This document shows positions 1 through 64,000 of a stretch of DNA of 64,000 nt, piece after piece. The translations under genes were made by a program, and so were the position numbers. The DNA lies in assembly GCA_965222935.1 (NCBI GenBank), contig CBDCVA010000002.1, positions 1,240,001-1,304,000 on the forward strand. The letters run 5' to 3'. The stretch's first letter is position 1, and every line of letters begins with the position of its first letter. The notes under the pieces were generated by a model, which was not told the DNA's origin, did no database searches, and saw nothing but the letters and a program-made list of their open reading frames with translations. This DNA comes from CBDCVA01 sp965222935 [NCBI: Candidatus Latescibacterota bacterium]. GTDB lineage: Bacteria; Latescibacterota; CBDCVA01.

Positions 1-972
1 GCCCAGCCGGTCTTCCATGCCCATCGCGCGCGCCGGGGCGGTCGTGACCTTAGCGATGACGTCCGGGAGCGACAGGCCCAACAGGAAGAATTTCGCCGCG
101 GTCGTCGCCAGATCGAAGACAGGCCCTTCGATGCTATAGACGTGCAGGTCGCTAGAGATGGAATCGGGCGGAAAGCCCTGATCCAAGGCGGCCTCGGCCA
201 CCTGAAAGCCGAAGCTCCCCGCACCGTGGCCGACGTCGAACCAGATCCCCTTATCCCGCGCGCGCCGCACCGCGTCGAACACGCGGCGCTCGTCGTCGAC
301 GATGCCGGTCTCCCGGCTGTGATAGCAATGGGTGACGATGTCCCCTGGCCGCATCATGTCGAGTACCTCAGCCGTGCTGAGGGAAGACATGTTGGGATGG
401 ACCATTAAGGGCTTATCGAGGGTTCTGGCAGCCTCGGCGGCGCAGCGTAGTCCTTCGGGACCGTTTGCGCCCACGAGCATGGTCGAAAGGCGAATCTTGA
501 TCCCGACGATCGTCTCGGGATAAAGCTCCGCGACGCGGACCGCGTCATCGACATCCGCCCATCTGATGTTCTCCAGATCCCCCACCTGCGGGGCGACGAG
601 GCCCGCCACACAGATGTTCAGGAAGGCGTAGATGCGCGTGCGTACATCTCGTATGATGAAGCGCTCGAAGGCGGGGAAGCTTCTCGCGCCCGCCGAGCCC
701 GCGTCGAAGACGGTGGTGACGCCTTTGGCCAGACAGTGCGGGTCCGCCTCGATGCCCCAGTGGGTCGCACCCCAATAGACATGGGTGTGCAGGTCCACGA
801 GCCCGGGGGTGACGATGCGGTCGCCCGCGTCGATGACCTCAGCGCCGTCCGTGGGAAGCGACGGCTCAATGGCGGCTATGACCCCGCCCGAGACCCCCAC
901 GTCGCAGACGGCGTCGAGATCCTGGGAAGGATCAATGACCCGCCCACCGCGGATGATACAGTCGTAAGACAT
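1..972 (-). CDS. Amidohydrolase-superfamily metallohydrolase (EF_0837/AHA_3915 type), 3' end off window
   Basis: Reading the minus strand from ATG at 972 gives 324 uninterrupted codons that run off the left edge, so the C-terminus is missing. The protein has the cyclic amidohydrolase layout: an N-terminal beta segment (MSYDCIIRGGRVIDP), the metal-binding HTH at residues 62-64, a candidate carbamylated lysine in GIKIRLS, a later histidine in MVHPN, HCYH, and SSDLH near the active-site end. AGGAGAAGGAG lies 7 bases before the start. The family is related to dihydroorotase, enamidase and deacetylase enzymes; the substrate is not known. It is divergent from a DSD1-type PLP enzyme, suggesting joint use in breakdown of an amino-acid or amino-sugar derivative (inference). 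Confidence 0.85.
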   Translation of the reverse strand, partial: MSYDCIIRGGRVIDPSQDLDAVCDVGVSGGVIAAIEPSLPTDGAEVIDAGDRIVTPGLVDLHTHVYWGATHWGIEADPHCLAKGVTTVFDAGSAGARSFPAFERFIIRDVRTRIYAFLNICVAGLVAPQVGDLENIRWADVDDAVRVAELYPETIVGIKIRLSTMLVGANGPEGLRCAAEAARTLDKPLMVHPNMSSLSTAEVLDMMRPGDIVTHCYHSRETGIVDDERRVFDAVRRARDKGIWFDVGHGAGSFGFQVAEAALDQGFPPDSISSDLHVYSIEGPVFDLATTAAKFFLLGLSLPDVIAKVTTAPARAMGMEDRLG

Positions 973-1107
973 GGCACGCTCCTTCTCCTGAGCCTGATAG
1001 TGCTACCGAGAAGACAAGATACAGCTTCGCGCAATCCTTGTGCGATAGATATATTGCAGGAGACTGGATACAACTTTCCTGATGGTAAGATCTGATGGAG
1101 GACGCTG
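973..1107. promoter_or_regulatory. Divergent intergenic region with a 15-bp imperfect direct repeat
   Basis: This 135-bp gap separates two divergent genes and must carry both promoters. AGACAAGATACAGCTT (1012-1027) and AGACTGGATACAACTT (1061-1076) are near-identical and lie 49 bp apart on the same strand, a spacing compatible with a regulator bound at two sites. TATATT at 1049-1054 could be a -10 element for the rightward operon. The binding role is inference. Confidence 0.35.
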
Positions 1108-2241
1108 ATGGACCCTCAGTATCTCATAAATAACCCTGACGCAATCCCTTCGCCCAGTCTGCTGGTCTACCGCCCGATTCTGGAGCGCAACATCCATAGG
1201 GCGCTCGAACTCGCTGAGGGTGATCCTTCACGCCTGAGACCGCACTGCAAGACCCACAAGACCCGGGAGATCGCCGAGATTGAGTTGGGGTTGGGCATCA
1301 CCAAGCATAAGTGCGCGACGCTTGCCGAGGCCGCCATGCTAGCGGAGGCCGGCTTAACCGATGTTCTGATCGCCTATCCCCGGGTGGGTCCGGCCGTCGA
1401 AGGCTTCATCGAGATCATGGCGCGCTACCCAACCTGCGATTTCAAGGTGACCGTCGACCATTCCGAGTCCTTACACGCGCTCTCGGCCGCCCTCGCCGCC
1501 CGGGGGCTCGAGGCGTCTGTCTTGGTGGACCTCGACGTCGGGATGCATCGGACGGGCATCGCTCCCGGTGATGCGGCGTTATCCCTCTACCGGCTCCTGA
1601 GCGAACTTCCAGGCGTGCGCCCAGGAGGCATTCATGCGTACGACGGGCAGAACCATCAGCGGGACCCCGCAGAGCGTCAGCGCGCCGCGATGGCTTGCTT
1701 CGAGAAGGTCAGAGCGCTCAAGGAGGCAGCCGAGGCCGAGGGCCTGCCCGTCCCGAGCATCGTGATGGGCTGCACAGCCACCTTTCCGTTCTACGCGCGG
1801 CTCGAGGGTGTGGAGGCCTCGCCGGGGACATGCTTCTTGCAGGACTGGGGCTTTCAGCGAGCCTTTCCCGATCTTCCCTTCGAGCCCGCCGCCGTGCTGT
1901 TGAGCCGTGTCATCAGCATCCCCGCACCGGGACGGGTCACGCTCGATCTTGGTTACAAGGCCATTGCTTCCGACCAGCCGGGACCACGCGGGACGTTCCT
2001 GAACCTCCCCAAGGCGCGCAGCCGCGACCAGAACGAGGAGCATTGGATGCTGGGCGTCGCACTTGACGTCCCTGTCGTCCGTGGCGACGAGGTCTACGTC
2101 GTGCCGACGCACGTCTGCCCCACCTTCAATCTCCATAAGCGCGTCTACGTCATCGACGAGCGCGGCGAATGCACCGCCCGCTGGGAAGTGGCGGCCCGCG
2201 ATCGAGAGCTGGCCCCCGCGGCCGTAACGGAGAGCTCATGA
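1108..2241 (+). CDS. DSD1-family PLP-dependent enzyme (D-threonine aldolase / D-serine dehydratase-like)
   Basis: This 377-residue fold-type III PLP enzyme has an alanine-racemase-like N-terminal barrel and the family PHCKTHK motif (about residues 45-51), whose first lysine should bind PLP. The C-terminal domain ends in PTHVCPTF, the His-x-Cys zinc site of D-threonine aldolases and eukaryotic D-serine dehydratases. GGAGG lies 6 bases before the ATG. It is the first gene of a three-gene operon and overlaps the methyltransferase by four bases (ATGA). Likely chemistry is retro-aldol cleavage or dehydration of a D-beta-hydroxy amino acid; which one cannot be told from sequence. Confidence 0.85.
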   Translation: MDPQYLINNPDAIPSPSLLVYRPILERNIHRALELAEGDPSRLRPHCKTHKTREIAEIELGLGITKHKCATLAEAAMLAEAGLTDVLIAYPRVGPAVEGFIEIMARYPTCDFKVTVDHSESLHALSAALAARGLEASVLVDLDVGMHRTGIAPGDAALSLYRLLSELPGVRPGGIHAYDGQNHQRDPAERQRAAMACFEKVRALKEAAEAEGLPVPSIVMGCTATFPFYARLEGVEASPGTCFLQDWGFQRAFPDLPFEPAAVLLSRVISIPAPGRVTLDLGYKAIASDQPGPRGTFLNLPKARSRDQNEEHWMLGVALDVPVVRGDEVYVVPTHVCPTFNLHKRVYVIDERGECTARWEVAARDRELAPAAVTESS

Positions 2242-2903
2242 TATCGCACGCCTCCCTGGGCCCCATGCTCAGTCCCGAAGTCGCCGACTACATCGAGGGT
2301 CTTCTGCCCAAGCGCGATCCGGTTCTTGCCCGGATGGAAGCCGCCGCGGAGGAACGGAGCATCCCCATCGTCGGACCCGTGATCGGGCGGCTGCTCTATC
2401 AGTTTGCGCGCTCGATGGGTGCGAAGCGCATCTTCGAGATGGGCTCGGCGATCGGGTATTCGACGATCTGGCTTGCGCGGGCGCTCCCGCCCGATGGGCG
2501 CATCGTGTACACCGATGGCAGTTCACACAACGCGGATGAGGCCACCGAAAACCTGCGGCAGGCGGGCGTCTTGGATCGGGTGGATATCAAAGTGGGAGAC
2601 GCTCTCGAGATCCTGGATGGGACATCGGGGACGTTCGATCTGATCTTCAACGATGTGGACAAGCCCTGGTATCCCAAAGTATTTGACCTGGCCGTGCCCC
2701 GCGTGCGACCGGGTGGGCTTTTCATCACCGACAACGCTATTTGGATGAGTCAGGTGGCGGGCGACGACCAAAGCGAATCGACAGTAGCCATCCGTACCTT
2801 CAACGCGCTCTGCTACGAATCACCCGAGCTCTTTACCACGATCATCCCGCTGCGCGACGGCCTCACCGTCTGCCTCAAGCGGGAGCCCACCGAACGGGCG
2901 TAG
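2238..2903 (+). CDS. Class I SAM-dependent O-methyltransferase
   Basis: The protein has 221 residues from ATG 2238, chosen because it overlaps the previous stop (ATGA) behind a GGAGAG ribosome site; a further upstream ATG at 2169 would sit inside the previous gene. The SAM-binding motif EMGSAIGYSTIWLA and the following DLIFNDVDKPWYP segment match the family 3 (catechol O-methyltransferase-like) group, where acidic residues of the second motif bind a divalent metal. The acceptor is unknown. Its place between a PLP enzyme and a phosphodiesterase suggests a tailoring or detoxification step in the same small-molecule pathway (inference). Confidence 0.85.
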   Translation: MISHASLGPMLSPEVADYIEGLLPKRDPVLARMEAAAEERSIPIVGPVIGRLLYQFARSMGAKRIFEMGSAIGYSTIWLARALPPDGRIVYTDGSSHNADEATENLRQAGVLDRVDIKVGDALEILDGTSGTFDLIFNDVDKPWYPKVFDLAVPRVRPGGLFITDNAIWMSQVAGDDQSESTVAIRTFNALCYESPELFTTIIPLRDGLTVCLKREPTERA

Positions 2904-2922
2904 CCCTGGAGAGGAGACGCGC

Positions 2923-4872
2923 ATGGGCAAGAAGATTTATGCCTACGGGATGGACGGCTTAATCACCCCGATGATGAAGCATTTCGCCGCCGAAGGCGCT
3001 TTGCCCAATTTCAAGCGGATGCTGACAGAGGGCACGGTCAACCAGACCTTCCCCTCCTTTCCCGTCTGGACACCGACTAACTGGGCCACTCTCTCGACCG
3101 GTGCACACACGGGAACCCACGGTGTCACTCGCTGGAGCGTGGAGGTTGCCCCCGGGAAGCGCATCGACAGCTTCGACGGTCGAGCGGTCAATGCTGAGCG
3201 CATCTGGAACGCCCTGGAACGCGCCAGCCTAGATAGCGTTGCCGTGCACTACCCGGCGGCTTATCCCTCGGGGATCAAATCGGGGTATGTCGTAGACGGC
3301 TTCGGGCATCCCAGCCACGCCCGTACCGACTACGAGATCGCCGCCTGTCAGGCTTGCACCACTGCCGATACCGAGGCCACTGTCGAGATGGACCACGACG
3401 GCACGGCCGTTCGTCGGGCGCAGCGCAGCATCGTCTCCATCCCTCCCTTGCGTCCCGCCGAAGGCTGGTCCAATCTGCCCGCGAGCCACGCACCACCGCT
3501 GGAGACGACCCTCGAAATCCATGCCCGCCTCGGCGGCGACGTCACCTCTTTCGGTGTCCTGGCGGTCGATAGCCGCGGCCGTGGTTACGATAAGGTTGTC
3601 ATTTGCCGGGAGAAGGACGGCGCCGCACGGGTCGCCGAAGCCGAAGTAGACGCTTGGAGTGACTGGGCGATCGAAACCTTCCAGATCGAGGGTAGGGACC
3701 AGCGGGCCTCGGTCCGCTTCAAGCTTCTCGAACTCTCGCCCGATGGCACGCAACTCAAGTTATACCGCACCCAGGCCACCTACGCCGATGGCTTCACCAC
3801 CCCCGATGACCTGGCCGCCGAGCTGATCGAACGTTTCGGCCCTTATCAGGAACACGCCTCCATGGTCCCGTACACCTCCGGCATGGCCGATTTCGACACC
3901 GCCCTCGAGGAGTGCGAGTACCAGGGCATCTGGTTCGCTGATGTCGCCAACGCCATGCTTCGGGAGAAGGGGTGCAGCTTCTTCATGTGCCACTGGCACC
4001 TCTACGATTACCTGAACCACATCCACCTGAACGACGTTGACCCGGTCTGTCCGGGCTACGACTCGGCCACCGCAGATCTTGCGATGGACTATTTTCGTCG
4101 GGCCTATCAGGTGGGCGACCGCATCCTGGGCCGGATCTGGGAGGCCGCCGACGCCGAAACCTACGTCGGTGTCATAGCCGACCACGGCGCCTCCCCCGAT
4201 GTCCGGATCGCCAACATCCGCAAGTTCCTTCACGACCAGGGTTTCACCGTCCTCGGAGATGGCGCTCGGGGCGTCGAGCGCGACGAGGTCCGCGAAGAGG
4301 ACATCGATTGGAAAGAAACCCGGGCCTACCTGAGGGATGACAAAGGCTTTGACATCTTCATCAACGCCGAGCCGGGCGAGACGTTCGACCGGATCGAGCG
4401 GGAGCTTCTCCTGGCGCTGCGCACCTGGGTCGACGAGGGGACGGGTCGCACTCCCATCGCCATCGCTCTCCCCAAGCGCGACGCCTACATCTTCGGCCAG
4501 TGGGGCGATCAGTGCGGCGATGTCATCTTCGTCTGGGAGCACGGCTACGTGAGCGGCTACTACGGCCAGTGGAAGGGTATCGTCGGTGGCGGGGCCGTGG
4601 GGCCCCCCCAAGTCTACGGCGCGCACCACGGCGGCTTCCTCCCCACCCAGAGCGAAATCTCTTCAAGCTTCGGCTCGTTGCTCCTGGCCGGTCCCGGTCT
4701 CAAAAGGGGCTACGAGCGTCCTGCCGAGGCCCTCGGCTACATCCACGCGGCTGACGTCGTGCCCACCTTCTGCCACATCATGGGGGTATCGCCGCCCGCT
4801 CAGAGCCAGGGTGCAGTCGCTTACGATCTCTTCGAAGGGCATGAGATGCGCCGCCAGCGGGAACTGACCTGA
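2923..4872 (+). CDS. Alkaline phosphatase-superfamily type I phosphodiesterase / phosphotransferase
   Basis: This 649-residue protein belongs to the type I phosphodiesterase/nucleotide pyrophosphatase group. Metal and nucleophile positions are visible: GMDG near residue 10, the nucleophile region TPTNWATLSTG near residues 45-60, GTHG just after, VIADHG in the middle and HHGGFLP near the C-terminus. No signal peptide is evident, so it is probably cytoplasmic. GGAGAGGAG precedes the ATG and the gene follows the methyltransferase by 19 bases, so it is the third gene of the operon. Its last 110 codons are repeated as a fragment at 6798-7129, downstream of an insert. The substrate is unknown. Confidence 0.85.
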   Translation: MGKKIYAYGMDGLITPMMKHFAAEGALPNFKRMLTEGTVNQTFPSFPVWTPTNWATLSTGAHTGTHGVTRWSVEVAPGKRIDSFDGRAVNAERIWNALERASLDSVAVHYPAAYPSGIKSGYVVDGFGHPSHARTDYEIAACQACTTADTEATVEMDHDGTAVRRAQRSIVSIPPLRPAEGWSNLPASHAPPLETTLEIHARLGGDVTSFGVLAVDSRGRGYDKVVICREKDGAARVAEAEVDAWSDWAIETFQIEGRDQRASVRFKLLELSPDGTQLKLYRTQATYADGFTTPDDLAAELIERFGPYQEHASMVPYTSGMADFDTALEECEYQGIWFADVANAMLREKGCSFFMCHWHLYDYLNHIHLNDVDPVCPGYDSATADLAMDYFRRAYQVGDRILGRIWEAADAETYVGVIADHGASPDVRIANIRKFLHDQGFTVLGDGARGVERDEVREEDIDWKETRAYLRDDKGFDIFINAEPGETFDRIERELLLALRTWVDEGTGRTPIAIALPKRDAYIFGQWGDQCGDVIFVWEHGYVSGYYGQWKGIVGGGAVGPPQVYGAHHGGFLPTQSEISSSFGSLLLAGPGLKRGYERPAEALGYIHAADVVPTFCHIMGVSPPAQSQGAVAYDLFEGHEMRRQRELT

Positions 4873-4900
4873 GGCCGCGATGCCGGCGATCTTCCTGACG
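4541..4900 (+). repeat. Direct repeat, copy A (3' end of phosphodiesterase gene plus 28 bp)
   Basis: This 360-bp segment matches 6798-7159 in the same orientation. Aligning by eye I count about 18 substitutions and one 2-bp indel, so roughly 95% identity. Homology starts at acggctacgtgagc and ends at cttcctgacg, where the two sequences diverge abruptly. The copies bound the unrelated segment 4901-6797. Confidence 0.9.
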
Positions 4901-6797
4901 CATAAACGAATTAGTTCATTCTACCAGTGTCGAAATGAGGATAACTCCCAGATTTTGCGCATTTTTGTTCATACTTCAACATTTCCTAGCCCAACCAACT
5001 GGAATCCGTCATCAAACAGAATGCGGATTCGTTCAACTCAGAGACCCTCCTCGGCCCCATGTGACGCTCGTTGTCTAACCCACCCGAACCGGCGTTACTC
5101 ACCGCACCTTGGCCCCCGACACTTGCTGCAGCGGGGCCTACGCAGCCGACTCGACGACCCAGACGACCTCTCACGGCCGCAATTGTCAACGCGCTATCTT
5201 GGCCGCCGCCGGTGCGCCTGTGTGCAGCGATGTTGAGCACTATGATCACGGCTTAGGCTACGCTGCTCACTCGATCGCACACACAGGCGGGGGCGCGACG
5301 ACGTTTGCCAACTAGCCTCCAAAATGTAGGAGGGCGGATGGACATGGCGATTGAACCCTTTACGGAGTACATCCGTAGAGCTGTCGGCCAAACGCAGTTC
5401 AGAAATGTCTGGGGAAACCGTTTCGATTCGTCCGTGATGCATGAACTGTATGCCAGGAAGAGGAGGAGGGAGTACTGCCTGTCCAATACGGAGGCCATAA
5501 GCGTGCGTGAAACCGAACTGGCTGACATCGTGTCCGAGCTCACGCCAATGGTCGCGCGCTATAGCTCACACGAAACCGGTGCAGTAGGAAACGGCCTCTA
5601 CAAGCTGATGGGGTCGTGGGCTTCGCCCCGCCTGCCGTCCGTCCAGGACTACGCAAAGATACTGATTCTCGCGGCCGCGCGACTGGGTCCAGAACGAGTC
5701 GCCGGCTTGTTCGCGGGATGGGTCGACGGTCGACCCGTCAGGGTCTGGCTGTGTGCCTTGCTCAAGGGAGCGATTACCGATGGACGGCTGAGCCCCATAG
5801 ACGGCTTGTTCCTGGAGACACTGCCAAGGAACGGAGATGAGTTTCCCAGATCCCTCTACGTTCAAATTGACGAACACGATACCCGGCACGAGCAGTACGC
5901 CCAAAGGGTGATGCTTTCCCTCGAACACGAAGTAGGACCCGCCCTGTACTCCCCGGATGGCGATACAGACAGCAGGTTCCCTCAGCCACTGCTCCGCCCC
6001 ACAATTCGCAACCCGGAACTTTCTTCGGTGTCGCCGGGTAGCCTTTGCCGAGCAATGTCGGTCGAGATCAACGGCTACGTAGACTGGTTCAGACAGTGGT
6101 GGGATTACGGAGACGTAGACGCATTTTTCCTTCACCCGGTGTTTTCGAGTGACTCTAGGGACATAAGTAACCCGCCACCGATTCTTGTCTCCGAGGAGCA
6201 GTTGCGCAGATGTCTGAAAGTGCATGGACTGCTGGAGAAGTACACAAGGTTGGATCTTTGCATCGCAAGGTGGCTCAGGTCGAAACGCGCGACCGTGAAA
6301 GAAGAGCAGTTGATCGAGCTGAGGATCGCGTTGGAATCTGTTCTGCTGGGCGATGATAAGGGGGTCGTTGGAGAAAAAAGGCATCGTCTGTCGGTGAGAG
6401 GGGCGTGGCTACTCGGTGAGACATTCGATCAGCGCAAGACCTATTTTCGCATGCTTCGGGAAGCCTACGGCTCTGCATCAAGCGTGCTGCATGCCGGCAG
6501 CCTCGAGAAGAAGGATACGGAAGCGCTAGCGAGGGTGATCGGTGAAGCCCAGGATCGTTGCCGGGAGGCGATACTGCGGATTGCGAATGCCAAGGGTATG
6601 CCAGATTGGTCTGACGTCGTTTTGGGCAAGGGGTTTCATCGTGGTCGAGAAGGCGATGCGAATTAGGACCCGCGTCGGCTATTGCCGGGGCCTGCGGAAA
6701 CCAATCTGCGCATACCACCTCTGTACGCTCAGGTCATAACCAAATGGGCACATCATTTCTCACTCCCCAATCCTCATGAACGTTGTGATCTCTATTA
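4901..6797. other. Insert of foreign-looking DNA between two copies of a gene 3' end
   Basis: This 1.9-kb segment lies between the two repeat copies and matches neither the operon nor its flank. It begins with a more AT-rich stretch (4901-5040), has about 430 bp in which I see no convincing gene, then one gene (5338-6666) and 130 bp of non-coding DNA. No transposase, integrase or terminal inverted repeats were seen. The layout could arise by insertion with duplication of the target gene's end, or by decay of a tandem paralogue whose 5' part was replaced. Confidence 0.7.
5338..6666 (+). CDS. HEPN-like (Apea-type) domain protein, candidate defence gene
   Basis: From ATG 5338 the protein has 442 residues; AGGAGG lies 4 bases upstream, and ATG 5344 is an alternative. 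I see no transmembrane segment. The C-terminal 150 residues resemble the Apea-like HEPN domain: a long helix (LIELRIALESVLLGDDKG), a second helix (VRGAWLLG), then YGSASSVLHAG, which sits where Apea-type proteins carry Y..RS.IVHG. The HEPN histidine is H385, but the arginine of the RX4-6H RNase motif is A380 (codon GCA at 6475). The N-terminal 250 residues are not recognised. It is the only gene of the insert. HEPN assignment is from pattern memory, so moderate. Confidence 0.6.
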   Translation: MDMAIEPFTEYIRRAVGQTQFRNVWGNRFDSSVMHELYARKRRREYCLSNTEAISVRETELADIVSELTPMVARYSSHETGAVGNGLYKLMGSWASPRLPSVQDYAKILILAAARLGPERVAGLFAGWVDGRPVRVWLCALLKGAITDGRLSPIDGLFLETLPRNGDEFPRSLYVQIDEHDTRHEQYAQRVMLSLEHEVGPALYSPDGDTDSRFPQPLLRPTIRNPELSSVSPGSLCRAMSVEINGYVDWFRQWWDYGDVDAFFLHPVFSSDSRDISNPPPILVSEEQLRRCLKVHGLLEKYTRLDLCIARWLRSKRATVKEEQLIELRIALESVLLGDDKGVVGEKRHRLSVRGAWLLGETFDQRKTYFRMLREAYGSASSVLHAGSLEKKDTEALARVIGEAQDRCREAILRIANAKGMPDWSDVVLGKGFHRGREGDAN

Positions 6798-7129
6798 ACG
6801 GCTACGTGAGCGGCTACTACGGCCAGTGGAAGGGCATCGTCGGTGGCGGGGCCGTGGGAGCTCCCCAAGTCTACGGCGGGCACCACGGCGGCTTCCTCCC
6901 CACCCAGAGCGAAATCTCTTCAAGCTTCGGCTCGCTGCTCCTGGCCGGTCCCGGTCTCAAAAAGGGCTACGAGCGTCCTGCCGAGACCTTCGGCTACATC
7001 CATGCGGCTGACGTCGTGCCCACCTTCTGCCACATCATGGGGGTATCACCGCCCGCCCAGAGCCAGGGTGCGGTTGCTTACGATCTCTTCGAAGGACATG
7101 AGATGCGCCGGCGGCGGGAACTAACCTGA
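6798..7129 (+). pseudogene. Truncated second copy of phosphodiesterase C-terminus
   Basis: About 110 codons matching the last part of the 2923-4872 gene remain open to the same stop, with six or seven amino-acid changes (for example ALGY to TFGY, MRRQRE to MRRRRE). An ATG at 6776 in frame adds seven unrelated residues. It lacks the nucleophile and most metal ligands, so it cannot be a working enzyme; HHGGFLP is retained. Confidence 0.85.
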
Positions 7130-7159
7130 GAGGCCGCGATGCCGGCGATCTTCCTGACG
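6798..7159 (+). repeat. Direct repeat, copy B
   Basis: Partner of 4541-4900. It carries the pseudogene and 30 bp beyond its stop; the 2-bp insertion lies just after the stop codon. From 7160 the sequence is unique and presumably the original downstream flank of the operon. Confidence 0.9.
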
Positions 7160-7288
7160 TACCGCGGTAGATAACGCCGTTGGAGACGACCTTAGGGCAA
7201 AGACGGCGATGCGCCTGGGCCCGACGATTGTACGGCTGCCCCAGCCGCACAAGGATGCCGTTGTCCTGACGGCGGTTCTGGGGCTGAC

Positions 7289-9046
7289 TTAACTCTTGCG
7301 GTCGACCCTCAGCCCCATCTTCTGCGCGTAGAGGGCGGGATCGCGCAGGATGCGCAACGCTTCCTGGAATTGCACATCCGAGGCGAATGAGGCCTCGGTG
7401 CGGGGGCGCTCGCCGCGCAAGCGCCCGGCGAACTCCTGGCCGAGCCGCGCCAGGATGAGATCGGCATGGGTCTGGAATTCGGCATCGATCCGCTTGCGCA
7501 GGAGGTCATCCAACGCCTCGACATGAGCGGCCAGGGCGCCGCTGTCGGGATGTGCGGCGGCTATCGCTCGCAACTGGGCAAGTGCCTGGGTGCCCTCCAC
7601 CTCGATGCGGATGGCACGGGATGTGTCCGCCACGAAGGCCCGAAAATCCGCCAGGATATCCTCACCTGGAGTGAAGTCGGCCGGAAGCTCCGGGCGGTCA
7701 CCGACGTAGGCCACAGCAAAGCTGAAGAAAGTGCGTTGCCGCTGGAGCGCGGCCAGCACGTGGCTCTCGACATCGTTGGAAAGGATGACATCGGGCGTAA
7801 TGCCTCCACCGCCGTAGACGGTGCGCCCACTGTGGGTGCGGTAGCGGGGTCGCTCCTCGTCGGCTTCCTGCGGCTGGCGCTGGCCGGGCGTACGCCGTTG
7901 GTTGTAGGGTGACGAGCTCTCCTCATCGGGACCCCGGTCGCCGAGACTAGGATGCGGTTTGTGGATGTTGCGTCCCGAGGGCGTGAAGTAATACGCGGTC
8001 GTCATCTTCACTGCGGCGTCGCCCAACGGGAAGATCGTCTGGACGGAGCCCTTGCCGTAGGTGGTCTCCCCGATGATCAGCCCGCGGTCGGCGTCCTGAA
8101 TGGCGCCGGCGACCACTTCGGAGGCACTGGCAGATTGCCCGTTGACGAGCACGATGAGAGGGATGTCGCCAGCAATGGGGTCCTCTTCGGCGACGAGGCG
8201 CGAACTCTCTCCGCCCTCGCGGCCGCGCGTCTCGACGATGAGCTGGCCCTTGGGCAGGACCTTGTCAGCGACGGAGAAAGCCTGGTAGAGAGGCCCGCCC
8301 GCGTTGCCTCGCAGGTCGAGGATGAGGCCCCGGAGCGGCGGACCCTCGGACTCGCGGGTCTCGCGGATGGCGTCGTGGAACTCGTCCGCCGAGCCTTCCG
8401 TGAAGTGCGATAGGCGTATGTAGCCGATCTCTCCCTCCAGCCGGTCGACGTACGTCACGCTCGGGACGTTGATCTCAGCGCGCGTGATGCTGAATTCGAG
8501 CCATGCCACGCGACCGGGCCGCTCGACGCGGATCTCCACTGACGTCCCGGGTCTTCCGCGCAGCCGGTCCAGGATTTTCTCCAACGGCTGATGCGCCGTA
8601 CGCTCGCCATCCACCTCGACGATCCGATCTCCAATGATGAGCCCTGCCTGCTCGGCGGGTGTGTTCGCCAGGACGAGGAGGACGGTCGGCACACCATCGC
8701 GCAGCGCGGGCGTGATGCTGATGCCCAAGCCGCCGACCTTGCCGGTGGTGTCGATACGGAGCTCGGTCAAGGCCCCGGTGTCCATGTACATCGTGTAGGG
8801 GTCCAACTCCTCCAGCATAGCGCCGACGCCCCTTTCGACAAGGGCGTGGCTATCGACATCCCGGACGTAGCTGGAGAGGATGCGTTTGTAGATGTTGCCG
8901 AAGAGGTCCAGATCGGCGCCGGCCTCGGCGTAGGGATCGCCTCCGGCCACCAGGCGCACCCCGACCGCCAAAGCGATGACCAAGACGAAGGCGGCGATAC
9001 CCTTGAGAGGCCTGCGGACCGGCGAAGGCCGGGTGAGCTGAGTCAT
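7289..9046 (-). CDS. S41-family carboxy-terminal processing protease (CTP-like)
   Basis: The protein has 585 residues from ATG 9046; a TTG at 9121 would add 25 residues before a clear N-terminal membrane/signal segment (GIAAFVLVIALAVGVRLVAG), so the ATG is preferred. Order: N-terminal hydrophobic segment, a PDZ domain (GLGISI through PAEQAGLIIGDRI), then the tail-specific protease core. The catalytic Ser lies in GQSASASEVVAGA and the Lys in TYGKGSVQT, the Ser/Lys dyad of CtpA/Prc enzymes. A long C-terminal extension of about 170 residues follows. Expected role is cleavage of exported proteins outside the inner membrane. It is monocistronic. Confidence 0.9.
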   Translation of the reverse strand: MTQLTRPSPVRRPLKGIAAFVLVIALAVGVRLVAGGDPYAEAGADLDLFGNIYKRILSSYVRDVDSHALVERGVGAMLEELDPYTMYMDTGALTELRIDTTGKVGGLGISITPALRDGVPTVLLVLANTPAEQAGLIIGDRIVEVDGERTAHQPLEKILDRLRGRPGTSVEIRVERPGRVAWLEFSITRAEINVPSVTYVDRLEGEIGYIRLSHFTEGSADEFHDAIRETRESEGPPLRGLILDLRGNAGGPLYQAFSVADKVLPKGQLIVETRGREGGESSRLVAEEDPIAGDIPLIVLVNGQSASASEVVAGAIQDADRGLIIGETTYGKGSVQTIFPLGDAAVKMTTAYYFTPSGRNIHKPHPSLGDRGPDEESSSPYNQRRTPGQRQPQEADEERPRYRTHSGRTVYGGGGITPDVILSNDVESHVLAALQRQRTFFSFAVAYVGDRPELPADFTPGEDILADFRAFVADTSRAIRIEVEGTQALAQLRAIAAAHPDSGALAAHVEALDDLLRKRIDAEFQTHADLILARLGQEFAGRLRGERPRTEASFASDVQFQEALRILRDPALYAQKMGLRVDRKS

Positions 9047-9143
9047 GGGTTTCAAGAGGCGGCTAAAGACGATGTCAGCACCCGACGATAACCCGCTATC
9101 AGACGAGAAGTCAAGCCACAACTAGAAGATGTGACCGGGGGGC

Positions 9144-9181
9144 CATCCTTCGGCCCTCCGATAAGCTCAGGGTTCGGGATG
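9144..9181. repeat. Dispersed intergenic repeat, copy 1
   Basis: The stretch begins CATCCTTCGG, contains ATAAGCTCAGGG and ends GGGATG, forming an imperfect hairpin. It resembles segments at 12039, 38685 and 49217. It lies just downstream of the HD gene, so it may also act as a transcript end. Confidence 0.5.
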
Positions 9182-9217
9182 ACGTTCGGCAAGGTGTTGT
9201 AACGAGAGCCGCGCCTC

Positions 9218-9769
9218 TCATAGCCCGAGCTCATCGGCGACCCCCTTGAGGGCTTCGAGCACGACGCCGATATGCTCGTCCAGCGGCACGCCCAGAGCTT
9301 CGGTCCCCCGCTCGATATCCTCGCGGTTGACGCCTCTGGCGAAGGCTTTGTCTTTCCACTTCTTGTTGACGGATTTTACCGTCACATCGCCGATTTTTTT
9401 CGACGGACGCACCAGCGCGACCGCGACCAAAAGCCCCACCAACTCGTCGCAGGCGTACAGCGCCTTGGCCATGGGCGTCGTCCGGGGGATGTTCAGATAA
9501 TCCGCGTGTGCCTTGATCGCCTCGATCATGTCCTCGGGCAGGCCGCGCTCGGCGAGGATGCGCGCGCCCATCATCGGGTGCTCTTCGGGGCTGGGGTGGC
9601 GCTCATAGTCGAAGTCGTGGAGCAGCCCCACGATGCCCCAGCGCTCGGGGTTCTCGCCGAAGCGCTCCGCGTAGGCGCGCATGGCTGCCTCGACACCGTA
9701 GGCGTGCGCCCGCAGGTTGACGCTGTGCGTGTGCTCGTGCAAGAGCTCCAGGGCCTCAACTCGGGTCAT
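9218..9769 (-). CDS. HD-domain phosphohydrolase
   Basis: From ATG 9769 (AGAGG about 8 bases upstream; ATG 9787 is possible but lacks a ribosome site) the protein has 183 residues. It shows the HD metal site: a first His in RAHAYGVE, the HD pair in GLLHDFDYE, a third His in KAHADYL and an Asp in ACDELVG. That pattern fits the compact HDIG-type hydrolases that act on nucleotides or small phosphomonoesters. It is followed after 172 bp by the S41 protease gene. Substrate unknown. Confidence 0.8.
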   Translation of the reverse strand: MTRVEALELLHEHTHSVNLRAHAYGVEAAMRAYAERFGENPERWGIVGLLHDFDYERHPSPEEHPMMGARILAERGLPEDMIEAIKAHADYLNIPRTTPMAKALYACDELVGLLVAVALVRPSKKIGDVTVKSVNKKWKDKAFARGVNREDIERGTEALGVPLDEHIGVVLEALKGVADELGL

Positions 9770-9816
9770 GTCATCCGCCTCTGGCATCGGACCGGCGAGC
9801 GGCCGCCGCCCGCTTC

Positions 9817-10668
9817 TTACTTGAGGACCTCGCGCCGCTTAAGGGCTTCCACGGCGAGGAAGGTCGAAAGCTCCTTGCGCTCGTCACCCCAAGAGCCGTC
9901 GGGGTTCTGGGAGCGCTCTAGCAATGGAAGGGCGCGTTCGAATATCGCATCGGTGACATCACTCTGGCTCCGTGCGGCGGTGTTGACGAAGTGATACAAC
10001 GCTTCGGACGCATCCCAGGCGCCGTCGGGATGCTGGACGCTGGCCAGATGGCCCAGGGCCTCCTCGGTGACCGGGTGGTCTTCGGTATCGGGGTAGCAGA
10101 CGAAGGCGCGCAGGACATTGTGCGAGCATGTGAGGTTCTCGCAGAAGCGCCCACCAGACTTCTGACAGATGCGCCCTAGCGTGCGGAAGGCGCGGCCGAC
10201 GCGGCCTTCGATGTCGCGGTCGTAGACACCGGCGAAGTAGAGTGCTGCGGCCGTTTTGACGTGCGTCGGGCAGCCCGGCGTGAACGGCAGATCGCTCCCC
10301 TTCTGGAGGCGTTCAGCATCGGCATCGGAGACCTCGGAGAACAGGCCGACGGCGTAGGACTGACCGCCGCCGGCCTCCTGATAGAGTGTCACGGGTCTGT
10401 GGCGCTCCAGGAGCCAGTCCACGGCGTGCACGGCGGCGGGCTCGTCGGGGTCTCCGAGAAGCTCAAGGGTGACGAGCCCTCCGATGGTCTCGACGGCGGA
10501 GCCATTCCAACTGCCATCGGATGCCTGAGCATTGAGAGTGGCATCGAGGCGTTCGTCTATCCGTCGGTCGAGCGCGCTGCCCTCGCCGAGCCAATGACGC
10601 CGCGCGTAGAGTCCATAAGATGACGTGCTGCCGCGGAAGACGAGCAGCGGATCGCTTTGCAGTGGCAT
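9817..10668 (-). CDS. Prenyltransferase/squalene-cyclase-like alpha-alpha toroid protein
   Basis: The start is ATG 10668 behind AGGGAG (the GTG at 10704 overlaps a probable promoter). About 283 residues contain at least three QW-like repeats, QASDGSWNG, QHPDGAWD and QNPDGSWGD, the signature of alpha-alpha toroid folds shared by terpene cyclases and protein prenyltransferase beta subunits. No DXDD or DDXXD catalytic motif is seen, so enzymatic cyclisation is doubtful. It is soluble, with several cysteines (CPTH, RFCENLTCSHN). Function unknown. Confidence 0.65.
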   Translation of the reverse strand: MPLQSDPLLVFRGSTSSYGLYARRHWLGEGSALDRRIDERLDATLNAQASDGSWNGSAVETIGGLVTLELLGDPDEPAAVHAVDWLLERHRPVTLYQEAGGGQSYAVGLFSEVSDADAERLQKGSDLPFTPGCPTHVKTAAALYFAGVYDRDIEGRVGRAFRTLGRICQKSGGRFCENLTCSHNVLRAFVCYPDTEDHPVTEEALGHLASVQHPDGAWDASEALYHFVNTAARSQSDVTDAIFERALPLLERSQNPDGSWGDERKELSTFLAVEALKRREVLK

Positions 10669-10702
10669 CATGATCTCCCTGATGTATGCCCGGTCATCCG
10701 TC

Positions 10703-10730
10703 ACACTAAGGAAAGATGGCCCAAAGTCAA
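10703..10730 (-). promoter_or_regulatory. Candidate sigma-70 promoter of the toroid gene
   Basis: On the minus strand TTGACT is followed after 16 bases by TAGTGT. Transcription would begin near 10697, giving a leader of about 28 bases to the ATG at 10668; this supports the shorter start. The remaining 10731-10997 stretch holds nothing else I can support. Confidence 0.4.
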
Positions 10731-10997
10731 CTTGTTGTGGGGAAAGATGCGAGCAAGGGCAGGCGCCAGGATCGCGTGCTTTCGGGCCGAGCGAGCTACT
10801 GATGAATGCCGCATGGTTCAGGGCGCATCCATCGGCGATCCAGTTTCAAGTGGATTCAAGATGACACTCGCGGGGCGGACGATGAGGGATAGGAGAGGCG
10901 GGATTCATACCACACCGTGGCCCATCGGGCTGTAAGCCTGGCTCGAATTTAAGGCGCGAGGCGACAGGGTCGTCTAGTGGATGGCATCGCGCTGCGC

Positions 10998-11897
10998 TTA
11001 GCCTTCACCCTCCTTCCGCTGTTCGGCGACCCACGCTTCCATCCTGCGATGCACGTCGGCGACGTCCTCCCTCTCAAGGGAGGTCTGGTGGTAGTCCATC
11101 GGCATTCGGGCGGTCAGGCCGCCATCCACGACGAAGTTGGCGCCCGTAATGAACTCGGCCTCACCGGAAGAGAGAAAGAGCGCGCAGTCGGCGATGTGCT
11201 TCGGCCTGCCGATCAGGGGCACCGGCTGGTAGTAGCGCTTCTGACGCTCGATATCGTCGCCGAACTCCCGGACGAACGCCTCGCGGTGCTCCTCGCCGAC
11301 TCGTTCCACCCAAGAGTCCGCCGGGTCGTGTGACTGGATGTAGCCGGGTGAGATGGCGTTGACGCGGATGTTGTCGGGCCCGAGGTCCACGGCCAGAGCG
11401 CGCGTCATGCCGATAATGCCCGCCTTGGTCCCGGCGTAGACGCTGTCGGCACCGAAGCCGACGATGCCGTGGACGGAGCTGATGCTGATAATGCTGCCGC
11501 CGCCACGTTTACGCATCTCTGGCGCCACGAGCCGCGCGCCCAGCCAGGTCCCCCTGAGGTTGGTATCCATGACGCGATCGTAGGTTGCTTCGTCCAGCTT
11601 CTCGACGACACCGCCGTCGCCGATCCCCGCGTTATTGACCAGAACGTCCACGCCGCCGAACCGGTCGACGGCCGCATGGACCATCCCCTCGACCTCCGCC
11701 CATCGGCCCACGTCCGCCTCGTGCGCGGCGGCTGCCGCACCGGACGCTTCGATGGCTCGGGCCGTATCCTCCGCCCCTTCAAGGTTGATGTCCGCGACGA
11801 GCACGTGCGCACCCTCGGCCGCGAAGCGCTCCGCAATGGCGCGTCCGATGCCGTGCCCCGCACCCGTCACAACGGCCACCTTGTTCGCCAGTCGCAT
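10998..11897 (-). CDS. SDR-family NAD(P)-dependent oxidoreductase
   Basis: A classical short-chain dehydrogenase of 299 residues. The dinucleotide motif TGAGHGIG lies at residues 10-20, NNAG near 90, the catalytic Ser in SISSVHG and the Tyr/Lys pair in YAGTKAG. GGAGA sits 7 bases upstream of the ATG. The C-terminal extension after the core is slightly long. The substrate cannot be inferred; the gene stands alone between the toroid gene and the ABC exporter. Confidence 0.85.
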   Translation of the reverse strand: MRLANKVAVVTGAGHGIGRAIAERFAAEGAHVLVADINLEGAEDTARAIEASGAAAAAHEADVGRWAEVEGMVHAAVDRFGGVDVLVNNAGIGDGGVVEKLDEATYDRVMDTNLRGTWLGARLVAPEMRKRGGGSIISISSVHGIVGFGADSVYAGTKAGIIGMTRALAVDLGPDNIRVNAISPGYIQSHDPADSWVERVGEEHREAFVREFGDDIERQKRYYQPVPLIGRPKHIADCALFLSSGEAEFITGANFVVDGGLTARMPMDYHQTSLEREDVADVHRRMEAWVAEQRKEGEG

Positions 11898-11998
11898 GAT
11901 CGAATCTCCTCTCTCGCTACGCTTCGGGGCAGAATAGGGCGCTGTGAGCTCCCAGGCAAGCTGAAGGGTGGCCTCTTATCACCTGACCCACTCCCATC

Positions 11999-12021
11999 CT
12001 CTCCCCGCAAGCAGAGAGAGA
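11999..12021. repeat. 23-bp repeat shared with 37954-37976
   Basis: CTCTCCCCGCAAGCAGAGAG plus three bases matches 37954-37976 at 21 of 23 positions. The element is an imperfect palindrome (CTCTCCCC/GGGAGAG) and lies in an otherwise empty gap (11898-12104). Confidence 0.55.
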
Positions 12022-12038
12022 GAAGCAGAGGCCGCTGC

Positions 12039-12056
12039 CCTTGGGCAGGCTCAGGG
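12039..12056. repeat. Dispersed intergenic repeat, copy 2
   Basis: CCTTGGGCAGGCTCAGGG, close to the copies at 9144, 38685 and 49217. It lies 49 bp beyond the stop of the ABC permease gene. Confidence 0.5.
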
Positions 12057-12104
12057 TGTGCCTTTCGCATTGAAGAGCTCGCAGAGCGGCCACTGAGACA
12101 GCCT

Positions 12105-12908
12105 CTAGCTGCCGGTCGAGCGGTAGTGGCGCACGCCGATCTTCCAGACCTGGAGCGAGAGCGCCAGAAATGCCACCCCGGCCAGCGGAGACGCCCATTG
12201 GAAAGCGAGGGGTGTCCCCAGAGGGTCGGCGCGGCCGAGGATGGCAAGGGCGGGGAAGTAGTTGAGGCAGGCGAGCGGGACGACGAAGGTGAAGAAGCGC
12301 CGGAACCAGGGGCGATAGATCACCAGGGGATATTGCGCGGTCTCGACCCCGCCGTAGGTCACCATGTTCATGATCTCAAGTGTCTCCGTGGTCCAGAACG
12401 CAAGGGTGGCCTGGAGGATCAGCAGCCCGAAGAAAAGGCACGCCCCGCCGAAGATGGCCGTGGTGGTGAGCGCGATTTTGGCTGGGGACCAGACGATCTC
12501 CAGCGCGGACGCTGCCCACAGCAGCACCGCAAGTCCCTGCAGCACACGTCCGATGCGCTTCAGGTCCAGTTCCTGCCCGGTGAGCTGGAGCACTGTACTC
12601 CTGGGCCGCAAGAGCAGTCGGTCGAACTCGCCGCCTTTGACCATGCGGCCGAAGACGTGGAACGCTCGGGCCGTCGCCTGAGCGAGCCCGAAGGCAATGC
12701 TGACGATGCCGTAGAAGAATGCCACTTCCGGCAGCGCCCAGCCCCGGAGGCTGCCGAAGCGGTCGAAGAGCGCCCAGATGGCGATGAACTCGATGACCGT
12801 GATGAGCAGGTGTCCCGCGGCCTGCATGAGGAACGAAGCGCGGTACTGCATCTGACCGCGGAACGAGATGCCGATATAGCGGACGTAAAGGTGCAAGGCG
12901 TCGGTCAA
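12105..12908 (-). CDS. ABC-2 type transporter permease (DUF990-like), second subunit
   Basis: The protein has 267 residues and six predicted membrane segments (for example LLITVIEFIAIWALF and GVAFLALSLQVW), with the EFDRLLLRP element typical of DUF990/ABC-2 permeases. The start is TTG 12908, five bases after GGGAGG and one base after the previous stop, so translation is coupled. With the neighbouring permease and ATPase it forms a heteromeric exporter; related three-gene exporters move unknown lipophilic or saccharide substrates. Confidence 0.85.
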   Translation of the reverse strand: MTDALHLYVRYIGISFRGQMQYRASFLMQAAGHLLITVIEFIAIWALFDRFGSLRGWALPEVAFFYGIVSIAFGLAQATARAFHVFGRMVKGGEFDRLLLRPRSTVLQLTGQELDLKRIGRVLQGLAVLLWAASALEIVWSPAKIALTTTAIFGGACLFFGLLILQATLAFWTTETLEIMNMVTYGGVETAQYPLVIYRPWFRRFFTFVVPLACLNYFPALAILGRADPLGTPLAFQWASPLAGVAFLALSLQVWKIGVRHYRSTGS

Positions 12909-12909
12909 C

Positions 12910-13698
12910 TCAGCCTCCCTGGACCACGAGGCGTCGCGTCCCCCGGCTCAGCAGCGAACGGCCGAGGGCGACCAGCGCGACGATCCACGCGATCTGATGC
13001 GAGAGCGCAGTGAGGGCCGCCTCGGGAGGGATGTGTCCCATGTAGAGGCGGGAAGGGACATCCACCAGGCCGCGGAACGGCAGGGCATCCAGAATGGGCT
13101 GGGCCCAATCTGGGAAGAGCGGCAGCGGGAGGACCATCCCCGAGAAGAGCAAGGCGGCCGGGGCTAGGATCACCCATCCATCGCCCGACACCATCCAGAG
13201 TAGGGAAATCGAGAGCAGGTTCGCGATGGCGCAGCTTAAGAGCAACGCGCACAGCATAGCCGAGATCCACGCCACGAAGGCCGAGGCCGAAGGCGGAGGT
13301 GCGAGCCCGAGGAAGAGTCCGGCGATGACAAACATCGGGACGGCACGCAGCACAGTGGGAGCTGTTCGCCCGGCGAGAGCGCGACTGAACCAGAGGGCGT
13401 AGAGATCGAGGGGGCGGACGAGCTCGTAGGCCACGGTGCCGTCGCGCACCATCGCCCGAACGTCCTGGTCAGGGTTAAGCTGGAGCATCCCGAACATGGC
13501 CTGGCTGAGCCAGACGTAGGTCACGACCTCGGGGTAGCTCATGGGCTGCGGGGCGGTGGAGGAGCGGTAGAAGGCATCGAAGATCATCACGCGGATCAGG
13601 CCCCAGAAGAGGTTCGTGCCCAGACCCGCGAGGGCTGCCGCGCGGTACTGGAGGAGCGTCCGGAAGCGCGCGCTGACGACGGCCCAGTACGCCCTCAC
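12910..13698 (-). CDS. ABC-2 type transporter permease (DUF990-like), first subunit
   Basis: The 262-residue protein has six hydrophobic segments and the family element DGTVAYELVRPLDLY after the second one, parallel to GEFDRLLLRP in its partner. The GTG start at 13698 overlaps the ATPase stop (GTGA). The two permeases share layout but are clearly different, as expected for a heterodimeric channel. Confidence 0.85.
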   Translation of the reverse strand: MRAYWAVVSARFRTLLQYRAAALAGLGTNLFWGLIRVMIFDAFYRSSTAPQPMSYPEVVTYVWLSQAMFGMLQLNPDQDVRAMVRDGTVAYELVRPLDLYALWFSRALAGRTAPTVLRAVPMFVIAGLFLGLAPPPSASAFVAWISAMLCALLLSCAIANLLSISLLWMVSGDGWVILAPAALLFSGMVLPLPLFPDWAQPILDALPFRGLVDVPSRLYMGHIPPEAALTALSHQIAWIVALVALGRSLLSRGTRRLVVQGG

Positions 13699-14678
13699 CG
13701 AGTCTCCCTCCTGTAGAGGCGCGCGATGATCTCCTCGATGGGCGGGTTCTCGACAAAGAGATCGCGGATGGCGTGTTTCGCACTGATCCGTCCGATGAGC
13801 GTCGCCGCCGATATGCGGTCGGGGTCGAAGCTGAGCGTGACGCGCGCGCCATCGCGGGAGACCACCGCAGCGTCGGGATCGGATACCTCTCCGCCATCCT
13901 GGAACAGATCGACGATCAGCCTGCGTTCGGTGGTGACGCGGGCGCGCAGGTCCTCGAGCGTGCCGTCGGAGAGGATTTGCCCCCGACCGATCACCATCAC
14001 GCGTCTACAGAGGGCCTCGATGTCGTCCATGTCGTGGGTGGTTAGGATGATGGTGACGCCGCGCTCACGGTTGAGCCTTTTGACGAAATCGCGGACGGCG
14101 AGCTTGCTGACGGCGTCGAGGCCGATGGTCGGCTCGTCGAGGAAGAGCAGGCGCGGCGCGTGCAGGAGGGCAGCGGCCAGGTCGCAGCGCATACGCTGCC
14201 CCAAGCTGAGTTGACGCACCGGGACGTCCAGAAGCAGCTCCAGGTCGAGCATGGCGATGAGTTCGTCGCGCGCCACGGCATAGGCCGAGCGGTCCACACG
14301 GTAGATATCGCGCAGCAAGTCGAACGACTCGGTGACGGGCAGGTCCCACCAGAGTTGCGTCCGCTGCCCGAAGACAACGCCGATCCCCCGCACGTGGGCG
14401 ATGCGATCTTTCCACGGCACACGGTCCAGGACCTCGCAGCGCCCCGAATCGGGGACCAGGATGCCCGCGAGGACCTTGACGGTCGTGGACTTGCCGGCGC
14501 CGTTGGGGCCGATGTAGCCCACGAGCTCACCTGGCTCCAGGGAAAACGAGATGCCGTCCAGCGCTCGCACCGTGCGGTAGCGGCGGTGGATCACACCCCG
14601 AAGCGCACCCCACGTGCCCGGCCGCCGCTCGGCGATGCGGAAGGTCTTGACGAGGGATTCAGCGACGATCTGCGGCAT
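13695..14678 (-). CDS. ABC transporter ATP-binding protein of the ABC-2 exporter
   Basis: The 327-residue ATPase shows Walker A (GPNGAGKST), the signature LSLGQRMR, Walker B (LLFLDEPTIGLD) and the H-loop (TTHDMDD). The roughly 80-residue C-terminal domain after the nucleotide-binding core is typical of DrrA/NatA-type exporter ATPases. It is the first gene of the operon (ATPase, permease, permease). No strong ribosome site is seen before ATG 14678. Confidence 0.9.
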   Translation of the reverse strand: MPQIVAESLVKTFRIAERRPGTWGALRGVIHRRYRTVRALDGISFSLEPGELVGYIGPNGAGKSTTVKVLAGILVPDSGRCEVLDRVPWKDRIAHVRGIGVVFGQRTQLWWDLPVTESFDLLRDIYRVDRSAYAVARDELIAMLDLELLLDVPVRQLSLGQRMRCDLAAALLHAPRLLFLDEPTIGLDAVSKLAVRDFVKRLNRERGVTIILTTHDMDDIEALCRRVMVIGRGQILSDGTLEDLRARVTTERRLIVDLFQDGGEVSDPDAAVVSRDGARVTLSFDPDRISAATLIGRISAKHAIRDLFVENPPIEEIIARLYRRETR

Positions 14679-15024
14679 CGATCACGGGCGTGCGAACGGA
14701 ATCCCACCTAGCCCCTGACGGCGCGGCGTGCAGCATCGCACATCATCGCGGTCGTGCAGGTACTGGCGCCAGCGAGAGAGGGTCCGGAGCTTTGCAGCTT
14801 CGAGACGAGCGCGAAAAAAGTGTGATAGATTTGCATAATACTATCACGAAGCCATAAGTACCAAGTCTACCCGATCTGTGATCCCGAAGAGACGGCACCC
14901 TTGGGCGATCAGCCGAGCCGCTCGGCTGATCTCACGGCCTGCGCGATCGTATTATGGGTTGCCCGCGCGGCGGCAGGGATCATATTGTGTAGCGAGCGTT
15001 CAACAGCCACCCGGGTGTGATCAC
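14679..15024. promoter_or_regulatory. Divergent gap between ABC exporter and yjbQ with two palindromes
   Basis: Two separate dyads stand out. GTGATAG (14822-14828) is mirrored by CTATCAC (14841-14847) around a 12-bp AT-rich spacer containing tttgcataata, a typical operator geometry that could sit on the exporter promoter. GATCAGCCGAG (14907-14917) is mirrored perfectly by CTCGGCTGATC (14921-14931) with a 3-base loop; no T-run follows, so it is not an ordinary terminator. A third short palindrome, GTGATCAC, lies directly before yjbQ. Confidence 0.5.
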
Positions 15025-15438
15025 ATGACGACTACTACCATCCTGACGATCTCCACGCCGGCGCGCTCGGCGTTCGTCAACATCACCGAGGAACTCCAGC
15101 GCGTCCTGGCGCAAAATGGCGTACGCCGGGGGCGCATGGTCGTGGCCGTGCTGCACACGACGGCGGGGGTCTTCGTGAACGAGCCCGAGGCCGGTCTGTT
15201 GGAAGACTTCAAGACATGGCTAGATGGCCTCGCGCCCCAGGGCGGCGACTACGCCCACCACAAGATCCCCGGTGAGCGCAACGCGGATAGCCACCTCAAG
15301 GCGCTTCTGGTGGGGCACGACGTCACGCTGGTGATCTCCGACGAGCGGTTGGCGTTGGGCAGGTGGCAGGCGGTCCACTTGGCGGAATTCGACGGCCCCC
15401 GCGAGCGGCGTATACAGGTACAGGTGATCGGAGACTGA
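15025..15438 (+). CDS. yjbQ: YjbQ/UPF0047 family protein
   Basis: From ATG 15025 the protein has 137 residues, the usual family length; an upstream GTG at 14878 would add an unconserved leader. Family blocks are intact: HTTAGVFVNEPE, the histidine-rich DYAHHKIPGE, NADSHLKALLVG and LALGRWQAVHL. UPF0047 proteins have been linked to a secondary thiamine-phosphate synthase activity, but their main role is unsettled. It lies alone, divergent from the ABC exporter. Confidence 0.9.
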   Translation: MTTTTILTISTPARSAFVNITEELQRVLAQNGVRRGRMVVAVLHTTAGVFVNEPEAGLLEDFKTWLDGLAPQGGDYAHHKIPGERNADSHLKALLVGHDVTLVISDERLALGRWQAVHLAEFDGPRERRIQVQVIGD

Positions 15439-15516
15439 AGGCGCTGAGCGACCGCCGCTCAGCCGTGTAGCCCCCGTTCACCACCGCAGTTTCATTTTTG
15501 TGACGGGAGGGTTCCC

Positions 15517-16278
15517 ATGCGCCTGGCCCGCTGCGAGACGCCCGCAGGCCCACGCGATGGCGTCATCGAACGCGCGACGTTCTACGAGCTTCGCGGCGGT
15601 CATTTCGGTCCGCGCAAGGACATCGGCCGCGGCTGGCCGCTCTACGACTGCCGCCTCCTCGCCCCGGTTCAACCCACGAAGGTACTGGGCCTCATGATGA
15701 ACTACCCCAACCCGCGACGCGACGTGCACCCCTCCGAGCCTCAGGTCTTCGGCAAGCTGCCCAGTTCCATCATCGGCCCCGAAGAGGCGATTGTCTTCCC
15801 GCCAGGTACTACCGGGGCGAACTATGAGGGCGAAATGGCCATCGTCATCGGCAAACCCGCGTCGCGCGTTGCCCCGGAGGAGGCGCTCGACTACGTCCTA
15901 GGCTACACTTGCTGCAACGACATCACCCTCGTCGAACCCCCTCTCGACCAGCCGACTCTCACGCTCAAGAAGGGCTGCGACACCTTCGCGCCCATGGGAC
16001 CTCACATCGAGACCGACCTGGACCCATGGGACCTGGCCGTCGAGACCTTCGTCAACGGGAGGCGCCGTCAGTCCGACCGCACCAAGCACCTCATTTTCAA
16101 CATCCCCGACGCCCTAAGCTTCATCTCGCGGTTCGTGACGCTGTTTCCGGGCGATGTTATCGCTATGGGCACCCCTCAGGGCTACGACAGACTGCGCCCC
16201 GGCGATGAGGTGGAGGTGCGCGTCGAAGGGATCGGGACGCTGAGGAACACGGTGCGCGCGGCTGAAACGCAGGCTTGA
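15517..16278 (+). CDS. Fumarylacetoacetate hydrolase-family protein
   Basis: This 253-residue protein has the FAH fold motifs: the metal-binding E-x-E in NYEGEMAIVIG, the Asp in CCNDITL, the Lys in LKKGCDTFAPMGP and MGTPQGYDRLRPGDEV at the C-terminal part. The family includes fumarylpyruvate hydrolases, acylpyruvases and 2-hydroxyhepta-2,4-dienedioate isomerases, which cleave or isomerise beta-keto acids during aromatic or sugar-acid breakdown. GGGAGGG precedes the ATG. The exact substrate is not predictable. Confidence 0.88.
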   Translation: MRLARCETPAGPRDGVIERATFYELRGGHFGPRKDIGRGWPLYDCRLLAPVQPTKVLGLMMNYPNPRRDVHPSEPQVFGKLPSSIIGPEEAIVFPPGTTGANYEGEMAIVIGKPASRVAPEEALDYVLGYTCCNDITLVEPPLDQPTLTLKKGCDTFAPMGPHIETDLDPWDLAVETFVNGRRRQSDRTKHLIFNIPDALSFISRFVTLFPGDVIAMGTPQGYDRLRPGDEVEVRVEGIGTLRNTVRAAETQA

Positions 16279-16400
16279 CCGCCGGGAGCTACGTGACGCC
16301 GTCAAGCGTCGGGAGCACACTCTGCTGGATGCGATCCGCGCCGCGCCGGGCACGCCCCAACGGCCGGGCGCGTCCGCCTCAGCCACGCGGCTGACCTTGC

Positions 16401-17183
16401 TCAGATGACCGTCGAAACGCCGCCATCGATGACGACGGCGGTGCCGGTGATGTAGGCCGCGCGCGCGGAAACCAGGAAGGCGATCAGGTCGGCGACCTCC
16501 GCCGCCTCGCCCATGCGGCCCAAGGGCGCGGTCTGGCCTTCGAGATCGTAGAACGCGTCCAACGATAGGCCGCGCGGGTTCGCCTGCCAACGGCGGCTCC
16601 ACTGGGCGCTCTTGATGCTGCCGACGCAGACCGTGTTCACGCAGATCCCGTGCCGCGCGTACTCCTTGGAGAGCACCTTCGTGAGCGCGATGCCCGCGGC
16701 CCGGCTCACCGACGAGGGGGCCGATTCGGGAGCGGGCGCCTTGCCTCCCGGATGGGTGACCGTGATGATCCTGCCGCCGCCGCGCGCCCGCATGTGCGGG
16801 ATCGCCGCCCGCACGGCCCGGATGGTGCCGAAGAGCTTGAGATCGAGATCCGCCTGCCAGGTGCTATCGGTGAGGTTGTCGAACGGCCCCGAGGCCGCTC
16901 GGCCCGCGTTGGCGATCAGGATGTCGAGCCCGCCGAAATGCTCCGCCGTGCGGGCGATGAAGGCCTCGGCCTGCCCCGGAGCCGCCACGTCCGCGGGCAC
17001 GCCGAGCACTTCGCCCCTGGTCCCCTCCCGAATCTCGCGGGCGGCGGCTTCGAGGACATCCCGCCTGCGCGAGCAGATGGCGACGTGAGCGCCCTCCCGG
17101 CAAAGCACGGCGGCCGTCGCCTTGCCGATGCCCTCACTGCCGCCCGTGATCGCGGCCACCTTGCCGTCCAAGCCCAGGTCCAT
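16401..17183 (-). CDS. Atypical SDR-family protein lacking the catalytic tyrosine
   Basis: The start is ATG 17183, with AAAGGAGGT seven bases upstream; the ORF could extend to 17267 but without a ribosome site. The cofactor motif TGGSEGIG and NAG are present, so NAD(P) binding is likely. Where classical SDRs carry Ser and Tyr-x-x-x-Lys, this protein reads ITVTHPGG and SSVSRAAGIALTK: the Tyr is replaced and the Ser position is Thr/His. Related SDRs with an SxxR-type site are known. Activity is therefore uncertain. It is convergent with the FAH-family gene. Confidence 0.8.
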   Translation of the reverse strand: MDLGLDGKVAAITGGSEGIGKATAAVLCREGAHVAICSRRRDVLEAAAREIREGTRGEVLGVPADVAAPGQAEAFIARTAEHFGGLDILIANAGRAASGPFDNLTDSTWQADLDLKLFGTIRAVRAAIPHMRARGGGRIITVTHPGGKAPAPESAPSSVSRAAGIALTKVLSKEYARHGICVNTVCVGSIKSAQWSRRWQANPRGLSLDAFYDLEGQTAPLGRMGEAAEVADLIAFLVSARAAYITGTAVVIDGGVSTVI

Positions 17184-17566
17184 GCCCCCGACCTCCTTTC
17201 GATGGCGCCCTCCGGAAAACTTCGTGGGCAATATAGCCGGCACGGGATCGTACGCAACCGACGACATGCGTCCGATCCACGCGCACGGTCGGTGCCCGTA
17301 GGCGAAGTTGAAGTAGACGCTCCGATTCTTGGACTCTTCCCCAAAGAAGCCGATCCCCGCGACGCTGATTCTCCCGTCCTAGCCACCGAAGTTCTCGGTG
17401 GAGGAGAAGGTGAGGAAGGCCGCCTTCGCGCAGAGGTGTTGGTCCAGGGTCCGGCGTAGGCCTCCTGGGCGAAACGGACGCTCATGGTGCCTATCGCCGG
17501 GCGACGCGAAGGTACGTGTGCCCGCGCGGGACTTTCGGCGGCGGGCTCCTCCAACGGAGCGCGAGG
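17184..17566. other. Intergenic stretch, possible decayed coding remnant
   Basis: On the minus strand, codons 17573 to 17382 and 17378 to 17268 share one frame and are separated by a single TAG (17379-17381). The reading around it (FSSTENFGG, stop, DGRISVAGIGFFGEES) looks more protein-like than the other frames, so an eroded gene is possible. CACCGA/TCGGTG around 17382-17400 forms a small hairpin. I cannot name a family. Confidence 0.25.
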
Positions 17567-18559
17567 CTACCACAGGAACATCCGCTTGAGCATGCCCCAG
17601 GCGGCCTCCTCGACGGCGGTCGGCGCCGCGATGGGCGCAGGCGGCGGCAGCACCAGGACTTCGCCGGTGCGGCCATCGAAGTCAGACGCGGCCATGAAGA
17701 TCTCGCCATCCAGGCCTTCGGTGATACCAAAGAGCTGACCGGAAGGGACGCCCGTCTCGAAGGTCCGAAGCAGTCTTCCATCGAGCGCGACCTCGCTGAT
17801 GATCCCGGTGCCGTTGTCGCCGACGTAAAGGTTCCCGCGCCTATTGAGGGCGAGCCCGATCGGTGCGTTAAAGCCGTCGATCAGGGTGCTGACGCCGCCG
17901 TCGTCGGTCACCTGGGCGATGCGCTGGTTGCCGGTGTCGGCCACATAGAGGATGTCATCGGGGCCGAGCACGATGTGGTTGGGGTACGGCTCCGGCCCTC
18001 CGCTGAACCCCTCGGCGAAAACGTCGCTGCGGTTATCGTTCGCGCCCGGATCGAGCGCGTTGAACTCGATCACCGTGATGGTACCGCTCTGCTTGTTGAA
18101 CACGAAGATCTCTTGATTACCCTTGACGGCGATGCCGCTGACGAAACCGGCGCCTTCGTAGGAGAAATCGAGCACTGCCAGCGAACTGCCGCTGATTTCC
18201 CGAACGGTGACGACACCCGTGTCGGACCTGAACCTAGCCAAGAGGCAAGCGAAGTACAGGACGCCATCGGCGTCCATGACCCCGCTCACCGCTGTGAGCA
18301 AGCTCCCGGCAAGGGCGTCCCGCGCCGGGTCCAAATTGTCGATCGAAGCGCCCGAAAGCCTTGTCAAATCGTTGCTGAGGAAATTGACGACGAAGAGGTC
18401 GCTTTCATGCGCCGTGCCAGGGGCGCCGAAGAACACAGCCATAGGAACGGCAAGGCCGGAGGCGACGGCGGTCGCGTCCTGCGCCTGCACCCTGCCGACC
18501 AAGAGCGCGCTGCCTAGCGCGATTCCCATCCATGCCGATATGCTGCACCTCATCCGCAT
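17567..18559 (-). CDS. Secreted NHL-type beta-propeller protein
   Basis: ATG 18559 follows GGAGG by six bases and opens a signal peptide (MRMRCSISAWMGIALGSALL) with likely cleavage after VQA. The mature part repeats blocks such as ILYVADTGNQRIAQVTDDG, LYVGDNGTGIISEVALDG and IFMAASDFDG, typical of NHL/SMP-30-like six-bladed propellers. Such proteins act as extracellular scaffolds or lactonase-like folds; no catalytic residues stand out. It is about 330 residues and monocistronic. Confidence 0.75.
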   Translation of the reverse strand: MRMRCSISAWMGIALGSALLVGRVQAQDATAVASGLAVPMAVFFGAPGTAHESDLFVVNFLSNDLTRLSGASIDNLDPARDALAGSLLTAVSGVMDADGVLYFACLLARFRSDTGVVTVREISGSSLAVLDFSYEGAGFVSGIAVKGNQEIFVFNKQSGTITVIEFNALDPGANDNRSDVFAEGFSGGPEPYPNHIVLGPDDILYVADTGNQRIAQVTDDGGVSTLIDGFNAPIGLALNRRGNLYVGDNGTGIISEVALDGRLLRTFETGVPSGQLFGITEGLDGEIFMAASDFDGRTGEVLVLPPPAPIAAPTAVEEAAWGMLKRMFLW

Positions 18560-19080
18560 CTTCCGCCTCCTTGCGCCGCCGCAAGTCCGGCCTTGCGGGC
18601 TGTTTGGGTCCGCCTCATCCACGGCGTGCCGGCCGCACCACGGTTCCGATGCTAGATCATCAATAATGACGATACCCGAAGCTCGGCAACCCTCCCGTCA
18701 TACACCTCACATTTTCTCTCCGGATTCCTACGATTCCGCAGCCCGTGCATCCTCCCGAGGCGCACGACGAACTGTGTGTGCAACTCGTTTCCGAAGCGGT
18801 AGTCCCGCTCACCTTATCGGGCTGGCGGCGGTCTCCCAGGGTTGGTGCGGACTAGGGGGCCGGGGCCGCTCACCAGCGCAACCGTGAGCACCAACGTCAG
18901 AGTATGGTGAAGGTACATTGGGCTGAACGTCTTGTAAGTTGGTGGACGCTCGTCCGCTGCCGGGAGTTCCCCGAGAGCATTTCCGGGTTTTGATGCGGCT
19001 CGCGAAGCGTTATCTTGGGACTGGAGAGGGTGGTGCTGGTGATCCTTGCTCTCGCCCGCGAGCGGTGAAGGAGCCGCGCT
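18560..19080. other. Intergenic region, no gene recognised
   Basis: About 520 bp between the divergent propeller and VOC genes. It must hold both promoters. I see AT-richer patches near 18655-18675 but no convincing -35/-10 pair, RNA gene or terminator. Confidence 0.4.
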
Positions 19081-19539
19081 TTGTCCCAGGATGCCCGCTT
19101 GACGCACATCGCGCTGAGGGTGCGCGACGTGGCCGAGTCCGCGACGTTCTACCGCGAGTTGGCCGGCCTGAAGGTCGTGCATGTGCGCGCCTCCGATAGT
19201 GGGAACAGCAGCGTCATCTGGCTCAGCGACCGCGGCCCGGATGCCGATTTCGTCGTTGTTCTTTTCGAGGGAGCGTACGAGGCGACGCCAGCGCCATCGG
19301 TGGATCACTTGGGGATCGCGCTATCCTCGCGAGAGGCCGTGGACGCCGTTGCTGAAGTGGCCCGCGCTCAGGACGCGCTCGTGGAGGGCCCGGTCGACGC
19401 GGGCCCCGTCGTCGGTTACCTGTGCATCGTGCGCGATCCCGATGGCAACCGGGTCGAGTTCAGCCACGGGCAGCCCATCGGCCCGGGTGCCGTCCCACCG
19501 GGGGAGAGCCAGCAAGACAGCGAGGTGGACCAGCGGTGA
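19081..19539 (+). CDS. VOC-superfamily (glyoxalase/dioxygenase fold) protein
   Basis: The protein has 152 residues and starts at TTG 19081, seven bases after AAGGAG. Paired beta-alpha-beta-beta-beta modules are visible: LTHIALRVRDVAESATFY at the N-terminus and VDHLGIALSS in the middle, ending with DPDGNRVEFSHG. Metal ligands would be His 9, the His of VDHLG and the Glu of RVEF. VOC proteins include glyoxalase I, extradiol dioxygenases and epimerases; the role here is open. Confidence 0.8.
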   Translation: MSQDARLTHIALRVRDVAESATFYRELAGLKVVHVRASDSGNSSVIWLSDRGPDADFVVVLFEGAYEATPAPSVDHLGIALSSREAVDAVAEVARAQDALVEGPVDAGPVVGYLCIVRDPDGNRVEFSHGQPIGPGAVPPGESQQDSEVDQR

Positions 19540-19561
19540 GGCCCTCGGTCGGTGAGGGATC

Positions 19562-20047
19562 ATGGTCACGCTCGCGGACTTCGAACGGATGGTCGCCGAC
19601 GCGACGGAGACGCTACCCGCATCCCTGAGAGTGCACCTCACCGGCGGCGTGATCGTGGATGGCCGCACGGTACGCGACCGGCCCGACCTCCGCGACGTCT
19701 ACACCTTAGCCCACTACGTCCCCGATGCCGGGGGCCTGGGCCGCCGCGTGGTCGTCTACTATGGTTCGTTCGTCCGTGCGCTCGGCGATGTGCCTCCGTG
19801 GACGTGGCGCCGCGAGATAGAGACGACGCTGCGCCACGAGCTACATCACCACATGGACGACCTGGCGGGCATCATCGGGGAACCCGAGCGGGAGGATGAT
19901 GAGCGCATGGCGGCCTGGGAGGCCGCGCGGGGCGGCGGCACGACGCTCGGCCGTGAGTGGGTCCGGACGCTGGGATGGGTGCTCGCCGGGTTTGCTCTGG
20001 CGCTGGCGCTGATCGGCCTGGGCCATCTCCTTGGGCGATCCCTTTGA
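19562..20047 (+). CDS. Small zincin-type metallopeptidase family protein
   Basis: A 161-residue protein with the zinc motif HELHHH near residue 95, followed by DDLAG, matching the short 'metallopeptidase family' (zincin_1) proteins. The C-terminus has a hydrophobic anchor (LGWVLAGFALALALIGLG), so it is probably tethered to the membrane. It overlaps the start of murE (TTGA) and follows the VOC gene by 22 bases. Confidence 0.75.
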   Translation: MVTLADFERMVADATETLPASLRVHLTGGVIVDGRTVRDRPDLRDVYTLAHYVPDAGGLGRRVVVYYGSFVRALGDVPPWTWRREIETTLRHELHHHMDDLAGIIGEPEREDDERMAAWEAARGGGTTLGREWVRTLGWVLAGFALALALIGLGHLLGRSL

Positions 20048-21564
20048 CTCTGCGGGATGGTGTGATCGGCTCTCTCATCGAATCCACGGGCGCGCCGCGC
20101 GCCCGGCGCCTTTCGGCGCTCCTGCGTGACGTCATCGGCGCAAAGGTTCCAGAGGCCGATCCCTTGATCCTGGGCCTTGAAGCCGACTCGGGCCGTGTGG
20201 AGCCTGGGGCCGCTTTCGTCGCCATCCATGGGACGCGGCTGGACGGTCACGCGTTCGTTCCCGAGGCGGTTGGGCGCGGTGCCCGCGCGGTCGTCGTCGA
20301 ACGGGAGGTCCAGGCTGATGGTGCGGTCCTCGTCCAGGCGGCGGATACGCGACAGGCGCTGGCCGCCATGGCGAGCGCGTGGTACGGCCACCCCGCGTCG
20401 CACCTTTTGATGATCGGGGTGACGGGGACGAACGGGAAGACCACGGTGTGCCACCTGATCCGGGCGATCCTTGCACAGGCGGGCGAGCCGACAGCGCTTC
20501 TGGGGAACGTCCGCAACATCGTCGCGGGGCATGAGCTGATGCCAACACTGACGACCCCCGACGCTCTCACTCTCCACGGGTTCCTCGCGCGCGCTGGCGA
20601 GGGCGGCGACCGGGCCTGTGTCATGGAGGTGACCTCCCACGCCCTGGCGCTGGGGCGCGTGTGGGGCGTGCCCTATCGCGTAGCGGTTTTCACCAATCTC
20701 AGCCAGGACCATCTTGACTTCCACGGCGACCTGGACGCCTACCTTGAAACTAAGTGTGCACTCTTCCGGAGCTTGCCCGATGCACCTGGGACGTGGGCAG
20801 TGGTCAACGCGGATGACCCCCGCGGCAGGACCGTCGCGGCGGCGAGCTCGGCACCCGTGCTCGCGTACGGCCAAAGCGCCCAGGCCGAGGTGCGCGCGGA
20901 GAGCGTGACGATGCAGCCGGATGGCGCAGCGATGACGCTCCACCTTCGGGGGAGCGCCCGGCCAGTGCGCCTTCGGCTAGTGGGCCGGTGCAACGTGCAG
21001 AACGCGCTCGCGGCATCTGCGGCGGGGATCGCATGCGGTGTCGAGCCAGAGGCTATCGTCCATGCTCTGGAGGCGTTCGAAGGCGTGCCCGGCCGCTTCG
21101 AGCGCGTAGACTGCGGTCAGCCCTTCGATGTGTGGGTCGACTACGCGCATACGCCCGACAGCCTTGCCGCGGTCCTGCACACCGGGCGGGAGATGCGGCC
21201 GAGGCGCCTGGTGAGCGTCTTCGGATGCGGCGGCGACCGCGATAAAGCCAAGAGGCCTTTCATGGGGCGGATCAGCGGCGAGCTGGCTGATCTATCGATC
21301 CTCACATCCGACAACCCTCGGAGCGAGGCGCCCGAGGCCATCATCGCCGAGATCGAGCGTGGCCTGCGCCCAGGGGTAAGCTACGAGGTCGAGGCCGATC
21401 GCAGAGCGGCGATTGCTCGCGCGCTGGCCCTCGCTCGGCGGGGCGATCTGGTCATCATCGCTGGCAAGGGTCACGAGACCTACCAGGAGATCGGCGACCG
21501 CCGCATCGCCTTCAGCGACCGAAAGGTTGTGGAGGCGCTTCTGACGGGTGAGGGTGAACCGTGA
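20044..21564 (+). CDS. murE: UDP-N-acetylmuramoyl-tripeptide synthetase MurE
   Basis: The ligase adds the third amino acid to UDP-MurNAc-L-Ala-D-Glu in the cytoplasm. Visible motifs are the P-loop GVTGTNGKTT (about residues 125-134), TTPDALTLHG, EVTSHAL, NLSQDHLDFHG, VDYAHTPDSL and DNPRSE; the last is the marker of meso-diaminopimelate-specific enzymes. The start is uncertain: TTG 20044 overlaps the previous stop (TTGA), GTG 20062 is an alternative. The gene is isolated from other mur/fts genes, unusual because murE normally sits in the division/cell-wall cluster. Confidence 0.9.
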   Translation: MTLRDGVIGSLIESTGAPRARRLSALLRDVIGAKVPEADPLILGLEADSGRVEPGAAFVAIHGTRLDGHAFVPEAVGRGARAVVVEREVQADGAVLVQAADTRQALAAMASAWYGHPASHLLMIGVTGTNGKTTVCHLIRAILAQAGEPTALLGNVRNIVAGHELMPTLTTPDALTLHGFLARAGEGGDRACVMEVTSHALALGRVWGVPYRVAVFTNLSQDHLDFHGDLDAYLETKCALFRSLPDAPGTWAVVNADDPRGRTVAAASSAPVLAYGQSAQAEVRAESVTMQPDGAAMTLHLRGSARPVRLRLVGRCNVQNALAASAAGIACGVEPEAIVHALEAFEGVPGRFERVDCGQPFDVWVDYAHTPDSLAAVLHTGREMRPRRLVSVFGCGGDRDKAKRPFMGRISGELADLSILTSDNPRSEAPEAIIAEIERGLRPGVSYEVEADRRAAIARALALARRGDLVIIAGKGHETYQEIGDRRIAFSDRKVVEALLTGEGEP

Positions 21565-21686
21565 TGGCCGAGCACCCGCTGGCCCGCGTGCGCGAACCCC
21601 AGGCTCAGGTCACCGCTGCCCGGGACCGCAAGCCACCGACACCCAAGAAAGCGACGATGTGCGCGGGGATGCGGGGTGCTGCGTGA
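21564..21686 (+). CDS. Possible 40-residue ORF coupled to murE
   Basis: ATG 21564 overlaps the murE stop (TGATG) and opens 40 codons rich in Pro, Arg, Ala and Lys. It is similar to no family I know. It may be a translated tail, the start of a deleted next gene, or chance. Confidence 0.2.
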   Translation: MAEHPLARVREPQAQVTAARDRKPPTPKKATMCAGMRGAA

Positions 21687-21886
21687 CGGATAGCGTGGTT
21701 TTGGATGGGCTACTGATGGTCAATGGGACAGATCGCGGATGGGCGTTAAGATTTCCGTTGGATATGACGCTTGCGTATTATACATTCTAGTCGAGGTGGA
21801 GGCATGGCTGGTGCCGGCCTTAGCCAAGTTGTTGGCCGTGGTCACGGAGGCGCTGAAACTCAGTGGCCTCGATAGGAGGAAGAACC

Positions 21887-22270
21887 ATGCGGCACTTCCG
21901 ATTCGGCGACGACAGGGGCTTCACCCTGATCGAGCTGATGATTGTGGTGGTCATCATCGGTATCCTGGCGGCGATCGCTATTCCGAGGTTCGGCGCAGTG
22001 TCCGAGAAAGCGACGGAGACTGAGGCGACAGAGACCGAGATGACGGGCTCCGAAATGACAGGCTCTGAGATGACGGAGACTGAAATGACGGGCTCTGAAG
22101 CGGCGGGCTCTGAAATGACAGAGACCGAGATGGCGGGCTCCGAGATGATGGAAACCGAAATGACAGGCTCCGAGATGACGGAGACTGAAATGACGGGCTC
22201 TGAAGCGGCGGGCTCTGAGATGACGGAGACCGAGATGACGGGCTCCGAGATGAAGACCATGCCCGAGTAG
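21887..22270 (+). CDS. Type IV pilin/pseudopilin N-terminus with pentapeptide repeat tract, ends at in-frame amber
   Basis: AGGAGG lies before ATG 21887. The leader RFGDDRG and the following FTLIELMIVVVIIGILAAIA are a textbook class III signal and N-terminal pilin helix, with Glu at +5 after the predicted G/F cleavage by a prepilin peptidase. Directly after IPRFGAVSEK the protein becomes 16 tandem pentapeptides of pattern [AM][TAM][EG][TS]E, then MKTMPE and TAG. The globular pilin domain is absent from this ORF; a 62-codon sequence continues in the same frame beyond the stop. The upstream gap holds a possible -10 (TATTAT at 21776) but no clear -35. Whether the product is made into a filament is unknown. 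Confidence 0.8.
   Translation: MRHFRFGDDRGFTLIELMIVVVIIGILAAIAIPRFGAVSEKATETEATETEMTGSEMTGSEMTETEMTGSEAAGSEMTETEMAGSEMMETEMTGSEMTETEMTGSEAAGSEMTETEMTGSEMKTMPE
22010..22249 (+). repeat. Tandem repeat: 16 units of 15 bp inside the pilin gene
   Basis: Units such as atgacggagactgaa, atgacgggctctgaa and gcggcgggctctgaa run without interruption. A higher-order 75-bp block (units 5-9, 22070-22144) recurs as units 12-16 (22175-22249) with about four mismatches, which points to slippage or unequal exchange. The coded tract is strongly acidic, with a Glu at least every fifth residue. Confidence 0.92.
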
Positions 22271-22462
22271 ATCTACTTGCCGGAGCGTTCATACGACGAC
22301 GAGAAGGGCGTGTACTCGACCAGTACGAGCGGCACCGGCTTCGAGGGCGACGCCAATGCCAAGTACTGGAGCTTCGCCACCTCTCAGACGAGCGACGGCG
22401 ATATGAACGACACCTGGTCGCTCACCGACACGACCCAAACGGCGATGTTCACCGACAGCTAA
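22271..22462 (+). pseudogene. In-frame continuation of the pilin gene after the amber codon
   Basis: The frame of the pilin ORF continues past TAG (22268-22270) for 63 codons to TAA (22460-22462). It reads IYLPERSYDDEKGVYSTST and later KYWSFATSQTSDGDMNDTW, with Gly, Ser, Thr, aromatic and Asp content typical of a pilin C-terminal domain. TTG 22277 could start it separately but no ribosome site precedes. It is most simply the other half of one gene broken by a stop. Confidence 0.6.
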
Positions 22463-22486
22463 ACCTCTGGGCGGGATTATGCGGTT

Positions 22487-22523
22487 GGCCGGCGGGAGAA
22501 CAGCGCCTCCCGCCGGCCTTTTT
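22487..22523 (+). terminator. Rho-independent terminator after the pilin gene
   Basis: GGCCGGCGGGAG (22487-22498) pairs perfectly with CTCCCGCCGGCC (22507-22518) across an 8-base loop and is followed by TTTTT. It ends pilin transcription before the prepilin peptidase gene. Confidence 0.92.
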
Positions 22524-22539
22524 CATCTGAGGCCTTACG

Positions 22540-23337
22540 GTGGCTTACCTCAGCGGCTCCGGGACCCCAGTTTCCTGCGGGGCGGACTGGCTATTCCTGT
22601 TTGCCCTTGGGATGACCCTCGGGAGCTTCCTGAATGTCGTCATCCACCGCCTGCCCAGAGGCGAATCGCTCATCCATCCGGGCTCGCGCTGCCCGGGGTG
22701 CAGCGCGTCGATCCGGCCCCTGGATAACATCCCCCTGATGAGCTTCCTGCTCCTGCGCGGTCGATGCCGCCGGTGCGGGACACGCATTTCGTGGCAGTAC
22801 CCCGCTGTCGAGTTCATCACGGGCGTCGTCTTCATCGCCTTCTATCTCAAGCATGGGCTGACGGCTGAGTTCGCGCAGGCGATGGCGCTCTCGTGCGTCC
22901 TGATCGCCCAAAGCGCCATTGATCTACAAACCATGCGGCTTTCGGACGGCCTCACCCTTTTGCTGATCCCCCTGGGCCTGGGCTTTGCTGTAGGTGAGGG
23001 CTGGAGCGGGCTCGGAGCCTCTCTTTTGGGCGGACTCGTGGGCGCGGGCGCGCTCGCGTCGATTGGCTTGGTGGGCGAGACGGTGCTCAAGCGGGAGGCG
23101 ATGGGCATGGGCGATATCAAGCTGGCGGGCGCCTGCGGTGCATCTTTGGGCTGGGTGGGTTCGCTGTTGAGCCTCTACCTGGCCTTTGTCTTCGGCGCGG
23201 TGGTGCTGCTACCGCTCATGGCCATCGGTCGAGTGGCCTTCGGGCGACGCGTGCCTTTCGGGCCGTTCATCTGTGCAGGGGTTCTCGTCTATCTTGCGGT
23301 GGGTGATGCGGCGCGCGAGTGGCTGGTTCGGATGTGA
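22540..23337 (+). CDS. A24-family prepilin leader peptidase / N-methyltransferase
   Basis: The 265-residue membrane enzyme (GTG start) would cleave type IV prepilins and methylate the new N-terminal Phe. The cytoplasmic zinc-type cysteine pairs are present (CPGC, CRRC), then the two aspartates of the peptidase site: QSAIDLQTM and MGMGDIKL. About seven hydrophobic segments follow the family layout. Only 17 bases separate it from the terminator of the pilin gene, its obvious substrate. Confidence 0.92.
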   Translation: MAYLSGSGTPVSCGADWLFLFALGMTLGSFLNVVIHRLPRGESLIHPGSRCPGCSASIRPLDNIPLMSFLLLRGRCRRCGTRISWQYPAVEFITGVVFIAFYLKHGLTAEFAQAMALSCVLIAQSAIDLQTMRLSDGLTLLLIPLGLGFAVGEGWSGLGASLLGGLVGAGALASIGLVGETVLKREAMGMGDIKLAGACGASLGWVGSLLSLYLAFVFGAVVLLPLMAIGRVAFGRRVPFGPFICAGVLVYLAVGDAAREWLVRM

Positions 23338-23539
23338 AGGTGGCCCCGGATCGTGCATGCCGGGTAGAGTGATGTAGGATCGAGGGCGCTTTGGAGTTTG
23401 ACCGGAGGCCAAGAACTAGGTGACTTTTTTCTACTCTCACACCAAGACTGTTGCCGCCCATTCGAATAGGTGGGTGCCTCGGAGATTCCGGTACGTTGGA
23501 GGTGAGAGGCGATGCTTCCATCGAAAGTAAGTCTTTCTC
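23338..23539. other. Intergenic, no feature recognised
   Basis: About 200 bp between the prepilin peptidase stop and the promoter at 23540. No ORF, RNA or hairpin that I would support. Confidence 0.4.
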
Positions 23540-23568
23540 TTGACGCGGGTTGAGGCACTTTGTATCAT
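23540..23568 (+). promoter_or_regulatory. Strong sigma-70-type promoter
   Basis: TTGACG (23540-23545) and TATCAT (23563-23568) are separated by exactly 17 bases; each differs from consensus at one position. Transcription from about 23575 would give a leader of some 77 bases before the 38-codon ORF at 23652. Confidence 0.65.
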
Positions 23569-23651
23569 CTATCGTCATTCCGCCAGAACATTAGAGGCTG
23601 ACGCGGATGCTATCCCCCGTTCAGATGTAGTGCTAGGAGGGGGATGTTGAC

Positions 23652-23768
23652 ATGCCGTTTTCGCTTCCGAAGCCACTAGCGAAGCTTCTCAATCCGCCTG
23701 TGACTCAAGTGGCCGCCGATATTGGCTTTTCGTCCGAGGGCATTTCTCAAGATCTGGAGGTATGCTGA
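23652..23768 (+). CDS. Small ORF (38 residues) translationally coupled to the acyl-CoA ligase
   Basis: AGGAGGGGG (23635-23643) precedes ATG 23652 by eight bases, and the stop overlaps the ligase start (TGATG). The peptide begins MPFSLPKPLAKLLNPPVTQV and ends in Cys. It has a short basic, proline-rich amphipathic N-terminus and an acidic C-terminus; no membrane segment is clear. Promoter, ribosome site and coupling argue for translation. It could be a small partner protein of the ligase or a leader peptide. I know no homologue. Confidence 0.55.
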   Translation: MPFSLPKPLAKLLNPPVTQVAADIGFSSEGISQDLEVC

Positions 23769-25504
23769 TGTCGCAACAAGGAGCTACCGCCCATGACCTC
23801 GGCGTCCTCCCCTGGCCGTCGATCCCCGCCGCTGTCCGCGCAAGCGCTGAACGTGTAGGCGAGCGCATCGCGCTCCGCAGTCGCAGCGCCTCACCCCCCT
23901 ACGAAGCGCTCAGCTACGCAGACCTCTGGGGGCGTACCGAGCGTACCGCCCGCGCGCTCCGCGGCCTGGGCATCGGTCCTGGAGACCGCGTCGGTCTTTG
24001 GGGTGAAAACGCGCCGGAGTGGGTTATCGCCTACCTGGCGATCCAGGCCTCTGGCGCCGCGTGCGTCCCGCTGGACCCATCACTTCCGCCCCAAGAGGCG
24101 GGAGGGCTTCTGGAAGCGACGCGCACACGCACACTGATCGCTTCGAGCGCTGCGCTGCGAAAGCTGGGGGAACCCAAACCTGTGCCGATGCTCATCGCAT
24201 ATGGTGACGCGCCGCCGCCCGAAGCCACCGCCTTCTCTTCGCTGGCGGAGGGCGAGGGTGAGGCAGGTGCAGCCTTACCTGAGGTCGGGCCCGACGACCT
24301 TGCAGCGCTCTTGGCGACTTCCGGCACCACGGGCACCTCGAAAATCGTACCGCTGACGCATGGGAACATTCTGCACGACGTCACCGGCACTATGGCCAAC
24401 GTGTCCGTTTACAAGGAGGACGTCTTCCTCTCCCTCCTGCCACTCTATCACACCTTCGAGTGTACCTGCGGGATGATCCTGCCGCTGGTTGGCGGCGCAA
24501 CGATCGTTTACGGCGGTGGGCTTGCGCGCGCAAGCATCGTCGCCGACGTTCGCGACTATGGAGTCACGGTACTTCTGGGCGTGCCGCTTCTTTATGAAAA
24601 GCTTCTGACTGGTATCCAAAGCGGTGCCGCAGCGAAGGGAACGAAGACGCGCCTCATGTTTGCCGCTTTAAGCAGTCTTGCCCGTGGGCTTCAGAGGTCA
24701 ACCGGCTGGCACGCAGGGAGGTGGCTGTTCCGTTCGATGCGGGCGCAGGCAGGGATGGGTTCGTTGAGGCTGTTCGTCTCGGGAGGGGCGCCACTTCCCG
24801 AGCACGTCTGGCGCGGACTGGAAGCGGTGGGCTTCACCCTCTCGCAAGGCTATGGGTTGACCGAAACGGCACCGGTCCTCGCCGTCACCCCGCCCGACCG
24901 CCGCAAGATCGGGTCTGTGGGCTCACTGTTGCCGGGCGTTGAACTACGGATCGAGCGGGAGCCGGGCGAGACCGATGGAGAGATTCTAGTGCGCGGCCCC
25001 ATGGTAACCAGCGGCTACATGGATGACCCAGAGGCGAACCGGACGGCTTTTCGGGATGGATGGTTCCGTACTGGCGACGCCGGTTGGGTGGACCATGACG
25101 GATTCCTGTACATCTCGGGCCGGGTAAAGAACCTGATCGTCACCCCGGGCGGTAAGAACGTCTATCCCGAGATGGTGGAGGAGGTGGCTAACCAGGCCGA
25201 TCTGGTCGCTGAGAGCGTCGTCTGCGGCAGACCGATCGTAGGCGGCGACGAGGTCGTCTGCGTCGTAGTGCCCGACCCGGACGCGGTAGCGGCGCTTGAA
25301 GCGGAGCGCGGCGCGGCGGTGGAGCCTCAGGAGTTGGAGACGGTCATCAAGGCACAGGTTCGTGCGGCGACGCGCGGGTTGCCGGCCTATGCGAGGCCGC
25401 GGGAGGTCCTGATACGGGAGGAGGAGCTTCCCAAGACCTCGACGCGGAAGGTACGCCGTCATCTGGTTCGGGAGCTCGTGGAGGCACGAGGAACCGCGGG
25501 CTAG
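23768..25504 (+). CDS. AMP-dependent long-chain acyl-CoA synthetase
   Basis: The protein has 578 residues from ATG 23768, seven bases after GGAGG (an ATG at 23762 sits too close). Adenylate-forming motifs are complete: TSGTTGTSKIVPLTHGNI, GYGLTETAP, the hinge region GDAGWVDHDGFLYISGR and the C-terminal catalytic Lys in KTSTRKVRRH. The GGKNVYPEMVEE element fits long-chain fatty-acid CoA ligases of the FAA1 group. It would activate fatty acids with ATP and CoA. It is cotranscribed with the 38-codon ORF. Confidence 0.9.
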   Translation: MSQQGATAHDLGVLPWPSIPAAVRASAERVGERIALRSRSASPPYEALSYADLWGRTERTARALRGLGIGPGDRVGLWGENAPEWVIAYLAIQASGAACVPLDPSLPPQEAGGLLEATRTRTLIASSAALRKLGEPKPVPMLIAYGDAPPPEATAFSSLAEGEGEAGAALPEVGPDDLAALLATSGTTGTSKIVPLTHGNILHDVTGTMANVSVYKEDVFLSLLPLYHTFECTCGMILPLVGGATIVYGGGLARASIVADVRDYGVTVLLGVPLLYEKLLTGIQSGAAAKGTKTRLMFAALSSLARGLQRSTGWHAGRWLFRSMRAQAGMGSLRLFVSGGAPLPEHVWRGLEAVGFTLSQGYGLTETAPVLAVTPPDRRKIGSVGSLLPGVELRIEREPGETDGEILVRGPMVTSGYMDDPEANRTAFRDGWFRTGDAGWVDHDGFLYISGRVKNLIVTPGGKNVYPEMVEEVANQADLVAESVVCGRPIVGGDEVVCVVVPDPDAVAALEAERGAAVEPQELETVIKAQVRAATRGLPAYARPREVLIREEELPKTSTRKVRRHLVRELVEARGTAG

Positions 25505-25630
25505 GCCGGAAGCCCGCATCGGCCCCGCAGGTCTTCCCCCCCCATGATCCCGTGAAAGCCGTTTGCATCGTGAAGCCTTCTGGAGTAGATTTGCTAGGGC
25601 GCTGATGGGGGATGATAGGAGGGTTTATAG

Positions 25631-26311
25631 ATGGTTGAGATGAAAGTCTACAGGGTCGCGGTCGAGGCGGGGACGAACGCGCCCTTGGTCATCCTTCGGG
25701 ATCTGGAAGAGAAGACAGTACTGCCGATTCGGATCGGCAAGTTCGAGGCGTCGGCCATCTCGATGAAGCTGGAGCAGGTCAAGATTGATCGGCCGCTGAC
25801 GCACGACCTGATACACGCCTTCATGGAAAGCGTGGACACGAAAGTGACCAAAGTGGTGGTGAACGCTCTCAAAGAGAATACGTACTACGCGGAGATCAGC
25901 GTTGAGCGCGGCGACAGGCGTCTCGTGATCGATGCTCGTCCTTCTGATGCGATCGTGCTGGCGCTGAAAGCGGAGGCGCCGATCTATGTGGCCGAGGAAG
26001 TCTTGATGGCATCGAGCATCGGAGCCAGCGCCGAAGACGGCCAGCTTAAGATCGCGCTCTCGGCCGAGGCGGCCCAGGGAGCGTCCGAGGAACCCGATGC
26101 ACCGAAGAAGCGCAAGGCTGCGGGGCAGGCCCGGAGAAAGCCGAAGCTGAGCCCCGAAAGGGTGGAGCTGCAGAGGTTGGAGGTCGCTTTGCAGCGCGCT
26201 GTGGAGAAGGAGGCATTCGAGCAAGCCGCGGAGTTGCGGGACAAGATCCGTATGCTCAAGGGGCAGAAGCCAGGGCTGACCCCGGAGGCGGAACACGGCG
26301 CTGCGGAGTAG
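25631..26311 (+). CDS. Bifunctional nuclease-domain protein with C-terminal UVR motif
   Basis: The 226-residue protein starts behind GGAGG. Residues 1-135 are a BFN (DUF151) domain: VLPIRIGKFEASAI, RPLTHDLIHAFM and the conserved DARPSDAIVLAL. A Lys/Ala-rich linker follows, and residues 175-215 form a UVR helix pair (LQRLEVALQRAVEKEAFEQA), the motif by which UvrB and UvrC interact and which occurs in McsA. BFN proteins have been reported to have DNase/RNase activity; the UVR motif suggests a protein partner (inference). Confidence 0.88.
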   Translation: MVEMKVYRVAVEAGTNAPLVILRDLEEKTVLPIRIGKFEASAISMKLEQVKIDRPLTHDLIHAFMESVDTKVTKVVVNALKENTYYAEISVERGDRRLVIDARPSDAIVLALKAEAPIYVAEEVLMASSIGASAEDGQLKIALSAEAAQGASEEPDAPKKRKAAGQARRKPKLSPERVELQRLEVALQRAVEKEAFEQAAELRDKIRMLKGQKPGLTPEAEHGAAE

Positions 26312-26377
26312 GTGCTCTGTGACCCTGAGCCTAGCGTCGGCCGAGGCGATGAGCGACCGCGCTGCGTGGGGAGGATG

Positions 26378-27019
26378 ATGCAGCAGGCAGGTTTGACCAG
26401 CTATGCGCTGAAGGACTGGTACTACAATCTAGTCCGCCCCATTGTCGTTTTCTGCGTCCGCCTCGGGGCCAAGCCCAATGCTCTGACGATCGTGGGGCTA
26501 GTGGGCAATGGCCTAGCGGGCTATTTCTTCCATCTCGGATGGATTTTTCTGGCGGGGATCACGATCTGGATCGCGGGCACGTTCGACATCATCGACGGCC
26601 AGGTCGCCCGGGAATCGGGACAAACCACGCGCTACGGCGCGCTCTTTGACTCCACGATGGATCGCTACGCGGAGTTTCTGATCTTCTGCGGACTGGCCAG
26701 CTATTTCCGACACTCCTTCATGCTCTACGCAGTCATCGCGGCGCTTGCGGGCTCCATCCTCGTCAGCTACTCCCGCGCCCGTGGCGAGGGCCTGGGTGTT
26801 TCGTGTGGGATCGGCCTGATGCAGCGACCTGAGCGGTTCTCCCTTTTGGCTACGGGTGCCGTTGCCAGCGCCATCGCTGCCCTTATCCTAGATCCCTCCA
26901 ACTCCGCTCCAGTCCACTACATCCTGGCTGTGACCGTGATCGTCATCGCCGTCATGGCTAACGTCACTGTTGTCCAGCGTCTGCTCTACCTCAAGGGAGA
27001 GCTCAGCGAGGCCAAGTAG
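26378..27019 (+). CDS. CDP-alcohol phosphatidyltransferase
   Basis: The membrane enzyme has 214 residues; ATG 26378 (or 26375) follows GGGGAGG, and the earlier in-frame start at 26312 lacks support. The family motif DGx2ARx8Gx3Dx3D is exact, running from DGQVARESG to GALFDSTMD. About six hydrophobic segments surround it. It would join a CDP-activated lipid to an alcohol (inositol phosphate, glycerol phosphate or similar). It follows the BFN gene by 66 bases and precedes the barrel gene, hinting at an envelope-related operon. Confidence 0.88.
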   Translation: MQQAGLTSYALKDWYYNLVRPIVVFCVRLGAKPNALTIVGLVGNGLAGYFFHLGWIFLAGITIWIAGTFDIIDGQVARESGQTTRYGALFDSTMDRYAEFLIFCGLASYFRHSFMLYAVIAALAGSILVSYSRARGEGLGVSCGIGLMQRPERFSLLATGAVASAIAALILDPSNSAPVHYILAVTVIVIAVMANVTVVQRLLYLKGELSEAK

Positions 27020-27125
27020 GTTCGTCCCGGCCTCGAGTGCCGGATGGCCCCAACCTCTCTGTGCACCCGGAATCCACCTTGAACGGTCAGGCCAGGGGTA
27101 TGGAGACGGCGGCGGAGGAAGTCGC

Positions 27126-28292
27126 GTGAACGCGTCGAACGTTTGGTCGACGACGGTCGCTCTGGCTGTCACGCTTTCAGGGGCCTTCCCAGTCCGGGGA
27201 GCCGATCGTGAGATCGGGGACCTGCGCATCTCGTATGGCGTGAGGGAAACGCGGCACGTCAACCGCGTTGACGGCTATCCCATCGCGCTGAGGGTCGGCG
27301 TCGATTCCGCGGGAGATGGCGCGTGGCCTGAGCTGGCCGCTCATGGGGTGGCGCGCACTTCCCGGCTGGATGAGCCCGGCTGGCGTCTGGGTCTCGCCAA
27401 GCGCTTGTGGAGGCGGTGGATAGAGTTCGAGGCCGTCTGGGAGAACACGACGGATACGAACGACCGCTGGCTCGTGGGCGACCTGGAGAATCTCTTTTTG
27501 TTTCTCATGAACAAGAAGGACTATCGGGATTACTACCAGAGGCAAGGCTTTCGGACCGGGCTGCGGCTGATGCCAAGCGCTACCTTAGCGTTTGACGTTG
27601 CCTACCACAATGCCCGCTACGCAAGCCTAAAGACGCGCTCGCCCGTCACGCCGGCGACACTTGTTGATGCGCTGACTGAATGGAGCTTCAGCGAGGGTGA
27701 GCGGTTGGCCCACAACCCCAGCATCACGGCAGGCCGTATCGCTGCGGTTGAGACGCGCCTTTGGGTTCAAACGCTGGGCCGGGGGAGCAATCCGCGCAGC
27801 GGATGGGTCTTCGACCTGCTCGGTGAATTCGCGGGCGGAGGCTTGGGCGGAGACTTGGAGTACATCTTGGGAGAGCTAGAGATCAGGCGCCATCAGGCGA
27901 TCACCCCCCGCCATCAGCTCGACATGAATGGCCATTGGAGTCTGAGCTCGCGGAGCCTTCCGTCGCAGCGCCGGCGGTCGTTGGGCGGAATCGGCAGCAT
28001 CAGGGGCGTGCAGAACCGCACGATGCACGGCGATCGCTATGCCCTCGGCGGGATCGATTACACCCTTTTCACCCCGTACATCACCGCTCACGCGTTCTTC
28101 GACATCGGTGCGACGTGGCTCAAGGGCGGGGAGCGGAACCTACGCAGGGGTTACGGCGTGGGGATCAGTATGCGTCCGTGGCCGTTCCGGCTCTATCTCG
28201 CCCACGGCAGCCGGGAGCCCGAAGTCATCTCGCGGGTCATCTTCCGCATGGATAGCTGGTCGCCCAAGCTCCGCTCGCGCGCTCGCCGTTGA
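27126..28292 (+). CDS. D15/BamA-type outer-membrane beta-barrel protein without POTRA domains
   Basis: GTG 27126 lies 7 bases after GGAGG and opens a signal peptide (VALAVTLSGAFPVRGA). The C-terminal third carries the D15 hallmark order: GGIGSIRG, then GDRYALGGIDYTLF and AHAFFDIGATWL, ending in a beta-rich tail (VISRVIFRMDSW). No POTRA repeats are visible in its 388 residues, so it is not a full BamA or TamA; it may be a lipid- or substrate-secreting barrel such as the pore part of a patatin-type or LptD-independent system. It indicates an outer membrane. Confidence 0.7.
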   Translation: MNASNVWSTTVALAVTLSGAFPVRGADREIGDLRISYGVRETRHVNRVDGYPIALRVGVDSAGDGAWPELAAHGVARTSRLDEPGWRLGLAKRLWRRWIEFEAVWENTTDTNDRWLVGDLENLFLFLMNKKDYRDYYQRQGFRTGLRLMPSATLAFDVAYHNARYASLKTRSPVTPATLVDALTEWSFSEGERLAHNPSITAGRIAAVETRLWVQTLGRGSNPRSGWVFDLLGEFAGGGLGGDLEYILGELEIRRHQAITPRHQLDMNGHWSLSSRSLPSQRRRSLGGIGSIRGVQNRTMHGDRYALGGIDYTLFTPYITAHAFFDIGATWLKGGERNLRRGYGVGISMRPWPFRLYLAHGSREPEVISRVIFRMDSWSPKLRSRARR

Positions 28293-28352
28293 CACCCAAG
28301 CGCGCATATCACCCATCATCACTATCCGCCCAGACAGGATTCTAGATGACTT

Positions 28353-29105
28353 CTAGGCTCCCAGGCTATCGAGCACCCACGCGATGTCCCCTCGGATGCA
28401 GGTGAAGATGGGCGTGTCGCGCAGGGTGTATTTGCTCGATTCGGTCTCGCGCAGCGCCATCACCAGGTCGAGGAAGTGGGCGGGGTGATCGGTCTCGAAG
28501 GCGACGACGAACTCCTGGTCATCGAGGCCGAAAGAATAGGTCGTGTTGAGCTTGACGGTGGGGTACATGTGGCCGACGGCAATGTGTTCGTCCATGATCT
28601 TCTGGCGCTCGTCGTGGGATAGAGCGTACCATGCGCGCGTTTTGACGAAAGGGTAGACGAACAGGTACCTGGCTTGACCGGGGACAACCGTCAAGCGCGC
28701 ACCCTCCTGACCCTCGTGGACGTGCTTGTCCACGTACAAGGAGCGCTTGGTCATCGCCAGGTAGGAGTAAGGCGAGGTCAGGTACTGGCCCATACCGGTG
28801 GCCAGAAGGCGCGAGGTCATCTCCTGGAAAGGTTCGAGGGCGTGGGCGATCCGCCAGAGCATGAAATCGACATCGCCGCGCATGCCTACGAGCGTGTAGG
28901 GATGAATGAGAATGTGCTGTCCGTATTCCTCGACAATCGCCCTGAAGGCGTCTTTGCCGGCTTGGCGCTCGGAAGGTGAGAGCCGCCGCCAGGCCGAATC
29001 GACCTTGAAGAAGCTGAAGTTGACGAACTGGCGGGCAGCTTCATGGTCGGCCTTGCCCCCCGCTTTCGCCTCGGGGGCGACGGTCGGCGTTCGGGACACG
29101 CTCAA
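28353..29105 (-). CDS. hemQ: Coproheme decarboxylase HemQ (chlorite dismutase family)
   Basis: The 250-residue protein starts at TTG 29105, six bases after GGGAGGAG. It has the HemQ core: the catalytic Tyr in LFVYPFVKTRAWY with the nearby Lys, and the proximal heme His in IAVGHMYPTVKLNTTYSFG. HemQ converts iron-coproporphyrin III to heme b in the coproporphyrin-dependent pathway. That route is best known from Gram-positives, so its presence in an apparent diderm is of note. It is convergent with the barrel gene. Confidence 0.9.
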   Translation of the reverse strand: MSVSRTPTVAPEAKAGGKADHEAARQFVNFSFFKVDSAWRRLSPSERQAGKDAFRAIVEEYGQHILIHPYTLVGMRGDVDFMLWRIAHALEPFQEMTSRLLATGMGQYLTSPYSYLAMTKRSLYVDKHVHEGQEGARLTVVPGQARYLFVYPFVKTRAWYALSHDERQKIMDEHIAVGHMYPTVKLNTTYSFGLDDQEFVVAFETDHPAHFLDLVMALRETESSKYTLRDTPIFTCIRGDIAWVLDSLGA

Positions 29106-29256
29106 CTAACTCCTCCCTTCGTGATCTATCCGCTGCGACGCCCGCTCAAGATATGCGACCGGGTTCCAAGGAGCAACGGCTGGCCGCGTTCATGACGACA
29201 CCGCTTATGTGCGGGGATTCATCCGAGGCCCAAGGCCAGGGGGCCTTTCGCCCTCC

Positions 29257-30075
29257 CTACCAGAAAGCCCCGGCGGTCTCGTGCACCCGGTCCCCATGCG
29301 CTTCAATCCGCTTGCGCTCCTCGTCGGTGAGTGCGCGCCAATCGTCGAGCAGAACCAGGTTTTCGTCGAGCTCCGCTCGGTCATTCGGCGCCATGAGCGC
29401 GACCCCCACCGAAGGGTTGGATAACGCGAACCGATAGCACTCGCGGGCCGGCGGCGGCATGGAGCCCGGCGGGTCGAGGGGCGTGGGCCGGATCAAGGCA
29501 CTCCACCGAAGGCACGTGAAAGCGACGACGGAGACGCCTAGCGCGTCCGTCACGGGAAAAACCTCGCGCTCTGCTCCACGGTGGGCAGCGTTGTAACGCG
29601 CCATCACCATATCCAGAAGCCCCGTCCGAACCCACCGGGCTGCGAGGGGTCTCTGGTGGGTGGTCAGCCCAATCGCCCGTAAAAGACCCCGCTCTTTAGC
29701 CGCCTGGAGTCCCTCGAGCGCGCCCCCCCGCCCCGCAAGCCTCTCCCACTCGGCCTCCGACTCCACGTAGTAGAGCGTGCCCACGTCCAGCACGTCGGTG
29801 CCCAGCACCGCCAGCTTGTGATCCAGCTCGCGCAACACGCCGTCGCGGTCGGCGCTTTGAAGTTGTGTAACGACAACCACTTCACTCCGGCGCGTACCTA
29901 GTCCTCGGACGACGGCCGAGAGCCCATCATCGCATCCGCACCAGTTCAGGTAGTTGATCCCCCGCTCGATGGCGGAGGCGACATCCTCGGACAGGAGATG
30001 GGTGTCCGAGCGCGTGGCCAGCCCCAGTCGGCGGACAGGCGGCATCCCGTGCCCCAAGTCAGCGTACCGATTCAT
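29257..30075 (-). CDS. Aldo/keto reductase-like protein with lost catalytic residues
   Basis: The 272-residue protein follows the AKR barrel but the tetrad has eroded. Where AKRs read DTA..YG..E it has NYLNWCGCDDG, so both the Asp and the Tyr are gone; the Lys strand reads VVVTQLQ instead of ..TK; the barrel His region reads GLTTHQRP. NADPH reduction is therefore doubtful, and it may act as a binding protein. It is followed downstream by nothing in frame and preceded by the TIGR02757 gene only 12 bases away. The intact AKR at 35525 is a useful comparison. Confidence 0.7.
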   Translation of the reverse strand: MNRYADLGHGMPPVRRLGLATRSDTHLLSEDVASAIERGINYLNWCGCDDGLSAVVRGLGTRRSEVVVVTQLQSADRDGVLRELDHKLAVLGTDVLDVGTLYYVESEAEWERLAGRGGALEGLQAAKERGLLRAIGLTTHQRPLAARWVRTGLLDMVMARYNAAHRGAEREVFPVTDALGVSVVAFTCLRWSALIRPTPLDPPGSMPPPARECYRFALSNPSVGVALMAPNDRAELDENLVLLDDWRALTDEERKRIEAHGDRVHETAGAFW

Positions 30076-30087
30076 CCGTCTGGCCCG

Positions 30088-31008
30088 CTATGGCTTAGGA
30101 TCAGACGGTGATGTCGACGACTTCCCGCTCAACATGCCCAGGTGCATGAGGGCAAAGTCATACTTCACGGGGTCGGCGGGATCGATCTTGGCGAGGTGTC
30201 CTGTGATCTCCTCCGCCATGCGCCAGTCGGCGGTGGCCCGCTCCGTGAGGCCGAGAGCCACGGCGGCGCGACGGATGTGCGTATCGATCGGCATGACGAG
30301 CTTGGCGGGGCTGATCGCCTTCCACAGACCCAGGTCCAGTCCGTCGTTGGGCCGGACCATCCAGCGCAGGTAGAGGTTCAGGCGCTTGCACGCGGAGCCG
30401 GTCTCGGGCGAGGGCAAAAAATCGCGCACGCCGCCTCCGGGCGATGGGAGTTGCCCACGGTAGAAGGGCCCGATGTCCAGGCCAAGGAGGCGTTCAATGA
30501 AGCGGGTCAGCGTCGAACGGATGTTCGGGGCCTCGGGAGCATAGCCCTCGGTGAAGAAGGCGCCGAGCGACCCTGTCGCCTCAATCGCCCCCCGCGCGAA
30601 CCAGAGCAAGCAGGCGACATCCTCACCCTTGGACCAGCGGTGGTAGAAGCCCCTGAAGCGCTTGCGCAGTTCCACAGCATCCGCCGCCATGACGACGGCG
30701 AAGGGCCGACCGTCGAGTCGGTCGAGCGCACCCGCGACGCTCGCCTGGATCGACTTCACGTTTCCGTAGGCCAGCGCCGATGCGACGAGGCCGACGATCT
30801 CCTGGTCCTCGGGCGCGCTGAAGCGGTGGACGTGTGCGGCGGGGTCGCTATCGAGGTAGCGGGCGTCGTAAGTGCGATAGAGACGCTCCAGGTAGGGGCG
30901 CAGACGGTCGGGGTCGAATGGACCCTCCGGAGGAGGCTCGATCTCGGCGACAGCGGGATCCGGGGCGCCAGGCATCTCAGAAGGGAAGGGGCTTGGCGAA
31001 GGCTTCAT
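30088..31008 (-). CDS. TIGR02757 (DUF2400) family protein
   Basis: ATG 31008 gives 306 residues (a TTG at 31026 is possible). Conserved blocks include VASALAYGNV, YHRW near the middle, KRLNLYLRWMVRP, DLGLWK, PIDTHIRR and DPVKYDFALMHLG. The fold is thought to relate to HhH DNA glycosylases but no activity is established. It lies 12 bases upstream of the degenerate AKR gene on the same strand, so the two are probably cotranscribed. Confidence 0.9.
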   Translation of the reverse strand: MKPSPSPFPSEMPGAPDPAVAEIEPPPEGPFDPDRLRPYLERLYRTYDARYLDSDPAAHVHRFSAPEDQEIVGLVASALAYGNVKSIQASVAGALDRLDGRPFAVVMAADAVELRKRFRGFYHRWSKGEDVACLLWFARGAIEATGSLGAFFTEGYAPEAPNIRSTLTRFIERLLGLDIGPFYRGQLPSPGGGVRDFLPSPETGSACKRLNLYLRWMVRPNDGLDLGLWKAISPAKLVMPIDTHIRRAAVALGLTERATADWRMAEEITGHLAKIDPADPVKYDFALMHLGMLSGKSSTSPSDPKP

Positions 31009-31026
31009 CGTCCGGTGCTTCGACAA

Positions 31027-31442
31027 CGGCGACCATGTCCTACCAACCGGTCGTCATATAAAACGCCTTCATCAGACCCTCCCACGGCCTGAGACGCTGA
31101 CCTAGCCGCATCGTACCGGCTCGGGACTCCCCTTGATGCTCCGAAGCGCTTTCGACCCATGCGAAGACGGGGCAGTCTCGATGGAGCCGAACCGCCCGCC
31201 CCTTCATCAATGTGTGCTAGCGCTTCTTTTCGGTCAATAGCGCGCGCGGCGCATCCCCGTTGCGCGGGCACGAGCGCCAGCGTATACTCCCGTGAACTCC
31301 GCGTGGGCGGCGGCCTGAGCGTTCTGTACTGACATGGGTGGATCCTCTATCTGAGAAGGCTTGGGGCGCTCGGCACTGGGCCTTCGGCGGCCCTGCGACT
31401 CCGGCAGCGCCGAAGTGCAAGACCTGAAGGCGATAAGACCTC
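31027..31442. other. Intergenic region, no gene recognised
   Basis: About 415 bp between divergent genes; it should carry both promoters. Short ORFs here look random. No RNA gene or clear hairpin seen. Confidence 0.4.
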
Positions 31443-32285
31443 ATGGACACCCCTATTGTCGACACGCACATGCACTTCTGGGACCTGGATCGCTTCGAGT
31501 ACGAGTGGCTGGGGCCCGAATGGGGCATCCTCAATCGGAGTTACCTGCCCGACCAGTTCAAACGGGAACTGGAGGGTGCCGGCGTCGATCACGGCGTCTT
31601 TGTACAGGCGAATCATCTGCAAGCCGAGAACGACTGGGTTCTGGGTCTCGCCGAAGAGAACGATTGGATTGCAGGTGTCGTCGGCTGGGTCGACCTGACC
31701 GATCCGAACGTCGACGCAGTCCTTGACCGCTACTCGCACAACCCCCGATTCAAAGGCGTCCGGCACCTCATCCAGAACGAGGAGGACGACCGCTGGCTCC
31801 TGAGGCGCGATGTCCAGCCCGGACTGGCGGCACTCGCCGCGCGTGATCTTAGTTTCGACATCGTTGCGCTCCCCAAGCACCTGCCGCATATGCCCGAGTG
31901 CATCGGTCGTCATCCCGATCTGAGCTTCATCATCGACCACATGGGAAAGCCGCCCATCGCATCGGGCAACCTGGAGGCGTGGACGCGCGACCTGGAGAAG
32001 ATCGCCCCCTTCTCGAACGTCTTCTGCAAAGTGTCGGGGCTGATCACCGAAGCGGTCCCGGATGCGTGGACGCCGGAGGATCTGAAGCCGGCCATCGGGG
32101 TGGCGATCGAGCTCTTCGGTTTCGATCGGCTCATGTTCGGCGGTGATTGGCCCGTCAGCCTGCTGGCGAGCTCCTACAAGGCGGTGGTGGACACCACGAA
32201 AGCAGCGCTTGGTGACATCACCAAGGAAAACGGCGCCAAGTTCTGGAGCCGGAACGCCGCGCGCTTCTACCGCCTCGATCTATAA
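31443..32285 (+). CDS. Amidohydrolase_2 lactonase (L-fuconolactonase-like)
   Basis: The 280-residue TIM-barrel hydrolase begins with the metal motif DTHMHFWD and has the ordered sites VFVQAN, FKGVRHLIQ, IDHMGKPP, CKVSGL and FGGDWPVS, the pattern of L-fucono-1,5-lactonase and related sugar lactonases (COG3618). It sits 11 bases before an L-rhamnose/L-fucose mutarotase gene, a pairing found in deoxysugar breakdown. I infer hydrolysis of a fuconolactone or rhamnonolactone to the acid. Confidence 0.85.
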   Translation: MDTPIVDTHMHFWDLDRFEYEWLGPEWGILNRSYLPDQFKRELEGAGVDHGVFVQANHLQAENDWVLGLAEENDWIAGVVGWVDLTDPNVDAVLDRYSHNPRFKGVRHLIQNEEDDRWLLRRDVQPGLAALAARDLSFDIVALPKHLPHMPECIGRHPDLSFIIDHMGKPPIASGNLEAWTRDLEKIAPFSNVFCKVSGLITEAVPDAWTPEDLKPAIGVAIELFGFDRLMFGGDWPVSLLASSYKAVVDTTKAALGDITKENGAKFWSRNAARFYRLDL

Positions 32286-32296
32286 GGAGTCGAGAC

Positions 32297-32632
32297 ATGA
32301 AAGCATTCGGGCTGACGCTCAACCTGAAGGACGATCCGGAGGTGATCGAAACCTATAAGGAATACCATCGAAATGTTTGGCCCGAGGTTGAACAGGCCGT
32401 AAAAGCCATCGGCATCACGTCGATGCGCATCTTCCTGCTGGGAAGGACGATGTTCATGGTGATACAAACGGTCGATGCGTTCGTGCCTGAGCGCGATTTC
32501 ATGAAATACCCCGAACAGCATCCCCGGTGCAAGGAATGGGACGACCTCATGCGCACCTATCAGGAGAAGGTCCCGGAGGCAAGAGAAGACGAATGGTGGG
32601 CTATGATGGAGCAAGTCTACGGACTGGAGTGA
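32297..32632 (+). CDS. L-rhamnose mutarotase-family protein
   Basis: The 111-residue protein matches RhaM-type mutarotases: LTLNLKDDPEVIETYKEYH, the VWPEV segment, GITSMRIFLLG and FMVIQ, ending with WWAMMEQV. The active-site His is the one in EYHRNVWPEV. It interconverts the anomers of L-rhamnose or L-fucose ahead of oxidation. AAGGAG precedes the ATG and it forms an operon with the lactonase. Confidence 0.9.
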   Translation: MKAFGLTLNLKDDPEVIETYKEYHRNVWPEVEQAVKAIGITSMRIFLLGRTMFMVIQTVDAFVPERDFMKYPEQHPRCKEWDDLMRTYQEKVPEAREDEWWAMMEQVYGLE

Positions 32633-32700
32633 TGTTCGTCTTACGCATAAGATACGGGATCGCAGGAATGTACACGCTTATCTATCCTTAACGTGTCTAC

Positions 32701-32714
32701 CCCTAACGAAAGGG
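32701..32714 (+). repeat. 14-bp direct repeat, left copy
   Basis: CCCTAACGAAAGGG, exactly repeated at 34088-34101. It lies 68 bp after the mutarotase stop and 57 bp before the first unknown gene. Confidence 0.6.
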
Positions 32715-32771
32715 CCCGACGCCCAATTTACAGGGTGCGCGGCAAAAGGCAACCCAACGCGGAGGCGTGCA

Positions 32772-33611
32772 ATGCAGAAGTTCGGGGGGTTGGTCGCTAT
32801 TTTCTTGATCGTGGTCGCTATCATAGATCTCAACCTCGAGGAAGCCCCCAAGCAAGCCCAGGCGCAACCGAAGGCGAAAGTGGCCCAGGTTGCATCAAAG
32901 CCGAAGCCAGCCAAGGCGAAACCCGTTGTGCGGAAGCAGGCGAAGCCTAAGCCTGCAAAACAGGCCAAGCCGAAGCGGACAGAAAGGCCCATCACGCGCG
33001 ATGATATGATTTACGCCATGAAGGGGTACGGTCTATCCACGCCGTTGGACTTCGACCTTCCCCTTGAGGCTTGGGGCAGCGAGGCCATAAGAAGCGCCAT
33101 CGTTGCCGAGGACGACGCCGCGCGCGTTCTGGCAAAAGTGGATGTAGCTGAATACGAAGCAATGCCCAATACCTTCTACCTGTTCGACTCCATGCTCGAC
33201 GTGAGCCGGGCCACGTTTCACGCCGCACGGCTCGCTTACGTGACGGACGAAGCTATCGTAAACGAGTTGCTGGACTTCGCGGATGAAACGATTGAGCTAT
33301 CCACGATTGCCGTTTCCGCCGAGGCCCAGCTTGACTTCCCAGCCCTGCACTCCGCGTCTCGACGCCTTGCGTCCCACTACGTGAAGGGTATTGAGCGCAT
33401 TGCGGGCCTTGGCATTGAAAACGCGAATGCCAAGTGGGCGCGCAAGTATGAAGCAGAGACGCGTGATCCTGGCAAGAACCACTACGGAGCCGCTTTCGCT
33501 GCGAGTATGGCCGCCGCGCAGTACCAAAACGCCGTCGCAGCACTGAGGGGGCATTACGAACAACTGGCGGTGCAAGCGCTGTATCTAGCGCGGAAGCGCG
33601 GCGAGATCTAA
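32772..33611 (+). CDS. Membrane-anchored protein with K/A/P-rich linker, unknown
   Basis: The 279-residue protein has one N-terminal membrane segment (FGGLVAIFLIVVAIIDL), then about 55 residues of Ala, Lys, Pro and Gln with no sign of folding, then a mostly helical soluble domain (about residues 75-279) with a repeated heptad-like Ala/Leu pattern. The lysine-rich linker would suit a cell-wall or DNA/RNA contact. I know no family. Base composition is less GC-rich than neighbours. It is followed at once by a 12-bp hairpin (33623-33653). Confidence 0.7.
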   Translation: MQKFGGLVAIFLIVVAIIDLNLEEAPKQAQAQPKAKVAQVASKPKPAKAKPVVRKQAKPKPAKQAKPKRTERPITRDDMIYAMKGYGLSTPLDFDLPLEAWGSEAIRSAIVAEDDAARVLAKVDVAEYEAMPNTFYLFDSMLDVSRATFHAARLAYVTDEAIVNELLDFADETIELSTIAVSAEAQLDFPALHSASRRLASHYVKGIERIAGLGIENANAKWARKYEAETRDPGKNHYGAAFAASMAAAQYQNAVAALRGHYEQLAVQALYLARKRGEI

Positions 33612-33622
33612 CGCGAGATCGC

Positions 33623-33653
33623 GGGCAGGCCGGGCCCTATACCCGGCCTGCCC
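33623..33653 (+). terminator. Hairpin terminator after the membrane-anchored protein
   Basis: GGGCAGGCCGGG (33623-33634) pairs perfectly with CCCGGCCTGCCC (33642-33653) around a 7-base loop. Only CTT follows rather than a long T-run, so termination is likely but not canonical. Confidence 0.65.
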
Positions 33654-33685
33654 CTTCATCCACCACCCGATAGGAGATGTGAGCG

Positions 33686-33889
33686 GTGAATAGGCCCATC
33701 ATACGCTTCGAGACCGCCCCCGAAAGCGAGGGTCCTGAGCGCCCATCGGACATTCCCGATGACTGGAAGGCGTTCTACTTCTATACACCGGACGGCCAGC
33801 GCCTATTTGGCTGGGGTCGGATTGTCGAAACCCTAGACGCCAAAGGCGGCAAGAAGCTCACGGTCGAGGGGTTCATACCTGAGAGCTAG
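33686..33889 (+). CDS. Small protein of 67 residues, unknown
   Basis: GTG 33686 lies 9 bases after AGGAG. The protein is acidic at the N-terminus and then aromatic (WKAFYFYTPDG, LFGWGRIVE), probably a small beta-rich fold. It is framed by two strong hairpins (33623-33653 and 33918-33948), so it appears to be its own transcription unit. No family recognised. Confidence 0.6.
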   Translation: MNRPIIRFETAPESEGPERPSDIPDDWKAFYFYTPDGQRLFGWGRIVETLDAKGGKKLTVEGFIPES

Positions 33890-33917
33890 TTGCCACCTAC
33901 CTTTGCTGTCGTCAGTC

Positions 33918-33948
33918 TTGAGTGGCCCTTTACCGGGGGGCCACTCAA
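33918..33948. terminator. Hairpin, probable bidirectional terminator
   Basis: TTGAGTGGCCC (33918-33928) pairs with GGGCCACTCAA (33938-33948) across a 9-base loop, 29 bases after the small gene. No T-run on either side. Confidence 0.55.
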
Positions 33949-34087
33949 AGACTCGCTTAATCCTCCTCTTCCCCATCATAAGATTGACTTCGATGCAACT
34001 CACTTCGCTTGCCTTAGCCATCGTTCCCCTCCTATCGTGTGTGCGCAGGCCGACTTGGCCGTCGCGCGGAAAGTCAAGTATGTAATT

Positions 34088-34101
34088 CCCTAACGAAAGG
34101 G
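34088..34101 (+). repeat. 14-bp direct repeat, right copy
   Basis: CCCTAACGAAAGGG again, here running into the ribosome site (AAAGGGAGGG) of the DUF362 gene. Together with 32701-32714 it encloses both unknown genes and both hairpins. A weaker variant, TCCTAACGATAGCC, lies at about 35346. Confidence 0.6.
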
Positions 34102-34111
34102 AGGGTTCGGC

Positions 34112-35323
34112 ATGACGGACGAAACAATGAACAGGGTCCGCGCCATACGCTGCAGCCACAAAGCATCTCAGGATGAGATCTACGAGAGGCTCAAGACCAT
34201 CACGGCGCCGCTCGGCCGCTCCTGGGAGAAGATCGAGAAGGCCCGCAAGATCGGCATCAAGGCCAACATCGCCATGCGAGAGGACAACGTCACCCTTATG
34301 GCCGGGCGTCGTCAGGAACTGGTGGACGAGGACGTGGTGCACGCCGTCCTGCGCCTCTTGCGCGAGCGTACCGACGCAGACCTGTTCGTGATCGACACCA
34401 GCAGAGCACCCTACGGCCAGCGCCCCGGATCCGATTTCGGCATGCGCCCGGTCTTTGACGCGTTCGGCGTCCCCTATGTGGAGGCTGGCGATCCGCCTCA
34501 GGAGTGGTACAAGGTCCCCGGAGGCGGTCTGATGTTCACCGAATACCAGCTTTCCGGCGCCTTCGGCGAGGCCGACGCCTTCGTGTCAGTCGCCAAGATG
34601 AAGAGCCATGCCTTCATGGGCATCACACTCTGCCTGAAAAACCTCTTCGGCCTGACCCCTGAGCCACCGTTCGGCCGCGTCCGGCGGTACTTTCACCACC
34701 CCATTCGCCTCTCCTACGTGCTGCCCGACCTCGGCCAGATCATCCAGCCCTGCCTCAACATCATCGACGGCCTCACCGGACAGTCGAAGCGGGAGTGGGG
34801 CGGCGAGGGCCGCATCTGCGACGCTCTGGTCGCCGGTGATCACGTGATCGCCACCGACGCCTGCGGGAGTTACCTCATGGGCACCGATCCGCGCACCGAC
34901 TGGCCGAACCCGCCCTTTCGCCGGGACCGCAGCCCCATCGCCGTGGCGACCGAGCACGGCTTCGGGACGGCGAACCTGGACGAGATCGACTTCGATGCGG
35001 GCGGTCTGGAGCCGCCTCTGGCGGAGTTCAACTCGCAGGAACTGGACCCCGAAGAGGATATCGCCAGCTTGCGCATGACGGCGTGTCAGCAAGGGATGTT
35101 CTACCGGGACAACCGGGACCTCCTCATGAAGCGGCACGCCGGCTCGTTCATCTACTTGCAGGATGGCGACGTGATCTGGAGCGGCGCCGATCCGTCCGAA
35201 GCAGCCTCCGTCATGGACCTCCGTGGAGAGCGGAGAGATCATGCCGTGTTCCTGAAGCTGGTCGATCCCGAGGAGAGGGAGGGCGAACATTGGGAGGTCT
35301 ACGAGCGCCTCCTGGCCGCCTGA
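34112..35323 (+). CDS. DUF362 domain-containing protein
   Basis: A 403-residue soluble protein with the DUF362 layout: a Rossmann-like N-terminal part (KIGIKANIAMRED, DLFVIDTSRAPYGQ), a central KMKSHAFMGITLCLKNLFGL block that is the family hallmark, then ACGSYLMGTDP and a C-terminal extension of about 110 residues (about residues 290-403). The usual ferredoxin-like cysteine cluster of some DUF362 proteins is absent. No reaction is established. GGGAGGG lies 6 bases before the ATG. Confidence 0.85.
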   Translation: MTDETMNRVRAIRCSHKASQDEIYERLKTITAPLGRSWEKIEKARKIGIKANIAMREDNVTLMAGRRQELVDEDVVHAVLRLLRERTDADLFVIDTSRAPYGQRPGSDFGMRPVFDAFGVPYVEAGDPPQEWYKVPGGGLMFTEYQLSGAFGEADAFVSVAKMKSHAFMGITLCLKNLFGLTPEPPFGRVRRYFHHPIRLSYVLPDLGQIIQPCLNIIDGLTGQSKREWGGEGRICDALVAGDHVIATDACGSYLMGTDPRTDWPNPPFRRDRSPIAVATEHGFGTANLDEIDFDAGGLEPPLAEFNSQELDPEEDIASLRMTACQQGMFYRDNRDLLMKRHAGSFIYLQDGDVIWSGADPSEAASVMDLRGERRDHAVFLKLVDPEEREGEHWEVYERLLAA

Positions 35324-35524
35324 GTAGCTCGACTTCTCTCAGACGCTCCTAACGATAGCCCCCGCCCATCCAGCCGTTCGGCGCGTTCTTCATACAGCCT
35401 GCGTCACGGGCGATAGTCACTTAAGCGAGGGGCAACCGCAAAGCTGTCGAGTGCGTGTAAAGCCTCACCCGCACGGGGGCGATGCCGGCCACAGGATGCG
35501 AAACGTACGAGAGGGCTAAAGCCG

Positions 35525-36481
35525 ATGACAGAAATCCCTGAAATGCAATATCGAACGCTTGGGCGAACCGGGCTGCGCGTCTCGCGGGTCGGCTTGGGTT
35601 CGGGAGGGCCCTCCAGGCTGGGGCTATGGCGCGGAGGGGATGATGCCCTCGTCGAACGCGTGATCAAACAAGCCGTAGACTTGGGGGTCAACCTCATTGA
35701 CACGTCGCGGAACTACGGTACTGAGGAGGCCATCGGAGCGGCTTTGAGGTCGGTCGCCGAGGAAGTCTACGTCGCGACGAAGGTCTGGTGCTATCCAGAA
35801 GATGCGCACGGGGACCCCAAGCCGCTCATTACGGATCCTCAGCATGCGATCGATTCCGTGGAACTTAGCTTGCGGGCCTTGCGACGGGATGTCATAGACA
35901 TCCTGCAGCTTCATGGCGTAACGGCGGGTGACCTCGACGTATTCATGGACACGGTCGTGCCAGTCATGCAGCGTCTTGTGGAGCAAGGGAAGGTCCGCTT
36001 TCTGGGCATCTCCGAGAATCCTACGACTGAACATGAGCAGGAAGTGGCGATCCGCACGTGTACCTCGGGCATCTTCGACACGCTCATGATTCATTACAGC
36101 ATTTTCGACCAGGAGGCCGAACGCCGCACTTTCCCGCTCACCTGCGAGCACGATATAGGCGTCTTCTGCATGAGCGCGGTGCGGAATACGTTCCGTTCTT
36201 CCGAGAACGTACAGAAGACGCTTGATCACCTCTTCCCAGGGCAGGAGGAATCGTTGGCGTTTCTCCTCCAGGAGCCCGTCCGACACTACGCGGATGCGGC
36301 CTATAAGTTCGCGGCGGCCCAAGAGGACATTCACGTGATCCTAGTGGGCACGGGCAACCCTCAGCATCTGGTTGAAAGTACTGCGGCCATCCTTGGGGAC
36401 CCGCTTCCGGTGGAGCACATGAAGATTCTCAAGGAACAGTTCGGGCACGTGGACGGATCCGTCATGTTTGCCGACGGATAG
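35525..36481 (+). CDS. Aldo/keto reductase
   Basis: The 318-residue reductase has an intact tetrad: Asp and Tyr in IDTSRNYGTEE, Lys in ATKVW and His in LQLHG. It opens with YRTLGRTGLRVSRVGLG, the usual AKR start, and ends with VGTGNPQHLVES, the NADP-binding loop. It would reduce an aldehyde or oxidise a sugar. It is alone between the DUF362 and DUF1761 genes; 35324-35524 shows nothing else. Confidence 0.9.
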   Translation: MTEIPEMQYRTLGRTGLRVSRVGLGSGGPSRLGLWRGGDDALVERVIKQAVDLGVNLIDTSRNYGTEEAIGAALRSVAEEVYVATKVWCYPEDAHGDPKPLITDPQHAIDSVELSLRALRRDVIDILQLHGVTAGDLDVFMDTVVPVMQRLVEQGKVRFLGISENPTTEHEQEVAIRTCTSGIFDTLMIHYSIFDQEAERRTFPLTCEHDIGVFCMSAVRNTFRSSENVQKTLDHLFPGQEESLAFLLQEPVRHYADAAYKFAAAQEDIHVILVGTGNPQHLVESTAAILGDPLPVEHMKILKEQFGHVDGSVMFADG

Positions 36482-36724
36482 CGTCTATCGATACACCGCC
36501 TTGGGTGGGAAGCGGGCGGACCCTTCATAGGCAACAGCAGGGAGATTGCAGAGCCGGCGGTAAGATCCACCTGACCGTACGGCATGGGAAGGACTCGTCA
36601 ACTGGCGGCCGCGGGACGCGCGCGCTGAGAAGCGAAGCCGGGGGCGCTGCCTGCGCCGCTTGCTACTGCGATAGATCATTCTTACGGAGTAACATCCTAT
36701 GGATATAACGGAAGGAGGCGTGCG

Positions 36725-37147
36725 ATGAACCTGCCCTTCTCGGCAATCAACCTGTGGGCCGTCCTCGCGGCGGCCATAGGCAACATGATCCTCGGAGGTC
36801 TGTGGTACTCTCCGCTGCTGCTAGGGAAAGCGTGGATGGCGGCGATGGGGACCACGCCCGAGGAGATCGCGGAGAAGAAGGCGGTGGCGACGAGGGGCTA
36901 TGCGGTCAGTTCGGTAGGTTCCATCATCAAGGCGCTCGTGCTGGCCCTATTGATCGCGATGGTAGGCGCGAACGCAGCCGTCGCCGGGCTCGTGTTCGGC
37001 ATCATAGCAGCTATCGGGCTCATTGCCACAACCCATGCGGCCAACTACGCCTTCGAAGACCGCTCGTTACGGCTCTACCTCATCAACGTGGGGTATCCGG
37101 TGGTAAGCTGCGCTGTGATGGGCGCCATCCTGGGGAGCTGGCAGTAG
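36725..37147 (+). CDS. DUF1761 membrane protein
   Basis: A 140-residue protein with four hydrophobic segments starting NLWAVLAAAIGNMILGGLWY, which together with the following SPLLLGKAWMA is the DUF1761 signature. GGAAGGAGG precedes the ATG. Integral inner-membrane protein of unknown role. Confidence 0.85.
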   Translation: MNLPFSAINLWAVLAAAIGNMILGGLWYSPLLLGKAWMAAMGTTPEEIAEKKAVATRGYAVSSVGSIIKALVLALLIAMVGANAAVAGLVFGIIAAIGLIATTHAANYAFEDRSLRLYLINVGYPVVSCAVMGAILGSWQ

Positions 37148-37257
37148 CCGAGAATGCGCGCAGCGGCAGCGGAACTGCTCCGGCAGGCTTATCCTTCGGC
37201 TCCAGATCGTTTTCACGCCTGGGCTCACCGTAGCCCTTGACCCGCGCCCAGCATCGT

Positions 37258-37665
37258 ATGCCAACCGTCGGTGTGTTTGCCGCCGTCTTCGATGAAAGAA
37301 ACCGTATTCTGTGCGTCAAGCGGAATTATGGCCCCAGGAACTGGACGCTTCCCGGCGGGCGGATGGAGAGCGGTGAATCTCCCATCGAGGCACTAGAGCG
37401 TGAGACCGAGGAAGAAACGGGCTACCGCATTGAGGTCAAGCAACTCATCGGCATCTATTCAGCGCCGTTCAAGGATGACGTGGTGCTGTTCTTCGCTGCA
37501 GAGACCGCCGACAGGAGAGCGTGGCAACCGGGCGAAGAAATCTCGGAATTGAGGTTCTTGGGTCGGGATGAACTGCCGCCGTCAATCACCCCGAGGACGC
37601 TAACGAGAATTCAGGACGCCTACGAGGGTAGGTGTGGCGTGGTCCGTGTGTTCGATCCGGAATGA
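37258..37665 (+). CDS. Nudix hydrolase
   Basis: From ATG 37258 the protein has 135 residues; TTG 37237 is an alternative start. The Nudix box is exact: it runs GGRMESGESPIEALE then RETEEETGY, giving the metal-binding glutamates. It opens with VGVFAAVFDERNRILCVKRN, the usual first strand. Substrate is a nucleoside diphosphate derivative, not predictable further. Confidence 0.9.
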   Translation: MPTVGVFAAVFDERNRILCVKRNYGPRNWTLPGGRMESGESPIEALERETEEETGYRIEVKQLIGIYSAPFKDDVVLFFAAETADRRAWQPGEEISELRFLGRDELPPSITPRTLTRIQDAYEGRCGVVRVFDPE

Positions 37666-37780
37666 GCCCTTACGTCATACCGCGCGCTGGCCGTGCAAGC
37701 AGACAAGCGACTGGTGCTGAAGCTTCCCGCAGGCGTCGGTCCGCAAGGCGAAGACGATGCGGTGGCAACGGGCTATCAGA

Positions 37781-37855
37781 TGGAGGGGCCACCCGGATTC
37801 GAACCGGGGAATGAGGGCTTTGCAGGCCCTTGCCTTCCCACTTGGCGATGGCCCC
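37781..37855 (-). tRNA. tRNA-Cys (GCA), CCA encoded
   Basis: The acceptor stem GGGGCCA pairs with TGGCCCC followed by T and CCA. The anticodon arm AGGGC-CTGCAAA-GCCCT places GCA at 34-36, and the T-arm reads CCGG-TTCGAAT-CCGG. Length 75 including CCA. Confidence 0.95.
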
Positions 37856-37876
37856 AGGGTCATATACCCACCTGAA

Positions 37877-37905
37877 AAGCTAGAGTCCACAAGCAGGGCT
37901 GTCAA
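37877..37905 (-). promoter_or_regulatory. Promoter of tRNA-Cys
   Basis: TTGACA on the minus strand (37900-37905) is followed after 17 bases by TAGCTT (37877-37882), about 20 bases before the tRNA. Confidence 0.5.
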
Positions 37906-37910
37906 GCATA

Positions 37911-37934
37911 TCGGGGATTCGAACCCACCCCTAC
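37911..37934 (-). pseudogene. Orphan tRNA-like T-arm
   Basis: GTGGGTTCGAATCCCCG on the minus strand has the T-loop TTCGAAT between mostly G and C arms, but only three of five stem pairs form, no other tRNA arms are present upstream, and no CCA follows. It looks like the tail of a lost tRNA gene in this tRNA cluster. Confidence 0.3.
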
Positions 37935-37952
37935 AAGAGAGGAAAAGAACCC

Positions 37953-37976
37953 TCTCTCCCCGTAAGCAGGGAGAGA
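37953..37976 (-). terminator. Hairpin downstream of tRNA-Gly, also a copy of the 23-bp repeat
   Basis: TCTCTCCC pairs with GGGAGAGA around an 8-base loop; on the minus strand GGGTTCTTTTCC follows, fitting termination of the tRNA-Gly transcript. Bases 37954-37976 match 11999-12021 at 21 of 23 positions. Confidence 0.55.
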
Positions 37977-38025
37977 ATCAAAAAGCGAAAGCCGCCGGAG
38001 GCTAGCCCCGACGGCTCTCGGAACT

Positions 38026-38101
38026 TGGAGCGGGAAACGGGTTTCGAACCCGCGACCTTCACGTTGGCAACGTGACGCTCTACCAGCTGAGCTATTCCCG
38101 C
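38026..38101 (-). tRNA. tRNA-Gly (GCC), CCA encoded
   Basis: GCGGGAA pairs with TTCCCGC, then T and CCA. The anticodon loop TTGCCAA sits in a CACG/CGTG stem, giving GCC. D-arm AGCTCAGCTGGTAGAGC and T-arm CGGGTTCGAAACCCG are standard. Length 76 with CCA. Confidence 0.97.
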
Positions 38102-38111
38102 TGACGTGGGC

Positions 38112-38140
38112 AAAATAGCCAGCGGCGCCGCCAGCGTCAA
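38112..38140 (-). promoter_or_regulatory. Promoter of tRNA-Gly
   Basis: On the minus strand TTGACG is followed after 17 bases by TATTTT, 11 bases before the mature tRNA end. The spacer holds the self-complementary GCGGCGCCGC. Confidence 0.65.
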
Positions 38141-38150
38141 GTCTCTGACC

Positions 38151-38438
38151 TCACGAGCCGGACGGACCGCTTTCGCGCTCGATGAGGTCGTGACAAGCAG
38201 GGCAGAGGACGGCGAGGTTAGCCGGCTCGTTTGTCCCGCCTCGGGCGAGGGATCGGAGGTGGTGGATCTGAAGTCCACTCCCAGCACCGCAGCGTTCGCA
38301 GCGGGAGACGTCGCGGCCCGCGTCCACTAGGAGCCGCCGAAGCTGCATAGTGGGCACACGACCTTGCAGCGGCACGCGGAGGTAGGGCGTGTCGTCGATG
38401 ATGAGGCAGCGTTCGGCCACTGGCCGCTCCCTGGACAT
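38151..38438 (-). CDS. HNH endonuclease domain protein
   Basis: A 95-residue protein with a compact HNH zinc-type site: CERCG, IHHLRS, the Asn of NEPANLAVLC, and CPACHDLI. The first 40 residues have no known domain. It reads toward the tRNA-Gly promoter and ends 11 bases before it. Stand-alone HNH nucleases of this kind occur in mobile elements and in restriction or repair contexts; nothing here decides which. Confidence 0.85.
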   Translation of the reverse strand: MSRERPVAERCLIIDDTPYLRVPLQGRVPTMQLRRLLVDAGRDVSRCERCGAGSGLQIHHLRSLARGGTNEPANLAVLCPACHDLIERESGPSGS

Positions 38439-38820
38439 GGTATGCTAACTCGTCAGTGCGCAGGAGTAAGCCGATCCGGTCCTTTCAGGCAGCTCAGGAA
38501 CCGGTGTTTCCGGTTTCAAGTAGGGCGACGCGGGATCGCTCGTCAAGTTGGGCCCGGCGTTTGGACGGGCTCATCCCTCGCCCTCCGGACAAGGTGACGG
38601 CTGGGGATGGCGAACTGGACTTGACGATATGGCCCCGAGAGGAGATTTTCGGTGACATGCTGCGGCTTCAGGGCTTCGAGGGGCTCATCCTTCGACAGGC
38701 TCAGGATGGCCGGTGCCTGGCTCAGGCCCTCTCGTTCAGCCTCCGACGATCGCCGATGCGATGGGCGTGAGAGCGACCCGGTACCCACCGGGGACTGATA
38801 TTCCAGGAGAGCGACGAGTG
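38439..38820. other. Intergenic stretch with a dispersed repeat
   Basis: About 380 bp divergent between the HNH gene and the Gfo/Idh gene. GGAACCGGTGTTTCCGGTTTC near 38500 is an imperfect dyad. The repeat at 38685-38707 is its only other clear feature. Confidence 0.4.
38685..38707. repeat. Dispersed intergenic repeat, copy 3
   Basis: CATCCTTCGACAGGCTCAGG followed by ATG; CATCCT and AGGATG form a 6-bp stem. This is the most complete copy of the family. Confidence 0.6.
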
Positions 38821-39849
38821 TTGCGCGTGGGCGTCATCGGTGCGGGCGCCCGTGCGACGCGGATGCACTTGCCGGTTCTCGCGGCGGACCCACGCGCCCG
38901 GGTGGCGGCGATCTGTCGGCGGGACCGCGAGGCGCTTGAGGCGCTCGCCGCTCGGTTCGACGCCGAGGCGATCTACACCGACCCCCAGGCGCTCCTAGCA
39001 GAGGCGGACCTGGACGCGGTCATTCTCTCCACGCCGAACGCCCTGCACGCCAGCCAGACGGCCGCCGCGCTCGAAGCGGGGCTCGATGTCCTGGTGGACC
39101 CGCCCTTCGCGGTGCGCGTGCGGAATGCGCGAGCACTGCGTGAAATGGCGGCTATGCGCGGACACACGCTCATGATCGGCCACGAGAGGCCTCTGGACCC
39201 CTTGTGGCAGTGGGTGCACGATGCCCTACGCGAAGGGCGGATCGGGGAGGTGACCCACGTGAACGTCTTCGCGGTCTTCGACGCGCGGTGGCAGTTTTCG
39301 GGCGAGACGCTGCCTTCTTGGGTTGAACCGCCGCATACGGCTAGTTGGCGGCGAGACCCCGATCTCGCGGGGGGAGGTGTCCTGATGGACCGCGGGACGG
39401 CGCTGGTGGACTTGGTGCTGTGGCTCGTGGGGGAAACGCCCGAGGCCGTGCACGCGACGAACGAGCGAGGTGGATTGCCCCTGGAGATCCGGAGCTCGTT
39501 GGAGCTCACCTTCAAGGGAGGCGCGAGCTTCACCATGACCCTCGTCGGAGACGGGCCGCCGCGGTGCTTCGAGCGCGACGCCATTCTGGGAACCGACGGG
39601 GCGTTTTATATCGAGCTGGACGAGCCCGTCCGAGGTCCCGAGACGCAGCGCGTGATAGGCCGAACCCGCGAAGGCGAGTCGATCGCGTCTCCGACCTTCG
39701 GCCCAGCGACAACGGCTGCGGCGGCGTTTCTGGATTGCCTGTGCGGCCGGGGACCGAACCCTTCGCCGCCGGACGAGGCGACCACGGTTGTGGACGTGAT
39801 CGAATCAGCGTACATGTCCGCGAAGCTGAAGCGCACCGTCGAACTCTAG
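38821..39849 (+). CDS. Gfo/Idh/MocA-family protein with replaced active-site residues
   Basis: The best start is TTG 38821 (GTG 38818 also fits), about 11 bases after AGGAG; upstream ATGs at 38713 and 38761 would add unconserved residues. The Rossmann motif GVIGAGARA is intact. The usual EKP is LVDPPFA, so the catalytic Lys is lost, and the conserved HxxD-type segment reads GVLMDRGTALVDLVLW, with the His replaced by Ala. NAD binding is likely but sugar dehydrogenation is doubtful. Length about 342. Confidence 0.8.
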   Translation: MRVGVIGAGARATRMHLPVLAADPRARVAAICRRDREALEALAARFDAEAIYTDPQALLAEADLDAVILSTPNALHASQTAAALEAGLDVLVDPPFAVRVRNARALREMAAMRGHTLMIGHERPLDPLWQWVHDALREGRIGEVTHVNVFAVFDARWQFSGETLPSWVEPPHTASWRRDPDLAGGGVLMDRGTALVDLVLWLVGETPEAVHATNERGGLPLEIRSSLELTFKGGASFTMTLVGDGPPRCFERDAILGTDGAFYIELDEPVRGPETQRVIGRTREGESIASPTFGPATTAAAAFLDCLCGRGPNPSPPDEATTVVDVIESAYMSAKLKRTVEL

Positions 39850-39858
39850 CGCAAGCGC

Positions 39859-41529
39859 TCAAACGTCGCGCCCCTCGTCGAGCAGCCTTTCGAGGTGCGC
39901 GCAGACCTCGTCGGTGAGGACGCCCGGCAAGGCGCTCAGATCGGAGACCTGAACGATGTCCAGGAAGGCGGCCAGCGCGTCGCTCCCATTGCGACGAAGG
40001 ACCTCTCGGACCGCGTGATGGCTGAGTCGCCGAAGCTGATCCGTCAGCCCGGCGTCGATTGCATCCAGACATGCTTCCACGGCCTTGCGAGGCGCTCCAT
40101 CAGCGAAGGTAAGGCCGCACGCGGGACATGGGATGACAGCCTGGACAGCGTCGAACGGCTGGGTGCAGGGCGCGACCGAGGTCCGGAGCGTATCGAATTC
40201 AGGGAGGGTCTCCTCAGTCACGGCGGGCCCCAGAGCGCTCGTCGTGTTGAGCTTGCGCAGCGCTTCAGCCCGCTCGGCAGCACTGGTTAGAGTTGCGTGA
40301 AGCTGGGCCATCTCGGCCGTCACGGTCCCGTGGTGCGCGGCGTATCGGTCGGTCAGCGTCCGCTCGAAGGCTTCGCAATCGGCCAACAGCGCGGCGGAGG
40401 GGCTGAGCGAGGCCAATAGACTCGGCACGGTAAAGCGACTGCGGAGCGTCACCGCGCTCAGGGCAAGGGGATCGTCGGCAGGCAAAGCCACCTCCGTGAG
40501 GATGCGGTGGGTGCGGACCAGCGCTGGTACCCGCCCCGCAATGCGCTCGTATGAGGTCAGACGCTCGAGCGCTGTTTCCATACCCTTGGTGTCTCCGAAG
40601 AGGGTCCGTGCCGCCTCGTGGACGGCCTCATGAGGACTTTCGGCAAGTTCTAGGAGGTCGGCCAGAAGACGATCGGCTTCCGGCTGGGGGGCGGTGCTCA
40701 GGGCCAGGGCCAGCTCATCCAAGTTCTCGCGGATGGCGGACGCTTGCTCTCTAAGACGGCGTAAAGCCGATCTCAGATCCGGCGCGTCGGGGAAAGCGCG
40801 GCGGAGTGGGTCCACGAGCGTCGGGGGCGGCGCTTCGGCGCCGAGATCCCGGAAGGCCGGTTCGCCAGTACTCATGATGAGCTCTGGCGGCATTGGGAAC
40901 GGTGAAGCCACGACGAGGGCCAAGTGCAGCCTCCGCGCAAGCTCAGCCAGCGCAGCCAACTCTTGCAGATCGGCATAGGCGGGGGCTGGCGCGACGACGG
41001 TGACGGCCAGAGCGCGAAAGCCACGGCTATAGCACAGAAGGTCGTGCAGGACTTCGAGTTGACCGACTATCGTGTGCGGCGCTCGCAACTCGAGGCCCAC
41101 CTGGGATGCCCAGTCGGTCAGAGCCGAGGTGAGCGCCTCGCCGCGGCCGACCTGGATGAGCGCCTCGGGATCCGCACCTAGGGCCCGGCGAATGTGTTCC
41201 TTAGCACGTTCTTGCCAAAAGGACGGTAACTCGGCCAACCATGCTAGGGCTCTGGCGGTGGGATCGAGAGTCACCCAGTCAGCGAGGTCTTCGTCATCCA
41301 CCGCGCGCTCGACGGCTGCTGGAATGGCCTGAGCAAGCGGCTGCGCTCCAAGGTTGACGCGGACGACGAAAAGACGCGATCCCGGGAAATCCTCGGGACG
41401 CTGGATCTCATCGAAGGCGTTGGAGAAAACCTCCTCCGGAGTGGAAGCCGTGACCCAATAGGCGCCCCCATCGCCTACCACGGCGAGGGTGATGACCCGC
41501 CGAAGGCACTGCGCGATTGGCAAAGGCAT
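39859..41529 (-). CDS. Large unknown protein with C-terminal CxxC zinc-ribbon-like motif
   Basis: From ATG 41529 the protein has 556 residues; the ORF can extend to 41610. No Walker A or signal peptide. Residues 250-430 are strongly helical with Leu/Ala/Glu repeats, then RYAAHHGTVTAEMAQLHATL, LRKLNTTSALG, and a late CPACGLTFAD followed by 75 residues. The order of helical region, Cys near TSVAPC and CPxCG recalls the end of large DUF6079-type proteins of phage-defence islands; that is a memory-based impression only. Convergent with the Gfo/Idh gene by 10 bases. Confidence 0.6.
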   Translation of the reverse strand: MPLPIAQCLRRVITLAVVGDGGAYWVTASTPEEVFSNAFDEIQRPEDFPGSRLFVVRVNLGAQPLAQAIPAAVERAVDDEDLADWVTLDPTARALAWLAELPSFWQERAKEHIRRALGADPEALIQVGRGEALTSALTDWASQVGLELRAPHTIVGQLEVLHDLLCYSRGFRALAVTVVAPAPAYADLQELAALAELARRLHLALVVASPFPMPPELIMSTGEPAFRDLGAEAPPPTLVDPLRRAFPDAPDLRSALRRLREQASAIRENLDELALALSTAPQPEADRLLADLLELAESPHEAVHEAARTLFGDTKGMETALERLTSYERIAGRVPALVRTHRILTEVALPADDPLALSAVTLRSRFTVPSLLASLSPSAALLADCEAFERTLTDRYAAHHGTVTAEMAQLHATLTSAAERAEALRKLNTTSALGPAVTEETLPEFDTLRTSVAPCTQPFDAVQAVIPCPACGLTFADGAPRKAVEACLDAIDAGLTDQLRRLSHHAVREVLRRNGSDALAAFLDIVQVSDLSALPGVLTDEVCAHLERLLDEGRDV

Positions 41530-41646
41530 GGTGGAAAAATTGGATGGCCGATGGCGCGGCGTCAAGGCGGACGTAGCTTGACTCCCGAGGAAGCCGGGTG
41601 TACCGTGCAACTCGAAGTCTCGGCTAGGTCGTTCGGCAAGTTGACG

Positions 41647-43041
41647 ATGAGAAAAAAGGCCATGATGAACCGAGGAGAAAGGGCGGCGTTAACCTGGAGG
41701 CGGCGTGGGCTGATCGCGGTCGTCCTCATGGTCGCCGGTTGCGCGACAACACCGGTCGGCCGCGTAGAGCGCGCGGCGCGCTACGCCAGTAAAGGTGAGT
41801 ATGCGCGGGCCGAGCGCGAGTACCGAGCGGCGCTGATGGAGGCGCCTGGGCTGGTGCGGGCGCGCATCGGCCTCGGGACGCTATACAGAGACACGGGGTG
41901 GCCCGATAAGGCGGAGCGTGCCTTTCGCGAGGCGCTGGCACAGGCGCCCAACAACCCGGAGGCGCTGGCTGGCTTAGGTACAGTGCTGGGAATGCGCGGT
42001 GGGAGTGAGGTGGGGGTCGATCTCCTGAAGCGGGCCGTGGCTCTCAAGCCCGACTTCGCGGAGGCCTACAACAGCCTGGGGATCATCTATGAGAAGCTAG
42101 GGCGCGGCGAGGATGCACTCGCCGCCTATCTGTACGCGGTGGAACTGGCCCCGAACGAGCCGGCGACGCATCATCACCTCGGCACCTTGTATTACGCGCA
42201 GGGACGCAGCAAGGACGCCATCGCCGAGTGGCGCGAGGCGACGCGGCTCAACCCTGAGACGGAAGCCGCGTGGCGGCGTCTGGGCCAGGCCCATGCCGAT
42301 CTCGGTGAGACCGAGGCGGCCGTCGAGGCGCTGGAGCATAGCCGTAAGCTCAAGCCTGATGATCTCGAAGTCCTAGTGCAACTCGGCGAGCTCTATCGAG
42401 AGCTGGAGCGCTGGTCCGAAGGCATCGAGGCGTATGAGGCGGCACTGGGACTGGACCCTCGGATACACGAGGTCCGCAGGAACCTGGGCTACCTTTACGC
42501 ACACACCGGGCAGCTCGAAGCGGCGGTGCGTGCGTGGGAGTTAGCTTCAGTGGCCAGAGCGCAGGATGTCGGGCTGCACTACGGGCTTGCGCAGGCCTAT
42601 CATCAGCTAGGCCATTATCAACAGGCGATAGAGACGTTCCAGATCGCGATCGATCTCTATCCCCAATATGCACCGCTGTACTTCGGCATCGGGATCTCCT
42701 ACTACGAGGTGGGGCTTTGGATCGCCGCCGCGGAGGCGTATAAGGCCGTAATCAAGCTCGACCCGGACCATGCTCCCGCGGCCAATAACCTCGCCTGGCT
42801 CTATGCAGAGACGGGCCAGCGCCTCGATGAAGGCATTGAGCTCGCCGAGCAAGCCGTGGCACTCGCCCCCGAAGACCCGAGCTATCTGGACACGCTCGCG
42901 GAGCTCTATTTCAGGCGTGGGGACCTAGCCAAGGCGGTGGAGATGGAATCTCGCGCCCTCGCGCTCGACCCCGAAAACCGCGAGTACTTCGAGCAGCAAC
43001 TCACCAGGTTCCTCGAGGCTCTGCCCAAGACGGCCCCATAG
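41647..43041 (+). CDS. TPR-repeat lipoprotein
   Basis: The 464-residue protein has a lipobox (LMVAGC) at about residues 27-32 and then at least ten TPR units spanning the rest (for example PDFAEAYNSLGIIYEKLGRG and APAANNLAWLYAETGQ). Start is uncertain: ATG 41647, 41662 and 41665 all precede the lipobox; AAAAAAGG favours the latter two. It would sit at the inner face of the outer membrane or outer face of the inner membrane as a protein-interaction scaffold, as PilW/NlpI-type lipoproteins do. A link to the pilus genes is only a guess. Confidence 0.85.
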   Translation: MRKKAMMNRGERAALTWRRRGLIAVVLMVAGCATTPVGRVERAARYASKGEYARAEREYRAALMEAPGLVRARIGLGTLYRDTGWPDKAERAFREALAQAPNNPEALAGLGTVLGMRGGSEVGVDLLKRAVALKPDFAEAYNSLGIIYEKLGRGEDALAAYLYAVELAPNEPATHHHLGTLYYAQGRSKDAIAEWREATRLNPETEAAWRRLGQAHADLGETEAAVEALEHSRKLKPDDLEVLVQLGELYRELERWSEGIEAYEAALGLDPRIHEVRRNLGYLYAHTGQLEAAVRAWELASVARAQDVGLHYGLAQAYHQLGHYQQAIETFQIAIDLYPQYAPLYFGIGISYYEVGLWIAAAEAYKAVIKLDPDHAPAANNLAWLYAETGQRLDEGIELAEQAVALAPEDPSYLDTLAELYFRRGDLAKAVEMESRALALDPENREYFEQQLTRFLEALPKTAP

Positions 43042-43105
43042 TTCACAGACGGAACGACATCGTTCAGAAGGCTCACAAAGGTCCCAGACGCCGGACCCGA
43101 GCGTG

Positions 43106-44032
43106 TTAGCCCGAGCCCTTGCCATCTAGCAAGCTCCGCAGGTAGGCGTCCACATCGTCTCCGCCTCTGAAGGGCTTGCGGATGACATCCAAAAAGCGCA
43201 CGGGCGGCACCGTGGCGAGGACCCGGAGCATCTTGACTATGCCCAGGGCGTAGGGTACCTGCTCGTCGATGTCCATGGCCGCGAAGCGTCGAACCATCTC
43301 TTGAGAACGGAGGTTGCGGTCGACCACGTCGCGGACTTCGGGTGAGAACGCGAAGGGCAGGATGATGCCGTCGAATGCGAGGTGCTCACCGGTCACTTTG
43401 TTATAGATGAGAACCTCCTCGATGAGGTTTTTGGCGACCAGGTGCTCGAACTCGGGCCTGCCGGTGCGTTGGCCTGCCTTCATCAAGAGCTCATAGCTGA
43501 TGGTGCAGGCGATGCCCTCCTGGGCCTGCCTGCCGTTGGCTACACCGCCGGTGAGCCTATCGACGATGTAATGGACGTTTTCGTGGAAGAGGGCATTGGC
43601 GTACTGAGCCAAACGACCGTCGGTATGGCTGCCGGAGAAAGGAAAGGCCAGGCCGTCGTTGAGGTCGTAAGGCTGGTCGGCGAGACCGCGACGGGCGTCG
43701 TCCAGGGCGATGGTAATGCCGTGGCGGCCGTGGTAACGCGAGGTGTGGCCGATGTTGAGCCGTCTCACCGAGGGAGGGCGGAGGCGCCGGAGAGCGCGGC
43801 GATCGCGTCTTCGGGCCTTGGTGATAAGGTGGTCGCGCACGGTCTCGAAGGCATGGGTGATGTCCTGATCGACGGAGCGCTCCAGCGAGCGCAAGTCAAG
43901 ACCCGCTCGGGTAAACGAGGACAGCGGCTGCACGAAGGGGCCCTCACCGAGCCGCGACCAGCCGATCTTGAGCGCGAGCGGCACCAACAGCGACAGTGCC
44001 GCCAGGAACCAACGCCGATGCGTGGCGTTCAC
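43106..44032 (-). CDS. Membrane-anchored HExxH metallopeptidase-like protein
   Basis: GTG 44032 overlaps the stop of the upstream reading frame (GTGA); a longer ORF to 44116 overlaps that gene and has no ribosome site. After the start comes one membrane segment (WFLAALSLLVPLALKIGW). ANALFHENVHYIVDRLTGG carries HExxH, with further acidic residues in GRQAQEG that could give the third ligand, so a zincin fold is likely. The rest (308 residues total) is unrecognised. Its coupling to a transpeptidase remnant suggests a periplasmic role. Confidence 0.65.
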   Translation of the reverse strand: MNATHRRWFLAALSLLVPLALKIGWSRLGEGPFVQPLSSFTRAGLDLRSLERSVDQDITHAFETVRDHLITKARRRDRRALRRLRPPSVRRLNIGHTSRYHGRHGITIALDDARRGLADQPYDLNDGLAFPFSGSHTDGRLAQYANALFHENVHYIVDRLTGGVANGRQAQEGIACTISYELLMKAGQRTGRPEFEHLVAKNLIEEVLIYNKVTGEHLAFDGIILPFAFSPEVRDVVDRNLRSQEMVRRFAAMDIDEQVPYALGIVKMLRVLATVPPVRFLDVIRKPFRGGDDVDAYLRSLLDGKGSG

Positions 44033-44448
44033 GGGATCGCTAGGGATCGATCGTGACCGCCAGCCCACCCAGTCGGTGTCGAAGCCGGCGGCGTCAGGCC
44101 CTGGGCGCAGGCGCACATGATGAGGTCGTACTCCCCTCGGTTGACGAGCCCATCTCGCAGTCCACTCAGGGCGTCCACCTCCGTCGGATAGTTCACCTGA
44201 AAGGCGCGGTAGAATGTGCTGGGATCGACGCGACGGCAGACCACAAATCGGCCCTCGGGTGTCCGGCCATCTCCCTGGTGTAACCTTCGCAACTCACCAA
44301 ACAGGCAACCCAAGAACAAAATAGTACCCGCGGCCCGGTTCGCAACACGGACATCGGGAGGGGGGTCCGCAGGAGCCTTATGGCGGGCACCAGGGTGAGG
44401 GAACCTCTTCTGATACACGACGCACGCAGCCTCCTGGTACATAGTCAC
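44029..44448 (-). pseudogene. Eroded L,D-transpeptidase (YkuD) domain
   Basis: The 139-codon frame contains QGDGRTPEGRFVVCRR, then FQVNYPTEVDALSGLRDGL, which match the first half of the YkuD fold. The catalytic second half (HG...S/T.GC) is absent: after PTGWAGGHDRSLAIP the frame stops. The region before GDGRTPEG is about 15 residues too short. GTG 44448 or ATG 44442 could start it, and AGGAGG lies inside. It may still be translated, because the next gene's start overlaps its stop. Confidence 0.6.
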
Positions 44449-44475
44449 GCCGAGCCGGACACACGGCAGAAAAAG

Positions 44476-44504
44476 TTGACAGCGTAGGCCCTCAACCTGA
44501 TAGT
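44476..44504 (+). promoter_or_regulatory. Promoter of the mrp gene
   Basis: TTGACA (44476-44481) is followed after 17 bases by GATAGT (44499-44504), about 73 bases before the mrp start. Confidence 0.6.
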
Positions 44505-44577
44505 GTTCTCAGTTCTCAAAGCCCCAGATCGGGGATTGTCAAGACATTTTGACCTCTCTTTTTAGGAGATGATCAGC

Positions 44578-45663
44578 ATGGCCGAGTCCGTAACCGAACA
44601 AGATATCCTGCGTGCTCTGACCACGGTTCAGGACCCCGAACTCCATCGCGACGTGGTCTCCGCCGGCATGATCAAGGACCTCAAGGTCCATGGCAGCCAG
44701 GTATCGTTCACCCTGGAGCTGACTTCGCCCGCCTGCCCCATGCGCGAAGAGATGGAGCGGACGACCCGGGAGGCCGTCATCAAGGTGCCAGGCGTGACCA
44801 AACTGGACCTCAACCTCACCGCCCGTGTCCCGGAGGGTCGCAGTAACGGAGATAAGCAGGGCATCCCTGGGGTGAAGCACGCGGTAGTGATCTCGAGCGG
44901 TAAGGGCGGTGTGGGCAAGACGACCGTCAGCGTGAACCTGGCCGTGGCGCTGGCGCAGACGGGAGCGAAAGTGGGGCTTCTGGACTGCGACATCTACGGA
45001 CCGAACGTACCCATCATGGTGGGGATGGGGAAGGGTCCTGCCGCACCCATGCAGAAGCTGGAGACCATTGAACGCTACGGCGTCAAGGTGATGTCCATCG
45101 GGTTTCTCACCGACCCCGACCAGCCCATCATCTGGCGCGGTCCGATGCTGCACGGTGTCATCCAACAGTTCCTCAAAGACGTGAATTGGGGCGAGTTGGA
45201 CTACCTGGTGATCGACATGCCGCCGGGGACGGGCGACGCACAGTTGACGATCACGCAACTGCTATCCCTTTCAGGCGGGATCATCGTCATCACGCCGCAG
45301 CCCGTGGCGCTCGGGGACGCGGTCAAGGGCGCCAACATGTTCGTGAAGATGGACGTTCCGCTATTGGGTATCATCGAGAACATGTCGTACTTCCTGTGCC
45401 CGCATTGCGACGGGCGGACGGAGGTCTTCGGTCACGGTGGAGCCAGGGAGATGTGCGAGAAGCGCGGCTGGAACTTCCTGGGCGAGGTGCCGCTGGTGCC
45501 TGAGGTCCGAGTGGGAGGCGACGAGGGGGTGCCGGTGGTCGTCTCGGATGCCGAGAGCGCCATCGCGGAGGTCTTCCGCGATCTGGCCAAGCGCATTGCG
45601 GGGCGCATCTCGGTGGAGGCGCTCACCGGTGCGGCGGCCGAGCCGCTCATCGAGATTCGTTGA
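44578..45663 (+). CDS. mrp: Mrp/NBP35-family Fe-S cluster carrier ATPase with N-terminal DUF59
   Basis: ATG 44578 lies 9 bases after AGGAG (ATG 44569 touches it). Residues 1-80 are an MIP18/DUF59 domain (TVQDPELHRDVVSAGMIK, TSPACPMRE). Residues 100-350 are the deviant P-loop ATPase with SSGKGGVGKTTVSVNLA, DCDIYGPN, IDMPPGTGDAQ and the CPHC pair that binds the bridging cluster at the dimer interface. The protein loads or transfers Fe-S clusters to apoproteins. Confidence 0.93.
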   Translation: MAESVTEQDILRALTTVQDPELHRDVVSAGMIKDLKVHGSQVSFTLELTSPACPMREEMERTTREAVIKVPGVTKLDLNLTARVPEGRSNGDKQGIPGVKHAVVISSGKGGVGKTTVSVNLAVALAQTGAKVGLLDCDIYGPNVPIMVGMGKGPAAPMQKLETIERYGVKVMSIGFLTDPDQPIIWRGPMLHGVIQQFLKDVNWGELDYLVIDMPPGTGDAQLTITQLLSLSGGIIVITPQPVALGDAVKGANMFVKMDVPLLGIIENMSYFLCPHCDGRTEVFGHGGAREMCEKRGWNFLGEVPLVPEVRVGGDEGVPVVVSDAESAIAEVFRDLAKRIAGRISVEALTGAAAEPLIEIR

Positions 45664-45897
45664 TAGGGTCCGAGCGCCGGTCGGTCACACCTCATCCCTA
45701 AGTCGCGCGTGTTGGAGGGCTCTTTTTCGGTCATCATAAGCCAAATACATGGCTTGTGATTCAATGTGTCAACCTATCAGGGGTACCATCCAAGAGTACC
45801 CTCCTTCCACGGTCTTAGGATGACAACTCGGCCATAGAGAAAGAGAGCACAACTTCGACCGCTGCGCCCGCTTTCGGTGTTGTTGCCGCGCCCTCAG

Positions 45898-47307
45898 CTA
45901 GTGGAAGATCACCATCTTCAGTTCCGTCATCTCCTCGACGGCGTACTTGGGGCCTTCCTTCCCCATCCCGCTCTCTTTGAGGCCGCCGTAGGGCATCAAA
46001 TCGGCGCGCCACTGGGGTCCCCAGTTCACCATGAGGTTGCCCGAATGGACCTTGCGGACGAACTTCATGGCCCAGTTGATGTTCTCGGTGAATAGCGCCG
46101 CGCTCAGCCCATAGTTCGTATCGTTGGCCATCGCGATGGCCTCGTCAATCGAGTCGAACCGGGTGAGGGCAACCGCAGGCCCAAATAACTCGTCGCAGGA
46201 GATGCGCATCTTCGGGTCCACATCGGCGACGACCGTGGGCGCATGCATCGTGCCCACCCGGTCACCACCGGTCACCAGGCGAGCACCGGACTCGACGGCA
46301 TCCTCGACCCACTGACTCACGCGGACGGCATCGGGTTCACGAATCATCGGCCCCATCTTGACGGTTTCATCAAGCGGATCGCCCGTCGCCAAGGCTTCCA
46401 CTTTCGGCGTGAGAGCGTCGATGAAATCGCCATAGACCCCCCGGTTGACGAGGACGCGCTGGGCGGAGATACAGACCTGCCCGGCATTGGTAAACCCGGT
46501 CACCGCCGTGGCTGCGGCCACCTTTTCCAAGTCGGCATCAGGCATGACAATCAGGGGGGAGTTGGAGCCGAGCTCCATGGTCACCTTTTTCAATCCGGCG
46601 ACGCGGCAGATATGCTCGCCCACGTCTCGGCTGCCGGTGAAGCTGATCTTTCTCACGCGGCGGTCACTGGAGATCAGATCCCCGATGACGCCTCCCGAGC
46701 CGGTGATGCACTGGAGAGCCTCGGGAGGTGTACCCGCCTCCAGCAGCACCTCGGTCAGCTTGAGGGCCGATAGGGGGGTATCCGTCGCCGGCTTCATGAT
46801 GACCGAATTCCCCGCTGCCAGGGCTGGTCCCACCTTGTGGCAGACGAGATTGAGCGGGAAGTTGAATGGCGTGATCGCGGCGACAACGCCGCAGGGGACC
46901 CGCAAGGTGAAGCCGAACCTATCGCCAGCTCCCGGCGCACCGTCGAGGGGAATGGTCTCGCCGGAGAGCCGCTTGGCCTCTTCGGCCGATCCTGTGATCG
47001 TCTCCACCGCTCGGGACGCCTCGAACCGCGCCTCAGGGATGATCTTCCCCTCTTCGAGCGCAAGCGTCCGGGCGAAGTCCTCCTGCCGCTCCTCCAACAG
47101 CTCGGCGGCCTTGTGGAGGATCTTGTAGCGTTCGTACCCCGGTAGCTGGGCCATCGCATCCGACCCGCGTACCGCCGAGGCCAATGCTTGCTCAACGTCG
47201 TCTGCATCCGCCCTCGGCACCGTGTCGACGACCGACCCATCGTAAGGGTTGGTGACCTCTATCTTGTCCTCTTTGTCCAACCACCGACCGCTCATGTACA
47301 TCTTCAT
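45898..47307 (-). CDS. NAD(P)-dependent aldehyde dehydrogenase
   Basis: ATG 47307 follows AGGGGG (a TTG at 47316 is less likely), giving 469 residues. The catalytic Cys is about residue 279 in NAGQVCISAQR and the general base Glu about 245 in MELGSN; the cofactor loop reads FTGSRDVG. Closest in pattern to the lactaldehyde/glycolaldehyde and non-phosphorylating GAPDH groups. Lactaldehyde is a product of fucose and rhamnose breakdown, so a link to 31443-32632 is possible but unproven. Confidence 0.9.
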   Translation of the reverse strand: MKMYMSGRWLDKEDKIEVTNPYDGSVVDTVPRADADDVEQALASAVRGSDAMAQLPGYERYKILHKAAELLEERQEDFARTLALEEGKIIPEARFEASRAVETITGSAEEAKRLSGETIPLDGAPGAGDRFGFTLRVPCGVVAAITPFNFPLNLVCHKVGPALAAGNSVIMKPATDTPLSALKLTEVLLEAGTPPEALQCITGSGGVIGDLISSDRRVRKISFTGSRDVGEHICRVAGLKKVTMELGSNSPLIVMPDADLEKVAAATAVTGFTNAGQVCISAQRVLVNRGVYGDFIDALTPKVEALATGDPLDETVKMGPMIREPDAVRVSQWVEDAVESGARLVTGGDRVGTMHAPTVVADVDPKMRISCDELFGPAVALTRFDSIDEAIAMANDTNYGLSAALFTENINWAMKFVRKVHSGNLMVNWGPQWRADLMPYGGLKESGMGKEGPKYAVEEMTELKMVIFH

Positions 47308-47462
47308 GACGCTCAACCCCCTCCATGACGCTGCAGAGCTTCCTTACCTAGCGGTGTCATAGTCATTGTACCCTCACCTCGAACCGCCCGGCAAATCTTC
47401 GTGCCATCTACCGCCCAAATGCCCTTTCTGGCCGATACCAGGTCATCGAGAGTCAAGCGACG

Positions 47463-48674
47463 TCAGCCTGCGAACGCCTTCGCCGCCAGATCGGCGATAT
47501 GCCGTCCGATCGCCAGGGAGGCGGTCGCTGCGGGAGAGGGGGCATTCAGGACGTGGATCGCGCCAGGGGTCTCGACGATCCGGAAGTCGTCGACGAGGGC
47601 GCCATGACTCTCGACTGCCTGGGCGCGAACCCCCGACCCGCCCGGTGCAATATCGTCCGTGGTGACGTCCGGGACCAAGCGCTTGAGCGCCCGAACGAAG
47701 GCCGCTTTGCTGAGCGACCGGTAGAACTCGTAGATCCCCATCCGCCAGTGATGCCACGCCATACACCAGAAGCCAGGGTAGGCCAGCATCCCGGCGATCT
47801 CTCCGAGCCGGACATCGCGGTAGGCATATCCCTCCCTGGCGAAGGCGAGGACGGCGTTGGGTCCCATCTCGACCTTCCCCTGGATCGTCCGTGTGAAGTG
47901 GACCCCGAGGAAGGGGAAGGCCGGATCGGGGACGGGATAGATGAGTCCGCGAACCAGATACTGCCGCTCGGGAGTCAGGTGATAGTACTCCCCCCGGAAG
48001 GGGATGATGCGGACCCGCGTCCTCGCGCCCAGCAGCTCGGCGACGCGGTCGGCATAAAGCCCGGCGCAGTTGATCAGGGTGCGGGTCCGGATAAGTCCGC
48101 GGATCGTCTCGAGAACGAGACCTCCGTCCACCCGGACGATCCCCTCGACGCGCGCCTCGGTGAGGATCTCGCCCCCCCGCTGCCGCAGGAGCTCCGCCAT
48201 CGCCATCGCCACGGTGTTGAAATCAACGATGGCGGTGGATGGCGAGTGGATCGCCGCGAGCCCACTGGCGTGGGGCTCGATCTCCCGCAAGGGTTCGGGT
48301 CCGATCCGCTCCAGACCCGGCACACCGTTGGCCATCCCGCGTTCGTAAAGCCGCTCCAAGCGAGGCAGCTCCTCGGGGGAAATCGCAACAATCGTCTTGC
48401 CGCAGCGCTCGTACGGGACCCCGTGTTCGTCGCAGAAAGCCGTCAAGAGCTTCGCTCCCTCGACGCATAGACGTGCCTTGTACGAACCTGGCTTGTAGTA
48501 GATACCGCTGTGGATCACGCCGCTGTTATGGCTACTCTGATGGGCAGCCAGCCGCGCTTCCTTCTCCAGGACCACGAGCCGGAGCCTGGAATCACTCTCG
48601 GACAGCGATAGGGCAGTGGCAAGCCCAACGATCCCGCCGCCGATGATCGCGATGTCATATGGCCTATCGGTCAT
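47463..48674 (-). CDS. lhgO: L-2-hydroxyglutarate oxidase LhgO
   Basis: ATG 48674 gives 403 residues; the ORF extends to 48746 without a start signal. FAD-binding IIGGGIVGLATALSL, the HNSGVIHSGIYYKPGSYKA block and the late GSGVRAQAV are the hallmarks of LhgO/L2HGDH proteins. The enzyme oxidises L-2-hydroxyglutarate to 2-oxoglutarate at the membrane, feeding electrons to quinone in E. coli. Here it is alone, followed after 155 bp by the aldehyde dehydrogenase gene on the same strand. Confidence 0.9.
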   Translation of the reverse strand: MTDRPYDIAIIGGGIVGLATALSLSESDSRLRLVVLEKEARLAAHQSSHNSGVIHSGIYYKPGSYKARLCVEGAKLLTAFCDEHGVPYERCGKTIVAISPEELPRLERLYERGMANGVPGLERIGPEPLREIEPHASGLAAIHSPSTAIVDFNTVAMAMAELLRQRGGEILTEARVEGIVRVDGGLVLETIRGLIRTRTLINCAGLYADRVAELLGARTRVRIIPFRGEYYHLTPERQYLVRGLIYPVPDPAFPFLGVHFTRTIQGKVEMGPNAVLAFAREGYAYRDVRLGEIAGMLAYPGFWCMAWHHWRMGIYEFYRSLSKAAFVRALKRLVPDVTTDDIAPGGSGVRAQAVESHGALVDDFRIVETPGAIHVLNAPSPAATASLAIGRHIADLAAKAFAG

Positions 48675-49437
48675 GCGACCTACCCCCCGCACCACGCCCA
48701 AGATGCGCCCCACTATGTGCACCGTCAATGTCTCAACTAGCCGCAATGGGAGTGGGGAACGCCTGCCCAGTATCCCTTGGCCAGTTCAGGTTCGCGACGC
48801 CATCCCAGCGCGGCTGAGGAGCGTTCGAGCAGAGCGCCGACGAAAATCTCCTTGCTTATCGGCTGCAATCGACGTTTCTTTGGAATCGAGTTTAGCATGA
48901 TCGTGAGTTTTCAGCGGGTGATGCCCGCAGCACAAGGCCGAGCTCTTCTGTCAGAGCTTGGGACCTTGATGTTTATCATCGCGTCGTGTAGGGTCTTGCG
49001 GCGTGCACGCCCGGTCTGCCCGCTGCCCGCGGGTTGGGATGTGCCGTATCGCGGACCCGGCATGCGCAGAGAGTTTCCCTTCGATCGTGGTGGGCCAGGC
49101 CAGGACGCTCCACCGGAAATAAGTCCCACCACAGGCGCGCCGAGGCGCGAAACATGTGAGAAACGCGAAGCAAACGCGAGACTTTCACGACGTTCGCGCC
49201 AGCAGTCCGGTACGGCCCTTCGGCAAGCTCCGGGCTCACGACGAATCGGAATCACCCGGTTGAACGGGGTCGAAGCGTCCGTGCGCACACGAGGAAACCC
49301 GTCTACAGCGGGTAGTGCGTAGCATCACAGCAGCGCCAGCCGGCGCTGTATGGCACGATTTCATCGCAGGGGCAGCGTGGGGCCGCATTATGCGGTTAGC
49401 TGCTCCTGTTCGCTTGAGGGGGTAGCCGAGGACCGAT
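48675..49437. other. Long intergenic region (763 bp), mostly empty
   Basis: No ORF here has a ribosome site and coding look. It holds the dispersed repeat at 49217-49234 and CAGCGCC/GGCGCTG (49331-49348), a perfect 7-bp hairpin. It should carry the promoters of lhgO and of the 49438 gene. Confidence 0.45.
49217..49234. repeat. Dispersed intergenic repeat, copy 4
   Basis: CCTTCGGCAAGCTCCGGG, differing from the consensus at one base. It is in the middle of the 763-bp gap. Confidence 0.5.
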
Positions 49438-51921
49438 ATGACGGATGCGTTCGAGGCATTTTTGCCCTTCGTGATACGACCGAACCAGTATCTGGCGAAT
49501 GAGCTTTATGTTGTCACCAAGGCTCCCGAGACGGTCGGCGTGCAGGTGGCACTGGCTTTTCCCGATGCGTACGAGCGGGGGCAGGCAGCGCTTATGACGC
49601 AGACGCTCTATCACGTCCTCAACCGTCAACCCAATGTCCTGGCCGAACGCGTCTTCGCCCCGTGGGAGGATATGGAGCGGGAACTGCGGGCGCGGCGGCT
49701 CGGGCTCGTGACGCTCGAATCGCACCGTCCGCTCAACGCTTTCGACGTCATCTGGTTCACACTCCCCTCCGCGATGACGTACACGAATGTGTTCACGATG
49801 CTTGACCTCGGGGATCTGCCGCTGCGCTCGGCAGAACGAGGTCCGGAGGCGCCTCTCATCATCGCCGGCGGACCCGCAGCGAGCAACCCGGAGCCGATGG
49901 CGGCCTTTGTGGATGCCTTCGCGATCGGCGATCCTGAGGCGGTGCTCCCGCCGGTGCTGGAGGTCATCGGCTCACTGCGTGCGGACCGCACGCCACGCCA
50001 TGCCATCCTGCGCGCGCTTGCGGAGATCGATGGGGTCTACGTGCCGAGTTGTTATTTTCCGTGTGAGCGGCAGAACGGAGGCGGTTCGGTGGAGGCTCAG
50101 AATGGCTTCCCCGCCGTGGTGCGCGGGCACTACCTCGCCGAACTCGGGCCCGATCTGTACCCGGAGCGACCCATCGTCCCGACGTTGAAGACGATGCCCG
50201 ACAGGCTACCGGTCGAGGTCGCGCGTGGCGGGGCCGCCATGGGCTGTGACGTGCCAACGCCCTTGGGGCCGCGGCGCGAGCGCTCGCCCGAGGCAGTGGT
50301 GGCCCAGGCGGAGAGGAACGTGTGTGCTGGCGGCTGGGAAGAGATCGCTCTGGTGGCGCCGGCCCCCTGCACTCATGGAGCGCTAGACGACCTCGTCGTG
50401 TGCCTATCGGAGACGCTCGCGACCAAGCGCGTGGCCGTGGCGCTGCCGCCGCTCTTACCCGGTACGTTCACGCCGAGGCTCGCGGAGGCACTGGCGCGCA
50501 CACGCAAGACACCGCTGGCGCTGATGCTGCAAGCGGGGCCCGGTGCGGATCCCATAGAGGCCGATGTGGTTGTCCGTGCGGCACAGCTCGCGTTCGATCT
50601 TGTGTGGCCAGGGCTGACGCTTTATGCATCGCTGGGCAGACCGGGGGAGGACAGGGGAACCCTCGAAGGGCTGGTGCAGGTGACGCGCCGTACCGCCGAG
50701 ATAGCGCGGCGCGCAGGCGGCAAGCTGGTACACCTGGTCGTGGAGCCCTCGGTGCCGCTGCCGTGCGATGCGCTCGAGCGAGAGCCACTCGTCGCCACCG
50801 ACGAGCTCGAGAAGCGCGCCACAATGCTCAAGCGGCAGATCCGCGGACGAAACGTCCGGCTCAGGTGGCGCGGGACGGAGGCTTCGCGCGTGCATGCCCT
50901 GTTGGCACGCGGGGACCGGCGCGTCGGGGATGTCGCGCTCGCGGCCTGGCAAGACGGCGCGCGGTTCGACGGGTGGGCAACCCACTTCGAATTCTCGCGC
51001 TGGTGCGCGGCGTGGCGCACCGCCAACGTGGATCCCGAGCCCTATTGGGCAGGCCCTGGGCCGGAGGGGCCTCTGGGCTGGAGGCACATCGCCCTGGCAC
51101 CGAGCGCACCAAAGACACAGCCTAAAGGGAAAGTTCATCCGTTACAGCAAGTACTCCCGAGGGGTGAAAGCGCTCGGGATGAGCGCTATGGCCGCGGTCG
51201 GAGGCAGCGGCGTAAAACCCTTCCCGAAGAGGTGCGGACGATGGTGCGGGTGGAGTACTCGAAGGCCGGGGCGCTGCGGTTCGTCTCCCACCTCGATCTC
51301 GTACGCCTCTTCGATCGGGCGACGCGGCGGGCGGGGCTGCCCATCCGTTACTCCCGGGGACATCACCCTCACCCAGAACTGGCGTTTGGTCCCCCACTGC
51401 CGCTGGGGATCGAGGGAGAGGCGGAGTACTTCGATATGACGCTGGAGGGCGCGTTGCCTCGCGGGCTCGTCGCACATCTGGATCGAGCGCTGCCCCCCGG
51501 CCTGAAGGTGACGCGCATGAAGTTACTGTACGGGAAAGTTCGCTCGCTGGACGCGGCGATCAATCTCGCCCACTACCAGGCGCAACTCGGGGAGGACCCC
51601 GACGAACTCGAGGCCCAGATCGCAGCCTTTCGCGCGCGGTCAGTCTGTCCAGTGGTACGCACGACGGACAATGGAGCCCGCGAGATTGACGTGCGCCCCC
51701 TAGTCAGCGACCTGGAAGTGGAGCCGGCAAAGACAGAGGAAGGAACAGCCCGAGTGGATATGTGGCTCGCGGTGGGGCAACGAGGGACGGCGCGACCGGA
51801 CGATGTGCTGAGCGCAGCCTTCGGCTTGGATCGACGCGAGGCAGTAACAGTCATGGTGCGGCGCGTTGGTCTGTTCATCGAGCGCGATGGTCTGCGTGTG
51901 ACGCCTATGGATGTCGTCTAG
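49438..51921 (+). CDS. TIGR03960/TIGR03936 fusion protein: degenerate radical SAM domain plus DUF2344
   Basis: The 827-residue protein combines an N-terminal B12-binding-like/radical SAM half and a C-terminal DUF2344 half (VRVEYSKAGALRFVSHLDLVR onward, about residue 605). Homologues read RGCTRGCRFCQAG and bind a 4Fe-4S cluster; here residues 263-273 read RGGAAMGCDVP, so two of three cysteines (C-x3-C-x2-C) are missing. The rest, including PRRERSPEAVVAQAERN, aligns well. The family normally sits just upstream of RNase G, as here (51 bp). Activity as a radical SAM enzyme is therefore unlikely. Confidence 0.85.
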   Translation: MTDAFEAFLPFVIRPNQYLANELYVVTKAPETVGVQVALAFPDAYERGQAALMTQTLYHVLNRQPNVLAERVFAPWEDMERELRARRLGLVTLESHRPLNAFDVIWFTLPSAMTYTNVFTMLDLGDLPLRSAERGPEAPLIIAGGPAASNPEPMAAFVDAFAIGDPEAVLPPVLEVIGSLRADRTPRHAILRALAEIDGVYVPSCYFPCERQNGGGSVEAQNGFPAVVRGHYLAELGPDLYPERPIVPTLKTMPDRLPVEVARGGAAMGCDVPTPLGPRRERSPEAVVAQAERNVCAGGWEEIALVAPAPCTHGALDDLVVCLSETLATKRVAVALPPLLPGTFTPRLAEALARTRKTPLALMLQAGPGADPIEADVVVRAAQLAFDLVWPGLTLYASLGRPGEDRGTLEGLVQVTRRTAEIARRAGGKLVHLVVEPSVPLPCDALEREPLVATDELEKRATMLKRQIRGRNVRLRWRGTEASRVHALLARGDRRVGDVALAAWQDGARFDGWATHFEFSRWCAAWRTANVDPEPYWAGPGPEGPLGWRHIALAPSAPKTQPKGKVHPLQQVLPRGESARDERYGRGRRQRRKTLPEEVRTMVRVEYSKAGALRFVSHLDLVRLFDRATRRAGLPIRYSRGHHPHPELAFGPPLPLGIEGEAEYFDMTLEGALPRGLVAHLDRALPPGLKVTRMKLLYGKVRSLDAAINLAHYQAQLGEDPDELEAQIAAFRARSVCPVVRTTDNGAREIDVRPLVSDLEVEPAKTEEGTARVDMWLAVGQRGTARPDDVLSAAFGLDRREAVTVMVRRVGLFIERDGLRVTPMDVV

Positions 51922-51972
51922 GACCACACCGGTCGTGCCCATCAGTGTCAAAAGTTTGAGAAGGTGTGAAAC

Positions 51973-53508
51973 GTGAAAACGGAAATTGTCATCAACGAAG
52001 CAGTCCACGAGAACCGAATCGCGATCCTTGAGGATGGCCAACTTGTCGAGATCCTCGTCGAGCGGCCCGAAGAGGAACGCACGGTAGGCAACGTATACAA
52101 GGGCATCGTCGAGACAGTGCTGCCGGGCATGCAGGCGGCGTTCGTGAACATCGGCGGCGATAAGAACGCTTTCCTGCATGCCTCGGATGTGGCTCAGGCC
52201 GACGATGAGGAGATAGACGCTGACGATGCCGACGAGGATCGGTTCACCTCGCGGTCGAGACGGCGCCGCTATGCGCCAATCGAGACGGTCCTGTCCAAGA
52301 AACAGGAGATTTTGGTCCAGGTCACCAAGGAGCCGCTGGGGACCAAGGGTCCTCGGGTGACGACGGAGTTGTCGTTCGCGGGCCGGTTCACCGTGCTCAT
52401 GCCTGGCTCGAAGCTCGTCGGGGTGTCACGCAAGATCGGCAACTGGAGCGAGAAGCGGCGGCTGAAAAAGATCGCACACGCGCTCAACACGGAAGGCTCT
52501 GGCCTGATCGTGCGCACCGTCGCCTCGGACCGCTCCGAGACGGAGCTGGAGGCGGATGTGCGGGGGCTGACGAAGGTCTGGACGAACACCCAGCGTCACT
52601 CGCAACGGGCGAAGGCGCCGGCGCTTGTGCACGAGGAATTGGGGATGACGTCCAGTCTCATCCGCGACCTGTTCACCGACGATGTTGCTCGCGTGGTGAT
52701 CGACTCGCGTCGCGGCAACAAGGAGATCCTCCAGTACCTGCGATCGGTCTCGCCCCACCTCCAGAGCCGAGTGGAGCTCTACAAGGAGTCCACACCCACC
52801 TTCGATGCCTTCGGAATCGAGCGCGAGATCGAGCGGGCACAGTCGCGGACGGTGTGGCTCAAGCACGGGGGCTCGATAGTCATCGACCACACCGAAGCGC
52901 TGGTGACCATCGACGTCAACACGGGCAAGTTCGTGAATGGATCGGACCAGGAAGTGGCCATCTTGCAGACCAATCTGGAGGCGGCGCGGGAGATCGCACG
53001 GCAGATCCGGCTGCGGGACATCGGAGGGATCATCGTCATCGACTTCATCGACATGGCGCCGCACCGCAACCGGCGGCGGGTGTTCGAGGAGTTCGTGAAA
53101 GTGATCAAGCGCGACCGAGCCAAGACAACGGTGCTGCCGATCAATGATTTCGGTCTCCTGGACATGACCCGCCAAAGGACGCGCCCCGACCTGATGTACA
53201 CTTTCAGCGAGGCGTGCCCTATCTGCGACGGGCTGGGCCGCGTGCAGGGGCGCGACACGACGCTGACCAAGATCGAACGATGGCTCAGGCGCGCCAAGCC
53301 TCATATCCGCGAGCGAGAGCTTGTATTGAGCGTCCACCCCAACATGGCCGACTACATCCTAGAGAACGACGGCGCCAGACTTAAGCCGCTAAACCGGACC
53401 GTCGGCGTGCATGTGGACGTGGCCAGGGACGTCAACCTCGCTCTGGACCAGTACAGGGTGATTTCCTGCCGGTCGCACGAGGACCTGACCGATGCCTTCA
53501 AAGAGTGA
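51973..53508 (+). CDS. rng: Ribonuclease G/E
   Basis: GTG 51973 opens a 511-residue protein. The S1 domain (VGNVYKGIVETVLPGMQAAF) comes first, then the 5'-sensor and RNase H-like regions; catalytic aspartates lie in TIDVNTGKFVNG and IIVIDFIDM, and the zinc link is CPICDGLGR. It processes and decays RNA. Lacks the long C-terminal scaffold of RNase E, fitting RNase G. Its 3' end overlaps yicC by 17 bases. Confidence 0.92.
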   Translation: MKTEIVINEAVHENRIAILEDGQLVEILVERPEEERTVGNVYKGIVETVLPGMQAAFVNIGGDKNAFLHASDVAQADDEEIDADDADEDRFTSRSRRRRYAPIETVLSKKQEILVQVTKEPLGTKGPRVTTELSFAGRFTVLMPGSKLVGVSRKIGNWSEKRRLKKIAHALNTEGSGLIVRTVASDRSETELEADVRGLTKVWTNTQRHSQRAKAPALVHEELGMTSSLIRDLFTDDVARVVIDSRRGNKEILQYLRSVSPHLQSRVELYKESTPTFDAFGIEREIERAQSRTVWLKHGGSIVIDHTEALVTIDVNTGKFVNGSDQEVAILQTNLEAAREIARQIRLRDIGGIIVIDFIDMAPHRNRRRVFEEFVKVIKRDRAKTTVLPINDFGLLDMTRQRTRPDLMYTFSEACPICDGLGRVQGRDTTLTKIERWLRRAKPHIRERELVLSVHPNMADYILENDGARLKPLNRTVGVHVDVARDVNLALDQYRVISCRSHEDLTDAFKE

Positions 53509-54421
53509 AGGCGAAGCGAGCATCCCCGCTAAGTTCGATGGGGTGCGCAGCATGACCGGCTTCGGACATGGCGAGGTGGAGGCCAACAGCACCCGGGTCA
53601 CGGCGGAGATCCGATCCCTCAACGGCCGGTTCTGCGAGGTGTCGGTCCGGCTGCCCAGGGGAGTGGCGACCTTGGAGACGGGTGTGATCGAGGCCGTGCA
53701 GAAGCGGGTGAAGCGGGGCAGAGTGAATGTGAACATCGCGGCGCAGGAAGCGGCGAACGGAGCGGTCGCCTTGGTCGTGGACACCGACCTAGCGCGGCAG
53801 TACCGGAACCTGCTAGCCCGGCTGAAGGCGGAGCTGGGGTTGGCGGGTGAGGTGGATCTGAGCCTAGTCGCGGGCCTGTCGGACGTGGTGCGCCGCGACG
53901 CCGACGAGCGCGACCTCGAGGTTCAGCGGCCGCTGATCGAGGCGGCGGTCGAGGCAGCGCTGGATGAGATGATCTGCATGCGTGAGGCCGAAGGGACGCG
54001 GCTAGCACAGGACCTCGCCGAGCGGTGCGAGCGGCTGGTGCGGCTGGTGGAGACGATCGAGAGGGCGACGGCGGGGCGCGCGGATGCCCGCATGGAGCGG
54101 CTACGTGAGCGGCTCGCACAACTGGTGGGACCGGGTACGCCTCTGGACCCGCAGCGGCTGGAGTTGGAGGTAGCGCTACTAGCGGAGCGCAGCGACGTAG
54201 TCGAAGAACTGGTCCGCCTCCGAAGCCACATCGAAGGGTTCATGGCGACGCTGTCCGGTGGCGGCGACATGGGGCGGCGACTGGGCTTCCTGCTTCAGGA
54301 GATCCAGCGCGAGGTGAACACGATTGGAGCCAAGGCCGCCGATGTCGAGGTCTCCGGCCTGACGGTCGAAGTGAAGGAGGAAGTCGAGCGGCTACGCGAG
54401 CAGGTCCAGAACCTCGAATAG
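53492..54421 (+). CDS. yicC: YicC-family endoribonuclease
   Basis: The 309-residue protein has RSMTGFGHGEVE at residues 19-30, the family's usual opening, which means the true start may be ATG 53552. DUF1732 at the C-terminus (MGRRLGFLLQEIQREVNTIGAK) is intact. E. coli YicC degrades RNA including RyhB. It overlaps rng and heads the conserved yicC-gmk-rpoZ block. Confidence 0.9.
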   Translation: MPSKSEGEASIPAKFDGVRSMTGFGHGEVEANSTRVTAEIRSLNGRFCEVSVRLPRGVATLETGVIEAVQKRVKRGRVNVNIAAQEAANGAVALVVDTDLARQYRNLLARLKAELGLAGEVDLSLVAGLSDVVRRDADERDLEVQRPLIEAAVEAALDEMICMREAEGTRLAQDLAERCERLVRLVETIERATAGRADARMERLRERLAQLVGPGTPLDPQRLELEVALLAERSDVVEELVRLRSHIEGFMATLSGGGDMGRRLGFLLQEIQREVNTIGAKAADVEVSGLTVEVKEEVERLREQVQNLE

Positions 54422-54561
54422 GACCTTGGAAGAGAACCTTTTGCAGGATGTAATCCAGCAGAACTTACGCAGGTATTCCCTCGAGGGCCATGCAGGCGTT
54501 TGAGGAGCGAGAGTGTTGTTCGGCGGAGTTCATCATCGGTTGCACTAGGGCGGCAACGGCC

Positions 54562-55227
54562 ATGAGCGACAGCGCGGATCGAGAGAGCTCTCCGCAGGTC
54601 AGCGTCTCGGACGTCGGGCTGCTAGTCGTGCTCTCGGCGCCCTCAGGTGTCGGGAAGACCGCGACCCTCATGGATGTGGTGGCCCGCGAGCCCAAGGCCA
54701 CGTTCAGCGTATCGGTGACGACGCGTCCGCCAAGACCGAATGAACGGTCGGGCAAGCATTACACTTTTGTCTCCCCCGAGACATTCGACCGGATGATCGA
54801 GGCAGGGGAACTCCTGGAGTGGACGGGGGTGTATGGGGCACGATACGGAACGCCCCGAGCACCCGTGCTGGAGGCACTGGAGCGGGGACAGATCGTCCTG
54901 CTAGACGTGGACGTCCAGGGGGCGACCCAAGTCAAGGCAGCGCTGCCTCAGTGCGTCTCGATATTTCTGGCACCGCCTTCACTAGAGATCCTCGAGAGGC
55001 GGCTGCGCGACCGCGGGACCGAATCAGAGGAGGGCATCCAGAACCGGCTACAACAGTCGATGACCGTGATTGCCACCGCCAGCAACTATGACTACTTCAT
55101 CATCAACCACGACATAGCATCCAGCGCCACCTCGGTGCTCACCGCCATCAGGGCGGAGCAGGCGCGGACAGCACGTCTAGGAGGTGAAAAGTTTGTCGCC
55201 GATTTCTGCCGAAGACTTGCAGGTTAA
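54562..55227 (+). CDS. gmk: Guanylate kinase
   Basis: ATG 54562 is preferred over 54490. The P-loop APSGVGKTATLM, SVTTRPPRPNE and KHYTFVS (GMP binding) are all present. It phosphorylates GMP to GDP. The C-terminus overlaps the start of rpoZ. The first 20 residues are an unconserved Ser/Asp-rich extension, a little longer than usual. Confidence 0.92.
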   Translation: MSDSADRESSPQVSVSDVGLLVVLSAPSGVGKTATLMDVVAREPKATFSVSVTTRPPRPNERSGKHYTFVSPETFDRMIEAGELLEWTGVYGARYGTPRAPVLEALERGQIVLLDVDVQGATQVKAALPQCVSIFLAPPSLEILERRLRDRGTESEEGIQNRLQQSMTVIATASNYDYFIINHDIASSATSVLTAIRAEQARTARLGGEKFVADFCRRLAG

Positions 55228-55426
55228 GAGTGGGGCCAACATCTACGAGGTCGTGATAGCAGCAGCCTGGGCGGCGCGCAAGATCAACAATCGCCGGCGG
55301 GACCACCCGGACGCGACAGTCCGGTCGAATGACCGCGCCGTCCAAGACGCCATCGAGCGGATCGCCGGCGGGAAGATTCGCGTCATCTACCCGGTCGATC
55401 TGTCCGAGAGTGAAATGGAAGAGTAA
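55193..55426 (+). CDS. rpoZ: DNA-directed RNA polymerase omega subunit
   Basis: TTG 55193 lies 8 bases after AGGAGG; the GTG at 55184 overlaps that site. The 77-residue product has the omega core: IYEVVIAAAWAARKINN followed by DRAVQDAIERIAGGKI. It stabilises beta' in RNA polymerase. The gene starts inside gmk. Confidence 0.88.
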   Translation: MSPISAEDLQVKSGANIYEVVIAAAWAARKINNRRRDHPDATVRSNDRAVQDAIERIAGGKIRVIYPVDLSESEMEE

Positions 55427-55441
55427 GCCGGGCGGCGTGAG

Positions 55442-56170
55442 ATGGCGATGAGCAGCCAGGGTCGCGACCTGGCGCGACGCTATATTCAACAGGCGCTCGA
55501 ACTGGGTGACGGCGAGTGGCTGGTCGGCCGGCAATCCGCACCGTCGAGGCCGGAGACCCGCTCCGAAGGCGCGGACGAGGCTCGCGAAGGCAGCCCCTTG
55601 GAACCGCGTTCGCTCGCCGTGCTGGAGCAGGAGGCCTCGACTTGCACGCGGTGTCGCCTGGCGGAGGGGCGCGCGCAGGTCGTTTTCGGCAGCGGCCCGC
55701 CGCGTGCCGACGTGATGTTCATCGGGGAAGGGCCGGGGGCCGAGGAAGACCGTCAGGGCCTGCCCTTCGTCGGCCCCGCGGGCAAGCTCCTCACGCGAAT
55801 CATTCAGTCGGTTGACCTGAAGCGGGAGGCGGTCTATATCGCAAACATCATCAAGTGCCGTCCCCCGCAAAACCGCGATCCGCTGACCGATGAGGCGGCC
55901 GCATGCCGTCCGTGGCTGGATGGGCAGATCGCGACCGTGGACCCCAAAATCATTGTGGCGCTAGGGAGGGTCGCGGCTCAGTACCTGCTAGGCACATCAG
56001 ACGCGCTTTCCAAACTGCGCGGGGCCGTGCACGAGTGGCGAGGACGGAAGGTAATCGTAACTTACCACCCAGCTGCACTGTTACGCAATCCGAACTGGAA
56101 GCGCCCGGCGTGGGAGGACATGCAGGCCTTCATGCGGACCTACCAGGCGCTCACCAGAGATCACGGATAA
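55442..56170 (+). CDS. Uracil-DNA glycosylase, type 4 (Fe-S)
   Basis: The 242-residue enzyme has the four cluster cysteines C68, C71, C139 and C155, the uracil-binding GEGPGAEEDRQGLPFVGPAG, and the motif YHPAALLRNPNWKRPAW. The first 60 residues are a variable extension. It excises uracil from DNA. It lies 15 bases after rpoZ and 6 before dnaB. Confidence 0.93.
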   Translation: MAMSSQGRDLARRYIQQALELGDGEWLVGRQSAPSRPETRSEGADEAREGSPLEPRSLAVLEQEASTCTRCRLAEGRAQVVFGSGPPRADVMFIGEGPGAEEDRQGLPFVGPAGKLLTRIIQSVDLKREAVYIANIIKCRPPQNRDPLTDEAAACRPWLDGQIATVDPKIIVALGRVAAQYLLGTSDALSKLRGAVHEWRGRKVIVTYHPAALLRNPNWKRPAWEDMQAFMRTYQALTRDHG

Positions 56171-56176
56171 CAAGCC

Positions 56177-57616
56177 ATGGCCGAGCAATCTCTAGTCCAA
56201 AGGCGCAATATCGAGGGGCCGACGCGCGTGCCGCCTCAGGCGGAGGAAGTGGAGCGCTACGTCCTGGGAGCGCTTCTGATCGACCCGGAAGCGATACCAA
56301 AGGCCATCGAGGTGCTCGACGACCCGAGTTGCTTCTATCACAGGGCCCATCAGAAGATCTACGAAGCCATCTGCCAAATGTTCAACCGGGACGATGAGGC
56401 TGTCGACCAGATCACCGTCGCCGAGGAGCTTCGCAAGAGGAGGGATCTCGAGGATGTCGGCGGCTCGCTGTATCTGGCGCAGCTAGCGGGAGAGGTACCC
56501 ACGTCAGCGAACGTCGAGTACCATGCGCGCATCATCTTCGAGAAAGCACTCCTGAGGCGTCTGATCGACGTCAGTACGCAGACGGCTGCCGAATCGTACG
56601 ATGCTGCCGCTGAGGTAGAAAACATCCTGGACCGTGCGGAGGAGCGGATCTTCAGCATCGCGCAGGGCCGCCTTCGGCGCGGATTCGTGGGCGCGGAGCA
56701 GCTGTTCCACCGCGCGTACGAAACCATCGAGCGCACGGAGACCGCACCGGGCTTCGTCACAGGCGTCCCGATGGGCTATCCGAGGCTGGACGAGCTTCTG
56801 GCGGGCTTGCAGCGCTCGGACCTGATCATCATCGCGGGGCGGCCCTCGATGGGGAAGACGGCCTTCGCGCTGGACATTGCGCGCCACGCTGCACTCTCCG
56901 ATCCGCCGCGCACCGTCGCAATCTTCTCGATCGAGATGGCGGATGAGCAGGTCGCGCATCGCCTGTTGTGCGCCCAGGCGCGCGTGAACCTGCACAGACT
57001 GCGTACACGGCGCCTGTCCGACGAAAAATGGCGGGACCTGAGCCACGCGGTGGGCTACCTGGCGGAGGCACCGCTCTACGTGGACGATGCGCCCACCCCG
57101 ACCGTCCTGGAAATCAAGGCGAAGGCTCGCAGGCTCAAGTCAGAGGTGGGCAAGCTCGACCTGGTGGTCGTGGATTACCTGCAGTTGATCGGTGCGACGG
57201 TCCAGTCGGACAGCAGAACGCAGGAGATCTCGGAGATCAGCCGGGCGCTCAAGGCCCTGGCGCGTGAGCTAGAGGTGCCTGTGATCGCCTGCTCGCAGCT
57301 CTCCCGTGCGCCAGAGATGCGCGGCGGCGACCACAGGCCGCAGCTCTCAGACCTGCGCGAATCGGGCGCCATCGAGCAGGACGCCGACGTGGTCATGTTC
57401 GTATATCGGCCCAAGGTCTACGGGGTGACCAAGGATCGCCACGGCGAGTTGCTGTCCAGCGAGAACGTCGCCGAAATCATGGTCGAAAAACAACGCAACG
57501 GGCCCACGGACACCATCCCGCTCCTATGGATACCCAGTTGCGCCAGCTTCGAGAATCTCGCCCCCGAACTGGAGCCTCCCCCCGCCTCGGCTCCCGAGGA
57601 TGACGGCTTCGCCTAG
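56177..57616 (+). CDS. dnaB: Replicative DNA helicase DnaB
   Basis: The 479-residue hexameric helicase has an N-terminal domain (QAEEVERYVLGALLIDPEAI), then RecA core with Walker A GRPSMGKTAFALDIA, Walker B LVVVDYLQLIGA, and the C-terminal SENVAEIMVEKQRNGP. No intein. It unwinds the fork and recruits primase. Confidence 0.95.
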   Translation: MAEQSLVQRRNIEGPTRVPPQAEEVERYVLGALLIDPEAIPKAIEVLDDPSCFYHRAHQKIYEAICQMFNRDDEAVDQITVAEELRKRRDLEDVGGSLYLAQLAGEVPTSANVEYHARIIFEKALLRRLIDVSTQTAAESYDAAAEVENILDRAEERIFSIAQGRLRRGFVGAEQLFHRAYETIERTETAPGFVTGVPMGYPRLDELLAGLQRSDLIIIAGRPSMGKTAFALDIARHAALSDPPRTVAIFSIEMADEQVAHRLLCAQARVNLHRLRTRRLSDEKWRDLSHAVGYLAEAPLYVDDAPTPTVLEIKAKARRLKSEVGKLDLVVVDYLQLIGATVQSDSRTQEISEISRALKALARELEVPVIACSQLSRAPEMRGGDHRPQLSDLRESGAIEQDADVVMFVYRPKVYGVTKDRHGELLSSENVAEIMVEKQRNGPTDTIPLLWIPSCASFENLAPELEPPPASAPEDDGFA

Positions 57617-57658
57617 TGCAGCGCCCTCCTGGGTCGCGCTACGGTCGTCTCGTCAGCC

Positions 57659-58462
57659 ATGCAGTGGTCAGCCGCCAGTCATCCCGGCCTCGTGATTCGC
57701 GCGCTGGGCGCCGTGGGCGCGCACGTGATCGCCTTTTTAGCGGTGCTGGGTGGAATGATCACGCTCGGGGCCCGGACGCTGGCGGTGGCGCACGAAGTCG
57801 CGAAAAACCCTCGGCTGACGCTGTTGGAGATGCGCGAGATGGGGATCCGATCCCTGCCTCTCGTGGCGGTGATCTCGATCTTCGGCGGCGCGACGACGGC
57901 CTGGCAGGCGGACTACCAGCTATCGGAATACGTCCCTCCGCGCTTCATAGGGGGCGGCGTATTGCGGACGATCCTGATCGAGTTGGGGCCGGTGCTGACG
58001 GCGCTGGTGGTAGCAGGACGCGTGGGGGCGTCCATAGCGGCGGAGCTGGGGACGATGCGTGTGACCGAGCAGATCGATGCGCTAGCAGCGATGGGGATCA
58101 ACCCCGTTCGCTACCTGGTGCTGCCTCGGATCGTCGCGGGCTTGGTGGTCCTACCGACCCTGATGATTTTCGCCGATATCTGCGGCGTGGGGGGAGGCTT
58201 CGTCGTCGCCACGAGCCTTCTGGACATCACGCCTGAGACCTTCATTTACGGTATGCGCAGTTTCTTCCATGGCCAAGACGTGAGCGTGGGCCTTTTCAAG
58301 AGCCTTCTCTTCGGCGGGGTCATCACGCTGGTGGGCTGCTACCACGGCTTCAACGCGCGTGGCGGAGCGGAAGGCGTGGGGGCAGCGGCGATCCGCGCTT
58401 TCGTAGACGCCTCGGTGGCCATCTTGATCTGCAACTACCTGGCCGCCTCGCTGTGGTTTTGA
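57659..58462 (+). CDS. mlaE: MlaE-type ABC permease
   Basis: The 267-residue permease has the MlaE signature: VISIFGGATTAWQADYQL, IELGPVLTALVVAGRVGASI, and AELGTMRVTEQIDALAAMG, with about five hydrophobic segments. It forms the inner-membrane core of the lipid-trafficking Mla complex. It is coupled to mlaF (ATGA) 42 bases after dnaB; no MCE (mlaD) gene follows here. Confidence 0.92.
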   Translation: MQWSAASHPGLVIRALGAVGAHVIAFLAVLGGMITLGARTLAVAHEVAKNPRLTLLEMREMGIRSLPLVAVISIFGGATTAWQADYQLSEYVPPRFIGGGVLRTILIELGPVLTALVVAGRVGASIAAELGTMRVTEQIDALAAMGINPVRYLVLPRIVAGLVVLPTLMIFADICGVGGGFVVATSLLDITPETFIYGMRSFFHGQDVSVGLFKSLLFGGVITLVGCYHGFNARGGAEGVGAAAIRAFVDASVAILICNYLAASLWF

Positions 58463-59307
58463 TGAGCGAAGAGGGCGCGGAGCGAAAGGGAGCACCGCGG
58501 CTCCACCTCGAGGGCGTGTACAAGTGGCTCGGGGACCATCCAGTTCTGCAAGGCGTAGATCTGGAGATTCGGCCCCGGGAGATCCTGGTCGTCATCGGGC
58601 GTAGCGGTTGCGGCAAGAGCGTCCTACTCAAGCACATCATCGGCCTTATACGTCCCGACGAGGGCCACGTATGGGTGGATGGGCAGGACATCAGCCAACT
58701 CGATGAGGCGGAGTTGCTTCCGATCCGTCGCCGCTTCGGGATGGTCTTTCAAGGGGGAGCGTTGCTCGACTCGCTCACAGTGGCCGAGAACGTCGGCCTG
58801 GGGCTGGTAGAGAACTTTGACCTGCCACCCTCGGAGGTGGCGCGGCGCGTCAGTGGGAAGCTGGAGCTGGTGGGGCTGGCGGGGATTGAGCCCATGATGC
58901 CTGCGGCGTTGTCGGGCGGGATGCGCAAGCGGGTGGCCATTGCCCGCGCGCTGGCGATGGACCCCGACATCATCCTCTACGATGAGCCGACGACGGGCCT
59001 GGACCCCATCATGTCGGCGATCATCTGTGGCCTCATCATGGACCTCCGTTCGACGCTCGGCGTCACGTCCGTGGTGGTCACCCACGACATGGAAAGCGCC
59101 GTGCAGATCGGCGACTGCGTGGCCATGCTACACCGGGGCAACATCCGATTCGAAGGGGCGCCCCAGGAACTGCGGGAGGCGTCGGACCCCGCTGTGCGGC
59201 AGTTCGTGGAGGGACGCGCTGAAGGGCCTATCCAGCCCGGCGTGGCGGACCACTGGGAGGCCGGGCGTCGGCAGCATCGGATGTCGGTGCGTAGACAATA
59301 CTCTTGA
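58462..59307 (+). CDS. mlaF: MlaF-type ABC ATP-binding protein
   Basis: ATG 58462 overlaps the mlaE stop. The 281-residue ATPase shows GRSGCGKSVLLKH (Walker A), LSGGMRKRVAIARAL (signature with the MlaF Met-Arg-Lys) and IILYDEPTTGLDP (Walker B), then VVTHDME. Its last 40 residues are an unusual Arg/Gln-rich tail. The stop codon is part of the next gene's -35 box. Confidence 0.92.
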   Translation: MSEEGAERKGAPRLHLEGVYKWLGDHPVLQGVDLEIRPREILVVIGRSGCGKSVLLKHIIGLIRPDEGHVWVDGQDISQLDEAELLPIRRRFGMVFQGGALLDSLTVAENVGLGLVENFDLPPSEVARRVSGKLELVGLAGIEPMMPAALSGGMRKRVAIARALAMDPDIILYDEPTTGLDPIMSAIICGLIMDLRSTLGVTSVVVTHDMESAVQIGDCVAMLHRGNIRFEGAPQELREASDPAVRQFVEGRAEGPIQPGVADHWEAGRRQHRMSVRRQYS

Positions 59308-59332
59308 CAGGCGCGCTATCATAACATATAAT
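59304..59332 (+). promoter_or_regulatory. Perfect consensus sigma-70 promoter for the cold-shock gene
   Basis: TTGACA (59304-59309), 17 bases, TATAAT (59327-59332). Both hexamers and the spacing match consensus exactly, and the -35 box shares bases with the mlaF stop. Transcription should begin near 59339. Confidence 0.9.
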
Positions 59333-59384
59333 GTTGCGATCAAGACGTTAGGGCACGATGTTTTGGACGCGGGAATTCTGGTGG

Positions 59385-59418
59385 AGGGTCGTGAGTGCCC
59401 CCTGGGCCTTGCGACCCT
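59385..59418 (+). promoter_or_regulatory. Hairpin in the long 5' leader of the cold-shock gene
   Basis: AGGGTCG (59385-59391) pairs with CGACCCT (59412-59418), followed by TCTTTAG. It lies within a leader of about 150 nt before the ATG; in cspA-type mRNAs long leaders rearrange at low temperature. Function here is inference. Confidence 0.4.
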
Positions 59419-59495
59419 TCTTTAGTGTCAGCGGAATCGGCGCCCAAAGCGCGCAGCAGTGGCCCTGAGGCGCAAGAGGAAGGATGCAGCAAGTC

Positions 59496-59705
59496 ATGAG
59501 TGAACAGATCGAAGGTCGGGTGAAGTGGTTCAACGAGGCCAAGGGCTACGGTTTCATCGAGCGCGATGACGGGCCGGATGTCTTCGTTCATTACTCCGCT
59601 ATCTCGGGCGAAGGCTTCAGAACCCTCGGGGAGGGCGAGGGAGTACAGTTCGATATCGTTCAGGGCCCCAAAGGTCCGCAGGCGGCCAACGTCATGAGAG
59701 TGTAG
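59496..59705 (+). CDS. Cold-shock domain protein (CspA family)
   Basis: The 69-residue protein from ATG 59496 has RNP1 (KGYGFIE), RNP2 (VFVHYSAI) and [12 protein letters not shown], the CSD opening. ATG 59484 would add four residues and lies closer to AGAGGAAGG. RNA chaperone. It has its own strong promoter and a hairpin after the stop, so is monocistronic. Confidence 0.93.
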
Positions 59706-59713
59706 GCCCCTTC

Positions 59714-59744
59714 GGCTCCGGGAGTGCCTAGCGCTCCCGGAGCC
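59714..59744 (+). terminator. Hairpin after the cold-shock gene
   Basis: GGCTCCGGGAG (59714-59724) pairs with CTCCCGGAGCC (59734-59744) across 9 bases; CTCCTC follows, so it lacks a good T-run. Position 9 bases after the stop supports a terminator role. Confidence 0.65.
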
Positions 59745-59970
59745 CTCCTCAAACACCGCCTGATCGCCTACTGCACAGGGCGAGTTGTTGATCCGGGCGG
59801 CCACTCCCGGTCGGGTTGATGGCTGGTTCCATGTGGGGTCTAACGGCGTGCGTTGCCACCCAAGTACCCCAGCAAGCTGCCATACCCCACGCGGCATGTC
59901 TACCATCGGAGATGCCCTAGACAGCACATCCAAGCGTCCCACGTGGCGTAAGTAAAGGCCGAGAGTAGCG

Positions 59971-61542
59971 GTGAGCGGTGACATCGAAGATTCTCATACG
60001 ACCGGCACGGAGGCACGGGAGACCGAGCAGATGAACCCGCGCGACGAAGGTCGGTACCGTCTCGTCCTCCAAAAGCGGGCGGAGCTCCGCCAGGTGGTGC
60101 AGGAACTCGACGAGGCAGCCCAGGCTCTCGAGGCACACGCCGTACGTGACAAGGAGCGGTTTGCCCATCGGGTCCACGAGCTTTCGATGCTCTGGGAAAC
60201 CTCCTCTGCGCTCCAGGGGACGATGGAACTGGACCGCGTGCTGCGCATGATCCTGGTGGCGGTGACGGCGGGGCAAGGTCTGGGGTTCAACCGGGCGTTT
60301 CTCCTGCTCCTGCACGCAGAAACGGGCGTGCTGAACGCGGAGCTAGGCATTGGTCCCTCGGACGTCGAGGACGCCAATAAGATCTGGCACGAGCTTTTCC
60401 AGCGTAACCAGAGCCTGCGCGACATGTTGGAATCCTACGAGGCATCGGAAACGCTCGAGGAGAGCCGTACTCAACAGATTACGCAGCAGTTGAGGTTCAA
60501 TCCCGATGAAAGACCGGCATGTGTGGCGCGAGCGCTGGAGACAGGGAGCACCATCAACGTGGCCGGGTGTCACGCTTGCGAAAACCATTGCGACGTTGAG
60601 ACGCTCCTGGGCACGAATGACTTCGCGATTGTGCCGCTACGCATACACGGTAGACCGATTGGCGCGCTCTTGGTGGACAACTTTATCACAGGGAAACCCA
60701 TCGCACAGGACGAGTTGCCGGTATTAGAGACGTTCGCCGGTCAGGCGAGCGCCGCTATCGAGAACTCACGATTGTTCAAGCGGCTAGGGGAGAAGGTGGC
60801 CGAGCTGGAGGAGATCAACCGGCAACTCAAAACGACGACCCAGCAGCTCCTGCGAGCCGAACGGCTCTCGGCCGTGGGCGCAGTCATGGCGAATATGGCG
60901 CACGAAGTCCGGACCCCGCTGGTGGCGGTAGGCGGGTTCGCCCGCGAGCTGTTGCGCGATGTAGACCTGAACGGTCAGCATCACGAAGCAGTGCACGTCA
61001 TCGTCGAGGAGACGAAGCGGCTGGAGGGTATCGTCTCGGAGGCCCTAGATTTCGTGTGGCAGACGCTGCCCGACCGCGAGGCCACCGATATCAACGAGGC
61101 CGTCACGCACGTCTTAGGCCTGATCGAGCTGGAGGCGGAATTGACCCGCGTGGCGGTCGACGCGAGGCTGGCATCGGATTTGCCCCAACTCTTTGTCGAT
61201 CCCAACCAGATTCACCAGGTGCTTCTCGATCTCTGCCGCAACGCCATCCAGGCGATGGTCGCGGGGGGCACGCTGCGCGTGGAGACAGCCGTCGAGGGAA
61301 CGGACGTGCGGATCAGCGTCATTGACAATGGTGGTGGCATTTCCGACGAGACCCGTGAGCACATCTTCGATAGTTTCTTCACGACAAAAGCGATGGGGCC
61401 TGGACTGGGCCTTCCGATATCAGCGGATATCGCGCGCAACCACGGTGGCAAGCTGACGTTGCGTAAGACCGGGCCGATGGGCACGACCTTCGACCTCACC
61501 CTGCCTCTGAATCTTCCCGGCGAGCGAGGGGATCGGTTTTGA
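59971..61542 (+). CDS. GAF-domain sensor histidine kinase with a cysteine cluster
   Basis: The 523-residue cytosolic kinase (GTG start) has an N-terminal coiled region, a GAF domain at about residues 75-265, then HisKA with the phospho-acceptor H311 in MAHEVRTPL, and HATPase_c with DLCRNAIQAM, DNGGGISD and GPGLGLPIS. Inside the GAF domain C184, C200, C203 and C207 (GCHACENHCD) could bind an Fe-S cluster or metal, as in AirS-type redox sensors (inference). The response regulator starts on its stop (TTGA), so the pair is coupled. Confidence 0.88.
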   Translation: MSGDIEDSHTTGTEARETEQMNPRDEGRYRLVLQKRAELRQVVQELDEAAQALEAHAVRDKERFAHRVHELSMLWETSSALQGTMELDRVLRMILVAVTAGQGLGFNRAFLLLLHAETGVLNAELGIGPSDVEDANKIWHELFQRNQSLRDMLESYEASETLEESRTQQITQQLRFNPDERPACVARALETGSTINVAGCHACENHCDVETLLGTNDFAIVPLRIHGRPIGALLVDNFITGKPIAQDELPVLETFAGQASAAIENSRLFKRLGEKVAELEEINRQLKTTTQQLLRAERLSAVGAVMANMAHEVRTPLVAVGGFARELLRDVDLNGQHHEAVHVIVEETKRLEGIVSEALDFVWQTLPDREATDINEAVTHVLGLIELEAELTRVAVDARLASDLPQLFVDPNQIHQVLLDLCRNAIQAMVAGGTLRVETAVEGTDVRISVIDNGGGISDETREHIFDSFFTTKAMGPGLGLPISADIARNHGGKLTLRKTGPMGTTFDLTLPLNLPGERGDRF

Positions 61543-61898
61543 AGACCATCCTCGTGGTTGAGGATGAGGCCAACCTGCGCCTTTTGTACGGGCGGGAGCT
61601 AGAACGGGATGGCTACAACATACGCTGCGCCGGTGACGGCCGGGAGGCGGTGGAGGCGGTCAAACAGGAGAGGCCTGACCTGGTAGTGCTCGACATGCGA
61701 ATGCCGAATATGGACGGAATCGAGGCACTGGGACGCATTCTGGGCGTGGACAACAAGATCCCCATCATTATCCACACGGCTTACCCCTATTATAAGGACA
61801 ACTTCATGAGCTGGGCTGCCGATGCTTACGTCGTCAAGTCCAGTGACCTTTCAGAACTCAAGCGCGAGATGGCACGGCTGCTGGCGGAGCCGAGGTAA
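61539..61898 (+). CDS. Single-domain response regulator
   Basis: A 119-residue receiver domain from TTG 61539, which overlaps the kinase stop. Acidic pair E8/D9, phosphorylation site D52 (LVVLDMRMP), T80 and K100 are all present. No output domain, so it must act by protein contact or pass the phosphate on. A long insert-like YPYYKDNFMSWAAD lies in the alpha4 region. Confidence 0.9.
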   Translation: MKTILVVEDEANLRLLYGRELERDGYNIRCAGDGREAVEAVKQERPDLVVLDMRMPNMDGIEALGRILGVDNKIPIIIHTAYPYYKDNFMSWAADAYVVKSSDLSELKREMARLLAEPR

Positions 61899-61938
61899 CC
61901 TCAGATGACAGAACTTTAGCCAAGCGACGTCACTCAAC

Positions 61939-63162
61939 GTGAACCCGCTTGTGATGCTCCTGGCGGGGGGCCTGGGCGAGCGGCTCTACCCCCTGACGCG
62001 CCACCGCTCCAAGCCGGCGATGCCCTTCGGCGGCACGTACCGCGTGATTGACTTCACGCTCTCCAACTGCGTGAACTCTGGTCTCCGGCGGATCTGCCTC
62101 CTGACGCAGCATTTATCGCACTCCCTGGTGCGCCACATCCGACAGGCGTGGTCGATCCTGCCCCGCGAACTGGATGAGTTCATCGACGCCATCCCACCCC
62201 AGCGCCGCAGCGTTGACAGGTGGTACCTGGGCACCGCCGACGCCATCTTCCAGAACATCTACACCCTCGAGCAAGAGCGCCCCGATCTCGTCGTGGTCCT
62301 CAGCGGCGATCACATCTACAAGATGGACTACCGGCCCATGATTGATGCGCACGTCCAGCGAGAGGCTGATCTGACCATCGCCGCGCTACCCATACCACGG
62401 CTCTCAGCACGCAACCTGGGGGTGATGACGACCGACGAGGGGGATCGTGTGGTCGCCTTCGTCGAGAAGCCGGACGATCCGCCCCCCTGGCCGGGAAGCC
62501 CCGACCTGGCGCTAGTCTCGATGGGCATCTACGTCTTCAATACCGAGAGCTTGGTGCGCGCCGTCGTCAGGGACGCCAAGCAGGACACCGAGCACGATTT
62601 CGGCAGGAACGTCATCCCACAGATGGTGGCGGAAAACGGCCGGGTCTTCGCCTACCGTTTCGTTGACGTTGACCGCAACCCGACGCCTTACTGGCGCGAC
62701 ATTGGCGCACTGGACTCCTACTTCGAATCGAACATGGATCTGCTACGCACCCCGCCGGTCCTAAGCCTGGACGACCCCAATTGGCCGATCCGCACCTACC
62801 AGGTGCAGAGGTCGCCCACGCGGCTTGCTCAGGCCAGTTCAAGCGGCGGCCTCTCGACGCGCGACAACTATGTCACGAGCTCCCTCATTTCGTCGGGTTG
62901 TCTCTTGCGCGGCGCGCGCGTCGAGCGCTGCGTCCTTTCGCCGGGGGTCGTCGTGGACGAGGCGGAGGTGTACGATTCGATCCTGATAGACGATGTGGAG
63001 GTTGGACGCGGCGCGCGCGTACGGCGGGCGATCCTGGACAAGGGGGTCCAGATCTCCGCAGGGGCGCGGATCGGGCTGGAACCGGGGCAGGACCGCAAGC
63101 ATTACTTGGTGACCAAAGGCGGGGTGACGGTCTTGCCTAAAGAGATGATCGTGGAGGAATGA
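61939..63162 (+). CDS. glgC: Glucose-1-phosphate adenylyltransferase
   Basis: The 407-residue enzyme (GTG start) makes ADP-glucose from ATP and glucose 1-phosphate, the first step of glycogen synthesis. Motifs: LAGGLGERLYPLT, the KPAMPFGGTYRVIDF block, WYLGTADAIFQN, and the C-terminal left-handed beta-helix repeats (SGCLLRGARVERCVLSPGV). It follows the two-component pair by 40 bases and is followed by galT. Confidence 0.92.
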   Translation: MNPLVMLLAGGLGERLYPLTRHRSKPAMPFGGTYRVIDFTLSNCVNSGLRRICLLTQHLSHSLVRHIRQAWSILPRELDEFIDAIPPQRRSVDRWYLGTADAIFQNIYTLEQERPDLVVVLSGDHIYKMDYRPMIDAHVQREADLTIAALPIPRLSARNLGVMTTDEGDRVVAFVEKPDDPPPWPGSPDLALVSMGIYVFNTESLVRAVVRDAKQDTEHDFGRNVIPQMVAENGRVFAYRFVDVDRNPTPYWRDIGALDSYFESNMDLLRTPPVLSLDDPNWPIRTYQVQRSPTRLAQASSSGGLSTRDNYVTSSLISSGCLLRGARVERCVLSPGVVVDEAEVYDSILIDDVEVGRGARVRRAILDKGVQISAGARIGLEPGQDRKHYLVTKGGVTVLPKEMIVEE

Positions 63163-63198
63163 TGAAACCATCGCGCATGGCTGGATGGGGACGGGCCG

Positions 63199-64000
63199 AT
63201 GGCTGATCTGCGACGTGACCCCATCATCGGCCGGTGGGTGATCATCTCCACCGAGCGGGGCAATCGCCCAATGGGACTCCCCTCCGTCCCGCGGGAGCAA
63301 TCGTCGCCGAACTGTCCGCTCTGTCCGGGCAACGAGGAGCGTACCCCACCTGAGATCTGGGCGGACCGGGATGGGAGCAGTGCGCCGAACACGCCCGGCT
63401 GGCGCGTGCGCATCGTGGCCAACAAGTTCCCGGCGCTGCGGGTCGAAGGGAACCTGGACCGCGAAGGTTTTGGAATGTACGACCGGATGAACGGGATCGG
63501 CGCGCACGAAGTCGTCATCGAGACGCCCGATCACGATAAGACGCTGCGCGAGCTAGATGTCGAACATGTCGAATCGGTGCTGCGCGGTTATCACAGCCGG
63601 ATGACGGACCTCAAGCGCGATCGGCGGCTCCGCTACATCCTCATCTTCAAGAACGAAGGCTCCGAGGCGGGCGCTTCGCTCCCCCACCCGCACTCGCAAC
63701 TGATAGCCCTACCGGTCACCCCCAAGCGGGTCAAGGAGGAGCTGACGGGCGCGCTCGAGTATTTCAAGTACAGAGAGAGATGCATCTTCTGCGATATGAT
63801 CCGCGAGGAGCTCCGGGATGGCGGGCGGGTCATTCTAGAGACTCCCGACGTCGTGGTCTTCTGCCCGTTTGCCTCGCGCTTCCCCTTCGAGCTATGCCTA
63901 ATCCCCAAAGTGCACGAGGCGGATTTCGCGCGCCTACCCATCGGAGCGCTGGGAGGGATCGCCTCCGCTCTCAGGACCGCCCTGGAGAAGCTAGCGGCTA
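63199..64000 (+). CDS. galT: Galactose-1-phosphate uridylyltransferase, 3' end off window
   Basis: ATG 63199 opens 267 codons before the window ends, so the C-terminus is missing. It has the class I GalT signature: zinc CPLCPGNEE, the second pair RCIFCDM, and the nucleophile region LPHPHSQLIALP (HxHxQ). It transfers UMP between glucose- and galactose-1-phosphate. It is 36 bases after glgC. Confidence 0.92.
   Translation, partial: MADLRRDPIIGRWVIISTERGNRPMGLPSVPREQSSPNCPLCPGNEERTPPEIWADRDGSSAPNTPGWRVRIVANKFPALRVEGNLDREGFGMYDRMNGIGAHEVVIETPDHDKTLRELDVEHVESVLRGYHSRMTDLKRDRRLRYILIFKNEGSEAGASLPHPHSQLIALPVTPKRVKEELTGALEYFKYRERCIFCDMIREELRDGGRVILETPDVVVFCPFASRFPFELCLIPKVHEADFARLPIGALGGIASALRTALEKLAA

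What the first reader, a model, noticed from the sequence alone, without database searches (positions are those of the whole stretch)
21887..22462. Type IV pilin gene with 16 pentapeptide repeats and an in-frame amber stop
A canonical pilin N-terminus is followed directly by 16 tandem 15-bp units and then TAG, after which the same frame continues 63 codons into pilin-like C-terminal sequence. This can be slippage-driven variation, a broken gene, or stop read-through. A Glu-rich repeat stalk between helix and head would be a new pilin design. Adjacent prepilin peptidase and a strong terminator suggest the locus is still in use.
Basis: seen in the sequence. Interest (0 to 1): 0.75.

Follow-up and report, generated by a model that had tools for sequence, protein, structure and literature searches.

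The report
Repeat-expanded pilin gene with internal stop
A type IV pilin gene of an unidentified bacterium has gained a string of five-amino-acid repeats after its membrane helix and then a stop codon before its head region; it most likely is a recently broken, repeat-expanded pilin gene rather than a new kind of pilus.

Summary
An ORF with a good ribosome-binding site (ATG 21887) has a class III prepilin N-terminus, 15 full plus one partial in-frame 15-bp unit (22019-22258), TAG at 22268-22270, then 63 open codons in the same frame to TAA 22462 and a strong terminator (22487-22518). The repeats are far beyond chance and contain a 7-unit (105-bp) duplication. Units differ mostly silently in the coding frame, so the repeats were probably translated for some time. 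The tail still scores as coding and is predicted, at moderate confidence, as a beta sheet. TAG ends 15 of 38 hand-picked window genes, so it is an ordinary stop here. I found no clear recoding signal, no amber tRNA in the window and no good restart site for the tail. Because 15 is divisible by 3, slippage cannot switch the stop on or off. Best reading: in-frame repeat expansion in a living pilin gene, then a recent nonsense change that removed the head. A headless functional pilin, a consensus error and read-through remain possible. No relatives of the tail were found in the collections searched, and no whole genome is held, so repeat number and stop could not be compared across strains.

The parts
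21874..21879 (+). ribosome-binding site AGGAGG, 7 bases before the ATG
   Evidence: sequence
21887..22003 (+). prepilin leader and N-terminal helix (MRHFRFGDDRG/FTLIELMIVVVIIGILAAIAIPRFGAVS)
   Evidence: PF07963 E 3.6e-10; TIGR02532 E 2.3e-10; best of 21 solved sequences is Geopilin domain 1 protein, E 6.5e-11
22004..22018 (+). divergent first unit EKATE between helix codons and array
   Evidence: 11 of 15 positions fit the unit profile, as do 1.4% of other + strand 15-mers of the window, so modest evidence
22019..22258 (+). 15 full and one partial 15-bp unit, [ST]E[MA][TAM][GE]
22034..22243 (+). two 7-unit (105-bp) copies, 9 differences in 105 bases
22268..22270 (+). in-frame TAG
22271..22462 (+). 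63 codons in the same frame plus TAA; predicted beta-rich head
   Evidence: coding score +23.5 bits in frame, -59.4 and -13.4 in the other forward frames, best antisense frame 2.9; five strands, 10-residue mean pLDDT 56-75, in a read-through model
22487..22518 (+). intrinsic terminator, beginning 25 bases after the TAA
   Evidence: fold z -2.78 for 22460-22530
22540..23337 (+). prepilin peptidase (PilD-like), open over both family domains
   Evidence: PF06750 E 1.4e-34 and PF01478 E 4.9e-18

Best explanation
A small type IV pilin (or pseudopilin) gene whose codons just after the N-terminal helix were multiplied in frame by tandem duplication, in small steps and later as a 7-unit block, while the protein was still made and selected. 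A nonsense change after the array then cut off the C-terminal head. The product now predicted is a 127-residue prepilin: leader, assembly helix and an 80-residue Ser/Thr-Glu-Met-Gly repeat, without a head. It could still be cleaved by the neighbouring peptidase and inserted in the membrane but probably cannot build a normal filament, so the gene is most likely a young pseudogene. Shown: the sequence anatomy, the repeat statistics, the coding character of the tail, TAG as a normal stop. Inferred: order of events, loss of function, recency.
For: TAG ends 15 of 38 hand-picked window genes. The tail keeps coding bias (G+C at third positions 0.889 against 0.79 over the 38 genes; +23.5 bits) without a second stop, and the terminator sits just after the TAA, not the TAG. 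Among the 15 full units pN/pS is 0.38 in the coding frame against 1.57 and 0.92 in the other forward frames and 1.04, 0.59 and 1.24 in the antisense frames, which suggests that the array was translated. The units next to the array's ends still fit the unit profile in part (11 and 12 of 15), as if it grew from the gene's own codons. Of the four ATG/GTG/TTG codons in frame after the TAG none has a well-placed ribosome-binding site; GTG 22310 has only an AAGGG one base before it.
Against: No relative with the tail was found, so it is not proved that an intact head-bearing form existed. Units of one array are not independent, so pN/pS is only indicative; the two 105-bp copies differ by about 3.5 silent and 5.5 replacement changes (pS 0.158, pN 0.066), weaker support for recent constraint. 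The read-through model had no significant match in the PDB (0 of 633 matches at E 0.001 or better). The ribosome-binding site, terminator and peptidase next door show no decay beyond the TAG.
Confidence: 0.52

Rival explanations
1. Headless but functional pilin: the repeats replace the head, and the protein acts like the short helix pilins (Geobacter PilA-N), perhaps with a partner made elsewhere; the tail is residual.
For: The N-terminus matches 'Geopilin domain 1 protein' best of the 21 solved sequences found (E 6.5e-11; that this is Geobacter PilA-N is recalled). The repeats look constrained in frame. In G. sulfurreducens helix and head are reported as separate chains forming heterodimers (passages of PMC11021709); passages of PMC8844916 dispute that model.
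Against: The only prepilin N-terminus found by motif in the 64 kb is this one; head partners without that motif were not searched for. The tail has no good start site and, by eye, no hydrophobic signal at its beginning (no predictor was run). Repeats are predicted unstructured.
Confidence: 0.2
2. Consensus or assembly error, or a minor variant in a mixed population: most cells carry one open frame of 191 codons.
For: One codon decides it; the rest of the frame, including the tail, reads as a working gene. No whole genome and no reads are held for this window.
Against: None testable here; I did not look systematically for other broken frames in the window.
Confidence: 0.18
3. Programmed or suppressed amber: a fraction of ribosomes reads the TAG and makes a headed pilin with a repeat stalk, the rest a headless one.
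For: Open, coding-like tail and terminator after the TAA.
Against: TAG is a normal stop; no structure after it beyond chance (z -0.05); the 76 bases before and across it fold somewhat better than shuffles (z -2.01, 3 of 200), but that stretch is mostly repeat sequence; none of the 3 tRNAs in the window reads TAG, the rest of the genome is not held.
Confidence: 0.07
4. The repeats form a pentapeptide-repeat beta-helix (Rfr fold) attached to a pilin helix (not exclusive of the readings above).
For: PF00805 scores 21.0 and 23.0 bits, over its cut-off of 20.2, though no single stretch passes alone; the hit was absent in 9 of 9 decoys (8 reordered units, 1 shuffle); weak alignment in register with solved 'beta1' pentapeptide proteins (4yfo_A, E 1.5e-6 for the whole sequence, no single stretch significant).
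Against: AlphaFold2 gave no strands in the repeats and 10-residue mean pLDDT of 42-64. Three of the 9 decoys reached a different repeat family (Decapeptide, E 0.0094, 1.3e-4 and 6e-5, all below its cut-off), so such E-values come easily to period-5 sequence. Glu instead of Asp/Asn and Met instead of Leu/Phe stand at the usual positions (consensus recalled).
Confidence: 0.05

Closest known systems
Type IVa pilins and type II secretion pseudopilins (PF07963 / TIGR02532)
   Same: Leader, Gly-Phe cleavage site, Glu at position 5, hydrophobic helix; prepilin peptidase gene next door
   Different: 15-16 pentapeptide repeats where the helix normally runs into the head; stop codon before the head
Geobacter sulfurreducens split pilin PilA-N / PilA-C
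   Same: Closest solved N-terminus; a pilin helix and a beta-rich part separated by a stop
   Different: Here the two halves share one frame, the second has no good start site, and a repeat array lies between
Pentapeptide repeat proteins (PF00805)
   Same: Period 5 with small, polar, hydrophobic residue in the expected order; just above the Pfam cut-off
   Different: Glu-Met in place of Asp/Asn-Leu/Phe (consensus recalled); no beta-helix predicted

Membership tests
Type IV pilin-like proteins (class III prepilins) | N-terminal cleavage and methylation motif followed by a hydrophobic helix | tested here: met
   PF07963 39.4 bits (cut-off 21.2) and TIGR02532 39.8 bits (cut-off 16.3); helix 14-31 predicted
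Type IV pilin-like proteins (class III prepilins) | C-terminal globular head with antiparallel beta sheet in the same chain | tested here: inconclusive
   Absent from the 127-residue product; the 63 codons after the stop are predicted as five strands at moderate confidence, but with no family match and no significant structural match
Split pilin (PilA-N / PilA-C) | Head encoded by its own gene with its own start site | tested here: not met
   Four in-frame ATG/GTG/TTG codons after the TAG, none with a well-placed ribosome-binding site
Pentapeptide repeat proteins (PF00805) | Profile score over the cut-off | tested here: met
   21.0 and 23.0 bits against 20.2; no single stretch passes alone
Pentapeptide repeat proteins (PF00805) | Right-handed four-sided beta-helix | tested here: inconclusive
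   No strands predicted in the repeats, low confidence, single-sequence models
Phase-variable genes by repeat slippage | Change of repeat number moves the reading frame | tested here: not met
   The 15-bp unit keeps the frame and no unit contains the TAG
TAG recoding (amber reassigned to an amino acid) | TAG not used as the normal gene end | tested here: not met
   TAG ends 15 of 38 hand-picked genes

The most novel reading that the evidence does not exclude
A living pilin in which a length-variable pentapeptide stalk lifts the head off the filament core, with the amber stop read through at low rate so that headed and headless subunits are mixed in one pilus.
Probability: 0.05. Interest if true: 0.75.

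Novelty: new variant of a known kind. Interest (0 to 1): 0.3.

Why it matters
If the locus is active, it would show that the junction between pilin helix and head tolerates a long repeat spacer, or that a pilin can do without its head. If it is a young pseudogene, it is one more case of in-frame minisatellite growth in a surface protein followed by loss. Relatives would decide.

Tried and rejected
On/off phase variation: rejected, because the unit is 15 bp and no unit holds the TAG. Antisense gene: an antisense ORF 21820-22260 exists, but codon scores favour the forward frame (repeat 30.3 against 21.5 bits in the best antisense frame, N-terminus 21.6 against 6.7); rejected.

Relatives of the tail: 0 of 149 genomes in the phylum of a Neomarinimicrobiota locus (E limit 0.01); at E limit 0.05, 4 of 294 in that of a Phycisphaerae locus, 1 of 17 in that of an Aerophobetes locus and 2 of 288 in that of a Verrucomicrobia locus, with E 0.0044-0.0402 (phylum names come from the record titles). 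I looked at all 7 of these loci: none holds a prepilin motif in the roughly 3 kb fetched, so I take them as chance. No match in 72,556 plasmid records. One viral-contig match (L036) is a 23-residue stretch inside a 1633-aa ORF, taken as chance. The 127-residue product found none in viral contigs: 9 stretches matched a pattern, none was confirmed.

The phylum of the window could not be settled: the neighbour that I take for MurE (name recalled) is at most 43% identical in long matches in the 12 genomes compared, 46% in one 83-residue piece. A Foldseek search with the read-through model gave nothing significant. A sigma-54-type pattern gave 176 matches in the window against 219 expected, so it says nothing; no sigma-70-like site in 21500-22650.

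Literature (titles and abstract starts of capped listings): pilin with tandem repeat, stop codon and phase variation (15 of 70 listed), with pentapeptide repeat (11 of 11), with intragenic repeat or pilus length (10 of 11), with read-through or in-frame stop (3 of 3), with stalk or low complexity (8 of 138). I saw no such pilin there; other papers may exist. Searches on split pilins and on Latescibacteria pili (a guess at the phylum that nothing here tests) were also run.

Full report
Observation. The ORF at 21887-22270 begins with ATG, 7 bases after AGGAGG, and encodes a class III prepilin N-terminus (PF07963 E 3.6e-10; TIGR02532 E 2.3e-10). Fifteen full 15-bp units plus a partial one follow from 22019 to 22258, with a weaker unit before them at 22004. 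TAG lies at 22268-22270. The same frame runs on for 63 codons to TAA at 22460-22462. A terminator with a 12-pair stem lies at 22487-22518 and a prepilin peptidase ORF at 22540-23337. The array is not chance: it is two of the three Tandem Repeats Finder rows in the window, and no other 15-mer on the + strand outside 21851-22300 reaches a full score against the unit profile, which 14 of the 15 full units do (the profile was built from 14 of these units).

How the array grew. Two 105-bp copies (22034-22138 and 22139-22243) differ at 9 of 105 bases, so a late step was a 7-unit duplication. Units come in two kinds, with Gly-Ser or Glu-Thr at the joint. The unit before the array (EKATE, 11 of 15 profile positions; 1.4% of other 15-mers do as well) and the last one (SEMKT, 12 of 15; 0.3%) fit in part, so the array looks home-grown and not inserted (inference from modest evidence). 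Across the 15 full units pN/pS is 0.38 in the coding frame, 1.57 and 0.92 in the other forward frames, and 1.04, 0.59 and 1.24 in the antisense frames. This suggests translation and constraint during the array's history. The caveat is that units are not independent, and the younger 105-bp pair alone shows 3.5 silent and 5.5 replacement changes.

The stop. Of 38 genes picked by hand, 15 end in TAG, 17 in TGA and 6 in TAA. The 38 are 36 of the 46 ORFs of at least 260 aa, after dropping by eye 10 that overlap a better ORF, plus 2 shorter ones; they are not verified genes. TAG is thus a normal stop here. The RNA after the TAG folds like its shuffles (z -0.05); the stretch before and across it has z -2.01, 3 of 200 shuffles folding as well, but it is mostly repeat sequence. 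ARAGORN lists three tRNAs in the window, none for TAG. A change in unit number cannot alter the frame.

The tail. Its codons score +23.5 bits in frame against -59.4 and -13.4 in the other forward frames, and G+C at third positions is 0.889 (38 genes: 0.79). No family matches it in Pfam, NCBIfam or PHROGs, and a solved-structure sequence search gave only one chance-level porin match (E 0.67). AlphaFold2 on the read-through (single sequence, mean pLDDT 57.8) shows five strands in the tail, with 10-residue means of 56-75 for residues 131-190, compatible with a pilin head, but Foldseek found nothing significant in the PDB. Of the four in-frame ATG/GTG/TTG codons after the TAG none has a well-placed ribosome-binding site; GTG 22310 has an AAGGG one base before it.

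The repeats as protein. Pfam's pentapeptide family scores 21.0 and 23.0 bits against a cut-off of 20.2, no single stretch passing alone, and is absent in 9 of 9 decoys. Three of those 9 match another repeat family (E 0.0094, 1.3e-4, 6e-5), below its cut-off. Both AlphaFold2 models leave the repeats without secondary structure. A disordered spacer is therefore more likely than a beta-helix, from weak evidence.

Interpretation. The most likely history is in-frame growth of a repeat after the helix of a working pilin, followed by a recent nonsense change (0.52). A headless functional pilin resembling Geobacter PilA-N in its N-terminus (0.20), a consensus error or minor variant (0.18), and read-through (0.07) remain. 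The split pilin of Geobacter is named in passages that I saw of PMC11021709 and PMC8844916; the latter disputes the heterodimer model. Without relatives or reads these readings cannot be separated here.

Limits. No whole genome is held for the window. The tail was sought in 748 genomes of four phyla (149 + 294 + 17 + 288), none known to be the window's own. The tool itself warned that an empty answer without a positive control shows nothing. Both AlphaFold2 runs had one sequence in the alignment (one search says so; one search likewise).

Noticed in passing
window 49438-51921: Large radical-SAM/DUF2344 fusion ORF (PF19864 E 2.2e-53, PF10105 E 1.3e-46) in which the Radical_SAM domain itself scores only 18.6 bits (cut-off 29.5), matched from profile position 14 on; the usual three-cysteine cluster motif (recalled) seems by eye to be missing, although the frame is open and an RNase G-like ORF (name recalled) follows.
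   Followed up: partly
window 48232-48313: ARAGORN reports a tRNA-Ala inside an ORF on the other strand (47463-48746); Rfam finds only the other two tRNAs, so this one is probably false.
   Followed up: partly
window 37781-38101: tRNA-Cys and tRNA-Gly near each other on the minus strand, both supported by Rfam.
   Followed up: no
window 21565-21886: About 320 bases between the murE-like ORF (name recalled) and the pilin gene are overlapped by an 80-aa open frame (21548-21790) of unknown meaning and hold no sigma-70-like site.
   Followed up: no
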